DNA of 64,000 nt, taken from contig NW_026516776.1 in assembly GCF_025766255.1 (NCBI RefSeq), positions 1 to 64,000 of the forward strand, given 5' to 3'. A model generated the notes under the pieces. The model saw only the letters and a list, made by a program, of their open reading frames with translations, made no database searches and was not told the DNA's origin. Numbering within the stretch: position 1 is the stretch's first letter; the number at the start of each line of letters is the position of its first letter. Source of the stretch: Zychaea mexicana. Taxonomy: Eukaryota; Mucoromycota; Mucoromycetes; Mucorales; Lichtheimiaceae. Shown here piece by piece: positions 1 to 64,000 of the stretch. The position numbers and the translations under genes are program-made.

Positions 1-1958
1 CAAGCAGCGTTAGCACGTGGTCTTCTAGAGTCAGACGATGAATGGAATCGTTGCTTAGAAGAAGCATCAGCAGTAGCACCATCTGCATCCGCAATCCGCG
101 CACTTTTTGTGTGCATACTTACCAGTTGCTCGCCTGCTGATCCGCTGTCCTTATGGAACACCTATCGCGATCGAATGGCCGACGACTACTTTTTTGAGAT
201 GCGCAGGTCGCTCTCTATGCCAAATGAGGCCGAATTGACACCGATCAACTAGACCAGGTTTACCAAAGAGCACTTGGTGACATCGAGTCACGTTTACAAG
301 CAACCGGTCATCGTCTGTCAGAATTCCCTCTCTCCCTCAAGACTTTGTCACCGAACTTGATCTGTTGCCTCCTTTGGAAGCACTCGAGATTGTCGAACGG
401 CGCGAGTACGATCAGGAAGAGCAGCGTCATCTTCTTCAGACGCTGTTGCCAACATTAAACGACGATCAACGACACGCCTTTGACACCATCTCCACTGCCA
501 TCAGCCGACCTGACGACGATTATAACCACGGTTTTTTTCGTGAACGGACCTGGAGGAACTGGCAAGTCTCAGCTGTTCAAGACTCTTCTGAGCCATACGC
601 GCTCCCGCGACATGATTGCACTGCCTGTTGCTTCTTCCGGCATTGCTGCAATCCTGCTTCCCGGCGGACGTACGGCACATAGCCGCTTCAAGATTCCGTT
701 AAATGCAGACGCGTCCACCTCCTGCAATATTCGTCTCGGTGGTCCTCATGCCCACTTGATACAGAGTACCTCTCTTATCATTTGGGATGAAGCTGTTATG
801 TGCAGCAAATGGAATTTTGAAGCTGTTGACAGATCACTTCGTGATGTCATGGGTGCCGTTGACCCTCGCCTGAGCAATGTTGCTTTTGGTGGAAAAGTTG
901 TCGTTTTTGGTGGTGATTTTCGCCAGTTGCTGCCCGTCGTCAAGAAAGGGACTCGGTCCGAAATTGTTGGTGATTGCATCCGTTCTGCTTCTTTTTGGAG
1001 TGATGTTCAAGTATTGCATTTGACCATCAACATGCGTGTACGTCACGCCGGTCCTGCTGCTCCCGCATTTGCTGAGACACTTCTTGCCATTGGCGATGGA
1101 CGTGCTCCATATACAGAAAGCGTAGAAATTTCTCAGGAATGGCGTATGGATGCAGCAGACACCATGGGTCTTATAGACGCCATATATCCCAACATAAGCA
1201 ATCCACAGCCGCAACCTGAAGATTTCAACGCTCGCGCCATATTGGCAGCAAAAAACGTCGACGTCGATGCGATTAACGAGGCAGCCTACGGTATTTTTCC
1301 AGGTGAAGGGCGCGATTATGCTGCCAATGACCGTATCATAGACGCTGATGACCCAGAAGCAGCAGTGGTCAACTATCCCGTCGAGTTTTTAAACAGTCTC
1401 AGCGCTAATGGCATACCTAGCCATACGTTACAGCTCAAGCCTGGCATGCCTGTAGTGCTCATGCGCAACTTGGATCCCGACGCCGGCCTGTGCAATGGCA
1501 CAAAATTATTCGTGACAAGGCTTCTTGATCGGTGTATTGCCGTGAAAAGAATTGACCAAGGGCATCGTGGCCCGGAATTTTTCCTTCCACGTATCAATAT
1601 GTGTACAATGGAAGGAGATTATCCCTTCATCCTCTGCCGCCGCCAATTCCCTGTCCGCCCTGCCTTTGCTATGACCATCCACAAAGCGCAAGGGCAAACC
1701 CTGCAATATGTCGGTGTCCGCCTTGCAGAAGATGTCTTTGCTCATGGCCAACTATATGTTGCGCTATCTCGGGCAACTGACCCTAACAATCTTCGCGTTG
1801 CCATCGATCTCTCAGGGTCTGGACCACCACAAACCACCAACATCGTCTACCAAGAAGTTCTCTTGCATCCGCCGGCCTCTGTTCCTGAACAAGCCGAAAA
1901 TTCACCACCAACCTCTCCCACAACAACAATCACCGCATTTCCACCTCCATCACCTTGA
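1..1958 (+). pseudogene. Helitron Pif1-like helicase, decayed and cut by left edge
   Basis: This is the C-terminal helicase part of a Helitron RepHel protein, a rolling-circle transposase that unwinds and strand-transfers element DNA. From about 530 to 1958 one frame is open and carries Walker A GPGGTGKS (near 544), Walker B-like IIWDEA (near 777), GGDFRQLLPVV, the NMR motif, KPGMPVVLMRN and the C-terminal HKAQGQT and YVALSRA motifs. Upstream the protein can be followed in three frames: frame 1 from base 1 to a stop at 250, then shifts near 250, near 330 and at the T run near 530. The Rep nuclease (HUH) half is not in the window. I read it as a dead copy, because each upstream break disrupts conserved helicase sequence and no splice sites explain them. 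Family assignment is firm; the element boundaries are not visible. Confidence 0.85.
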
Positions 1959-2365
1959 GCCCTTTTCTGCTCTTTTTCTTTTTGCTTCTAAACTCTTATT
2001 TTCACTTATTATCATTTAACGTACAATAGAATATTCTTACCTCTTCACGGTATCTTTCGTAAGTAGGTCTGACGCGAAACAATAAGATATAGAACTACGC
2101 GAAGCTGCCGTCACCTTTCAGCTAATTACGACAAGCAGCAATAATCTACCATGATGTTCAAATGAAAGCGGACACATTGATGAACTTTCAAAAATATGTA
2201 AGAGCTGTCGATAGCAACAAATAAGTCATCCTCGCATTAACAGTGAAATACCAGTCAAAAGTTCCTCTGTCGTCCCTTTTGATTTGACAAACCAACGTGT
2301 AGTAGGGTTTCGTGTCATAGCAATAATGATAACGTTTAGGGTTATATGTAGTCATAGCAATAAAT
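1959..2365. other. Helitron downstream flank, no gene
   Basis: No coding potential is visible. The stretch is AT-rich and ends in telomere-like TTAGGG-containing words (2335-2395) just before the hairpin block. It is probably the 3' non-coding part of the Helitron, but no convincing CTRR terminus next to the hairpin was found. Confidence 0.4.
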
Positions 2366-2530
2366 AAGCTCGCGAAGCGAGCTTTGGTTAGGGTTTAGAA
2401 GGGGGGTGTGGGGGGGAACCCCCCACCTTGGGGGTCTGGGGGAACCCCCAGGAAACATCCAATCCGTTGAATGACCCGGAGCGCAGCGAAGGGGCTCATT
2501 CAGCCGAGCGAAGCGAGGCAGGTGGATGTT
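2366..2530. repeat. GC-rich multi-hairpin block
   Basis: Several inverted repeats follow each other. AAGCTCGC/GCGAGCTT pairs around GAA (2366-2384). A G6/C6 pair closes on AA (2411-2424). TGGGGG/CCCCCA closes on AA (2437-2450). An outer pair AACATCCA (2454-2461) with TGGATGTT (2523-2530) encloses an inner pair TGAATGA (2468-2474) with TCATTCA (2496-2502). The rest of the genome window has nothing comparable. It may be the structured terminus of a Helitron or another repeat; that is inference. Confidence 0.6.
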
Positions 2531-2559
2531 GATATATGTAAAAGAGAAAATGTATATAT

Positions 2560-4480
2560 TTATAATCCTAGTTCGTCAAATAAATCGTCGGTCGTCATCC
2601 CAATATTAGTACTATTACCATCGATACTATTACTGCCAAAAGTTTGGGTTTCAACTTGACCCAGTGAACTTTTGTCGTCCTGTTTGTTTGACATTTCAAC
2701 ATCACTTGTCGTTGGTGTTTGAGCACCCATGGAGTTATCGAGTGACATGTAACTCCCTTCTGCAGCCGCTTCTTTCTCTTCTTCTTCGTTTGGTTTCCGG
2801 TATACTACTCCTAATCCATCATCGGTAACATCACTCTCGTCACCATCATCGTTATTGTCAGGCACATGCAGAGCATTGTTATTATGGCTGTTATGGTGGA
2901 TATCCTCCTTCAAATCGCAATCAAGAGCCTAATAATACACCGACAGCCATAGTTTAGTAGCAGCTAGTAAAAGGGCAGCATGAGATTTACATACGGCAGC
3001 ATCATTTGTCTGATAAGGTTTTGTACTTGGTTTGATATGTCGGGTCGCTACCTCGTCCATAGTGTCATGATAAATGTCGTCATCTCCATCACTATGATTG
3101 GTAGCAGTATAATCCTGGCGCGATTTCCTTTCGTAAGCTCTGATTGCTTCCTTATCATCAACAGAAGCATCGTTGTTTTCGTCATTATCGTCACTTTCTT
3201 TGTATGATTTCGCTGCGGTTGACTTGGTAGCAGTCCGTCGCGGATTACGCTTTCGTGCTGTGATTTTTTTTGGATCAATCATCATTGGGTCATCGTCGCC
3301 CTCCTCCTCACTATCGTCCTCTCCCACTTGCTCCTTTATAGTTTTTTGTCGTGCTGATGATTTTGCTGTAGTAGCAGTTTTTGGCTTTTTTGTTCGTGTC
3401 GTTTTCAAGGAAGTGCCGATATCATGCATCCCCTCATTGGCAGCAATTATCTCATCGGTATTTTGGCGAGCTTTCCGTTTTGTCGCTTTTTTCGGCGTCG
3501 TCTTTGCCGCCGTTGCAGAGTCGGCGTCTTTCTTGCTACGTCTATTTGATTTGGGCTTTTCTTCCTCTACTGCTCCCGGTTTGGCCCAAGGCAGTATCCG
3601 ACGGCCGACAGGTTGCTTTGATGTGGATTCTGCTGCCGGTTTCTCTTGTTTTGGTTTTTCAGAGTCATCTTCGTGAAAGGATCGCTGTTTGATGAGGGAG
3701 AATGCGGGATCACCTGTTGCCTTTGAACTTCCTGAAACAGTCGTCATTGACTGAGCATTTGTAGATGTAACAGAAGGTGATGTGAGCTGTCTCTCTGCTT
3801 CTGGTGTTGGCGGATGCCGGGTGGATTTGGATGTGTTTGCACTAGCCTTTGGCATATCGCTCGTGGGAGTAGTTGCAGTGCTCGGTTGTGGCCGTTCTGA
3901 TCGAGCCACGTAATCGAATTCATCCGTGTTCACCATAAACCGTAGTAACAGTGCTGTGCAGTGCTTACATTTACCATGTTTTCCCACTGGACAAGAGCAG
4001 GAGCCATCTTTAAATCCTACGTACGGATAGTGATATTTTATTAAAGAAAGGAGATGTTAACAATCTGTCAGTATACTCATGCTTTAAGCTTGCAAAACAT
4101 TTACCAATCTCTTTTTGTGACTCGGATGTTAATGTGATGGATACGACATAGGCTTCTTTTGCAGTTCCGTGAGCGTTGGCCCAAATATCAATGCTGTCCG
4201 CATCCCCAGCTATCTTCATTTGATCGAGCTTATCGAGTATCGTTTGACCTCGTGAGCAAGCGCCCTTGTTACCAATATACGTTTTGATGGCCTCGTTGTC
4301 AAGACGATCAGCAAAACCATATCGTAGTTTTTCAATTGCATCTTCATCCATGCCGTTTTGATCGTCTTGCTGAATATTATGAGTGGATGAAGATCCTTTC
4401 AGATTATTATCATCATATTGAAATGACATAGGGTGTGTCTGTTGTTTGGCGCCGGACTTGTCTGTTTCGATATTTTCCAT
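2560..4480 (-). CDS. SWIM zinc-finger nuclear protein
   Basis: Three exons (4480-4105, 4016-2995, 2928-2560) join in frame to 588 aa; both introns are GT-AG. Residues about 126-147 hold a SWIM zinc finger, C132-x-C134-x7-C142-x-H144-x2-A147, which exon 2 completes directly after the first splice. The trailing Ala matches the extended CxCx(n)CxHxxA form known from Sws1/Shu2 recombination proteins. The region after about 170 is low in complexity and rich in Lys/Arg, Ser/Thr and acidic stretches, with several basic NLS-like clusters. The last exon is acidic and ends in DDLFDELGL. SWIM domains bind DNA or protein partners. The overall protein is larger than Sws1, so orthology is not claimed; a transposon-derived SWIM protein is an alternative. 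A nuclear role is inferred from the basic clusters. Confidence 0.75.
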
Positions 4481-4529
4481 GTGCGATTTATAAGAATCAA
4501 ATACTCGGGTATTCTAACAAATATAAAGA

Positions 4530-4739
4530 ATGAGGTACAAGAAATGTCCTGGCGCCGCAGTCCCCATGTTCGCTTCTTCAGAGCAGTTTATAAACTTACA
4601 AGAGCAGATACGCTGTGTCTCACAGTTCCTTCAAAAGTTTCTTCTCTCGTCGTCTTGTCACTTTGCATATAAAGCAGAGGGGTCCACGTCTGTTCTTGGT
4701 CTGAAAGGTCACTGGTGCTTTTGTAGAAATTGCGCATGA
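4530..4739 (+). CDS. possible 69-aa Cys-containing protein
   Basis: An ATG-started frame of 69 codons sits 49 bp from the divergent start of the SWIM gene. The product is hydrophobic in its middle and ends with a Cys cluster (C-F-C-R-N-C). No family is recognised, and no introns were found that extend it convincingly. It could be a small real gene, a 5' exon of something longer, or chance. Confidence 0.25.
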   Translation: MRYKKCPGAAVPMFASSEQFINLQEQIRCVSQFLQKFLLSSSCHFAYKAEGSTSVLGLKGHWCFCRNCA

Positions 4740-4954
4740 GTTATGCAGCAACCTATGTAGAATAATCTTGCTTATCCACTAGACGGAGTGCTTACATGGT
4801 GGATGGTGCTATCCGTCGTATATTATCTGGCTGTAACTTTTCGGTCTCTCGTTGTAGGATTTCAAAACTGGTAATAAAAAGAAAAACGTATGAAGAAAAA
4901 GGTGAGTACAGAGGGATAAAAGTATAATAGAGCAATTGTTTATGAATTGGCTGT

Positions 4955-6272
4955 TTACAAGTCACCCTTCCATATTACACGGCTCTTCTGGACCAATATT
5001 TCCCGGAGGTAGATATGCTGCATTTGTGAAAAGTACGCTGGGCAGTCGTCATGCTGTAGTAGAGTATCGTCCCTAGACCAGCTAAGCATAAACGACCCCC
5101 TGAGGCATAGCCCATGACGATGTTGAATACTAGATGAAAATCTGTGTTGTTAGTATACAAGACATGCATAAACCTCAATTTCTTTTTACCATGCTAGTTT
5201 TTCGGGTATTGTTTCGGGCTCCATGGTAGTGTAGGCGCGTGTATACAGGTAGATTGGACATTCTGACCCTAGTCGCTCCAAGTACCGGTATGTACTCTCA
5301 CGATGTCGTTTCAGCTGCTTATCCTGTCTGTTTATGAATATCAATGACAAAAGCCTTGGTCATGTCGTATGCACTAAATAAATTTGCCGCCTTCTATCAA
5401 CACCAAAATCATCTCCTTACTTTTCACCAAGTTCATCCGGAATGCCCTTGTAAAGCGTCTTTTCATCAGCAATAAGAATAACTGTTCTGTTCCAAAATAA
5501 AATGTCAGTAGTTACAATTTACTTGCGATTTCCTTTTTCTCCAAAGTCTCACCCTGCTATGGATAGCTGCTTGACCACATCAGTCCATCCTTGAATAGCC
5601 ATTACTACAGCATCGTTTAACGTGAATCCGACACCACTCTTTCCCGTACATATGGAGCGCGTAACATTGATCACAAGTGCTCTCTTTTCGAATGGCTCGG
5701 CCGTGATACAAAACGGATCCATGTACTCGGTATTCACGTCGGAATCATCGTCAGGGCTATTAAACGCGTCTGAGTGAAAAGGTACCAAACAACGTCGTAG
5801 CCACAAGTCGCGACTTGCGAATTCGGGTTGAAGCGACATTGCCCAACCGGCGAGCAGTCGAGTTTGGATGGGTGCGGTGGGAAGAACACGACAATCGATC
5901 GTCAAGCTACTTCGGATCTTGAGCAAATATCGTACTACATCCTGGTGTTTTCGAATGGCACATGGTCGCATAAAGTGAACGGCGAGTTTTTTGTTGTTCT
6001 AGTGAAAATAAGCGACCGCTATGAGATATGCTGTTTTGCTAACTATTTCCAGACAGAGAGAGAAGAGGGATCACTGCTAATCGAGCATGCATAATTACCG
6101 AGTCTAACACATTCAATATTTTTCGACCTAAATCGCGCACGGTGAGCTCGTCTAATTGAACACGATCATCGGGACAATATAGAACATGAGTGGTATAGAG
6201 ATGTGTGTGATAATAAATGGCAGCTATGGACGGTGCTGTTTGCAGCCAAAGAATATCGTGATCAACAGCCAT
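4955..6272 (-). CDS. unrecognised five-exon protein, 332 aa
   Basis: Five exons (6272-6099, 5998-5553, 5486-5421, 5327-5190, 5129-4955) splice at GT-AG sites with matching phases into one 332-aa reading frame, which is strong evidence for a real gene. The product is soluble, with no signal peptide or membrane segment. It has an acidic stretch near residue 120 (S-P-D-D-D-S-D) and a basic Lys/Arg patch around 225-240, and ends with a short charged tail. I do not recognise a domain. It is divergent from the thiolase gene, with 0.9 kb between the two starts. The start ATG is the only one giving an open first exon; an additional upstream exon cannot be excluded. Confidence 0.6.
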
Positions 6273-7104
6273 GAAGGCAGAAAGGAGAAAAGTATAAGAA
6301 TGGATCCTTTCTCTCGTTGTTTCTTTGTTCCGCAGTTTTGTGAAACCATCGAATTTAAGCGTATGCGCATTGTCTTCAATGCTGGCTCGAAAAGCCTTTA
6401 GAATGAAATGTGCTACACCAGTACAGAGTTTAAACTAGTAACAAATCAGACGTAAACTATCAGTAGAATCACCATATAATGTAGCATCGAACTATTGCTT
6501 TGATGAGAAGCTCAAGGCACACCTGTGTACTTATTACCGTGTCGATATATGCTATTTTGTATCAAATAAGCCTCTCTTCTTTGGCTTTTGTAAACGTATG
6601 CAGTTAGAATGCATAGAGTTGCTTGCTAATCTGAAAAGTATCTCTTTTTCTCGGCTCACGATAACAAACGGTACCTTTACTGCGTAATACAGTCCAATTT
6701 GTAAATACGGAACCTTCAGTACTGCTCATGAGCTTTGGCGTCTCCACAATCATGAATAATATAGGCAGTTTTGTGAGTCGTCATCGTAAGCAGTAAACAT
6801 GTATGCATGATTTTGCTGGGTATAATGGGACAACGAAATTTGGAGTTTGACGTTTCGCTTTGTGTTACTTGCATCGAGAAAGCTAACTTTCCAAAACCGA
6901 AAAGCAAGGTGGACCAAGCCGAATCAGTGAAAGCAAGGCAAAGCAGCAACTTGCCTCAATGATCCAAAGTTCCCGGCAGTGATGCATAAACGAAAACGCG
7001 AACAAGTGGGAAAAATGGAGGCGATTTGTCATTGCTTTTGTGAAATAGCTTGCAAGGCGTCGGAGCGTCCCATTTCTTATTTGTAATGCAATTCCCAGAA
7101 TACA
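6273..7104. other. divergent intergenic region
   Basis: This is about 0.8 kb between the starts of the unknown gene and the thiolase gene. No additional frame has coding character. It presumably contains both promoters. Confidence 0.5.
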
Positions 7105-7112
7105 TATAAAAG
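7105..7112 (+). promoter_or_regulatory. TATA box of thiolase gene
   Basis: TATAAAAG lies 75 bp before the thiolase ATG and is followed by a (CA)n tract at about 7160-7173 in the presumed 5' leader. Position and match suit a core promoter. Confidence 0.5.
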
Positions 7113-7186
7113 CATACCCAAGTTACCCCACACTGGGTTTTTTTGTGCTTTACTTCTTCACACACACACACACAAGAGAATCAACA

Positions 7187-8716
7187 ATGCCCTACAATCT
7201 TCCTTACCCCATTCCTCTTGAACCTGCACCTCAAGCGCAAGTTACCAAGGTCGGTGTCAAATCGCCCGAGGATGTTGTTGTCGTCTCTGCTCTTCGCACT
7301 GCCTTGACCAAGGGCCGTAAGGGTGGTTTCAAGGACACCTTGGCTGACCGTAAGTATAATTACATAAGCATTTTTTTGGGATAGAACACACAAAAGACAC
7401 ACTTTATCATCCGGAACAGTGAGAGGGTCATTTGATTAAATGGTTTGCCTTGATACATGATATATAGAGCTGCTTCAATACGTCTTTAAGGCCACAGTTG
7501 ACCGTACTGGCATTGATCCCGCCTTGGTGCAGGACATTTGCGTTGGTAATGTCGATGCCCCTGGTGGTTTGGCCACGCCCGCTCGTATGGCCTCCTTGGC
7601 TGCCGGCTTCCCCGAAACCACCTCGATCAGCACCTGCAACCGTCAGTGCTCGTCTGGTCTGCAGGCCTGTGTTACGATTGCCTCGTCCATCCAGGCTGGT
7701 TTGATCGACATTGGTATTGGCGCTGGCGTTGAGTCCATGAGCAGTGACTACTACAAACGCAACCGCTTAATGTCAAAGAAGATTGCCAACCAGGTCAAGT
7801 CTGCTGGTGACTGTCTTGTGCCTATGGGGTAAAGTATATTTTGAATGGTGGGGAATGTGCCTGTCAAAAACAAAGTTGCGCAGGAAATTAAATTATTTTG
7901 TTCTGTGAACAGTATTACCTCTGAGAACGTTGCCGAGGACTATGGTTTGACCCGAGCCGAACAGGACGCATTCTCTGTCGAATCGCACAAGAAGGCCGCT
8001 GCTGCCCAGGCTGCCGGTTATTTCAAGGAAGAAATTGTGCCCATCACGGCTACTATCTTGGACAAGGATGGTGAGAACCCCAAGGAAGTGCTTGTTGACA
8101 AGGACGAGGGTATCCGTGCCAACTCGAGCGTCGAGAGCTTGGGCAAGCTCAAGGCTGTTTTCAAGAAGGATGGCTCGACCACTGCCGGTAATGCCTCGCA
8201 GATCTCTGATGGTGCTGCCGCTGTCTTGTTGATGAAGCGCAAGACTGCCTTGGCTCTTGGCTTGCCCGTCATTGGCAAGTATGTCACTGCATGCACCGTG
8301 GGTGTACCCCCTCACGTCATGGGCATTGGTCCCGCTTATGCTATCCCTGTCGCCGTTGAACGTGCTGGCTTGAAGCTCGACGATGTCGACATTTTTGAAA
8401 TCAACGAAGCTTTTGCCTCGCAGGCCCTCTATACCGTCAGGGTTTTGGGTATCCCCAAGGAAAAGGTCAATCCCAAGGGCGGTGCTATCGCCATTGGCCA
8501 TCCTCTCGGGTAAGTGACTGGGATGATGATGTCGCGTAAAAGCACAGTATACTAAACTACAATGTTTCTTCTTCTTGATATATGAATAGCTCCACCGGTG
8601 CACGACAGGTTGCCACTTTGTTCCCTGAGTTGAAGCGAACCAACAAGCGTGTCGGTGTGACCAGCATGTGCATGGGAACTGGTATGGGTATGGCCTGTGT
8701 GTGGGAGAGCGAGTAA
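7187..8716 (+). CDS. 3-ketoacyl-CoA thiolase (acetyl-CoA acyltransferase)
   Basis: Four exons (7187-7349, 7468-7828, 7913-8509, 8590-8716) give 415 aa, the usual length for the fungal peroxisomal Pot1-type thiolase. The enzyme cleaves 3-ketoacyl-CoA with CoA to acetyl-CoA in beta-oxidation. All signature blocks are present: the nucleophile Cys in CNRQCSSG, EINEAFASQA, the His motif GGAIAIGHPLG (its final Gly is split by intron 3), and the second Cys in CMGTGMG near the C terminus. Introns 2 and 3 sit inside conserved Gly codons. The protein ends in WESE, so it lacks a PTS1, and no PTS2 nonapeptide is seen in the first 40 residues; localisation is therefore open. It is transcribed towards the Mga2-like gene, whose stop lies 0.4 kb away. 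Confidence 0.93.
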
Positions 8717-9114
8717 ATACGTTCTTTTTGAACGCTCAGAAAGAAAAAAAAACAAAAAAAAGCAAAAGCCATTGTTTGTTAAACTCCCTTGTAAATTATC
8801 ATTTAATGTCATGTACCATGTATACTGTTCACCCTGTTCTTCTTTTTACCATTGATTATTAAAAACCATCTTGTTTTCGATCTACAGAAACAAAAGATAA
8901 TGCTTGTGGAATTTTCTTTACCCGATGAGATAGTGTTAATCAGCATAATTGGCCGAAACTTCGGGTAAAAATTGTTTTATGAAAAGAACCACAAAAAAGC
9001 TGTATTTTGTAAAAGAAGGAAGATATATATATATATTGTATGTATATTAAGCACAAATAAAGGGATTGAAAAGGGGAGGTCATATCACAAAAAAGTAGAG
9101 AACAAGGTGAACAC
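8717..9114. other. convergent 3' region
   Basis: Short AT-rich space between two converging genes. It contains a (TA)n run around 9024-9036. No coding frame is seen; it presumably holds both polyadenylation regions. Confidence 0.5.
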
Positions 9115-11419
9115 TTAGATCCACCATAATAAGCTACGGAACGTATGAGAGTAAGCAATTTGATAGGTCAACCAGATCACCATCACTACAGAAGTAAATC
9201 ATCTACGGTCAGTTCACCATGATCTACATTGAACAAACATATAGAAGCAGCACTTACAGCATAATAATGGTACCCAGAACGAGAACAGGCGCTGATCTCT
9301 CCGCTTCTTATCTTGCATCGTTTCAAGTCCCTTTGGATAGTAACTGTCGTATGACGAGCTGGCAGCAGATGAGGACTGTGATATCCCTTCTGGTGTTGTT
9401 GTAGATGACGATGGCGTGGCTGGATAGGCGGATATGTGATGTTGTTTTCGGTTAAGTCGGGAGGCAGATGATGAAGATGATGATGAAGCAGATGATGATG
9501 ACGATGATGATGACGAAGATGGTGGAGATTGGCTGTTCCGTACGCCCATTGCATAAGCAAGGGCCATATACCAGGCAAGCGTCTGCTCTGGCTCTTCGGT
9601 GGCGGTGGTATTCTTGGGCGCATCGGGAGACAATCGTAGTATGGACATGTTGGCAATCATGGTAGTAGGGCGAGGAAGTTGTAGTAAGTGGTCGGCAATA
9701 TTTTTCATAGTCAAGTCGGATGGTTTGGTGGCAATGTTGTTTTTCAGATTTTGAAGGAACGAGCTATCCTGCGATGTTGACCGCTGGTGTTTTGGCTGTT
9801 GGAAGTGTGACAATGTTCGCTGCATCCAGTTGGATGATTTTTTGTTGGAGGGTATCTCATCATCGGAAGAGGAAAGAGCGTCTTGTTCATGCACAGGTTG
9901 AGCGTCTAGAATTTCGTCGGCGGAATTCGAGTCCTCGTCGTCTAACTGCAGGTATTGGATCGATGCAACTTGCTGCTGCTGTGGTGACTCGTCCGTGTGT
10001 TGCTGTTGTTGACGTCGTCGGCGCCGTAAGCCTTCTGAAATTGTCGTCGAAGGTTCACTGCTCGCAGTCGAAGAATCGGACACATAGGCTTGTTGCCACT
10101 CAGTCTTTTCTTCCGAGTCACTGCCAATCCAGACACTGTCGGAATCATCATCCTCTTCTTCCTCGGAATTGTCACCTTCCTCGTCATACGATGTGTCGAC
10201 ATCAGCGCTCATGATATCCGAGAGTGAATCTTCGCGGTGCGAGGATTCGGACGTTTCCCGATCGTCCAACGGCATATGGTTCAACAACAATGTCCGGATA
10301 CTATAATCCTTGGCGAGATGCATGGGTCGTTTGTTTTGCAAGTCGTAAATCTCTGGATCTGCTTCACCTTCTTCCAACAACACACGGGTAACGTCTTCGT
10401 GACCGAACCATGAAGCGTAATGTAATGCTGTAGATCCATTGCGATCCGTGTTGTCGACCGAGCAGCCGAGATCCAACAACGCCAGCGTTAATTTCGTGAA
10501 TCCAAGCATGGCCGCCAAATGCAGCATGGTATGGCCCTGAGCATTTGCAATGGAAACATCGCTGGACTGCACATCTTCCATCGTATCCATCACTTCAAGC
10601 ACTTGAATAATGTGCCGTTCGAGGTTAGCTTGCTTATTCTGCTGTTGCAGGTGCTGCTTCTGTGTATGCTCTTGTTCCTGTTGTAATTGTTGTTGCTTGC
10701 CGTTGTTACTGCTTCCAGCATCGTTTCCACCGGAGCCAGTTGTTCCTTCGGATGATCGCTGGTTCTGGTTACCGCCTTGGACAATCCGCATGGCGATTTC
10801 TCGTGCGTCCTCAACCTTTCCTGTCATCTTCAATCCGACCACTTGAAGCGCAAGCTCCATCAATGCCCGATCGTTTTCGTTGTAGTAAGTGAACAGCATC
10901 ACTTCTTGACTGTCCATGACGACGGGATATTCCTTGAAGGATACCACGACAGGCCCTGGTTCAGCCACTGCAGGCAAAATACATACGAGCGTGTTGGGTG
11001 ACCAGAAATGTGTGCTTGAAGCAACCACATCGCCAAACATGACCGTCAAGCCGGAGCGGAAGTTCGTACCGAGGATCGTTACTTCGATACCACCAAACGT
11101 AGGACCTTCGTTTGGAATTAAGCGTTGTAGTTGCGGACGTTCTACGGCGGGTGGCGTGGGTGGTGGGGGTGTTTGCGTCGAAATTTTGCTCGAGCTGGGA
11201 CCTGCAGTAGTAGTAGTTGCTGCAGCAGCAGCAGCGGCAGCAGCAATGTTTGAGAACAGGCTCTGATCCAGTTGTTGCTGCATCTGCGCCATTTGAGACG
11301 ACTGGAGGAACGCGCTCATTGCAGGATCCATCGGTGAGACCTGCGAAGATGATTTGACTGCAACTGGTGAATGTTGCTGTTGCTGATGTTGTTGCTGTTG
11401 TTGCTGTTGCTGTTGCTGA

Positions 11420-11458
<39 letters not shown>

Positions 11459-13610
11459 GGTAACTGTTGTTGTAGTTGCTGTGGCGACCGTTGCTGTGCT
11501 CCCGATGGCGCAATCGTCTGGTCAGGGCGCGGTTGGATGGAAAGTTGCGGATTAGGAAAGGGAAACTGCATGGGCTGTGCGGCACTGACTTGCTGTGGGT
11601 GGTGAAACGTGCTAAATGAAGCTGCTGCAGCGAGCATAGCTTGCGTGTTGGGCTGTTGTTGTTGTTGCTGTTGCTCTGCGTCGACACGCGGTCGCTTACG
11701 ACCAGCTTTCACCTTGTTTGACTTGTGGTCGTCGGTAATCATGATAGGTGGTGACATGCCCGAAGCAACTGTCTCGCCAGTGTGATCCTGCATCTCGAAA
11801 TATATGCTATTAAAATACAAAAATGTTAGATATACCGCATTTGGTTCGGTGCACATGACTGATTGGCAATACTATATAAAAACTACATACCAGAAGCCGA
11901 GTCGTTCGTTATGATGTCGGCAGTAGCATGTGATGCGGGTGGGTAAGATGGTGTCGCCTGAGCTGAAGTCAACGACTTCTGAGCAGTTGAAAAGCAGCAC
12001 TTTTTGTTCTTCCATTGCCAAGGATTTCTCGTCGTCGGCAGGGCGCTTTTCTTCTTCAATCTCTGCTTTGACCCGGTTTTCTTTCCTGCGCTGTGATCGC
12101 TTGCGCTATATTACATAATGCAATGGATTGAAAGCATGTGTCGGTTAATCGGGTCATTATCCTCTTTTAAACGGCTATTAAGAGCTCTTACCTCTCGTTG
12201 GATGCATCCCAAACAAGTAACGACTTTCCTGGATGGATCACTGGCGCAGATCACACGAGCACTCAAAAAGAGCATCTTCTCTGGACTTATCGGCATGTTG
12301 TTGCTATCAAGACCGGCGACATTGGCGATCCGGGTGCCATTGGGAGCGGTTGACAGCATGATCTGGCGCTTGAGTTTATCCTTCGCGACCATGTGCTCGG
12401 GAAGTTTAAGGTGTGACCACCATTGTGCCTTATCGCCGTCATCGGTTACAAGCTGGATGCATAGCTTGATTTGTGTCTCGACACGCGATTTTGCGCCCTG
12501 TTGAGGTACACCGAGCACTCTGATTTGCATGCCGCCACTATATAGAAAACACGGCAATAGATGTAAAAACTGTCAAGAAAAAAAATCCCCCCAAAGATGG
12601 CGATAAATAAACTTGTTTTTGCTTACCTTGTGTTTTTGGCTTTGTGATTGTCCGGCTTGATAGCTGCTGCATCCGGAGACATCATGGGCGGCGTTGGAAT
12701 GGCTGCATGGGTTGAAACGGCAGTAGACGAGTTTTGTGTTGCAGCAGAAACGGTATTCCTGAAGAGAAGAGTGAAAAAAAGAACGGTTTAGAGTTACGGG
12801 TTCCTGGTTTTTTTTTTGCGCCTATAACCGGGCAATGTTTGCTGTTTGTTTGTTATTCTTATAATAGGCTTACATTGAGCCGGGCATTTGAGCGGGATAG
12901 CTGGAAGATAGGTAGTCTGTGAAATTGCGTGCGAGATTAGGAATGGCTTGAGGGAATGGATTCTGCGCAACATTTGAAAAGAACTGAAAAAAAGACCTGA
13001 GTTATTAAAAGAAATCTCTCAATGTGGCAAAAAAAATGCCAGTGACCCGTGGAGCAAATGTGGAGACAAAAAAACTTACGTTATTGACTCCTGACCAAAA
13101 GGTCTGGTTCGTTTCTGGGGCTGACGATGAGTTCGACGGTTGAAGCGGCTCGACCAAACCGTTGCTCGGGTTATTCCTGGTCGTCGATGCTGACGGCGGC
13201 ACAAATGGGTGCTGTTGTTGCTGTTGTAATAACTGTTGTTGCAATGACGGCGATAACTGCTGTTCAACCGATGACTGCCGAGTACTACTATTCGCTTGAA
13301 GCGGTGAGGCTGCCGAGCCCAATTCCGAATCGTTAGCTTCGGCCATGGACTGATCTTCGTCCACCATCGTGTACGGGCTATTACTGCTGCTGGAACTTTC
13401 GTTCTTTATCTGCTGTTGTTGTTGGGCTTGTTGTTGCATAAAGTAAAGAGGATTGTCCGGTGACAACTGGTCGAGCTTATAGAAAAAAGACTGGTCAATG
13501 AATGGTTGTTGAATTTGCATCGAATCGTCATGAGGCTCGCTAGTCGATGAACCGGACGGTGAATCGCAATCTTCTATTGGTACGTCCAATAAAGGACTCG
13601 CTTGAGGCAT
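9115..13610 (-). CDS. Mga2/Spt23-like membrane-tethered transcription factor
   Basis: Seven exons (13610-13080, 12983-12874, 12758-12627, 12537-12192, 12105-11891, 11806-9258, 9185-9115) encode 1317 aa. In order: a Ser/Gln-rich N terminus, the conserved Mga2/Spt23 N-terminal region (about 260-440, starting MQIRVLGVP and with CLGCIQRE followed by a basic RKRSQRRK), a polyGln tract (about 560-592), a short polyAla run, an IPT/TIG domain (about 672-756), ankyrin repeats (about 865-950), an acidic and Ser-rich region, and a single C-terminal membrane segment (about 1288-1308) completed by the 71-nt last exon. In yeast such factors are ER-anchored, sense lipid packing, are released by ubiquitin/proteasome processing and activate the fatty-acid desaturase gene OLE1. 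The intact tail anchor suggests the same mode here. Confidence 0.92.
11367..11462. repeat. CTG/CAG-type polyGln tract
   Basis: An interrupted run of TTG/CTG-type triplets lies inside the Mga2-like gene and encodes mostly Gln with a few His. It is a candidate for length variation between strains. A second, shorter tract is at about 11654-11677. Confidence 0.8.
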
Positions 13611-16600
13611 TGTGTTGACAAGAAAGAATGAAAAAAAAAAAGAGCTGGGGACGGAGAGGATAAACTGCGGCTCTTTCACTATCTTTCTCTCTTTTTTCTG
13701 GTTCTGCAAGTGTTTTTAAGACTAAAAAAGAGACTCTCGCTTGGCAGAGAAAAAAGACAAAAAAAGAAGCGAAATTTCCAAGGCAGATGTGGTGGTCGCT
13801 GGCCGATTGTTCAATGTGACTTGGACACACACACAGAGAGAAAACCAATACGTGTTCGTGCGCTGTGCCACAATATAGACCAGCACTCTAATCAATGTGT
13901 ACTGTCGTCACATTGAATTGCTCATAGAGCCGTAGCATTTCTCACTCGCTTTTTCTGTTCAAGACATGTTGTCACTTCTTTCCTCCCCTTATCCAAGTAT
14001 TTCGTCACTGCCTTATTGTCAAAAGCTTAGTTTGATTTTTTTTTGGTTCGCTATAGCGGGGATTTCCCATCAGCGTTCAAATTCGTTGAGAGTTTGATGC
14101 AGCCAATCAGATTTCCCCAATGACTAAAAGCTCCACAAGTCTTGGGGCGGCGCACCACACACAACCCTCATCTGCGGTTGAGTAATGGGCCTTTCAAAAC
14201 GAGGGGGGGGGAATTGCATAGCTAATATCCGTGACTCATGAGATTGTCCTATGATGCAGCGTCATCGCCTGTTGCGTCAGCTCAAAGCACTCTATTGAGT
14301 ATATGACCTCTTTTTCCATTTTCTGTTTCTATCATTGGGCGATCACCCTTCAAGTAAAACATGTGTGTTGCTGTTGTTATTTCCTGATCCCATCATCTAA
14401 GAAACACAACATAATTCGCAATTTCATAAATATAGCCGGCAATTTGTTGGTCCGCTTGTTCATATGACTAACTTTCTCTAGTTGCTGCCCTGCTAATGCG
14501 TACTAGCCACAGGATTGTTTGGTAAATCGAATAAGCACAACGTAATCTCAATGTTACCACAGAAAAGGGTATGTCGATATTCACAAGCGAATCAGCATGA
14601 CCAAGTCTTGCAAAATCGTCGAGACCAAGGGATCATTTTTTGCTTGTATGACCGTTACTGTAGATCTGCGAAATCATGACGAGTTTCACTGGGGAGACGC
14701 TGCGTATGTTATATGTGTCCGATAATCCAAAAGCTGGCGCATAGAATGGCTTACATACAATGTTCATCTGCTATAAGGTATCCCGATTGCAGCCCGGGAT
14801 ATCGTTTTTTAATCATTAGGATAAGAGATGAGCTTGTTTTGTGAGTAGAGAGGTGAGCAACCTTCATCTGAAACAAGAAAAAAAACCGCCTCCAAGATTT
14901 TGATGAAAAGTTTTGCCGCTACATACAATGCTCATGGATGTACTTACGAGAAGCCGTGCCTGGTTATGCTGCAATTTGACGTCATTTCCATTTGATAGTG
15001 AATGCTCCCCATATTACATGCTTTAATAAACTGGGTAGGTGGTAAACACCCTAATTACTTTGGTTTCATTTCTGTGACTTTGCCGATAGGTAAACAGGAA
15101 GCTGCATTTGCTGCTCAAAAAGTTGGTGATATACATTATATACCACGTTCGCTGCATGGTCATGCCAAGTTTTGTGACAGGAGACTGAGCTTTACATGAA
15201 TATATATCAGATTGCGAAACCATCAGACTTGTGCTTACAAACGGATTTAAAGCGCAACACAAAAAGAAGGAAGACCATAAGATTTAGGCCAGTGTCGTTT
15301 TTAATCGCATCATTGTCAATAAATAACTATCCTTGCTACTCTGTCATCGATTGCTATATTTCATATTTGGCGTCTGACGCAGATCTGTTGACCTTCTTTT
15401 GCCATAAACCTTTTTCATGTTTGCAGAAAAGGCATGAAATGGCTATAAATCGGGGTGACGAAGCCTTTTCTTTCCCATATACGATGACGGAGCGAATCAT
15501 TTTCTGGAGGCAAGTAAAAACTCTACCTAGCTTTATTCATTTATTCGGTAAAAGGAAAAAACACACCGCGATGAAAAGAACAGAGGCATTCTTCACAAGT
15601 AGACTTCTAATTGTAAGAATGCTACACTAGTTGTTAAAACTGATGTGATATGAGCAGTACCAAAGTGGATGCATTGAGAGCAACACATACACATCCTATT
15701 TTTTCTTCGACCGGATCACTTTATCCTTCTCTCTTTCATACATTCACGAATTGAGCATCATCTGTGTCAATATATACTATAATGGCTATGTACAGATACT
15801 GATGGATTCAATATGGTAATCATCAGACAAATGCATTGAAACATACACTTGTTTATTGCTGTACTCGATTTCTTTGATGACGGAAGCCGATCCATATGTA
15901 CACAGAATATGCTCAATATTAAACAACTTCGAGCATGATCCGCTGCTCTACAACAAAAGTGCGAAACATTACCGAATTCTATGTAGGAATTGCTAATTAT
16001 TCACAATCAGCATATGCGGTCCCTTTTCGTTCATCCGTTCTGGCTTGTGACAATAGCACGTACGCACATGCAAGCAGCAGCGAGGCTTCACCCACTGTGG
16101 CTGGAATACAAAAAACAGAGATATCTTAATGCGTCGTGTGATCGAAGTTTTACTTGACGGAAATTTCTAGTAGCGTCGAAAGAATAGGAGGAGAGAGAAT
16201 CCACTCAATGAGTGGGGAGCAGATGACCCTATTGTCATGCTGTCAACAAGTAATGATATAACATGTCAATTTTCTCCGTCGCCTTGAGTAAATCAACAAT
16301 AAAATCATATGTAAGTATCAGACGTCCGGAACTTTTATTAAGACGGTGTAAGGGAAAAAACGCCTACTTCCTCGTGGCCTTTGGCTGATCATTTGCGGCT
16401 TGGCAGATAGTTAGTTGCAGTAATAAAAAGATTGTACGCGCGTGCGTGTGTAAGCATTTGTGTGATGGCCCATAGCTAAAAAAAAATGATATTCATCTCG
16501 TCTGTTGTAACTGCTATTAACACCTATAAACATGTAACGCATCCTGAGCTCTGCCCTTCTCATCAACTCACGGTTGCAAATGAAATTGTTGATATGTACT

Positions 16601-16660
16601 ATTATAGTAGTAGTGGATAGCATTTTCTAGCATCTCGTGGGATGATCCAGCTACTACTAT

Positions 16661-16692
<32 letters not shown>

Positions 16693-17768
16693 TGATAGTA
16701 GGGTTGAGCTTACCCGAAAAGTGAAGAAAAGATAAAGGCGGGAAAATGGCGAATGTAATAAACAAAGGGGAACAGAGCGGGCAAGTGAGGAGTCCCGCCT
16801 GCTCCGTTCATTGAGAATAATGTATTTGACGAATAGGAACCAACCCGACCTTTCTCTATCTTTTTGAAAGTAAAAAAGATCACGTGAAATGTAATTTGCG
16901 CTATGTCTGCTTAGCGCATTCATGGTGCTGGTGATTCAAGTGCGAGCATATGTCTGTGCCTGTGTACCCAAGTAGGAAAAAAAGAGTATATCATCATATT
17001 ACATATGTACCCATCCCCCTCCAGCAATGTTACAATCGTCGCATTGATTCGGAAGATACTGTAACCCCAACAATGATGATGTGCTGTACCACATTAATGA
17101 CACCCGTATCGAGTATAATGGCAAGTATGTACATATCGCTCTAGCACGCTCGTTTTATCCGGGGTGCGTGCGGGGGTGTTGTGCAACGAGCCCGACAGCT
17201 CATACGGATTTCATGAGACAATTAGAACAAAAATAGGTCATTCCAACGACAGTAGCTATACTAGACACACTCTTGACTATTAGGTAATAGTGATGACTGA
17301 TCGATAGGGTATGTGTATATTTGATGATGATGTATTAGTAAATAATGATAGTAATAGCAGAATGAGAAGAAACTCATTTCTATTTGGATATAGTACAACG
17401 ACAAGTAAAATGCTGAAATATATACACAGGCTCAAAATATAGGATGATGATAAAATAAGATGGTGGGTAGTGTCGACATATAGTACAGTGCAAGAAGAAG
17501 TGACAAGGAAACGGAAAATGCAAGGAAGAATGAATGGTGGGATGGTAAAGAGAGGAGTGAGGCGATCGTCATCTTTACGACCATACGCAAGGAGGAGAGA
17601 GAGAGAGAGCAGAAAAGGGGAAGGGTGAGGGGTATAATATGAATGCACAATGATTGTGATCGACGAGAAAAGATCCCTGTTCGTAATAGCAGTACCAGTA
17701 TCAGTAGTTGATGATGATGGTGACGGTATCTCTACACCCTGCGTTGTCCTTATTGAGATAAAAGTAGT
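13611..17768. other. 4.1-kb gene-poor region upstream of Mga2-like gene
   Basis: No frame with splice-consistent conserved coding sequence was found on either strand. The stretch holds homopolymer and dinucleotide runs, a CCAAT word near 14103, and the (TAC)n repeat at 16651-16692. The part at 17280-17650 is purine-rich on the plus strand and is likely the 3' UTR of the cyclin gene. The rest is probably regulatory or relic sequence. Confidence 0.5.
16651..16692. repeat. (TAC)n microsatellite
   Basis: Uninterrupted or nearly uninterrupted ACT/TAC triplets over about 42 bp, in non-coding DNA. Confidence 0.9.
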
Positions 17769-18696
17769 TTATAAGAGCAAGTCTTGTCGATGCCGTAAAA
17801 GATAGCTCTGAACATCGAGATCGTTCACCCAACATTGATGCTTTATGAGGTTCAGGAAAGAGCATTCGAGCTGGTTCACTTGCTCAAGAGTATACATAGA
17901 GCAGATCTTGGCCATGCGCGCGTTCGTTAATCGATTCTTGTGTGATGTCCATGTTGTGCCTTGCAGAAATTTATCAGCGACGAGCAGTGCAGCGACGAAA
18001 ATACGATGGGCCGTATCTTATTTTTAAAAAGTAAAAGATAGTTCAATTAATAATTTATACTTATGAACAGTACCTGAGGATTTATTCAGCATACCATCAT
18101 CCCCAGTAGCATTCTTTGGAAGAGCTTGCTTGCATCGTTCAAGGTAAATTAAAGCGACGATCGCGACGTGACATGATATGTTTGCTTCTGCCGTCACATT
18201 TTGGATAAAGTACAATAAGCCAGGTACTTTGCGTTGACTGGGTCGATATCGTTTTGGCAACAAGTCGCACATTGTTACAGCCATAAAATCTATTGCATGA
18301 CATAAGCTTGCATGGTCAGTGTTATCCGGTTCATTACTATGGACCATCGTGCAAGATGATCGTCACCAACAACATCGAGACGTAATATTTACCGGTCAGT
18401 ACGCTTGGTAATGGTCGATTTGATGTTGCAGTTGCCTTGGTTGTTAATAACACTGGGTCTGTTACTAATATGCCGCGCGGTGGAGAAGATGCGACTTGCT
18501 GGTGGTGATGGTGATGGTGACGCTGTTTCGGATTATCTCGGATAAGCAAAACATCTTTCTCCTGGTAGATTCGACTGCTATTTTTTCGTCTATTCGGTAT
18601 GGAGGACGGTGTGGTGTTCGTCGCTGTTGCAGGTACAGTGGTGGTGGTGGTGGTATTGATGGTTGCGCTGGACATACGGACTGTTATCATCGACAT
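17769..18696 (-). CDS. Pho80/PCL-like cyclin
   Basis: Three exons (18696-18393, 18289-18074, 18016-17769) yield 255 aa. The first about 100 residues are Thr/Asn-rich with a His6 run (60-65) and look disordered. The remainder is a Pho80-type cyclin box: a helix with LLYFIQNVT, ISCHVAIVALIYLERC, then the hallmark second half HRIFVAALLVADKFL, followed by LEQVNQLECSFLNLIKHQCWV. Such cyclins bind Pho85-class CDKs and link nutrient state to cell cycle or phosphate control. Exon 2 uses the acceptor at 18290, the one that keeps phase. A second in-phase donor (GTATGC, inside the sequence before 18097) would shorten the linker between the two cyclin helices. Confidence 0.85.
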
Positions 18697-20700
18697 ATGA
18701 GCAGTTGAGTATAAAGTTATGAGAGAAAGAGGAAAAAGAGACTGTCTTTGTGAGCAACAAATATACGGGTTATATATATGTATATATTCTTATTTAATGC
18801 AAAATAGAAATCGGAGTGAGAGGGAAACATTTTTAATTGGTATTGCAAAAATGCAAAATGGGGGGTGGGAGGATCCATCAGCGCGCGGAGGAGAACCAAT
18901 GTAATGGCTTCCCTCATGTCGGCTGACCTTGGCCCCAATTTTTGCTTCTCTTATCGTGTTACTCGATCAGGCAATTCACACTCGTGCAGGTTACCCAAGC
19001 ACATAACTTTCTCTTTGCCACGCGAGAACAAGGGGAAGAAGTGATTAGGTTTGGGGGGGGAGGGAGGGAGAGGGACAATAATGCGCGACTGTCAGGCGCT
19101 AAACATCTTTCATGTTACAAAAGATGCTTTGTAACTGAACCAGTGCTACTAGATCATTCACCAACTCAAGTTTATCTGGTACTACATCACCACCTCCCAT
19201 TCCGTCCTCCCATACAGCACAGAGGAAACTATTAACTGCTGTATGCCACGTTAGTAGCAAACAAAGCAAAGAGATATGGTTTTCGCCAGAGACAACAAAA
19301 CATGAAGAATCGGAAACAAAGGGGTGCTTGATAAGTCGCAGTTGGGTTACTGTATATGTATCGGTCGTTTGTTTTTGTTTTGTTGTTATGGTTTCTTTAC
19401 ACCTGTTCCATGCGGCTCTCTTTGTTATGTTTATGCATGTCTGATGGTGGTGGCACTTGATCTTGAGCCGAAGCAGTAATCAGCAAGAATAGCTTTTACT
19501 CTATTTGCTTTTCAATGAGCCTTTGAACTTTGCATTTACATTTGTGATTACTTAGCATCTTGCTGAACAAAAAATAAACGACTATGCCGCAGCAGCCCTT
19601 CTACTGATACTTATGATGATCATCACATCACCAGGAACTACTAGTTGTGTTGCCTGTATTCGCACATTTCAGGTAAATCGTCTATGCGGCAACCGTAAGT
19701 CTAAACTTTATTTGAAAAGGGGTTCTCTTATTTAATGGAAATATAGCATGAGTATGAGCTGATTTGGATTACGTAAAAGTTCTCGACACTCTCATGCTTA
19801 TTTCATCAGCGTGTCAAATAAACATGAATTTCTTTTTATTGCCACGTTTTTCAGGCTTAGATATTTCTTCCTACTACTATACGGATAATAAAGTATTCCG
19901 TTGATCGAGGTTTATTACTCTTTTTTGCTTCATACGAGTGAAACAGATATAGAGACTTTTCTACTATATAATTGTTTCTTTAGCATTGATAAATGATGAT
20001 GCCAGGTTCCCCGCCCAATTTAATGGATAGTAAGAACAGGACCTGCATAAAAACCCGACTTTAATTCCGTTACCGATGAGCTGGGATGACAACAAACATC
20101 AGATTTAGTTTTTCCCGCTTCTACAGTATATTCTTATAATCAGAGCACATCGATAGCGTCTACTACCTACTGCCAATGAAACAAATCATTCAGCAATCTC
20201 TTCATTTAGCTTACACTTGGGTAACGTGTTTTCTATCAACAAGCGAGAAAGGAGATAGTGAAGGTTGGGAATTTGATCGTCAACACCGCAAAGTAACGGA
20301 CATCATTTCTCATTTAACTCTAAAAGGCGTCTGCCAAGAATCTAAAATAGGCGGGATGAACTTGAAATCTCTAGGATCTAGCAAAATAAGTTGCATCAGG
20401 TAAGGTAGTAAGCATACTGAAATGAAACAGTTGGATTATAAAACAGATGCATAAAGTACACACCGGCATGTTGTTGTTACTGCGACTTGTTTGACATATT
20501 GAGTTGTAGTAGAGGGTTTTTTTAGGGGGAGGAGAGCTAAAATGCACTACCGTCGGCATACATACTTTGCTGATACAGTCGGATGCTGAGCTTCCGAGTA
20601 TGTCTGCAAATGTACATATTGTAATTATAAATGTATGCGCATTTAGCTCCATCATCGTTCCGTCGGAAGAGGAATCTAAAGGAAGAGCGACGTGTGCGGA
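18697..20700. other. intergenic region upstream of cyclin gene
   Basis: About 2 kb without a recognised gene. A 75-codon ATG frame at 20176-20403 ends near a GTAAGG donor-like site, and a minus frame overlaps it at 20371-20655. Neither matches a known family, so both are left unannotated. A (TA)-rich run lies around 18770-18790. Confidence 0.4.
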
Positions 20701-20779
20701 TGACCTTACTTTTGTAACCTTTATGCTTGCTGCGTAGTCCCTGGACCGCAGAGGGCTTAGTTAATATTGGCTGTGTCCA

Positions 20780-21425
20780 AAGCTATAACCTATTTGGCAA
20801 CGCCGACACTATATCACCCACTATTGTCCCAATGCTGCTTTCCGACCTACCATCCATGCAAGGCCGCAACCGAACGCTCCACCCGTCTGCGATCACTCCC
20901 AGTTTATACACGCTGGCACGCTCCATCGAACTATCCTTTATGCGGGAGAAAAAATGGGTGACCAACATTGGCGACGTTTGACCTTAAACAGTCCCTTTCA
21001 TAAGCTCTATATGAAGTTAAAACACGATGCCAACCCTCCTAACGACCCTGTTCAGGCAAACATTGCTCAAAAGCGCGATGACCAACTCAAACTTTGCGAG
21101 AACACCCACAAAATCATTCATTGCCTTCGGCCTACCATATTAATCGACCGTGTTCTCTATCTCTCCGCCTTCTCACGGGGGGCTGACATTGCTTAATCAA
21201 GTGGCGTATGCATTGGCTTCCAGCGTACCCGCTCCAAGATGCCGCTGTGACACACCACTGGCTAATAGAGAGCGCTATGCTGAATGTGAGCATCATCGCC
21301 CCATTCTTCAGGAGCTCTTCGATGCTTTCGGATCACTCCCAACTTGCTACCCGACGATGTGCAACCACTACCATTTGCCCCGCTCTGATGCCAAACTCCT
21401 GTGTGGAAAATGGAAGAGAGCCTAG
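20780..21425 (+). pseudogene. possible retroelement remnant with Cys/His cluster
   Basis: A frame without ATG is open from about 20815 to 21196 and is continued in another frame to a stop at 21425. The second part has a C-x-C-x12-C-x-H-H arrangement (CRCDTPL... followed by YAECEHH), like the zinc-binding motif near the C terminus of non-LTR reverse transcriptases. No reverse transcriptase core is present. The frameshift and missing start argue for a relic. The family is uncertain. Confidence 0.35.
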
Positions 21426-21768
21426 ACTTCAATGGCTCTGTTTCTCACTCTGTAATATGTTCTGCCAGATGACTCAACAAAGAAAAGCTATAGAACGTGA
21501 AGGGTATAATGAGCACTTTATATCGAATCAATTTTAGCAAGGAGAACTCTTCTCTTTAGTTGATGCTCGCAATAAGATTGTTTTCTACAAGATTTTTTGC
21601 AATTGTTTGGAGTGGTATTACTATCCCTCCTCCATTTTCCAAATATTCAAACGATAGTCCAGGCTATCCTAGGGTTTAGATGTTTCGGCGAGACTTCAAG
21701 CCATACTTGACTATCCTAGAATATCCTAAGCTAAAAAAAACATGCAATCCATTACAATTATTTATCCA

Positions 21769-22680
21769 TCAATTGTGGTAAAATTTTATATGACGATATC
21801 TCTTGCGGTTCTTGGACTGGGAAAAGAGCTGTTGCATATTTGCCATTAGAAAGGTCGGAGCACAGCGATGCTTGATGGTCTCTGGGTGTGCTGCACGAAC
21901 ACAGTCGCGTTCAAAGATGTCCAAAACTTTGGCAATATCAGGAACCTTGTAAAACAAACCCGGCAAGTCGTTGATGCTGTCTTGGACTTGATAATTGCCA
22001 GAGGAATCATGGTATAAATGCTTTGGGCGGGTAACGTCAGAAGATAAAACACGACAGTTCGTCCAAGGATTTGTACCGCCAGAATTCCTTCGAACAACTG
22101 GTCGTCGAGAGCGTCCTTGCAAAATCTGGCTACCTTGATCAGATCCTTGCAAATAATAAGGTGATCGTCGCTATACATGGCAGATTTGGCTTCATCGTAG
22201 GCCAGGTTCGTTGCCCATTTGACGCCTAAAATACTGGTAACACTCAGGTCTGGCCGGCGAGCTTGATGCTTCCTTAGCCTTGGCCTCCAAGGTGCTTTCG
22301 TCTAGCGAGCGCAAGTAGATACTATTGTCTGGATCATCATATAGACCGGCCAAAAAAGGATCAATGAAGCGAGAGCAAAGCTTTATCTCGTTCACGTTTT
22401 CTTCGATAGTCGCAAGAGGTAATTTGGAAACCAAGTTGCCGATCGCTTTGGCAAGTATCTTTTCCATAGCAGATAGAGTCAGAGATGCCAATCTGTCTGT
22501 TGATAAACCAGTCAAGGATGCTACTGAATTGTGTGGCCGTCGCGAGGGGGATGGATTCGCGCTTGATGCCGTATGCTTGCTGGATATACTCGTCGACACT
22601 ACGCCACTGATCGTGGTTTCATCTCTTCCGGGTATTTGCTCCCATCAAGAAGCAGCACTGAGGTGGATGATAGTATCAAT
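21769..22680 (-). pseudogene. broken Mucoromycota-type hypothetical repeat-family protein
   Basis: The protein can be followed through at least three frames: LCSRFIDPFLAGLYDDPD (about 22400-22330), then WATNLAYDEAKSAM (about 22220-22185), CKDLIKVARFCKDAL and GRTVVFYLLTLP, and finally a third frame ending in SKNRKRYRHIKF at 21769. From memory, this block order resembles a widespread uncharacterised protein family of mucoralean genomes with many copies; this was not checked against a database. The frame changes near 22270 and near 22010 have no splice sites around them, so this copy is dead. Function of the family is unknown. Confidence 0.55.
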
Positions 22681-22948
22681 AGCAATTTGTCTTCTAATGG
22701 AAGCTTCTATTTCTTGCTTTGAGCGACATTTTCATGTTGTGAAATGCTGCTCACACATCAAGGCTGTTGATCACCAAATGCTCGCCCAGCGGCTGATTAA
22801 GGTTTACTACCACAGGTACAGGAGTCCTCACCAGATAAAGGACGTTTGCATTTATAAAATATCACATGGGATTTATAAGATAGCCAGCAGCGCAAATGGC
22901 TTCATCAGACTGTCGTTTTTGTTCCGTCGTGCTTAATGCTGAGATGGG

Positions 22949-24296
22949 TTAGTTGACGTCTACTGATGCGCCTAGCAGTGTGCTGCTGCTACTTTGATCG
23001 TGCTCACGCTGCTGGTTAGGGAGCAGACGATGGCCCAAATAGTACCGCACTTGGCCTGTCGAAGCAGTAACATCGTCATACTGCAGAAGCAGAGCTTGAC
23101 TATGCGATCCACGAAGGGAACGCAGAATTTCCACAAATGGCAGGTTGTCGTTGGGATTATGGAGAGAGCGCCAGCACATGCCATCATAAACATCGCCAGA
23201 CAAACCAGGTCGACGTACACGATATCTCCATTGTGCATTCTTGGCCTCGAAATCAGGGCTTTTGAAAAGTCGTTGTAAGCTTTGTTGCAGTGGGTTGTAG
23301 GCGTATTCTTTGATAGGAGACCGGTTGCGTTGATGTAAACCTGGCTTCAACAGTTGAATGCCACAAAGTGTACCGTCCATTCGCCGACTTGGTTTCTGAC
23401 ATATCTGTGGTCCTCCGGATGCAAATATATGGCATGGCACGACGAACAAGCACTATACATTCGGAGGTCCTTGGTAAGATTGTCAAAAGCGATCCATCCT
23501 CGAAGGCCATGCATGGTCTCTGGGAAATGAAAGGGCGACACGTCAGAAGACATGGTGGTGATCAACGTGGTGACAAATTGATGAGGACGATGCCTGTGCG
23601 CTCAGAAATAGGAAGTAGCTGGAAGAGCGCCGGGAATACGAAAACAAACACCAAGGCTAGAGGAAGTTGACCTAAGGCATTTGGACGGGGTGCGTATGTT
23701 GGTTGATCCATCACAAGGCCATTGATATAAGCAACAACTCTTGTTATGACTTATGTGGTTATCAACCACACCGCCAAATTCTACGCTGACAGCTTCGTTC
23801 ATTCCAACAGAGCTTATTATGGCGGTTGCAGTGTCAAAATCATCATTGTCAAATTGCTCGCTTGGTAGATTACCTGGATAAAGAAAACAGCATCGACTAT
23901 CATGATATAATAATGAGCAGTATTACAGCGAATTTACCTTGGACCAATTGAGATTGATATATCTTCTTCTACCATAAGATCGTACAAATCGATATTCATC
24001 TCGATGTCGTTACTTATTCCATTGACGACAGATATGATTAGCAAAGATTAAATGCATATCAGTCTCATCATCACACCACGAAGATACTGCATTTATTGAA
24101 CCATACCATCAGCTCTGCGTGCAGTAGCAAGAGTAGTAGCGGCGATACGGATGGTGGCCCGACGGTGCTCCTTATTTGGTCGCACATTTACGCGTTCGAA
24201 TCCTTGATCTGGATTACGGCGGGAACATAGCTGGTAGAAAGAAATCATAACAGGGTTTTCCATTGTTGCTGTGAAGATGGCGGTAGTGAGATTCAC
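22949..24296 (-). pseudogene. Plavaka/Tnp2-like (CACTA-group) transposase N-terminal remnant
   Basis: Fragments in several minus frames reproduce the N-terminal part of Plavaka/Tnp2-like DDE transposases in the right order: an acidic leader with NEAVSVEFGG (about 23800), CSSCHAIYLHPED (about 23450), then CGIQLLKPG and YNPLQQSLQRLF, WRYRV and DVYDGMCW (about 23370-23170). At least three frame changes occur, and the DDE catalytic core is absent, because the fragment stops near 22949 where another broken gene follows. A further open piece at 24296-24093, followed by a GTATGG site, may be an upstream exon. This is a dead 5' fragment of a DNA transposon. Confidence 0.6.
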
Positions 24297-25562
24297 TGGG
24301 AAGTCATAAAGATGTTAGACAGAAAGTATGAATGCCCTTTTTTCGTTCGGGCCCGTATGTATATAGCAGAATATATGTATGCCATTTATCACTCTTTGTA
24401 TGTTGTACGCTATACCTGATTAATTACAGATTAATGCAATCGTGCGCCTACTATTCTAGTCGTTCTTTTTGGTGATAAGCAAGCAGGAGAAGCAGGGAAG
24501 CAGTACTACGTGATGTTCAGGGCAGATTCGTCATAATAGAACCTGGTACACCACATGTAAAACGTTGGTAAAAGGTCAGTTTCAAGGAGCAAGCGGCACG
24601 ATAACAACAGCTATGCGCATTGCTGTTGCTGTCTGACCACCATAGCCACTGATGTGGGTGATAGGTCATGCTGCTGGCTGCTAATTGGTACCCATTAGGC
24701 GGGCAAAGAAGTGATTATTATGATGTAGACTGCTTTAACTTAGCGTATTCTTGCTTCAAAATATTATATGCACATGACAATTGTGATGATGGTTTATTCG
24801 AGAAGACGTGTCATATCACGTTGTAAGAAGCATCGTTGTATGAGCACTTGCAAAAGGGCTTGATTTGTTAATTCCACATGCATAAGAAGGATCTGTACAT
24901 TGCTTTATATTTATGACCTTTACAAACAAGCGTGTCATCCCGTGGTGTGATAATGGGTGAATAATAATAAACGATATCACCCTCTCTCTCTCTCACACAC
25001 TATAGTGCATGATTACTCACGCAATCCCAGACCCATTCCTTTGCTGACACTTCTTTTGAATTGTATCTATCGCTTCCTGTGTGATCTCCTGGACTTTTTT
25101 TATAGCTAGATATGCTGTCATGCATATTCAACGAAAAGAAGAGATAAGAGGGGTGCCTCCTGACGCACCCTCATTGGCCCGTATGTCGATATGCAGAAAA
25201 TCTCCCTCTCGATTTAATGCAGCATCCGCCAGTGTAATTCTGGCTAAAGGAAGAAGTCCACGGAGAGAGTGAGTGAGAGAGGGTCTTTTGCATGGGGTTT
25301 TTTCCGGTTCCCTATTCTTTTTCTCCTTCTTAGGCAACAAGCCAACGCACTTTAGCACTTTTAAGAAAAGACAAAAAAAAAGTTAATTGTTTGAATCGGT
25401 GAATTTAACTTTATTCTGTTTTTTTTCCAAACACAAACAAGCCTGTCTCTCTCCCTCTCCATATCTATCTTTTTATATGCTCATTCGCAAAAAAACAAGT
25501 ACTATACCTTCATATTGCTAGCTGTTGAATCGGTTCTACAAAAGAAGAAAACATACACATAG
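24297..25562. other. intergenic region before sugar transporter
   Basis: No gene recognised. CT-rich and CA-rich runs occur near 24980-25002 and 25441-25470. The latter resembles a pyrimidine-rich fungal core promoter or 5' leader just before the transporter. Confidence 0.45.
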
Positions 25563-25742
25563 ACGATTACGCCAACTATAGCAAACGACCTTGATTCTGC
25601 AGCAATCCTGTCTACCGATCAACAAAGAACTGAACCGCGCTTGGCTGTATCCCATGCGCCATTGACGCTTACAAACGGTCCGCCAGTAGGAGATCAGGGA
25701 AAATGTAAGCTGAAGTTTTTACAGCACCTCGCATGGTTGCCA

Positions 25743-28587
25743 ATGAAGTTTCGCGTATACTTTGTTTGCAGGTAAGTAAAGAATGGGGATGCAATTTCTA
25801 CATGTCACAAAAACAAAGTCAGAAAGTAAAATAAAACAACCCCACTTTTCCTTTAGTTTTGCAGCCATAGGCGGTTTTTTGGTAAAGTTTACAGCAATGT
25901 TCCTATGGAGGGAGAGATATGATGTGTGGGGAAATGCGGGGTAAAAAAGAATAAATTGCATGAAAAATATAACAGAGCACCTAATCAGCGAATTCTTCTC
26001 TTTATCTGACAGTTTGGGTAAATGTTGTTTTTGCTGGGTAGCATTCACCACAAAAGTTTTGGGCTTCGATGCTGATGTGTATGCGCTTATGTTACTAGGT
26101 ATCAATTTGGAATACTGACAGGGTTGATGACAATGCCCTACTTTCAATCCGATCTGAATGCTCGGAACATATCCGAGTATTTGTTGAGCACCATGATGGC
26201 GGGTGCTTTTGGCGGCGCATTATGCTCTGGTTACCTGGCCGATCATGTGGGGCGCCGTGGCTTGATGTGCTTAGCAACTGTCATTTTTTCACTTGGCGGC
26301 CTTTTGCAAGTTGGTGCCGATGATCTGGCCAAAATATACGCTGGTCGGGTAGTGACGGGCATCAGTCTCGGGTATATTGATCTTGGTCTCTCAATTGGAG
26401 TTGCATACGGACATGTCTATGAAAAAAGAATTATATTTCTAATATGCTGAGCTGATTTGGGGGGGGGCTGCCAATATTACTATATAGGATGTTATCCATG
26501 GTGATACCTCTATGTAAGGACTGTGCGGTGAAAGGGACGTTTGGGGAAAGTGTAAGATGATCTTGTTAAACGGGGCCCTTTTGCATTATTTATCAGATCA
26601 ATCGGAAATTGCTCCGAAAAATATGCGTGGTCGATTAGTATCCGTTCAACAATTCGCTATAGCAACTGGAATATGTGTGTCCTACTGGATGGGGTACGCC
26701 TTCATCGGTATTGATAGTTCTTTGTCATGGAGGTAACGAATTTACATGCACAGAATACTTGTTATTGTAGCTCGGAGCATAAGGGAGGAGAAATTTGATA
26801 GTTTAAGTGCACAAGTCTCAACCCGAATCCATAGATTACCTTTGGGCATACCACTGATTATTGCTTTGATATATGCGATTGGGATCATGTTGATGCCTAG
26901 AAGGTCTGTATTTTTCTTTTTCGCTGTACTTTACCTGACCAATTCAACGCGAGCGTGCATCAAAATCACATATGCCAACATCACTTATGCCTTCACGTCT
27001 ATAGCCCACGATTCTTGATTCATAAGCACATGGACAGGGAAGCTCTGGAGGTTTTGGCTTTTATTCGGGGCGACGGAAGCTTAAACCATCCTGACGTGCT
27101 CATGGAATATGTTGAGATTAAACAGAGTATACGTTTTGAAGAGACATATGGATCAAAGCATTTTGGTCGACTGTTTCGAAAAGGATGGGAGAATCATCGG
27201 AAACGGCTTTTGCTGGGAATGGGCGTCCAGATATTTCAGCAACTCACGGGGGCCAACGCATTATTGTACGTATTTTTGGATCTTATAAGATGTATCATGT
27301 ACGTGCTGAATGATTTTGCTGTTTTTAGTTTATATGCACCACAGCTTTTTCAGGCCCTAGGAATTCGTGGTAGGCGTAACACTTTGTTAGGTATGTAGTA
27401 AGTTTCTTTTCATATGAAGAGCGGGTGGTGTTCAAAAAGCTTTCAAGGAAGATCCTTTTGTTACAATTTCAATCTGTTAATATATAATTTAAAAAAGCCA
27501 ACTGTATCAGTGGTGTGATCAACTTCGCTTTCTCGATACCACCCATGTTCATTGTACGTCGTATCTGAAGGATTTGTATAAGTGTTTGTGATTCACATTT
27601 TGGTAGAACCGTTGAAATTATCTGTAAGCCAAACTAGGTATACTGATAAAGATTTTAGATCGACCGATGGGGTAGACGGCCCACCCTCGTATACGGCAGC
27701 ATATTCTGCTGCGCGTGTACGGTTGTTATGGCGATTGTAGGACAAGTAACCGGGATTACCAACCGAATTACGGCCATGCTTGCTGTGGATGAGCTTCAGG
27801 CTGCGCACGAAACCGAAAAGCTTATATCGGTACCATACGGCGAAGAGGGAAACAGTGGATCTATAGCGTTTCTTGTCGTCATTTACCTCTTTATTGCGTG
27901 CTATGCGTTGTCATGGGGACCTGCTGGCTGGATTTTTCCAACAGAGCTTTATTCTCAAGGTAACTTTGAAAAAGGAGGCTACAAGTAGTGTATACGGTTT
28001 GTCTAATGTTGATGAATTACCAAACAAAATGTTCAGATGTCCGTGCGCAAGCGCTCGGATTGACTACAGCAGCCAATTGGCTATTTAATTACGGAGTCAC
28101 TCAGATAACCCCAATCATGTACACGACGATACGATGGAAAACTTTTGTAGCATATGCAGTGCTGTGTGCCGTTATTGCATTCGCAGTTCAGCGCTACTTC
28201 CCAGAAACAATGGTTAGTTGCTGAGATATGGGGGAAAGGGACGAAGAAGGGTGAGCTAAGGGAATTCAAGTCGGTCACTGATCCATTTCATGCATTCTTA
28301 AAAAAATTACACAGGGAAAATCACTTGAAGAAATTGACCTTATATTTAGTGGAAACTTCAACTATTACGACCTTAATGTGCATCACCCACAGACAGCCGC
28401 TGCAGCATTGCACGAGCTGGATCGTGCCCATGCAAGACACTCCCAGGCATTCGAAGTAGACGTTGATGGCTTATTTGGAGATATCAATACCTCTCCACCA
28501 TCCACACCTGCACGATCCCTCAAGTCTCCCCACGAGAGTACGAGTCAGATACCACCTACACCACCCACATTGCCATCCGAGTATTAA
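25743..28587 (+). CDS. MFS sugar porter (hexose/xylose-type transporter)
   Basis: Thirteen exons (to 25771; 25857-25881; 26013-26017; 26099-26371; 26488-26513; 26597-26732; 26835-26903; 27005-27265; 27329-27390; 27498-27553; 27659-27959; 28037-28212; 28315-28587) join without a phase break. From the ATG at 25743 this gives 563 aa. Sugar-porter signatures are present: GGFLFGYQFG in TM1, LADHVGRR, YQSEIAPKNMRGRL, PRSPRFL, QIFQQLTGANA, IDRWGRR, and PETM-GKSLEEIDLIF. The family has twelve TM helices in the plasma membrane and imports monosaccharides. The same frame is open upstream to 25563 (60 more codons) and looks like a normal cytosolic N terminus, but has no ATG, so the true start may lie in an unseen exon. 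TM1 has GYQFG where GYDxG is usual. Exon 3 is only 5 nt. Confidence 0.85.
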
Positions 28588-28749
28588 TGACGATGATGAT
28601 TAAATAGCTATTGTTTTATTCTTCAAAACAGATAGTGTATGGGAAAATAATGTGGTGTAATTCTACAAGGGAATTGAAAAAGAAAAGTATGTAAATGTTT
28701 AATAAAAAGCAACAACAACAACTACAATTACAGACGACTACTGCTCTTT

Positions 28750-29904
28750 CTACTCGATCGGATCGCCCCACTGATTTCGTCGCATAGATCCGCCACGATG
28801 TTCTGTCTCTTCACGCGTTCGAGGCAATTCTTCTGAAGCATCCTGACTTCGTTGTTGTAACGACTTTGCGACTTGGTCACGTGCTTGTGCAATTTTGCGT
28901 TGATTCAATGCGTCTGGATCCTTTTGTGCTTCCCCGCGTAATTTAGCCCAAGCGCTGTCTGGTGCATTTTGAGTACGAATTTTATCCCAAGCACTTTCTT
29001 GGTGACGCGAAGAAGCCTTTTCATGCTGTAAGTTGGTCCAACTGTCCGATGTCGATGGTTCTCGCTGTTTTTGCTGTGGATGTTGAGGTGGCAATGCTAT
29101 TGCGTTTCATAACTCATCAGATAAACTATTGGCTCTTCTTTATCTCTTCTGGCAGTATGCCATTTGTTTTACCTTGGTCGTTTTCAAACCCACTCTCGAG
29201 CTTTGCATAATCATTATAGTCATCCATGGAGAACTCATCACCCGTAGCATTAGATGACATTTGTTGTTGTCCATGAGGTCCTGGTGCACCTGCTCCTGGA
29301 GGCGGTGTTGGTCCACGAGGTAATGGATGGCCTCGCGTTTGTATCATTTCCTTTCTATTTGTTCATAATAACAACAAACGTATACAGCATTCAATTTATC
29401 TATGCGTTGTTGACATATTCAAGTAGAGTCATAGCTTACTGTACGTCGCGCACAAGGTTTACAAGACGTTGTGGATCCGGCAATTGTTTGATTGTCTTTA
29501 CACCGGCCAAAGAACCAGAAACAAGACCCATTTGGGAACCAATTAGGAAACCACCAGCAGCAACAGCAAAAACTTGCAATGGTTTAAATTGTTTTCGTTT
29601 ACCTATTTATAGAACAGAATTAGGCTACATACACTACTCTCTTTTTTATCGTGCCTTTGCCTTAAAATTCGATCTTACCGAGGAAGTAGGCCACAAGGCC
29701 ACCCGTCATACCACCCAAACTGGCTAAATTGAGTACGTTAGAGTCGTTCAAAAAAAATCAACGTTATTGACCTGTTGGAAGAATGTATTGCTTACTGTGA
29801 GTGTTCAGTTGCTGTCGGGCAGTGTCAATTGCCTTGATTTCTTGTTCGCTTAGGTTGTATTCTTTGACTCGTTCACGTACGCGGTCGTACACAGCTTCGT
29901 TCAT
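28750..29904 (-). CDS. OCIA-domain protein (OCIAD-like)
   Basis: Five exons (29904-29796, 29723-29679, 29602-29440, 29354-29173, 29096-28750) encode 281 aa. The N-terminal about 100 residues fit the OCIA domain: charged start, then two short hydrophobic hairpin segments, SLGGMTGGLVAYFLG and VFAVAAGGFLIGSQMG, followed by LPDPQRLVNLV. The rest is hydrophilic, Pro/Gln-rich, with two SAW-x-K repeats (S-A-W-D-K and S-A-W-A-K). Animal OCIAD1/2 are membrane proteins of mitochondria and endosomes that affect respiratory complex assembly. A mitochondrial inner-membrane location is inferred from that family. It converges on the sugar transporter, with 162 bp between the stops. Confidence 0.8.
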
Positions 29905-29960
29905 GGTGCAGAGTGGGAAAGTAGCAAGTTTGGAAAGGGCTTACAAAAAGTCCGCTGGCT

Positions 29961-29967
29961 TTTTATA
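29961..29967 (-). promoter_or_regulatory. TATA box of OCIA-domain gene
   Basis: TATAAAA on the minus strand, 57 bp before the ATG at 29904. Confidence 0.4.
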
Positions 29968-31439
29968 TGGTTATGTTGGCTTGTACAAAATTCATCCGTC
30001 TTTCATGCCCTGGAATACCCACCCAGTAGGGCCCTCATACACAGACATTGATTTTTCAAATGCGAAAAACGTTGGCCATATATAAAGCTCGATATATAAT
30101 GGTAGTAGGTCGTAAAAGTATGTGCTCTGTAAGGGAGGCTATTAACCTCTACCACCGGCAGCAGCCCAGCGCCCATGTGTCGTTTTCATGCAAAACGGCA
30201 AGGCACTCTCAATTACAATACTGCCTCGCTAAATTCCGATTTGCTAGACAGCTCACCATTAATAAAGCTACATATTGTAACATTCTAATGTGTGCAAGGG
30301 TTATGAATTGCGTTAAATAAACAAAAATATTAAGAGAATTGGACATGTGTTTATTATGAATAAGTGATTATGAGGAAAGATGATATGGGAGCTCAACAGC
30401 TGTGATTGATTACGTTCGATAACAGAAGAAGATAATCACTTTATTATGAACGAAAAATGATAAGCCAAGAGAAAGAGAAGCTGAAGAGTTGGACGGAAGG
30501 ACTTGAACTGTTGTTCAATGTAGAGTCAATCTATCTACCTATCTATTAATATTAGCTAATTGGTACTTTGTCTGGCTGGATCCGTAGCAGTGCTAACCCA
30601 TGTTGCAACAGTGTCGGCCCAGATACTTACAATCGGGAACGTGAATGGGTAGACAGTGTGGATCAATAAATAAGGTGAGACTCGGATATATCAAAGGATA
30701 AAACGATAGGGATCCATATAACTCAGGGTCCCGTCTTTATATATACGTTGAGTAATAGGGGGCTAGCTATCGTCTAAGTATTGATCTACATCATACTTCT
30801 ATCTAGAATATCCACGCTTATTACTCCATATTCAACCATGCGTTGTCGATCGTCAACCATGCAGGTTGGTAATCGTCGTAACGGTATGCACCGTTACACA
30901 TGTAGCTTTTGAAGTAGGAGCATGAATTTTTGTAGCGCTGTAGATGTGGCGTTGAAAGATTTAGTGTGAATATCTCATACTCGTTACACTAGAGGTATGA
31001 AGATAACGACAGGAAATCAAACAATCTATGATAGTGGCAAAATTTACAACAAAAGTGTTTGGAGAACAAGGGACATAAGGCGTGCCCTTCTGTTACGACA
31101 ACTAATTATGATGTTTAGTGATGACGCTTTGTCATGACTATGTGAAGTCTACTATGCTTGAACACACACAGTATGAATAAGTCACAAAATAATGAATGTG
31201 CATTAGTCGTTTAGATGTATAATTGAGTAAAACCGGGAACTAGGAAGCATGATTTTTAATTAATTTTGGAACGTTTTTTAAAATGCAGATGAACTTTTTT
31301 TGAGTAGGAATGCTTATACAATGAAGTCAATGATGGGGTATGGTGTGATATATGTATATACAGTCTGTCATATGATGGTGAGAAAAAGGAGAATAATAAC
31401 AATAGTGAAATCTGGTAGAAAGAGCACGCTGTACTCTTT
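29968..31439. other. intergenic region, no gene seen
   Basis: About 1.5 kb, AT-rich, with only short chance frames on both strands. No tRNA-like B box or splice-linked coding segments were found. Confidence 0.45.
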
Positions 31440-31790
31440 TTAGTGAGAATGTCGACGGTAGGCTTTGTTTTTTGATTCGATTTCTTCGATGGTGTAGAAC
31501 TCCATTCTGTCGGGATACTTTTGCTTGCAAACCGAGCGGAAGTGGTCAATATCCTGCTGTGCATAAACGCATATTTGACGCGCTCGGTTGATTGTCTCAC
31601 GACCGGAACCCGAGACGCACGCCTTCAAGTATCGTTTTTCGAGTATTTCGACGCGTCGGGTCAGCACCCAATAGGCATGGAGTGCGCGTCCTTCTGTAGT
31701 TTTCTTCTTGTGGGTCGATGGTGATGACGAACTTGTTGGCAGTTGGAGAAATAGTGATGTCGTAACAGTAACAGGTTTAACGCGTGCCAT
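31440..31790 (-). CDS. small orphan protein, 116 aa
   Basis: A single-exon ATG frame. The N terminus is Ser/Thr-rich and basic. Residues about 35-116 are predicted mostly helical and charged, with evenly spaced Tyr/Arg/Leu and the end YTIEEIESKNKAYRRHSH. There is no membrane segment or signal peptide. No family is recognised. The helical, conserved-looking composition and the ATG context (a T/A-rich leader follows upstream) favour a real gene, but support rests on one frame only. Confidence 0.5.
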   Translation of the reverse strand: MARVKPVTVTTSLFLQLPTSSSSPSTHKKKTTEGRALHAYWVLTRRVEILEKRYLKACVSGSGRETINRARQICVYAQQDIDHFRSVCKQKYPDRMEFYTIEEIESKNKAYRRHSH

Positions 31791-32890
31791 AGTGTTTGAT
31801 TTATAAAAAGTGAAGAAAAAAAAATAGAAAGCAAGTAGAAGAGGTGAGGAAAAGATGAAGTGTTGGCGACGCCCTTTTGTATTCACGAACTAACCTTGGC
31901 GCATGAGCCATATAAGGAAATAAAGAGACCACATAGGAGTGTATAAAAATAACTACGACGGATTGACGCCATTACGCAATCGTCACTTTTGTACCACGTC
32001 AAGAAACCACTTTCTACGTTGCTACTAGGAAGACCTCGCTTCACGCCACGATACCCGATTGGCTATGCACTATGTATCTACGATGTGGATAATGTATACG
32101 CATCATTGTTTAGTGATCTAGACTTATACGTACAATGTAGCATGCATGAAGAAAGGGCAGATACCAGCAAAAACCGAGATTGCTGAACATAATCTCGGGT
32201 TACACAAGTGCTATGGCCGTAAAGCTATGATGTAATGTCGCAGAATATAAACCAATCAGCATGCATCCTATTGTTATTGCCTATAAGTTACAACTTAAAC
32301 AACGTCATCGCCATGTATGATGTTAGCTGTGAAATCCATAGCGCATTCACCCGACTTTCTGTTAGACCGGCAAACGAGAACGACTGCAAAAACAAGATTA
32401 CAGCGAGATTATAGCGAGACACAAGATAAGGATGCAATTGGACACAGGATTTACAGAGCGAATTCGCTGCAAAAATTGCAAGCGCCACAAGATTTACATC
32501 GAGGTATGTTCGAAAAACTGAAGCCACAGATATGCATCGAGATAGTCGCAGCAAAAAGTGCTCAGTTTGTTACACAAATGCAGAACTTTGGTCTTTTTCG
32601 GTTTTGACATTTCTGCCCGATACACTGAGATCCAGGAATCCTGGACTTTTTTGACACAGCTGTGTGACCTGGGTTTTCAAAGTACATCGTGGCTATCCTG
32701 TAAATGCTGAATGACCTTGATCAATATGTGCTATAAAGAAATACTCTTTATAGTAAATTTCGATCATGTGACGTCGGAGGTAACGGATAAATATATGACC
32801 GAATCCAAAGTGTTATCATGTCTGCAAAGCTTTAACACGCGCTCTATTACTTCACCTTCAAAAATGACTTTCGACGCAAGAGAAATCGCT
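31791..32890. other. intergenic, left flank of Harbinger element
   Basis: No gene recognised. It contains the perfect palindrome ACACAGCTGTGT (32654-32665) and a near-palindrome CCAGGAATCCTGG just before it, possibly close to the element's end. No terminal inverted repeat could be paired with the right flank. Confidence 0.4.
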
Positions 32891-32897
32891 TTTCTAC

Positions 32898-34487
32898 TTG
32901 ATGTACTTAACGTTATCCAAATGTACGGCAAATGTTGTTGTCACAGAGGAGCAGCAGCATCACGAATACATGGTTGCCCTGCAGGAGGAAGAGGATCGAA
33001 TGCTAGTAACGCTGCCACAACAAGCCAATCTTCACCAAATTGCATTCGAATGGTTCGCTCAACTCATCGTGAATACTGCTCTTCAAACTCGCAATGTCTG
33101 TCAAGACATGTTTTACGAGATATTTTGTGCTTGTCCGATATTTATGTCAGCCGTTCAGACGCGCAGGCTGTGTCAACAGCGGGCACGCCGTTACGAAAGT
33201 TTTAGATGGTGGTCTGTTCGACATCCGCAGTTGATTGATCAAGCAGCTACTTTTCGCGATACTTTCATCGCTCACTATCGCATCACGCGTGCATCGTTTG
33301 AGCGGCTGGTTAACGAACTTTTAGCTACGCCTACTTATCTTTCGAGCAGAATCATAGGTGGCTTTCCTGTCGAGATAACGTTGCTATAGTTCTTTGGTGA
33401 TTCGCCAATTCTCTTTTCGGGTTTCGGATCATCAGCGAGTTGTTGGGTATCACCGAAGGGTCCGCTGATAGCTTCACCAACCGCTTCATAAAAGCTATGT
33501 CTGAATTGTAGAGCCGATACGTTACCTGGCCGATGGATGATGCAGAGCGTGCGGAAGATAATGCGCAGGGGTTTTAAAGTCCAGGAACGGCATCCAAACC
33601 ACGCCTGCCCCGTGTTATTGGAGCAATGGATGGCAAGTTGGTAGTTATCCAAAAACCGAACGATGAAGGAAATGCCAGCATAACAACGCTTCTATCCCGT
33701 TGCTCGCGGTTTGCGATTATGAAATGTATATAAAGGCAAGAGAATCCGGTACGAAATGATTTGTGGTTGTTTTAAGTGCATGTTGTTAACTACATGTAGC
33801 TGCAAACTTAAGACACGTTAACGATGCTCGTTCTATTACGTCGAGCACACTCTACAGGAACGTTGTCAACATGCCTCAACGCATGTGTATGAATGGTACG
33901 TATGTATTATCAGGTAATTCAGTGATGAATAACTAATTTAATCGCTTACTTAGCTGACGAATTGTCTGTCAGATTCGGCATTTCCCTCGATGCCAACTGT
34001 CATTACCCCATTTCCTCGCAATCATCCAACCGAGCGTATCAACAAGAATTAAAATAGAGCATGCCTTTGGTGCTCTTGTCACCCGTTGGCGTACCCTCTG
34101 AAAGCATTTGTACATGCTCGACAACGTCAGAATAGGCAGAACCATAGTGGCATGCCGTGTTCTACACAACATTTGCTTGGAAGAGGATGATGAAGAAACG
34201 TCAGACTCTGAGAACTTGGATGAATTCTACGAAAATTTCGTCAACGAAAGTGGTCAAGATGGTACTGCCTCTTCCCAGTGCTTACAGAACAGGGACAGAT
34301 GCGGCGTTTGGATGAGTTACGGGAAGCAGGTCGTCAAATCCGGCAAAATCTTGTCGATTCTGTCGTACCTGCCATAGCTGATTCGGATTACGGACAAGTA
34401 GAAGGGAGAGGAAGAGGACAAAGGAGAGGACATACAAGAAGGTCGGACACAAGACGTGGTACCAGACGCCGTGGATCCAGAAGGTAA
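32898..34487 (+). pseudogene. PIF/Harbinger (HARBI1-like) transposase, broken
   Basis: The N-terminal helix-turn-helix part is open at 32898-33389 (ending near RASFERLVNELL). After that the protein jumps frames and meets stops: VIGAMDGKLVVIQKPNDEGN (about 33615, first catalytic Asp), a DSAFP motif (about 33973, second catalytic Asp), IEHAFGALVTRWRT (about 34050) and VACRVLHNICLEEDD (about 34150). The C-terminal basic tail, RRLDELREAGRQIR and the Arg/Gly-rich end at 34487, is in yet another frame. At least four disabling changes are seen, so this copy cannot make transposase. Order and spacing of motifs fit the DDE_4-type Harbinger enzyme. Confidence 0.8.
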
Positions 34488-34720
34488 AGAAGAGATAATC
34501 AAAAAAATGGAAATGTGTATTATGACTTTCAATAAATAGGTGTTTCAAGTTTTTGGCACCTATATCTAGTTTATCTACTGAGATATCAAATAAATCTGCT
34601 TACACCACTCTCAAATATTGGAACCGATGGAAAATATAACAAGTTTATTCTTTTACGCATCATTGTTGTTCCTATTGTTTTACTCATCAATTTGCTCTTC
34701 ATTTCGATTGATCATGGCTA

Positions 34721-35737
34721 TTATCGCGTATATCGTCGATCGTGGGCAGCCTCTGCCTCAATGCGGCGACGCGAGTAGTAGCGCCGTCTTTCTTCTTTAA
34801 CTTCTTCCTGGTCTCGCTTTCTCTTCATCCTGTCTTCTTCTAGCTTGGAAGCAAAAATTGCTCACGAACGCGCCCCTTGCATCGTTGATGATGTCGCGGA
34901 AGTCGTCGTTGCTGCTGTCCAATACTGCACGCACCTGCTCTAAGTCAACGACATTACGACGATCAGGGCCAATTCCAGGAATTGCGCGACGAGAATGAGA
35001 GGGTGTTGGTGCCGGTTGAGGAGAAAGAGCAGTCGCTGGCAATGCTGGCAATGGGACTGTTTGCGGCTCCTGCTGCTCATCACCCGAGTAGTGATCTTCA
35101 GAGTCACCCACCAACCCGAAAATTCCTCCAATGACACCCTCATCCATCGACTCGGAGACAAAACGAGGATAAAAGGACGGGTCATTCCTGAGTATTCACC
35201 CATTATGTCATAGTGGGGCCAATTGACCTCGGGATGAGGTCCTCCTATGCCGGTATCTCCAACACGATTACGTTCGCTGACGTACTTGGTCTTCATCGTG
35301 CTCCACTTGTTTTGGGCACGAGCGCCATCGAGCAGCCGAAGGAAACGTTCAACATTGAATGGCGGGTTTGGCATGTGCTGATAGTCCTCACGCATAGTGT
35401 CCTTCATGCTGTCCACAATTCTCTCCCACATTCGACCTCTGATAAGCGAATCATTCGGTCCAAGAAGCAGCATGTATCTCGTTTGCATGAGATCGAGGAG
35501 GACTGTGGTAGCCTCACAGCTTCAAGAGATATTCCCAGAACGGGTTTCGGCGAGGTCGTTAGCGGAGACATCGACAATGTTGTCACTGCTTGGCTGTTCA
35601 TTGCTTTGCGCAACATTGGAGACCGGGAAGATCTCGGTAGAGGGTGAGGGAGTCAATGGCTGCGACGTCGGGCGAGAAGCGTCCTGAGCTAAACGGAATG
35701 TGTTCATTCTGGGGTAATGCGTGTTTCTGTTGTTCAT
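34721..35737 (-). pseudogene. Harbinger accessory Myb/SANT-like DNA-binding gene, broken
   Basis: This gene converges on the Harbinger transposase, the usual two-gene plan in which a Myb/SANT-like partner helps the transposase bind DNA and enter the nucleus. From the ATG at 35737 the frame hits a TGA at 35522-35524, resumes in the same frame (MLLLGPNDSLIRGRMWERIV, then a trihelix-like region with NKWSTMKTKYVSERNR), shifts near 35180 (NDPSFYPRFVSES) and shifts again at a T run near 34855, after which a charged coiled tail (KLEEDRMKRKRDQEE) reads to 34721. One nonsense change and two 1-nt indels are therefore visible. Confidence 0.7.
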
Positions 35738-38273
35738 TTGAAAGTTGGATGTAAAAGTGTAAGTGCTGTGAAAATAAGTGGTAAGAGAAATGAGAAGATA
35801 CGCGTACAGGTCACCTTAGTATCGTCAAAATGGCAACGGATTTAACCGATGTTGAATTTTGTACACACCCTATTTGGGAAAACGGGACTCTGCTATAAAA
35901 ATTTAATTGAGGTGGTTGTGAGCACCTAATAAGTGATCAAAAAAGGCAGTGATTTTTAGAAATATGATCAAGCAAGACGACGATAAAGAACGGACAGGCC
36001 ACCTCGTTAGCTATTCGCTATACCGATGCCTGACAGCCACCAAAAAGCTTAACTGTAATTGCTTTCGTCGTTGTTGTTTGGTCACATTGAAAGGGCAGAC
36101 AGCATATTATTACCTGCCGGATAATGAAAAAGCACAGACAATTAGTCTGCCATATATTTACTTGACATGACCCTTCTTACATTGATAATGCGAGCTCGAT
36201 TCTTTTTGTGAGGCTATATAGTATTACCCTATACTGCTTCATAGATGGCTCGTTTCACCTCTTCTTTTTTGTGGACTGACCGATCGAAATAAAGAGATTA
36301 GTACCACAGAATGTTATATGTGATATTTCATGCATGCAGATCGACAGCATCACCTGTGCAATGAGTACATCTGCGTGTGCTTTGATTCTAAGTTGAACGA
36401 TGGATTTCCGAGCGTCAGTGCATGAAAGTTTGAATTTTCATGTGATAATGGTTACGATTGACAACTCTGATTATCGTCTAAACGTGTTAATGTTATTTTT
36501 CCTTTGTCACAGAGCCTCCTCCACTTCGCAAATTTTTGGCTTACTCTCTCCAAAAGGTTGCAAAACAACAAAGTGATACTTGAAGAATTTGAGCCGTGGC
36601 AAGAGACGTTCGATTATACCGTATCTCTCCCCATTGGACTATATGAACCTTGCAAAACTATGTTTGACGATCTCGTTTTGGTTATAATGACGTATCTTTT
36701 TCCCAAAGTTTTTAGCTATTCAATATGTCTGTTTGTAGTGAGATTCTTGATAAATCATGTATTACGGTTAAGAACGCGATGACAACAAAATTCTCGTCAC
36801 GGATTTTTTAGACATCAACATTTGGGTATGTAAACTTGCACTACGACAGGATCGAAAACCGTATTTCTTCAACTTAACGAAAACGTAAACGACCGTCACC
36901 GCGTCATAGACTTGACCCGAATTTTAAGATGCCTGGTACTTCAACCAGTATAATTAGCAAATTTATGAAAGAATCCAGCAAACCCCACAGTAAAATGAGA
37001 AGCAAAACGACGTGCTATCGAAGAAGATTTACAGATATCTTAGACATTAATCGTACGCGCCGCTAATTCAGATCTGATGAGTTCTGATGAGTAAGTTTTC
37101 CAATTTTTTTATGTTGTCAAACATCGTTGAATAAACGAAATATTATGTAGTAGCACCATAGTTTAGAACAAATTTGTGAGCTCTCAAAAAATGTTGCTGA
37201 GCAGAACAGACATTTTAATAGCGTCAAAGGCAAGCTCGAGCCTTCCTGTCGCAAATCGACTATCTTATCCTTGCAAAAGAAGACATACAACAAGTTACTA
37301 ACCTGAATGAAAAAGAAGAGATGTATTAAGTGCAATAAGAGAAAAGTAGCAGTCAATAAACATAAGAATGAACGAAGCCATTCTCGGCAAGCTTCCGAAT
37401 TTACCTATGCCACGATGATCGGAAGCATGTTTCTTTCGCTTGGAATGGATTAACAAAGTACAGTATTGTAACACTTATTATCAGCAGCAGTAGCTTATAC
37501 GTGTAATGATCGTGAAGATTTATAGAGGGGGAGTAGCAGCAGGAGTGTGGTGCCTGGGAAGGATGCTATGGTATCCACAAAATGGTCTCTCTGGAACCGG
37601 GGGTCAACCTGATGCTGCTGTATACTACTCTCTTCAAACTAAAAGCTTTTATTGGGCCAGGACAACTACATTCTGCAAGAAGAGCACGTATTGGGGCGTA
37701 TGTGCCGCTCCAACAACGGCACCGCCTCCGTTATTTAGCTATGTCGCCTCCATCTGTGGTACCGAACGGCTGGTAAAAGCTCTTAACAGAATCACCCACT
37801 CCTTTTCCTTTTTCCTTGCCATCGAAATGTTTGGTGCTGCACAACTGATATATCATACCTACAAGCTATGATTTCCCTCTGGTTTGTGTTCGTTTTTGTC
37901 TTGAAATATTAAGACATATAATAACTTTGTTATCATTGTCGTATGCAGCAGTAATTTTGGTGTGCGTATGGTAACAATGAATTTGCAGTTACTCATAGTC
38001 TTAGTAAAACTACTATAAGTAATATGGGTCAAATCTTGAAAATAACAAGAAAGCAATCTTATGCATACGCGCAGAATATTTATTCAGAACAGATTTTAAG
38101 CATCATTGTGCTTGTCGTCGAATGCAGATACGACTATACAGTAAGAGTTAAAAAAATATTTCGACCTGTGAAGTGCATAGTGAAGATCGTGCAGGATATA
38201 ATGCACTCCATCGTTCAACTAACCTAGTAGCGTATTTTCTGTTAGTTTGCAGCAGTGCATAACTACTATTGTA
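35738..38273. other. gene-poor region
   Basis: No supported gene. One ATG frame at 37506-37871 (121 codons, several Cys and aromatic residues) has no recognised domain and no splice-linked extension, so it is not called. The remainder is AT-rich. Confidence 0.4.
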
Positions 38274-38770
38274 TCATGTATGTGAAAGACGTGCTTTTGT
38301 TGTGACAGCAATAGAAGAACAAATCATCACCTCTGAAACGACATAAACGGTCTTTTGCTGACCATCGCTCAGAACCATAGCATTGGTATCCGAAGAAAGA
38401 ATGCTGAATGTCTTAATAAGCTTCAGGCTATTGTCACAATGCTTACGTTTAGATATGCCCAAAGAATGACTGTACGACAATAGGCAGCAGTAGACAACTT
38501 GGTGTAGAAAATAGGGTCATCGATCTCGGCATGACTGGCTTCACAAACACTCGTTCCAAGCAGTCCATCCAAAGCATCCTTGACAGGACTGGGAAACCTG
38601 GTGGTGCTCAACGCCATTCCACCTCGTTGTTCCATACCTGATGGAAGGGAACCGTTTAGTTTAAATGCAAGAGCTTCGAGATATTCCGTCGCTTGTTCTC
38701 TTTGGGTAGTAGTGACCGCACGAGCAGTAACCAAGAACATGGAAGATAGCATAAGGTAAGTCAAGATCAA
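38274..38770 (-). pseudogene. secreted Rhizomucor-type class 3 lipase, truncated relic
   Basis: The 5' part encodes a hydrophobic leader (MLSSMFLVTARA), a propeptide-like stretch, then EIDDPIFYTKLSTAAYCRTVI, which matches the start of mature zygomycete triacylglycerol lipases. A frameshift near 38450 is needed to continue with KHCDNSLKLIKTFSILSSDTNAMV and KTVYVV. After that the match ends: the GHSLGG nucleophile elbow, the Asp and the His are all missing, and no downstream exon restores them. The gene once coded for an extracellular lipase and is now dead. An in-frame ATG for the leader exists at about 38749. Confidence 0.75.
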
Positions 38771-40182
38771 TGCGATGGGGGTGATATAGCAGACAATCTC
38801 ATTGCTTTCAATAGTATGTAAAAGATCGGAGGTTGCTTCTTTTAGATACGGTTTGGATTGTTTCTTTTATGCGATTGTTATATCTGCCTTTTTTTTGGAG
38901 ATCTTGTTGCGCTTCGGTCCAGCCGTTTTATAACACTGGGATGATGAAAGGATTTTCCCTTTAATGGATTTTATCGATAATCCTTTGTATCATTAGAGAA
39001 GCTTTTCAAAGAAGCGCATGATAATTCTAATGAAAACCCGTGGGGCTCGCTATTGACCTAAAAAGTGAAATGAAGCGCCACTAGCCGATAAACCTAGGCA
39101 AGTGATGCTGTTCATGATACCGGTAGTAGCTCTATGTCCGCATCTCTACATGGTCTATTAAACCTGGCGAAGCCACGTATCAGTACAAACACATGAGGAG
39201 TTTCTGTTTCATTGTGCGTTTAGTTTGCGTGAAAAGATCTTTTCAAGAAAAGAATAACAATTATCAATTTATTGCACTTTTTTGTAAGTCCATTGTCAAA
39301 GCACATAGTACGCTAAGCTTTATAATAACGATGTCTGGTTGAAAAGATATTGGAATATGCATATTAGGTATCATATGTACGCTTTCATTTTTTGTTAATC
39401 ATATGAAGACAATCAGTGCTGATACTTTGCTACGATCCAATCTTTCGGATTGAAGGCGGACGCATATTTGCTGCTGACTGCCTGTTTTGTGCTTTTTCCA
39501 GGAACACAAGACTAGGCGAAATATGCATATGTTGAGAAGTTTTTTCCCAGCAGCAGTTGCAATTACGGTACTGAAAGTCTTGATAGCATTTCGTCCGTAG
39601 CAAACTGGCGATACATATGAAGTTTCATTGCGTGAGATCTTGATACATGATGCGAATTGTATGGTCGCTTTTGCTCTCATGCTCAGTTGGTTTTATAGAA
39701 ATGTATATAGAGAAAATTGCTCCAACTGTGTGCGACGTCCGTGTGCTGCTCAATGCAATTATTTATCAACCAAATAAGAAAGCGCGCGCGATATGTTACT
39801 TTACACAATCACAAACAGTACCTGCAGCGCCATCTAAATGATGAGTTGTGTGATGCGTGCGCCTTGATATTTGCCTTTCAGTAAAAATAGCAAAGTTCGA
39901 TGACAATCTAGTAGATACTTTTAGTCAGTAAAAGCATGCGTTGCAAGAAAACCTGATGATAGCATCATTTATAGCTTATAGGATAGCGCATATTATATCC
40001 CGGAAGAAGATTTTGTTCCAGCAATAACCGATTAAACGGTGGTTTATTGTTGAGTTTACAGAATGATATATGTACAAGGTGATTGCAATGAGATGGAAAC
40101 CGGGGGAGGAGAATTGTAAAATAGATATGCTTTTTTCTATGTTGTTGAGGCGATTACTTTTCGTTGGTGTTGTGTAATTTCT
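38771..40182. other. intergenic region, no gene seen
   Basis: About 1.4 kb of AT-rich DNA with only short frames. The part nearest 40183 is presumably the 3' UTR of ACH1. Confidence 0.45.
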
Positions 40183-42160
40183 TTACCATGAATCGAGCTT
40201 CATGGTACCGTTCTCCATCAAGTTGGTGTGCATCTTGAATGCCTTTTCAAGCATGTGGGGCTGATGACCGCGGCCAGCAGCCAAGCACTTCTTGGTAGCC
40301 ATGTCAAAGTAATCCTGGAGCATAGGCTTGTAGTCAGGGTGTGCACACTTGTCAATGACAACCTGGGCACGGTCGCGGGGGCAGAGACCACGCAAGTCAG
40401 CAAGACCCTGTTCAGTGACAATGACATCCAAGTCGTGTTCGGTCTGGTCAACGTGGGTGACGAAGGGAACAACGCACGAGATACCGGTAGGGTCCTTCTT
40501 GGAGGGACGAGCGGAGGGGGTGTGCATGATACTCAACTTGGCGTTACGCAAGAAATCGGCAGAGCCACCAAGACCGTTGAGCATACCGGAGCCACAGACC
40601 ATGGTGGAGTTGGCATGGGCATAGATATCAACTTCGACAGGGGTGTTCATGGCAATGGAGCCCAAGCGACGGATAACTTCGGGAGAGTTGGAGACCTGCT
40701 GCGAGCGCAACAACAAGCGATCCTTGTACTGTTCCCAGTTGTTGTAGAACTGATCGAAACCTTCTGGCGAGAAACGGATCGATGTAGCACTGGCAAACTT
40801 GAGCTTGTCAGAGTCGAAGAATTCGAGGAAAGTGTCCTGCAACACCTCAGTGAAGCTAATAAGAATGGGCAATTTATCAGATTAGGTTCTCATGCTCACC
40901 CAGTGATTTTCATGCTCAAACTCCTAATAATAAACCACACCACGCTGTCCAAACACTGCGCGGGAAATCACGGGAAGGGAAATTTATGCCTACACAGTGA
41001 CATCCTTGAAGGGCGACTTGGCCAAACCGCCAATAACGGCATTGGCAATGTTACCGATACCGGACTGAAGAGGCAGCAGGTTTTCGGGAAGACGGCCTTG
41101 CTTGACTTCGTGGCTCAAGAAATCGATCAAGTGACCAGCGATAGCCTCAGAGGTATCGTCAGAAGGCGAGTTGGGGCCGGTGTTATCCGGACGATCACTT
41201 TCAACAATGGCCAAAATCTTATCCTGATCAATCGGGATGGCAGTCTGTCAAAAAAAAATTGCAAAGTCAGCAAACGTGTTACCATCACCTTTCTCCAAAT
41301 AGCCAAAGCGAGTTAAAAAAAAAAGGCAAGACCCAGCTGCCCGGTATGTCACTTACCGAGCCGATTCTGTCCTCGGTGCTCATGATCAAGTAGGGCTTGC
41401 GGTTAGGGGGAGCGTCTCCCATGACAATGTCGTGAAGACCTTCGAACGAAGGAATGCGGGTATTGACTTCAATGATGACCTTGTCAGCCATTTGGAGAAG
41501 TTCGGGAGTGGCACCAACAGATGCACCGGGTACAATGGCACCATCTTCAGTAATAGCGGTAGCCTCGACAATAACAACGTCAAGCTTGTTGTTGGCCTTG
41601 TCCTTGGTGTAGTAACCTAAAGATCACCCGCGTAAGTATTGTCACCAACATTTGCGAACCTTTCTTTATCTTGCTTTTTTTGTGTTACATACCATACAAA
41701 AGATCCTGAGGAAACATTGACAAGTGCTTATCGGCGAAACGGATGCGACCTTCGTTAATACCCTTCTTGATGTTCTTACCGACCTGATGGGGGTAACGAC
41801 GGTCGATCATGTCGAGACCAGCCCAACGGTCCTCAGTCTCTGCACCGGTGGAGGCACCAACGAAAAGGTTGAACTTCATCTTGCCCTGGAGGTTGTTGGA
41901 TTCAACGTGGTCAGCAAGAGCAGTAGGGATCATCTTGGGGTAACCGACACCAGTGAAACCGGACCAGCCGAGGTATCTAATTAGTCGCCATGATTAGAAA
42001 TTGAGCATATTTTCTCTGCAAAGCATCCCAGGATGGAATGGCAGAACGAAGCTTACTGGCCATTCTGGAAGTAGGGAAGGGTTTCCTCGGCCTTCATGAC
42101 CTTGTTGAGGAGTTGTGGGCGACGAACACGGGATTTCAAAGCAGCACTGACAGAAGCCAT
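40183..42160 (-). CDS. ACH1: acetyl-CoA hydrolase / succinyl-CoA:acetate CoA-transferase
   Basis: Five exons (42160-42057, 41976-41693, 41616-41357, 41244-40994, 40855-40183) encode 523 aa, close to yeast Ach1. The enzyme moves CoA between succinyl-CoA and acetate (or hydrolyses acetyl-CoA) in mitochondria, protecting against acetate and feeding the TCA cycle. Family blocks include [85 protein letters not shown] and the C-terminal [11 protein letters not shown]. The N terminus ([20 protein letters not shown]) is basic and hydroxylated without acids, suiting a mitochondrial presequence. The codon usage is strongly biased, which suggests high expression. Confidence 0.95.
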
Positions 42161-42235
42161 CTTTGGATGTGGAGAAGTAAAGAAAAGAAAAAAAGAAAAA
42201 GATGAAAGTATTCCATTCTGAACATCCGGTGTCCG

Positions 42236-42243
42236 TTTATATA
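42236..42243 (-). promoter_or_regulatory. TATA box of ACH1
   Basis: TATATAAA on the minus strand, 76 bp before the ACH1 ATG. It is followed by a purine-rich (plus strand) leader at 42178-42210. Confidence 0.5.
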
Positions 42244-44414
42244 CGACGGTCGGACATGAAGCTGGATGTGTTTAGGCGAGACGCGCTCTGGGCGGGACCT
42301 GGCATTAAGCAGGAGACACTCCATTGAGCTGTATGTGCGGAGTGAGACGGAATATTGTTTGGTTTTTGGTTGTTGTGGGGTTCCTTCTAAACTGTTACTC
42401 CGAATATGCCGTTCGTTTCACTGTTTTCTACGGCAGATGACGTTCAAGCTCTCTGTCGACCCCATCCCCGGTGGTATGAGAAAAGTCACTGGATCGTTAT
42501 TGTCCATCCGGACAAGTGGATCAAGGTTATAGATGGATTCAAAGTCAGCAACGGCCAAGTGGTACGGTGATCGTGGGGCTTATTTGACATGCTTATACAT
42601 GTCCATGTAAAAAGTATCTCAATGTTTACTGTTGTATAAAGGCTGCTACTTTCTTCACGTAACGGTACGGTAGAATTACAATCCGTCGGATGTAGTGCAC
42701 TGTTCCTTATTTTGCCCCGTGGGGTTTCTTTATCCGCCGAACTAAATTGGTTTCATTCACCTGTAGGAAACAAAGGAAACAACCATCGGCTAAAACTTAA
42801 GGAGCGGACTCCATTTTCAATGTACAAAAACGGTTATCCTAATAGCTGGCCCGAGCTGTCAGGCAAACCGAAGCTCCAAAACGTACAACCGATTCAACCC
42901 ACTATCATGCGTAGTATATGCGTGGGGTGTCTTTTTTTTTGTTTACTGTTGCATCCGACGACTGGAAACCCCGGGGTTACCTATTGAATACTCGCTAAAA
43001 AAAGTTTATCGCAGTACGATATGCTAGTTTAAGCGGATATCGCTAAAATGATGTAGGCAGAGTTTTCAGTAAATGATGCACCTGGCATGGAATACGGCTA
43101 AAGATGCTGCTGCTGTTGCGTGATGAGTTCTCTTGTTTTCGTTAATATGTTTTCTCGTATCTCCAATTATTTTATGAGCGACAAAGCTTGTTTTGGTTGA
43201 AGTGGTAAAAAGGAAAATCCGGTCGTGCTGATCGTACTGAACATCGCTCGAGACAATATGGAGTTGCGAGACCCCAAACGTTATTGCTACCGTCCACTTT
43301 CCCTTGTCAGCGGCCATTTCTGGACCGATGTGCTAACTGAATGGCATTTTGCAGCTTTGATCCTGCCCATTGTAAAGGCGTAAAAAGTAAAAGATCATGA
43401 TTCCCGGCACCTGGTTTTCGAGCTCCCATCCTTTTTATATGCGCAGATCTGCATTCATTTCTCACATGAGCTCATCGCACTGTTTAGAATCCGATCCGAT
43501 CACCTTTAGCCGTGCCTAAACCTTTCAGAACGATGATAAAGCATAAACATCAACCCACAGCGGCGGGGCTCTGATCTGTTTGTTGTCCGGCCCTAAAACT
43601 GTTGTGATGGATCGCTATCGTAGGAAAAGCATCCATGTATAGGTTACTACTTATATCACAGATCAAGCACTCTTTTATGGGTGTCATCAACTGTCAATAT
43701 TATAGGCTTTACATGTACAATAATCGCTATTTGTGTATATAGAGTCGTCGACATATACTATGGTCATGGTTTGCAATAGTAGTCATTCTTAATAAAGTTT
43801 AGGTATCAATATTTCAGCTGATACATAGCTTTCGCTGCACCGAGGGTTCACTGCCTTATATATCTGAATTCAACACCCGTAAGCACTTATTGCATGTTTA
43901 TTTATTTCAATAATGAGTGAAGCGATGAACAACTCAGTTCGACTAAGATGATCCGTCCGTACGGTAAATGCGGCATACAGTGCTAGTATAGGGAAGTACA
44001 AAAGATGTAATCATGTAGAATGTTCACGATGTGGCATGGCGGCCCGCTTTCCTCGTAGTAGTTGGCAGTTGTGTTGTCTGCTTACTTCCTTGTTTATAGA
44101 CCTGTCGCCAAATGTCAACACTACTCCACGGCAACAAAGTTTGCATATTTACGTGCTGTATTTGGTTATATAAACCTCTCGGATTTCTCAGCGTAACATG
44201 CTCTGCCCTATGATAGTAATTTTTTCAAAAGGGCATATAACGGCGGGTGGAATAATTTCAAATATAACGGACTAATTGCGTCCCATTATTAGTATTATCT
44301 TCCTTTAACACTATCTTGTTTAATAAATGGTAAATCAATGCTTAGTGAAATGATCAAACGATTTGTTTATATTTTATGTCACAAATATACAACAAAGCAA
44401 CTGCTCTAGTATAT
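42244..44414. other. intergenic region upstream of ACH1
   Basis: About 2.2 kb. An 83-codon ATG frame on the minus strand (43317-43066) has a plausible composition but no recognised family and no splice context, so it is mentioned only. No other gene is supported. Confidence 0.4.
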
Positions 44415-46555
44415 TTAATTTAAAGCATCTGTACGCTTGACTACGCGCATTATTGGTTTCGTGGGCGGAGTGACGATACCTGCATTGACAAGCTTGTCCA
44501 AATCTGGGTATACAGGCACACCGTTCTCATCTAGAGCAGGCTCGATTACGCATTGCGAGAATAGTTTTACCCATTCGTTAAAGATCACCAATTCGGCCTA
44601 CATTGTGTATCAATATATGCCACGTTAATATACCGGCATATCGTTATCATTATCATAGAAGCCTTTTGTCCCACGTACCAGAAAAGCGCCTGGACAAACA
44701 CGTCTAATATTTGTAACAGAATAGTAAGTACTTGATACTTTACACAACGTCTTGATAACGGTCATTTTCATGTCTATTTACCTTCCCCATCCAAAATTAA
44801 ATTGATCTCGCCCTTCAGCAGGCGGCGCATTTGCTGAAGTGTGCATCGGCTTCATATCTCCGAGGAACCGATCTGGTATGAACTTGTCTCCGTCAGGGTA
44901 GAATGCTTCGTCGCGGTGAATAGCATGCATGCTACATACAACGCTTGCTCCCTTAGGTATAAGGTAACCATCAACCTCGACTGTTTAATATATATGAATC
45001 AGTCTCAATGGAGCCAAAAAAAAATAGAAATAATGAAAACATTTTTCGTGCTCACAATCTTCAGTTGCTTCGTGAGGTATACCAAAAAATGTTGTAGGAC
45101 GGAACCGCATGCATTCCTTCTGCACAGAGATTGAGAATGGAAGGCTGTTACGATCATCGTATGTTGGAAGTCTTCCGCTTGTACGAACAAACTGATCCAA
45201 TTCGCCTCGAATTTTCTTTTGTACTTCTGGATGATGACAAAGAATCATCGCTGACCACGTGAGCATCACAGCAGTGGTTTCTGTTCCAGCAAGGATAGAG
45301 TCAGCTAGTGAAAACCCCCCAATGCTTTTTCGTTAGTTTCGGTGACGTCTCCCTTATAAACAAGTGCATAGCTTTCTATCCTCATTAATGGCACTAACCT
45401 AACGCGACCAAAACATTTTCATACTCATTCACATCCTCCATTTCAAATAACGTCTTTGCAAGGCAATCGGCATCGTTATCCAAACACTCTTGAATAAGCC
45501 GTCTAAACGTTGGATTTCTTTTCTCCCTGATAAACTTGTCCATATTCTGTCTTTTTCTGAATATCACATCTAGGACCGCTGTAATGGGCAAGAAAGTATT
45601 CATTTCCTCCGCCGGTGACGAGCGCTTGCCACCTTCTGCCATAAGGTATGTGATTTCGTGGAACAGAGGATCCTCGGTGGATTTGGCCCTTTTTCCAAAG
45701 CAGGTAGACAGAATCACGTTCAATGATGCAAAATGGAAGGGGTCAGATACATCGACGGAGCCGTCTCGAGCTGTGACCGCCAGTAGCTTTTGCACGGCTT
45801 CTTCGGCCTCGGGATGTATCAATTTTTCGAGTTTATGTCGATTTTTTGGTGAAAGCGCTTGTAGTGCTGATCAATAGAAAGATAGTGGATCAGTAAGTTG
45901 ACACTGATAGCAGAGCAACGAATTTATGTTGCACAGAAGCATAGAGAACTTACTAGCACCGCGTGTTTTTTTCCATTGGATTGACGGATTGCCGGCGACG
46001 ATACCTTTGCTTCCGAGAGCATAGTAATCGCATAAAAATGTTGTATGGGGCCGAGCTGATGTGTACTTGCCATTAACACCGAAAATGAGATGTGCAAGAT
46101 GAGGCTCACTAACGCAGACCCACTGCTTGACCCCCATCCGAACCATTATAATAGGACCTATATGACAAATACACACATCAACTTTTGGACGATGACCGAA
46201 TTTTTGTTCCTCAAGAAACGATGTGCAAAAGGGCTCTGACCTAATTCCTTATGCCATTTGTTAAACTGAGTAGCTGGCACTTCTTCAAGTGAAAGCAAAT
46301 GACCTGCAAGATTTTAAGTATCAAGTCGACCAATTTATCTCGTAATATACCTTCGACTGACAATTATAGCGTACCCAAGTATGGTATGGCTCCTTTGGGA
46401 GATGGTATTTTTCTCAAACCGCTCTTATTGTTGCCACTCGTAAAAGATGATACCAGTAGATATGCTCCAGCTACAGCACCAAGCGTTATTGCAATTGCAC
46501 TTCCAGGGGAGTTCGATACGGTTTTGAGTAAGTCTGAGTCGCGATGCAGAGCCAT
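44415..46555 (-). CDS. cytochrome P450, CYP509-like (copy 1)
   Basis: Eight exons (46555-46375, 46303-46241, 46157-45954, 45866-45399, 45304-45056, 44980-44782, 44703-44679, 44597-44415) give 523 aa. It begins with a membrane anchor (about 15-37), then a basic/Pro hinge (LRKIPSPKGAIPYLG). P450 landmarks: I-helix AGTETT (311-316), K-helix ExxR in KECMRFRP, a PxRF-type PDRFL, and the heme loop FGWGRRVCPGA with Cys458. P450s of this type are ER heme monooxygenases that take electrons from CPR; the substrate is unknown. A tandem paralogue lies 1.2 kb upstream with the same exon plan. The CY509 relationship is from motif memory and moderately sure. Confidence 0.9.
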
Positions 46556-47779
46556 TTTAGAAACGTAGAAAGAAAAAGTATGCAGAAATCTAGTTTTTCG
46601 ACGCTCATTATTTCTACTAAATTGTTGATCGTATCAAGCCTCTCGGTGTCACCTTCAGGCTATATCTTCATTTTAGTCTCACAACAATCACCATGGTTTC
46701 AATCTCATCGCTGGTAAAAGTATCTGGGTTATATTGCTTTAGTCCTGCCACATGTTCGTCTCTTTATCGCTGCATTTTTTAATGTACTGTCAGCGAAGAA
46801 TGGTCGATATTACATACTCCTATCGTTCGGCATATCTTGTTTATGTATCACCCCGGATACACACAACTTATACCAGATCACGAGAAAAACAACAAGAGGA
46901 GGCTCTGTATCAAACAGGGTGTATTAGGTGTAACGTGGTTGTTATCAAAATAAACATCATTAACAGCTTGCCAGCAGCCGCGGGGACTAAACCCTATCAT
47001 GAATAGTTGTAAGGAGCAGATATCGTGAGCCCTGCGCCGCTCCCAGGTCACTAAACCGGTCATGCCATTCTTTTAACTAGCTGATGTGTAAACAACACTG
47101 TCTTCCCGTAAATCCCAGCTTTCTTCTGCTGTACTGTACACTAATAGCTACCGCTGTGTTGGGTTATGACAGTTGCACGAAGCTTCGGTATGCTCGGTTC
47201 TGAACGTGGCTAAGTAAGGGTACACAAAACACTAATACGTCAGTATCATGGTACATCAACAAGGGTTTTTACAGTCGCAACAGTAAAACTAAATAGCTAT
47301 CGTATGTATGTTTGTTTAAATGTTTTACAATCTCGCTAATCCAACCTGTTGTCTGATATACTATGCTGCTATGTAACAGTAAGAATTACAAAGATTATCA
47401 AACGAGTTGGTTTCTACTTTACAACTAGGTGTTAGCTGATAATCTATATATCTGAGCTCGTGGTCTCGTTTTTTACTTCATGTGCTAAATAAATTGTGGC
47501 CATCGATTGTTATGTAAGTTACGTTCAGCTGATGAGAAAACTGTTCTGTAGTTTAATATATCTATTTTTCTTCTTGTTGCCCCCTCCGTTCTCAGAAAAC
47601 CAAGTATAAGTACTGTAAATACAGCATAGCAGTAAGGCTATTTACCACAGTGTAAATGCTCTCAAACATGTAACTGAAAAAGCAGTAAGAAAGTCGATTC
47701 TCTCTCTCTACTGAGAAAGTAATAAATTGAGATAGGATGTTTAATGCTCTTAAGATATACATGTTGCTACTGAGGATGA
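46556..47779. other. intergenic region between the two P450 genes
   Basis: About 1.2 kb between tandem genes, containing the 3' end of copy 2 and the promoter of copy 1. No gene or repeat is recognised. Confidence 0.5.
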
Positions 47780-49963
47780 TTAAATCAACGCATCAGAACG
47801 TTTAATGACACGCAATGCAGACTTATATGGCTTCATGGTGATACCTGCATTAAAGACGTTTTCGATGTCTGGGTACTTGGGCTTCCCATCTCCATCTACA
47901 GGCGGCTCAATAATGCATTTTGCGTACAATCTGACCCACACATTAAATATTTGTAGTTCAGCCTACATAACCAAAAGAGTCATTATAAGTGATTAGAACA
48001 CTTTTATTTCTCCTTTTAACCAAATTTTATGATGAGTGGACGAGAGATCTTACCAGATACGCGCCGGGACACACCCTCCTATAATATAAATATAGATACA
48101 CATCAGTAACTACGTGGAGCTTACAACGTCGTAGCGATCAAGATCTTTTGAGTATCGTACCTTCCCCAACCAAAATTAAAGTGATCGCGTACATTCGCAG
48201 GCATATTGGCCGACGTATACATTGGTTTGCGATCGCCAAGATAACGCTCCGGCTTGAATTTTTCTGCATCAGGGTAAAACTCTTCGTTCCGATGGAGGCT
48301 ATACATATCACACACAATACTTGCTCCCTTGGGTATAAGATAACCATTGGCTACAACTAAGAAACTTAAAAGTCAATAAAGAGCTCATTTTGGCTTCTTG
48401 AATCTTTACATCACTTACTATCTTGACTCGCTTCATGAGGCAGACCGAAGAAGGTTATTGGTCGGTAGCGCATGCATTCCTTTTGTACAGACACTGAATA
48501 CGGTACGCTGTCTCGATCTTCAAAAGTTGGGAGTCTTCCATGGGTGTGAATGAATTGGTCTATCTCATCGCGCATTCGTTTTTGAACCTCTGGATAACGA
48601 CAAAGAATATTCATTGACCATTCCAGCGAAACCGCTGTGGTGTCTGTGCCTGCAATAATAGCGTCAGCTAATAAAACAATAAAGATGTCAGCTATACTGG
48701 CTATTTGTCCAACTGTCTCCTCATACACTTTTTAACATATATGTGTTGTATCGGTAATGGATACTAACCCATAGTAACAATGACATTATCATAATCATCG
48801 ATTCCTTTCGTTTCCAGCATTGCTTTTGCAAAACATTCAACACCACTGTCGACTGCATCTTGTATATATCGTCTGAACGCGGGATTCCTTTTCTCATAGA
48901 TGAACTTGCGCATATCCTGCTTTCTTCGGAATATGATATCTAGAATAGTCATAATGGGCAAGAATGTGCTAATTTCCTCGGCTGGGGACGACCGCTTTCC
49001 CGTCTGGTTCATAAGAAAACTGACTTCTTTAAAGAGAGGGTCCTCGGTTGACTCAGCTCGACGTCCGAAACAAGTTGTGAACACGACGTTCAGCGATGCG
49101 AAATGAAGCGGATCTGCGACGGCCACTGATCCATCCTTAACAGTAGCGTTGACGAGATGCTCTATCAGTAGCTCGGCCTCAGGTCCATGTAGCTTCTCCA
49201 GCTGATCTCGGTTTCTCGGTGACAAAATAGAGATAGCTACAAAATCAATAGAACCGGAACCAGAATGGGGTGCCTTTAGTGGAAAATATTCGTAGCCATT
49301 TTATGTAAAACGTGCTATTCTACAGTAGCGGGATCGCGATGCTTACTTGCTGACCGTGTCTTTTTCCATTGTGATGACGGATTCGCGCCAGATATACCTT
49401 TATCTTTAAGAGCATGAAAGTCGCAAAGAAAAGTTGTATGAGGTCGTGCCGCAGTGATCGTGGTGTTAACACCGAGAACCTGGTGTGCTAGATGTGGATC
49501 GCTGATGGAGACCCACTCCTTGACTCCCATCCGAACCCTAATGATAGTACCTTTTTTATATTGACAAACGATATAAACGAGACTTTTAATCCAGAAGTCT
49601 TTTCCATATACACTACACAAAACCCAATGTTACCGAGCTCCTTATGCCACTTGTTGAATTGCAAAACTGGTACTTCGCCGAGAGAAAATAGGTGTCCTGT
49701 ATTAATTCAAATTCGTTTAGCTGTCAAAATGGTATGATCATTAATCACAACACTATGCTTGAAGATAGTTCATTTGTACCGAAGTAAGGTATCGCTCCTT
49801 TAGGCGTCGGTATCTCCTTTAAGCCTTCTTTACTGCTATCGCGCTTCAAAGACGATAGTAGTAGCCAAGTAGCGGCAACTGCACCCAGTGTCATTGCAGC
49901 CACACTTCCTGGTGTTTTTGATATGAGCTTAAATGCGCCTGAATCATGCTGTAGTAGGGACAT
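47780..49963 (-). CDS. cytochrome P450, CYP509-like (copy 2)
   Basis: Eight exons (49963-49780, 49696-49634, 49550-49347, 49236-48769, 48667-48419, 48356-48161, 48078-48054, 47962-47780) also give 523 aa. It has an N-terminal membrane anchor with the hinge LKEIPTPKGAIPYFG, I-helix AGTDTT (312-317), KECMRYRP (ExxR), KPERYL and the heme loop FGWGRRVCPGA (Cys458). Exons 2, 3, 4, 5, 7 and 8 have exactly the same length as in copy 1; exons 1 and 6 differ by 3 nt in opposite directions. The pair therefore arose by tandem duplication. Many residues differ (for example HRNEEFYPDAEKF versus HRDEAFYPDGDKF), so the duplication is not recent. A microsomal monooxygenase is inferred; the substrate is unknown. 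Confidence 0.92.
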
Positions 49964-50886
49964 TTTGAAAAACACAAGAAAACGAAGTAAGATAAAGACC
50001 AAAGAGTGTTTATGCCGATATTTATCAGCATGTGAGATACCTATGATTGCGCTATTTTTGTGACCATCATCACAATTACTATCATCGACAACACTACGCC
50101 CATTCGTGTCACTTGCAAATCTGAACTAATAAATATGAGTAGCAAGATATAGAGTCGTCGGCCCTTTTGTTATTACATTCTACTAATACTATACTTGTTT
50201 TGAGCTTTTAAGATTGATGTTCTCGTTATTTTTTCGGTACGCCTTTTGTACGCCTTTTGTATGTCGATTTCTTGACATGCTTTTATATGAGGAGAATGCC
50301 AAGCGTATGCTGCGTACATCCTAACATTTAATTGGCGTGATACCGGCGTGATATTAGAGATCCGGGTGGACGGAGGACGAGGTCATGTTGAACAAAAATG
50401 TCAAGTGTTACGGTTCTATGTTAATGCATTTAAGTCACACTTTCTTTTGTGTGCCATATTTCTTTCCCATATCATGGTTCTAGCTAAACCGATTTGTCTT
50501 TATAATTTTGGAGTGCACAACCAATCGCAAGCGCTTCCTTCTCTTCCACAAGTACTAGAAGTATTGAAAAAATAGGCTTCCTGTCAGCGTATTCTCTTGC
50601 CCTGAATAGCACAGTTGTACGTATGACTTGTTGCTCGGTATACATGCTCAGCTATCGCAACAGAAGCATATGATAAGTTGTTCTCTTTCTCTCTTTCTCT
50701 GTATTCAATTTCACTGGACTGAATCCAGCGGGATTTCTCTTTATGAATAGAAGCACCGGTAAGTAGTAGATGAAAACCCAATACCATAACACACCTTTTC
50801 GAAACTACAGCCAGAATACGATACAAGATTGTTGCGAAGCGTATTACCCGAGTTTAACTTTGTTTATTGTCTGATTGTTTTTAACA
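49964..50886. other. intergenic region between P450 and pectin methylesterase
   Basis: About 0.9 kb. No supported gene; short frames on both strands lack family features. A CTTTCT pyrimidine repeat is at about 50682-50700. Confidence 0.45.
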
Positions 50887-52237
50887 TTAATCCAAATATT
50901 CGGGATCGATCCAGTCGGTTCCCAAGTCCAAATTGTCAAAATAAGTTTTAGCGCTAAGGTATGCTGTAGCCTCCTCTTCAGAGATCTGCTTTGACCATGA
51001 CACGCGGCCAGAAGTATCGGCTCCAGGACCAGTGTTGCCATATTCTGCATAGAAAACATTGTTTTTGAGTTCTTCATCGGAAAAGTTCCAGGCATCCCAA
51101 CCTTCCGGTCTACATTGTTAAAGGATGACAATCAATAAGCAAAACGTAAAGGTAAGTAAGCGCCTTAGCAATCCACCCTCAAAAAAATTTATGGTATTTG
51201 ATAAGCAGCTCAATGTGTATAAAAAAGTACGTACCTGATATGGCCCATGATATTGCTGTGGACGATTATTACACGAGGTCCATTATGCCATGGTCGTCCA
51301 AGGATAGTAGAAGCTTCGTACTCGTCAGGAGAAAGTGGCGAAGAATACGAGTGATCATCTTCTTGACGTTTGTCGTAAATTGAAGAGACAACAGGAGTGA
51401 AGTTTGCCTGGTTGAAAACAAATCCACCAGCAGTATTATCAAGCAGAGTTGAGGCAGCAGTGACAGCACCCTTTCCGCTACATGCCACAGTAGACTTGTA
51501 AACATAGAGATTATACTCTCCGTATAAATAGTCGACAGCTTATTACAAGAGAACGGGAAGAACGAAAAAAACGAGAATGGTATAAGTATGTTATACAATG
51601 TCCGTATCATTTAAGTGATTTTCTCTCTCTCTGTCTTGGTGAGTAAATTTAAGGTCATTTACTTACTGCCTTCAACCCAAGTGTTATACAGGTAGCCGCT
51701 GCCACGAACGAAAAATGCTGTGTCACCAAAACCAACCAGTTTGCAGTTATACATTGCCAAGCGCGCACCATATGTTCGTAAGGCGTTTTGATTGCCTGCT
51801 GCCTCTCCAATACTGTTGATAATTTCAAAGTTGTAGAAAGCAATATTTTCACCGGTACTTTCAATGTAAACTACAGCATAGTTTTCAACGGACTGCTCTA
51901 AGACAACTTGTCCTGATTCCGAGGGCTTGAAAACGATGTTGGGGCGGCTGATAGTGATGTTTTCATTATACGTTCCACTTTCGACTTCAATTATAGCGGA
52001 TGAATCATCGTCAGGGAGTGAATTGATGGCATCTTGAATCTAAAGAGGCTTAATGTTGAGCATAATTACATCGGACACCTCACGGTCTGTGAAATAATAG
52101 AAGGTATGGAGCATCTGCGTTATATGTCTTACCGAATCTCCAAGAGAGACTTTAACAGTAGTACTGGCCGCAAGTATACTAGGCAAGAACCAGCTAGAGA
52201 TGGCTAGTAAAGAGAGAAGATAATGTTTCGAAAGCAT
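50887..52237 (-). CDS. secreted pectin methylesterase (CE8 family)
   Basis: Five exons (52237-52133, 52039-51667, 51538-51517, 51477-51235, 51109-50887) encode 321 aa. An N-terminal signal peptide (about 1-23, ending near SILAAS) directs secretion. The beta-helix enzyme removes methyl groups from pectin. Motifs: ESGTYNENITI, YNCKLVGFGDTAFF with catalytic D141, TVDYLYGDG with D162 (carried by a 22-nt exon), and ILGRPW with R228. The two Gln of the usual oxyanion hole appear replaced (N118 and G140), which is unusual. The C terminus WSKQISEEEATAYLSAKTYF is typical. A plant-litter or plant-infecting lifestyle would fit. Confidence 0.88.
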
Positions 52238-52307
52238 GAGAGCTCAAGTGGGGGTTACTGAGAGTACTAGTAAAACGTCAAAGAAACTGACTGGCGTTGT
52301 TCAGCCT

Positions 52308-52315
52308 ATTTATAT
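52308..52315 (-). promoter_or_regulatory. TATA box of pectin methylesterase
   Basis: TATAAATA on the minus strand, 71 bp before the ATG at 52237. Confidence 0.45.
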
Positions 52316-53290
52316 TGCTTACAAGTTGACTGGGAAAATGAGACTACAATCCGTAATATTACGCCGACTTTCCTAGGCTTACAATATCCCGGGGCTTTCT
52401 AGGATGTACCTTCCGATAATATATGCCTGAAAATGTTACTGATATGTCCGACTCGATAGTAGTGACATAGAAGGGCGAAAAAGAAGATGTCATCTGAGTA
52501 TTTAAAATAACTAATTCGAACAAAACAATTGAAAGAGAGAAAAAATCAGATTTGTTGCACAACACCTCAATTTTGAGTAACATAAAGCAAATATGTAACC
52601 TTCATTTCCTCAACTTCTCATTCAGTAAATATGTACGAGGTCAAAACAGCTTTAGGATTAAAGTTGTAGGAACTCTATTCTAAGATAACAACAATAGAGT
52701 CAAACAAACACATACTGACAAGAAATCGGGCACTTTTTACTACGGTATTCACGGGAGCGTGACAGCAGTGATTTTTGATATACAGTGCTACTACTACAGC
52801 AATAAGAAGCATTTTATTATATGGATTAGTCCGTACTAATAAATTAATCTCCTAATAGCTTTTTGTAACATTGTTTCGGATCTACAAAACAACGGTGCAC
52901 TCTTATGCATATTACCTGTAGTTGATCTATTAAATTGGCAAAAAAAGGTAATTGCCCGATCAGTCTAGCGTAAGCATATTTCACATGGGCATAGAGCCCC
53001 TAATTTAAATAAACATCTATCATACATATTTCACATGCACCGTTTATTACACATATCATTACACTAGTCTATCCTTTCTTTTCTTCAAAACGGAGAAATA
53101 GGAAGAACATATACGGAAAATAATAGCATTGGAATATTAAATCACCATGTATGTGCCATTTTATTTATATTACTGTGTGTGAAAATGTTAAAGGAGACAT
53201 AATATGTAGTACAGAAATGTATTGGCGACAATTGTTTTTACAAAAAAGGAAATAAGGTCAACGATATCAATTTGTTGTAAATGGATGTAA
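52316..53290. other. intergenic region, no gene seen
   Basis: About 1 kb, very AT-rich, between the pectin methylesterase promoter and the 3' end of the SZT2-like gene. No coding frame is supported. Confidence 0.45.
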
Positions 53291-56200
53291 CTATCTGGTA
53301 TATTTCCAGAGACAGTACCCAAGGATCACAGCTAAGTTCCCTATAAACACCTCCTCTGAACGATCCAAAACATGGGTAACTGCTCTAGACTGCTTGCTCT
53401 TTGCGAAAATATGTACTGACGATGATAGGCTTGACGATGATAACGGTTCTACTGTGTCGACAGTAATGATATGAACAAAATACTCTTGTACAGCGCTTGG
53501 ATTGAAAAGTAACAGATGACGTCGCGTTGATGTCGCATTCGACTCCACTAGAATCCTTGATGTGTTTGGATAGAACCGATGGATGGAGTCCAACAAATTA
53601 CTCCAAGACAGTTCAAGTCGCAAAAATTTTTGCAGAGAAGCCTCAGAGGAAACAGCATCTAGTGCATAGAACTCGTCCGCCAACTCGATCAGTGCTTGAA
53701 CATTATCAGCACTTGCGTCTTTTTTTCCAATGGCTTGGTATAGCTGATTCCACATAACATCCTGATGGTATAAGAAAACAGCCTATTTTCATTGTTGTGG
53801 GAAGAAGAAAACCGTTGAAAAATTAATTCAGTTGTGTCTCTTCCTTCTCTGGATGTTTACCTGTTTCATCAAGTCATCAATCCGTTGTCTTGCTCTCAAT
53901 ATAACGTCTCCTAATGTATGTTTCTCAGGTTCTAGTACTTCTTGCAAGGATCCAGATAAGTTTCTCGGTTTGTAACGAGGCGAATGTCGCCACGATTTTT
54001 CTTTTGTCCGGTATATTTCTGGCTCGTGATACGTGACAATAACAAAATATTGCACTGTAACCTTGGAATCGCTGGTTGACGTTGGTGTAGTAGCAATATC
54101 GTGGATCGGTGAATTTGGATAATCGTACCGACCAGGATGACCGTCACTGCCACTGCTGAAATCCCGCTCATAGATATTGTCGGTAATAAGTAGAGTATAT
54201 CGATAACAGCTATTTGAGTTGCCATCACCACTTCCTTTGACGAATGAAGGATCGTCCGATGATACAAAGCATGCCGTAGGGGTGCCGTTCGTGTGGAGTG
54301 ACTCGAATCCATACTTGGAGGCGTTGCGGATGACCATCGGTAGCAAGTTTTTCATATTATCCTCTTCTTCATCGGAAACAAGCTCGTAGAAGCCTCGAAT
54401 GATACGATTTCGAGAGTAGTTGGCTGGCTTATAGTACAATGAGAATGTGTTTTTGATGATACCCAGTAAGTCCACCGAGGACGGAAGCGATGACGCATTA
54501 TCCAGAGATTGCTGGATAAACTTCAAGTTAAAGTCATAGACGAACGAGTTAACATGAATTTTTTGCTTGAAACGGTCACATTCTTCGGTAAAATCCTTGA
54601 AATCAGCTCGTCGCTTCTCGCTACTCTCATGCATATAGGGGGATTGGGTCATCATTAAACGGCCATAGCGACGATGCAAGGTGTATAGAGTCACGGATAC
54701 AAAGACGTCGGTGAGTCGAGCTTCGCACATTATGGTTCCACCGGGGAAAACTTGAAGCAAATAGATGACAGGTGAGTGTACAACAAAGTCATCTGCAACT
54801 TTGTAGCGAGAAAGATACACTCCTTGGTCTTCCTTGCTCGTATTACTGTTTCCAGATACACCATGCACAATGACGTGCATGCCAACGCTCTCCAAATAAG
54901 ACGCGTATTCCGCCATAAATGTTCGTGCCAGTCCTTCGTACCACATCATTGTTTCCTCCATAAGCTGATGCTGCTGAATTGTCTCAATGCTGGTGCTAAA
55001 GATACTCGATCGCTTTGGGTCGATGTCCGAGAAAACCAAAGGCGTTCTGCAAAAATGCAACAGCCGCGATGATTTTAGAATGAGTCGGAGCTCGGTTACT
55101 GACATCATTTCCGAAGCATTTTCGCGTTCTTTTGTTGTTTCTGATGGTTGCATTGTAGAGTAGCGACTCGCCCATTTAATGTATACATTAAATGCCTTGT
55201 CGTGTGCTGCACGCAACTGTGAGTGTCTCATAAATGTGCTGAGGAAAGGTGTGCCGTGCTGCGTCAAATAGTCAAGTTGCTGTTCCTCTTCTGCTGCTGC
55301 TGCTTCTGTGATGGGATGGTCTGGCAGTGTTGTATACGCATCACGCAACGCAGTATTACAGTCCTTTAACAATTTGTTGGATGACGGATGGAATGTTACG
55401 GCTCCAGATATCAGCGTCGAAATCTTCGGATTAGAGAGACGCGTTGCGCTGGAAGTGGTGGATAATGAAGGACGTCCAGGATGCTCTGTAGCAGAATAAC
55501 TGTTTAGATGAGGTGTATTCGTTACCAAGTTTTTCAGTATTTCTACACCAAAAGTGGAGTCGTCCTCTGTAACAGAGGTCACAAAAGATCTTGCATCGTT
55601 GCATATGGTGCCAAGCGTTTCTGAATGCTGGAAGAGGCCCAACTTTTGGTGCACAACGTTTTGTAACATGCGGACACGGTTGCCTTGCTGAGCGACTGTC
55701 TGCTCGATCGCTAGAGTGAGCTGGTCGACAAACGTTCTTGCGTAATTATAAGTGTACAGTGTGATGTTCCCAGCGTCGAGGAGCACCAAGTGGAAAGCGC
55801 GACGGTGAGTGGCGTCTTTGTGCGATCCAGACTTTGGCTGCTGTTGCTGTTGTAGTAGCTTACTTATCGGGTTTTTGTTACTGCTGTTGTTATTGTTGAC
55901 AACATTCGAGGACGCAATTGATTCATGGCGGCTGTGTGCACTGTTTTGATCTGCCCTTAATATCGTCGCTACAGTATCACCGCGGTTTGGTGGGTCGTCA
56001 GTGATACTGGTAAATTCTGGCTGCTTGGTTGATGTACTGTAATAATGTTTGCATCCAGAAAGTTCATGAAGACCGCTAATGATTGAGTATCGGATGTTCT
56101 TTTGTGGTTGCATCATGGCTTGCGCTTGGTGGTTGAGCTCTGTTTCTGTGTAGCAAGCTCTATATATATTGGTCTGGTTGCCTAATAGCTGGTGATGATA

Positions 56201-59200
56201 GTCATCACTGGTTGGACTTTGTATTCCAATAACTGACTTGCTATTCGGATTCAGATCTACAAAGTCAGCATTCAGTTGCTGGACAACTTGGCTCAGGCAC
56301 CAAGGCTGTAACTTGATCGAGCGAGAGGCCATGTGTACACTTGGATTACTCCAGTGATACGCGCCATCAAAGACCTTAACAAATGATGAAAGTAAAGCGC
56401 TTAGTGCCGCGTCGCTAATAGCAAGATCGGACGATCCTCCGTCACCTGACACTGATGTAGTCGCTGTAGTTGTCGTTGGCATTGCGCTAGACACCGCTCG
56501 TTCAATGATATAGTCACATATGCTTTGTCGAAAGCTCTTATGGATATGGTCGTAGAGCGCTCCGGCGTCAACTTGGCCAACTGTCCAAATATCAACTGAG
56601 AGGGTAGTGCCACGCTGTTGTTGTTGTTGCTGATGTTGCTGTTCGCTAGCGACGCATGCAGATTTGGATGCAAAACTGGATAGCAAACTCCAAGGCATTG
56701 CTGAGTCCTGTCCGTCCGTACTATCCGACGGATTTTGGAAATCTTCTTCCTGCGACCATGATGACTCGCTGAAAGAGAGAATGACTCCAGCCACACCTTG
56801 TCCAATGCTTAGCTCGAGATCTGTGCATACACCAGGCGTACGATTGATACAGCTATAGTAGAAGCATAACTCTTCCACTACTGGATTATCGACATTACTT
56901 TCCTTCCTGTTGATGTACACGGGCCGTGTTAGTATAAACGACGCTATTCTTTCATCGTATAAACATTGTTTATCCTTACTGCATGAAAAAGGGTCCTTTG
57001 CCAAAGCTCAAGTTGCTGTAGTGTTGACGGAGCCGATAGTTTTTGAGTGCAGAAGTCAGCCCGTTGCCTGTGAGAACACGAATGGAATTCGTCAAGACAC
57101 TCTCGCGCAAGAGCCGAGAAAATTGCTGAACATCAATAACATCCACGGGTACTTGCAAGCTTTCATGTACCATTGGAGCTTTATCCACTGGAAGGATAAA
57201 GTCAATATCCTACATTTTAAAACAACAGTACCTTAAGTATAATTGCAACAGAAGGCAAGATCATGTCCCATATAAGACTTACTGCGCGAGATAGTTTGGA
57301 ACCAGGATTTCGAAGCAAGAATTGCTGCACTTCTTTAAGTGTGACATGGGACATTAAGCGATTCTCGAGTAAATCGACCAGTTCGTCGGAGATCCAGTTG
57401 GGCAAATCCACACCGTACACTTCAAGCACAAGCTCACGCGATTCAGATGTGCGTGCTGTCTTTCGCGGTTCCGGAGATAGCTGAATGCTGTTCGTGCTAT
57501 GCACTTTACCACCAGGGCTCGACCGTGGACTTGTCCGACGACTACTGTTGTTTGTTGTGATTGTACCAGCTACGGCAGAACCATCATGCTGAGGCTGGGA
57601 GTATGCTGCTGTTGTCGGCTGTGCGGATTGTGTACGGGAATGATGTGAGAACGCCATCATTGGTGGATCATTTATACCCATGGCGAGTAATGAATTATGG
57701 GGTGAAGTGGCTCGAATCGACTGTTGCTGCTGTTGCTGACCATCATCCGTAGCAGCAGAAGGATAATCAATACTGCTTTCCGCGTAACAGTGGTTGATCA
57801 CCGTATTTTCGCGCAATGTGCAATAGATAACAGTATCATCGCGCATACAGACAAAAATGTTTGGTCTATTTCGCACCTTAAAATGTCGCAAGACATCGGA
57901 AGAAAGCGCGTTGAGAGCAATATTGGGTTGCAGTCTCCAATGGAGAGGGAATCGCCAAGTAAAGATAATATCGCAGGCAAACTGGCCAGGTTGAAACTTT
58001 TTGGGTGGTGTAAAAGAGGTTTCTTCACCAGATGTTGAAAGCATCTCGACCAAGTTTCCTCCTGTGGTATTCCTTAGTTTTGATCTGTCGCTGTTGCTGT
58101 TGCGATTGTTGCCGTTGCTGTCGTCCGACGATTCGTCTGTTGATATTTCGTTTGGATTATTCGCTGCCGAGCCTTCATTCGCTAGCAGATATTTGCTAAA
58201 AAGTGTTTCGCCTGGTGTCAATCTCTTATTTTTCCATACACACGTTGTCACTTTCTATTCATTTTTGCTAACCTGCACACACGCGTAGCATTCAGATGCT
58301 GCAAGAGCACCAGCTTGTTTGTCCGCTCAATAGCATCATTGATCATAACTTTGGTCATCCGTACGATCTCTGAACGGTTGACAGATTGCGGCATCTTCGA
58401 GTAAAAGTATATTTGAATAGTCTGCGAACGAGGGATTATCAAAAGCCAATAAAGCTGCTGGTAAGCCTGCCTATCCGCGACATTGCTTGCTGCCATAGAA
58501 TCTTCCTCGTCCGAGAACACATCTGGCTCCATAATACTGATGCCCAAACCTTCGCAAAAGTCATCATTCTGCGACCCACCCTGCTGCTGCTGTTGTTGCT
58601 GATGCGTTGGTTGTTGTTGAGGAATAAACGGATGATGGTGTTCTTTGTCAGCATCAACCTCAATACCAAGGTCCGTATAAAAGTCAGCACCCTCGTGATT
58701 ATTGCTCATGGTTTCGGATCGATTAAAGTAGCTTTCACCGGTATCAAATATGTCGCCATATTCCTTGTGATCGGTGGCATAGAAGCAATCACCTACACGA
58801 ACCAGTTTGTATGGCGTCATCGTGTTCCGCTCGAGTTGCTCGAGAAAGACGCGTCGACTCATATGTCGGTCCTTGACAAATACCAAGGGAATGACCATCG
58901 TGGTAGGAAAATCCACAAACGGGTTCTTCTTCATGAGATGGCTTTGAATGTATCGCACAACAACGTCAGTGACAGGGCCAGCTCGCAGTAGTCCGTGCAT
59001 CACTTCCTCGGTCAAAAGCCAGGTCAATCGTGCTTTTGTTTCAATCAGGGCGCCTTGCTTTTCTTCGCTTAAGCCAGAGAGTGCTTCACGATATTCACCT
59101 TCGTTGTCAAAGAATGATCTATGCGAGTTGGTAGTTGCCCCAATTTTCTTTTAGTCCATTTGAAAAGATCATCAGAGAGAGAGAGAGAGAGTAGAAAATA

Positions 59201-62200
59201 AAGAGAGCACGAGACTTGTACATGTATGGATACTTTACGATTGATGATGCACAGGGCTTTCTGCTGGACAGCCATGAACGTGTCGAGGTTGAATCGCTGG
59301 TGCATACTTGGTCTGTGGGATTGTCATACAAACGAGCCGAACAGTAGCTGATGATTTATCCACAGACGCTACTGGCGACTCCATGGAGCCAATATCGACA
59401 GGCTCGTAATTGAATGGTTGACCTTTATGTTGCCCTTCATAAGATGTTGGCAAATATTCCAGCGGGAGCGTTGTGCTTGCAGCATGTTTCGGGCTCTGCA
59501 ACGTGTACTCGAGTCGGATGAACAGGGGACATTGAGCAGAGACGACAATATCAGCTAACCTTGTCAACTTGTTTCCAGTCTCTGCTTTGTGATGTCCGAT
59601 CTTAACATGAGCTGGGCGATAGCAATAAATGAATTGCCGCTTTTTCTTGGAGTACATGACTGGCTCAAAGTAATGCTCAAGGACGGAGCTAAACCGCTGC
59701 TGAGCAGAATTCCACTCCTCTACACTGTAAAACGAAGCTTGATCGATTTATATCATAGATCGTTTCCATGGTATTTAAACTTATATATATAGCGTGTTGT
59801 TTACCTTGTTCTCCCATGCCGTTTCAGCAATGTTTGCACATTGAGATACCCAGTAAGATCAATATCAAGCACAGTCTCCTCGCAAATATCCAACACCTTG
59901 TCAAAGTCATGGTCAGCAATCACACTGCCGAACAAGAGCGATGAGTAGATGGATTTTGCATAGCAGCTCGAATAAATATCAGTGATATCTTGCAAAAGCC
60001 GGGACTTGAAATCCGAAAGCACCACTTGTTGCTGATCTTCGCCCTCGCCGGCATTCATGCTGTTGTTGTTGCATTGATAGTAACCGTTCGTAAGATGTGG
60101 TGATAAGATTGATTCTTTGATGGATGAAAAATCAATCTCTCTGAACGTGTATCCCTTGCTATCGTTGTTACTGCTATTGTCCTCTTCGTCATAACAATGA
60201 TCACCACCGCGAGCTGTCGTAGTCGATGATGGCGTCTGGCGATGACATTCAAATAAAAGAAATCCAAGATGATAATGATCGGTAAAAAGCGGATCGTCAG
60301 CTCGTTTGGTAGCTGTTCCATGGATGAGCGTTGCAAGAGACGGTGTAAGAACGACGATAAATGTGCTAGGGTTGAAGATTTTGACAAAGCACTGCATATC
60401 GGTAACTCGTCGTAACAGACGCAATGTGCTTTCTGATGCATGTGTGTCTTGACACCCAAGTATTTCGCGGAAAAACGTGGACCAAAAACTGTCATGTGTC
60501 GCCGTCAAGGGCGATTTCGTGTCCATCTCGCAGTCAGACAGTACGCGCAGATACTGCTGAAAATAATAATGGGTCAAAGCTACATCACGATAAGGAGCAG
60601 ATAAGTCGGACAGGGCTTCTCTGAATAAAAGAAAATCGTGATCAGGCCGTGGACATTGACATGTTGAGCTTTGATTGCTGTAGCTGTAGCTACCGCCTCG
60701 AACAAGACTAATAGATGGTGACGCAATGGTGGTATTATTGCTTGAACCATGCCAGCTTCTCGAATGGCTCTCTTCTATCTTGGGTCTGCTGTTAGCCGGT
60801 GGTGCCACCAAAGGCAAGTACCGTTCAGTCTGCAACCAGACGACGGCCATGTCCCTCTTTTGTGCTTCGGCAATAATATCCGACGCAGCAGTACCCTCGT
60901 CGTTATAGGTAGGTGGCATTAACGCGCCACGCATGTTCACGATATTATTGCTGGTGCCTACAAGCTGTTGTGGACACGGATACACAGCAATCGAGAACGC
61001 ACTCAGACGGAGGACGGATGTTATATCAATCACCATGCTCTTTTTTATGTGATGAATACCGAGCAGGTCATCATCCAGATGCAATACATCCGCTCTACTG
61101 GCACTCAGCGACGATGATGGAGGCGAAATACCACGTTGTTGTTGGTATCCGGCGACAAATGTCCAGTCAAACGTAACAAGTTTGGACATGATTTTTCTAT
61201 CGTGGTGAAACAGTCGTCGTTGCTCTGTTTGCACAATGTCCCGGTCAATGCGGTGCACGTCTCGAGTCACGGGCTCTAGCCACAGCTCTGTCGTCAACGT
61301 TTGCTTGGATGAATTACGCCAAATGAAATACTGGGCTGAGCGATCAGGTGCACGATCTTGAAACTCCTTGTAAAAGTGGCATGCATTCTCGCTAAACGAT
61401 ATCAATACGTAACCCTAGAAAATAAAAAAGAGTCGATGCGTTTTAAGTAATGCTTTCAGAGAAAAAAGCATGAAAATGCAACAATCATTTATCACACGCA
61501 TACCTCCTTAAGTCTAACGTGACATAATCGCTCAAACGCAAGATCATGGAGTGGGTGTAAGCCATAGAAATCACTTGCATCAACAGTTGTCGTCGTCACC
61601 TTGGCATCCCATATCCATCGTTGGCGACGCAGATAGTTGCGTACAATGTACTCTCCGGCTAGCAGTGTTGCTGTCGTAGGTCTCCTTCGATCATAGCCGT
61701 CTTCGCGCTCCTTGGGAACACCAAAATAATGCTCTGGATCGCGCATTAACAAACCAAAAAGTGGACGTTTGGCTACTTCAATCTTGGCCATATTCGGACG
61801 AGTACCACTATCACCGCCTACGTTATTATTTAGAGGATGTTGGCCGATTTCAAGATCTGCAAGAATTTGCCCTTCGTCCAACTCAATTCGCGTGCTCAGC
61901 ATATGCATCAAATCATCCATGATACGCGATCGCATTTCGAGAGGTGTGTTAAAGAACCGTGCATCAACATGGATTGTCCGAAGGTTCTCGTGCGTGATTT
62001 GTATTTCGTAAAGTCGACAGTAATTGCCATTATTGCTGCAATTGCTTGCTTGTTGCTGTTGGCTTGTCGAATGATTGGAAGAAGGTGAAGGGAAGAATAT
62101 CTTGACGAATGTGCCTCTACTGCTGACGAAGTCGGTCATCTTGGAAAGTAAATCATACAATCGATCCAATATAGTGGATATCACGGCGTCTTCAGCTGAC

Positions 62201-64000
62201 GCAATAAATGCTGTAGTTGCGGTACTGTTGCGATCGGCATAGCAATAATGTGGGGTAAAATGCAAGATGAGATCAAAATGGTGATTGGTATCGTACCAGC
62301 ACGCCGTGCTGTGCCGTGTGTCGCTGCTGTCGTCCATCTTTTGCCATAGTTCTTGAAACTGGGCAATGTAAGACGATGGTGATACATTTCTTCGGCTACC
62401 GTTGTTGCTGTTGATGATGTTGTTATTGCGGGAATGACCATTGGTATCGTTTCCCAAGGATAGGATCGTGTTGAGGTGCTTGTCGGCTTCGGATATAGAT
62501 GTCAAGAGTTGCTTTAACTTGCTGATCTTCAGAATGCCTGCAGACCCAGAAAGGTTGTTGCTAACACCTGCACCATTTGCGCTTGTTCCTGCTCCGCCTG
62601 TAAAGATTCCCATGACTTGAAACCGACGTTGAAACGCGTCCCAATTTCTGAGTAAATGCGAAAACGTGCTATTTGCTCGAATGAGAATCTCGGCCTTTGG
62701 ATTCGTTAGTGATTCGAGTAATCTGCTGAAATCCGCATCGGGTAGATAGGCTGCTGTGGCGTCGTCATGGTCTTCGAAAATTGTGCCAGTGCCAAAATAG
62801 CTGGAGAGAATCAAGTCGTTGTTGGATGATAATACAGCGCGGATACGATACTCAATCGTAATTTGAGGCTGCCATTGAAGCGTCAGAGCAATCACTACTT
62901 GGACTTTCTTGCCTCCTCCTGCTCCTCCGCCTCCTCGCGAAGAACTGCTATTCAACGGAGTCGTAGAACGTCTTTTATCGAGTGTAATTGAAACGAGAGA
63001 GAACCCTTGTCGTGTACGTGCAGCAATGACGTGTGAGAGTTTGCTGGGTAATGCGTACTCTTGATACCGTAGCACCTTTGACTCGGTTACTTCGGGTTCA
63101 GCATTCGGATTCCAAGGAAACCCGTTACGTGATGCTGCTGCTGATGCCATGGCAAGATAATTCCCCTGCTGAGCTTTTTCGGCTGCTGCTGCTACTGCTG
63201 CTGCTCTACTTGTAGCTGTTGAACCAGTCCTAAGAGCAGACTTGTCCAAGAATATCTCGCGTAGCAAAAACTTGCGTTGTGGAAAGCTAAGGTCAGCCAT
63301 GATGCGATCCAGAATGTCCTGCGTGACAATCGGCTTATTGCTGGTGTTGTTATTGGTATAATAAGCGGCGTCCATTCTACCCATACCAAGTAAATCCTCG
63401 ATATGCATGTACTGGCCACCTGTAGCATTTGCCACGAATTTCAGAATATCCGTGTCGGGTATAAAGCCAAAGTTGCAATCCATGAAGGGTCCTGGACTGA
63501 TCTGCACGATGTTGCACGGGATACCGTCGCTTGACAGCTGGCGAATGACAAATTCGTCTTGAATGTTGGATTTGACGACACCATCTGTCATAAGTATCAA
63601 AGAGCGTTGGCCACTGTCGGGTAGTAGACCAAGTGCGAGCAATCCAGCATGGAGTATATACGAAAGGTTGCTGCCTGTTTTCCCAACGCCCCAAACGTCT
63701 TTTTTCGTAGTATTATCGTTGGATCGGTTATGGCGCGTGTTACTGCTGTTGAAAGAACGAGCGGTAGTGTTGGTCGATTTCTGTGTGTTGTTTGCTTGCG
63801 TTTTGGTATTCTTGGTCTTTTTAGTTGCGCCTGATTTGCCATCTTTGTGCGTTTTTTGGTCCTTTTTCCTATTCGTCGTTGTTGTCTTGGCTTGCGTTGT
63901 TGCTGGTTGTGATGGCTGCTGTTCTTGGGTTTTCGTCGTCATCGTTGCTGTTGTCGTTGTTTTATTGATATACGTCGAATTAAACAAACCGCCTTCATGA
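53291..64000 (-). CDS. SZT2-like KICSTOR subunit, 5' end beyond right edge
   Basis: Eight exons in the window (from the edge to 61504; 61414-59805; 59724-59239; 59118-58273; 58222-57283; 57209-56980; 56948-53861; 53761-53291) give 3388 codons plus stop; animal SZT2 has about 3430 aa. Near the left of the protein a von Willebrand A-like segment reads NLSYILHAGLLALGLLP, LILMTDGVV, CNIVQIS and FGFIPDTDILKFVANATGGQY, which aligns block by block with SZT2. SZT2 is the scaffold of KICSTOR, which holds GATOR1 on lysosomes so that amino-acid or glucose shortage switches TORC1 off. Fungus-specific low-complexity inserts (Thr/Lys/Asn, Gln, His) interrupt conserved blocks. The 58222-58273 intron is 50 nt; the intron at 56979-56949 is only 31 nt. 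The start codon is outside the window. Confidence 0.82.

What the first reader, a model, noticed from the sequence alone, without database searches (positions are those of the whole stretch)
53291..64000. SZT2/KICSTOR homologue in a fungus
KICSTOR is usually presented as an animal-lineage regulator and is missing from budding yeast. Here an early-diverging fungus carries a near full-length SZT2-like gene (at least 3388 aa) with the vWA-like block conserved in order. This would mean KICSTOR predates the fungal/animal split and was lost in Dikarya, or in some of them. That evolutionary reading is inference; the similarity is seen in the sequence.
Basis: partly seen in the sequence, partly recalled or inferred. 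Interest (0 to 1): 0.75.

Follow-up and report, generated by a model that had tools for sequence, protein, structure and literature searches.

The report
Fungal SZT2, nutrient-sensing scaffold gene
A Mucorales mould carries an apparently intact version of SZT2, the giant scaffold protein that in animals helps shut down growth when nutrients run out; this was already reported for such fungi, and the less familiar part is that these moulds keep two old copies of the gene.

Summary
The minus-strand gene at 64000-53291 (5' exons continue past the window) encodes about 3,660 aa and matches human SZT2 in nine ordered stretches (E 1.2e-30). Nearest relatives are Mucorales: Phascolomyces, Circinella, Fennellomyces. 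The same genome has matches to the other KICSTOR subunits (KPTN, ITFG2, KICS2) and to all three GATOR1 subunits, one locus each over the cut-off. The headline is correct but not new: a 2025 survey (PMC11836306) reports KICSTOR in non-Dikarya fungi, and databases already name Mortierella-group proteins "KICSTOR complex protein szt2". Added here: two detectable SZT2 genes in this genome. The second (C1:639524-649749, 34% identical) is also open and shares six modelled introns. A 41-protein tree puts the duplication before the Umbelopsidales/Mucorales split (later duplication rejected, AU p = 0.0002) and after the one Endogonales protein branched off. Both copies keep the vWA DxSxS motif; both central blocks are predicted to fold like a human SZT2 range that spans the reported GATOR1-binding stretch. 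As a human KICSTOR-GATOR1 supercomplex is dimeric (PDB 9o5e title), a mixed SZT2-A/SZT2-B complex is possible but untested.

The parts
61504..64000 (-). Exon 3 of SZT2-A as far as it lies in the window (the exon begins at C17:64323); second part of the N-terminal vWA-like block (TDG motif) and following region
   Evidence: PDB SZT2 match E 1.5e-11
59805..61414 (-). Exon 4: central block; predicted fold matches human SZT2 within residues 830-1625 of 9o5a_D, a range that spans the reported GATOR1-binding stretch 1026-1132
59239..59724 (-). Exon 5
   Evidence: GT-AG boundaries and paralogue alignment
58273..59118 (-). Exon 6
   Evidence: GT-AG boundaries and paralogue alignment; the 3' splice pair was chosen with the paralogue as guide and agrees with P0001
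57283..58195 (-). Exon 7; contains the FPLHWRLQPN block that aligns within residues 2029-2121 of SZT2 chain 9v0j
56980..57209 (-). Exon 8
   Evidence: Introns 57282-57210 and 56979-56907
53861..56906 (-). Exon 9: C-terminal block with the strongly conserved LLHFCRTPL, SVTLYTLHRRYGR and IHVNSFVYDF stretches
   Evidence: PDB SZT2 chain 25ge_C E 1.7e-14
53291..53761 (-). Exon 10, last coding exon with stop; absent from the existing prediction P0001, conserved in the paralogue and in A-type relatives

Best explanation
This is SZT2-A, one of two old SZT2 paralogues, both with open frames, of a Mucorales fungus. It most likely works as SZT2 does in animals: the long scaffold of a KICSTOR complex (with KPTN, ITFG2 and KICS2) that holds GATOR1 on the vacuole/lysosome membrane, so that GATOR1 switches off the Rag GTPases and TORC1 when amino acids run short. 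Shown here: homology along the length, an open spliced frame, detected loci for the partners, a predicted shared fold of the central block, and an old duplication. Inferred: assembly into KICSTOR, GATOR1 binding, membrane recruitment and TORC1 inhibition.
For: Ordered SZT2 match, E 1.2e-30; profiles E 7.4e-66 and 1.3e-69. Partner genes: KICS2 C168 E 5.9e-12, ITFG2 C273 E 1.5e-6 (PDB ITFG2 1e-5), KPTN C245 E 1.2e-9 (PDB kaptin 6.2e-11), NPRL3 2.5e-85, DEPDC5 2 stretches, best 1.2e-96, NPRL2 best 2.6e-53, Rag-family matches at three places (that model also rings in 2 of 14 control genomes, so it is not specific). Central block fold match to 9o5a_D. Mucorales orthologues at up to 84% identity over model residues 3030-3290. 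DxSxS motif kept in both copies of this genome. PMC11836306 (abstract, section 8 part 1, section 13 part 1 and passages seen) reports KICSTOR genes and their expression in Mucoromycota.
Confidence: 0.87

Rival explanations
1. Subfunctionalised pair: copies A and B form two alternative KICSTOR complexes (different nutrients, growth phases or membranes) built from the same partners, rather than A alone being the KICSTOR scaffold.
For: Two SZT2 genes with open frames but one locus over the cut-off for each partner searched; both types found in six genomes; 21 B-specific against 7 A-specific fixed changes at sites conserved in single-copy outgroups, five of the 21 in the vWA block (model residues 92-391); B is closer to the outgroups in some regions (model residues 862-1328), A in others (1492-1971, 2994-3149, 3287-3454).
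Against: Neither copy is degraded overall (mean identity to outgroups 32.9% against 32.1%), so divided function is not proved by the sequence; dosage or redundancy is equally possible. Four of the seven outgroup proteins are from the Mortierella group and not independent.
Confidence: 0.35
2. The fungal SZT2 acts mainly outside KICSTOR, for example as a general scaffold not tied to GATOR1.
For: The GATOR1-binding stretch mapped in human SZT2 (1026-1132, from passages of PMC8534408) is not among the sequence-aligned stretches (as far as those printouts were shown).
Against: The block spanning it is predicted to share the human fold in both copies, and partner genes are in the genome.
Confidence: 0.06
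3. The gene is animal contamination or was transferred horizontally from an animal.
For: None found.
Against: It lies on a 154,733-base contig with other genes, has nine modelled introns of which six have a counterpart in the paralogue, is 84% identical to a Phascolomyces protein over the conserved C-terminal block, and full-length relatives occur through Mucoromycotina, the Mortierella group, Glomeromycotina, Basidiobolus and Paraphysoderma. The tree has no animal rows, so the test is indirect.
Confidence: 0.01

Closest known systems
Human SZT2 (KICSTOR complex protein SZT2; PDB 9o5a, 9o5e, 9o5d, 9v0j, 25ge)
   Same: Length class, order of conserved blocks, vWA-like N-terminal block, C-terminal block, predicted fold of the central block
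   Different: Low overall identity; long Q/N/S-rich inserts; two paralogous genes here against one human SZT2 (recalled)
SZT2 of Mucorales relatives (Phascolomyces articulosus, Circinella minor, Fennellomyces sp.)
   Same: Orthologues of both copies, 82-84% (A) and 73-76% (B) identity over the conserved C-terminal block
   Different: Ordinary divergence; listed as hypothetical, uncharacterized or VWFA-domain proteins
Mortierella-group 'KICSTOR complex protein szt2'
   Same: Same family, full length, already named SZT2 in databases
   Different: The four rows used branch outside the A/B duplication
Survey of TORC1 components in fungi, PMC11836306
   Same: Reports KICSTOR in non-Dikarya fungi and multiple SZT2 copies in all Mucoromycota members
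   Different: Says more than two copies; this genome has two detectable loci. The parts I saw do not date the duplication or separate two types, but its phylogenies are in a supplement that I could not read

Membership tests
SZT2 | N-terminal vWA-like block homologous to human SZT2 | tested here: met
   E 1.5e-11 for the exon alone; DxSxS and TDG motifs present in both copies of this genome (the MIDAS reading of DxSxS is recalled)
SZT2 | Collinear similarity along the protein, not only the vWA block | tested here: met
   Nine ordered stretches, E 1.2e-30, two significant on their own; C-terminal exon E 1.7e-14
SZT2 | Central block with the fold of human SZT2 in the KICSTOR-GATOR1 structure | tested here: met
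SZT2 | Binds GATOR1 and brings it to the lysosome | not testable with these tools
   Needs experiment
KICSTOR | KPTN, ITFG2 and KICS2 encoded in the same genome | tested here: met
   KPTN C245; ITFG2 C273; KICS2 C168; ITFG2 and KICS2 are partial profile matches
KICSTOR | GATOR1 (DEPDC5, NPRL2, NPRL3) encoded in the same genome | tested here: met
KICSTOR | SAMTOR present | tested here: inconclusive
   One PF11968 (Bmt2) locus on C146; by recall the same Pfam family includes the yeast rRNA methyltransferase Bmt2, so SAMTOR itself is not shown
KICSTOR | Subunits assemble into one complex | not testable with these tools
   Needs co-purification

The most novel reading that the evidence does not exclude
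Mucorales and Umbelopsidales build an asymmetric KICSTOR: the dimeric human-type KICSTOR-GATOR1 assembly is replaced by a heterodimer of SZT2-A and SZT2-B around single-copy partners, giving two non-equivalent GATOR1 docking arms, or a switchable mix of A/A, B/B and A/B complexes.
Probability: 0.2. Interest if true: 0.7.

Novelty: new member of a known kind. Interest (0 to 1): 0.35.

Why it matters
It supports, from an unnamed Mucorales genome, the published view that the animal-type brake on TORC1 is old and was present in the ancestor of animals and fungi, so early-diverging fungi could serve as models for KICSTOR biology where yeast cannot. The dated SZT2 duplication gives a natural experiment: one set of partners serves two scaffolds that have diverged since before the Umbelopsidales/Mucorales split, which can separate SZT2 surfaces needed for the common partners from those free to specialise.

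Tried and rejected

Tree rows: of the 71 database proteins found I used 39, chosen by name for taxon spread before building the tree, plus the two gene models; the 32 left out are mostly further Mortierella-group proteins, plus P0001 itself, both Rhizopus stolonifer proteins, partial ones and an unnamed one. Columns filled in under 85% of rows were dropped (2,590 of 6,483 kept). The tree was a quick search with LG+G4; the Basidiobolus/Paraphysoderma join is flagged as long branches meeting, and Umbelopsis A-type with Mucorales A has only 66% support. The groups of the AU tests were named after the tree was seen. Some splice sites were chosen with the paralogue as guide (for instance the last C1 acceptor, which was not the top-scoring candidate), so the intron comparison is not fully independent; the translation starts of both models are not fixed by me.

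Full report
What is there. The window is bases 1-64000 of a 154,733-base contig (C17) of a 50.3-Mb, 305-contig genome. On the minus strand, long open frames run from beyond base 64000 to 53291. Taking the sequence past the window edge and modelling GT-AG introns gives these exons: C17 64859-64543, 64455-64389, 64323-61504, 61414-59805, 59724-59239, 59118-58273, 58195-57283, 57209-56980, 56906-53861 and 53761-53291. From GLSFLEIS in the first of these, the model agrees for 3,431 aa with an existing prediction for the same contig, P0001. P0001 has 78 further residues at its N-terminus, encoded upstream, and ends before the last exon; that last exon aligns with the paralogue and with A-type relatives, so I keep it. 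Put together, the protein is about 3,665 aa; about 3,366 codons lie in the window.

It is SZT2. Pfam gives no family over its cut-off. Against PDB sequences, the long N-terminal exon matches SZT2 at E 1.5e-11, the large C-terminal exon at 1.7e-14, and P0001 at 1.2e-30 with nine stretches in order between residues 80 and 3102 of chain 9v0j. Two stretches pass E 0.001 alone, three score about 1 bit or less; four distinct sequences matched at E <= 0.001 and all four are SZT2. A B-type relative, Phascolomyces P0063, matches at 2.9e-37. Profiles of seven A-type and seven B-type proteins reach 7.4e-66 and 1.3e-69, again SZT2 only.

The rest of KICSTOR and GATOR1. In the same genome: KICS2 (PF09404) on C168, two stretches covering profile 292-434 (both over the cut-off as separate frames); ITFG2 (PF15907) on C273, profile 263-329, one of two stretches over the cut-off, PDB ITFG2 E 1e-5; KPTN on C245, two collinear stretches, 49% and 42% identity, E 1.2e-9 and 7.3e-7, PDB kaptin E 6.2e-11; NPRL3 on C243, DEPDC5 on C284, NPRL2 on C286; PF04670 (Rag-type GTPase) matches on C60, C248 and C236, a model that also rings in two prokaryote controls; one PF11968 locus on C146, which may be SAMTOR or the rRNA methyltransferase Bmt2. 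Sestrin was not found, without a working control.

A second SZT2. A search with the window's largest exon frame found, besides itself, two stretches on C1. The C1 gene (639524-649749 plus strand as modelled, start not fixed) is open over 3,228 aa and 34% identical to the window copy over 2,488 shared columns. All six modelled C1 introns fall within 3 alignment columns of a C17 intron, in the same phase; three further C17 introns have no C1 counterpart (some splice sites were chosen with the other copy as guide). A search with 1,019 residues of the C1 N-terminal exon found only C1 and C17. So this genome has two SZT2 loci at this sensitivity.

When it duplicated. Two searches of the protein collection returned 69 and 60 proteins. 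In a tree of 41 rows the window copy falls with Phascolomyces, Circinella and Fennellomyces A-type proteins, and C1 with the B-type proteins of the same genera; Phascolomyces belongs to Lichtheimiaceae, Mucorales. B-type proteins of two Umbelopsis strains join Mucorales B (support 100); proteins of two other Umbelopsis species join Mucorales A (66, not strong). The one Jimgerdemannia protein (Endogonales), the four Mortierella-group and two Glomeromycotina rows branch outside the A/B split. Forcing Mucorales A and B together, i.e. a later duplication, is rejected (AU p 0.0002); forcing a duplication among the window genome's nearest relatives is rejected (p 6e-30); forcing all four Umbelopsis proteins to A is rejected (p 7e-5) (groups named after seeing the tree). 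Six genomes have both types in my data: this one, Phascolomyces, Circinella, Fennellomyces, Radiomyces and Spinellus. For other species only one type was returned; short or fragmentary gene models outside the length limits would be missed, so losses are not claimed.

What the two copies kept. Over well-filled columns the six A and six B proteins are on average 32.9% and 32.1% identical to seven single-copy-type outgroup proteins: neither is decaying. B is closer to the outgroups in model residues 436-671 and 862-1328, A in 1492-1971, 2994-3149 and 3287-3454. At sites where at least six of the seven outgroups agree, B has 21 fixed changes and A has 7. In the vWA block, 8 of 8 Mucorales B rows carry AD where A rows carry AE or, in three of the 20 Mucorales A and Umbelopsis rows not compared here, gaps, and TDG followed by A, S or T and then MK, where A rows mostly read TDGVVK; the DxSxS motif remains in both copies of this genome, with some other rows varied or gapped.

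Mechanism. From the animal system (PMC8534408 passages; [quoted passage not shown] With the same subunit set encoded and a similar predicted architecture, that is the best reading here; assembly and function are inferred. The open question is why two SZT2 genes are kept with partners for which one locus each was detected. PDB entry 9o5e is titled 'The dimeric KICSTOR-GATOR1 supercomplex', so a mixed A/B dimer is possible; alternative A and B complexes, or simple redundancy, fit as well.

What is known. PMC11836306 (Sci Rep 2025; [quoted passage not shown] Many Mortierella-group proteins already carry the name 'KICSTOR complex protein szt2'. The finding is therefore a correct, independent rediscovery. 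The dated A/B split, the two-locus count and the fold evidence for the central block are modest additions that I did not see in the parts of that paper I read; its SZT2 tree is in a supplement that I could not read and may already show the split.

Noticed in passing
G000:C234 95260-98379 (L010): A separate FG-GAP / beta-propeller gene with matches just under cut-off to ITFG2 (E 4.9e-6) and to the BBS7 propeller model (E 1.4e-5), and a weak one to BBS2; identity unresolved.
   Followed up: partly
window 459-1958 +: PIF1-type DNA helicase frame (E 2.3e-64).
   Followed up: no
window 9214-11871 -: TIG plus ankyrin-repeat protein with a below-cut-off SPT23/MGA2 DNA-binding match, possibly an Mga2/Spt23-like membrane-lipid regulator.
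   Followed up: no
window 51659-52039 -: Pectinesterase exon downstream of SZT2-A (E 1.2e-8).
   Followed up: no
P0043, P0046, P0049, P0054, P0060: SZT2 predictions of five Mortierella-group proteins are longer (4,251-4,447 aa) and carry a DnaJ (PF00226) domain: a real fusion or a recurrent merging of neighbouring genes in annotation.
   Followed up: no
P0001 against window 53761-53291: The existing gene prediction ends inside an intron and omits the conserved last exon of about 157 codons.
   Followed up: yes
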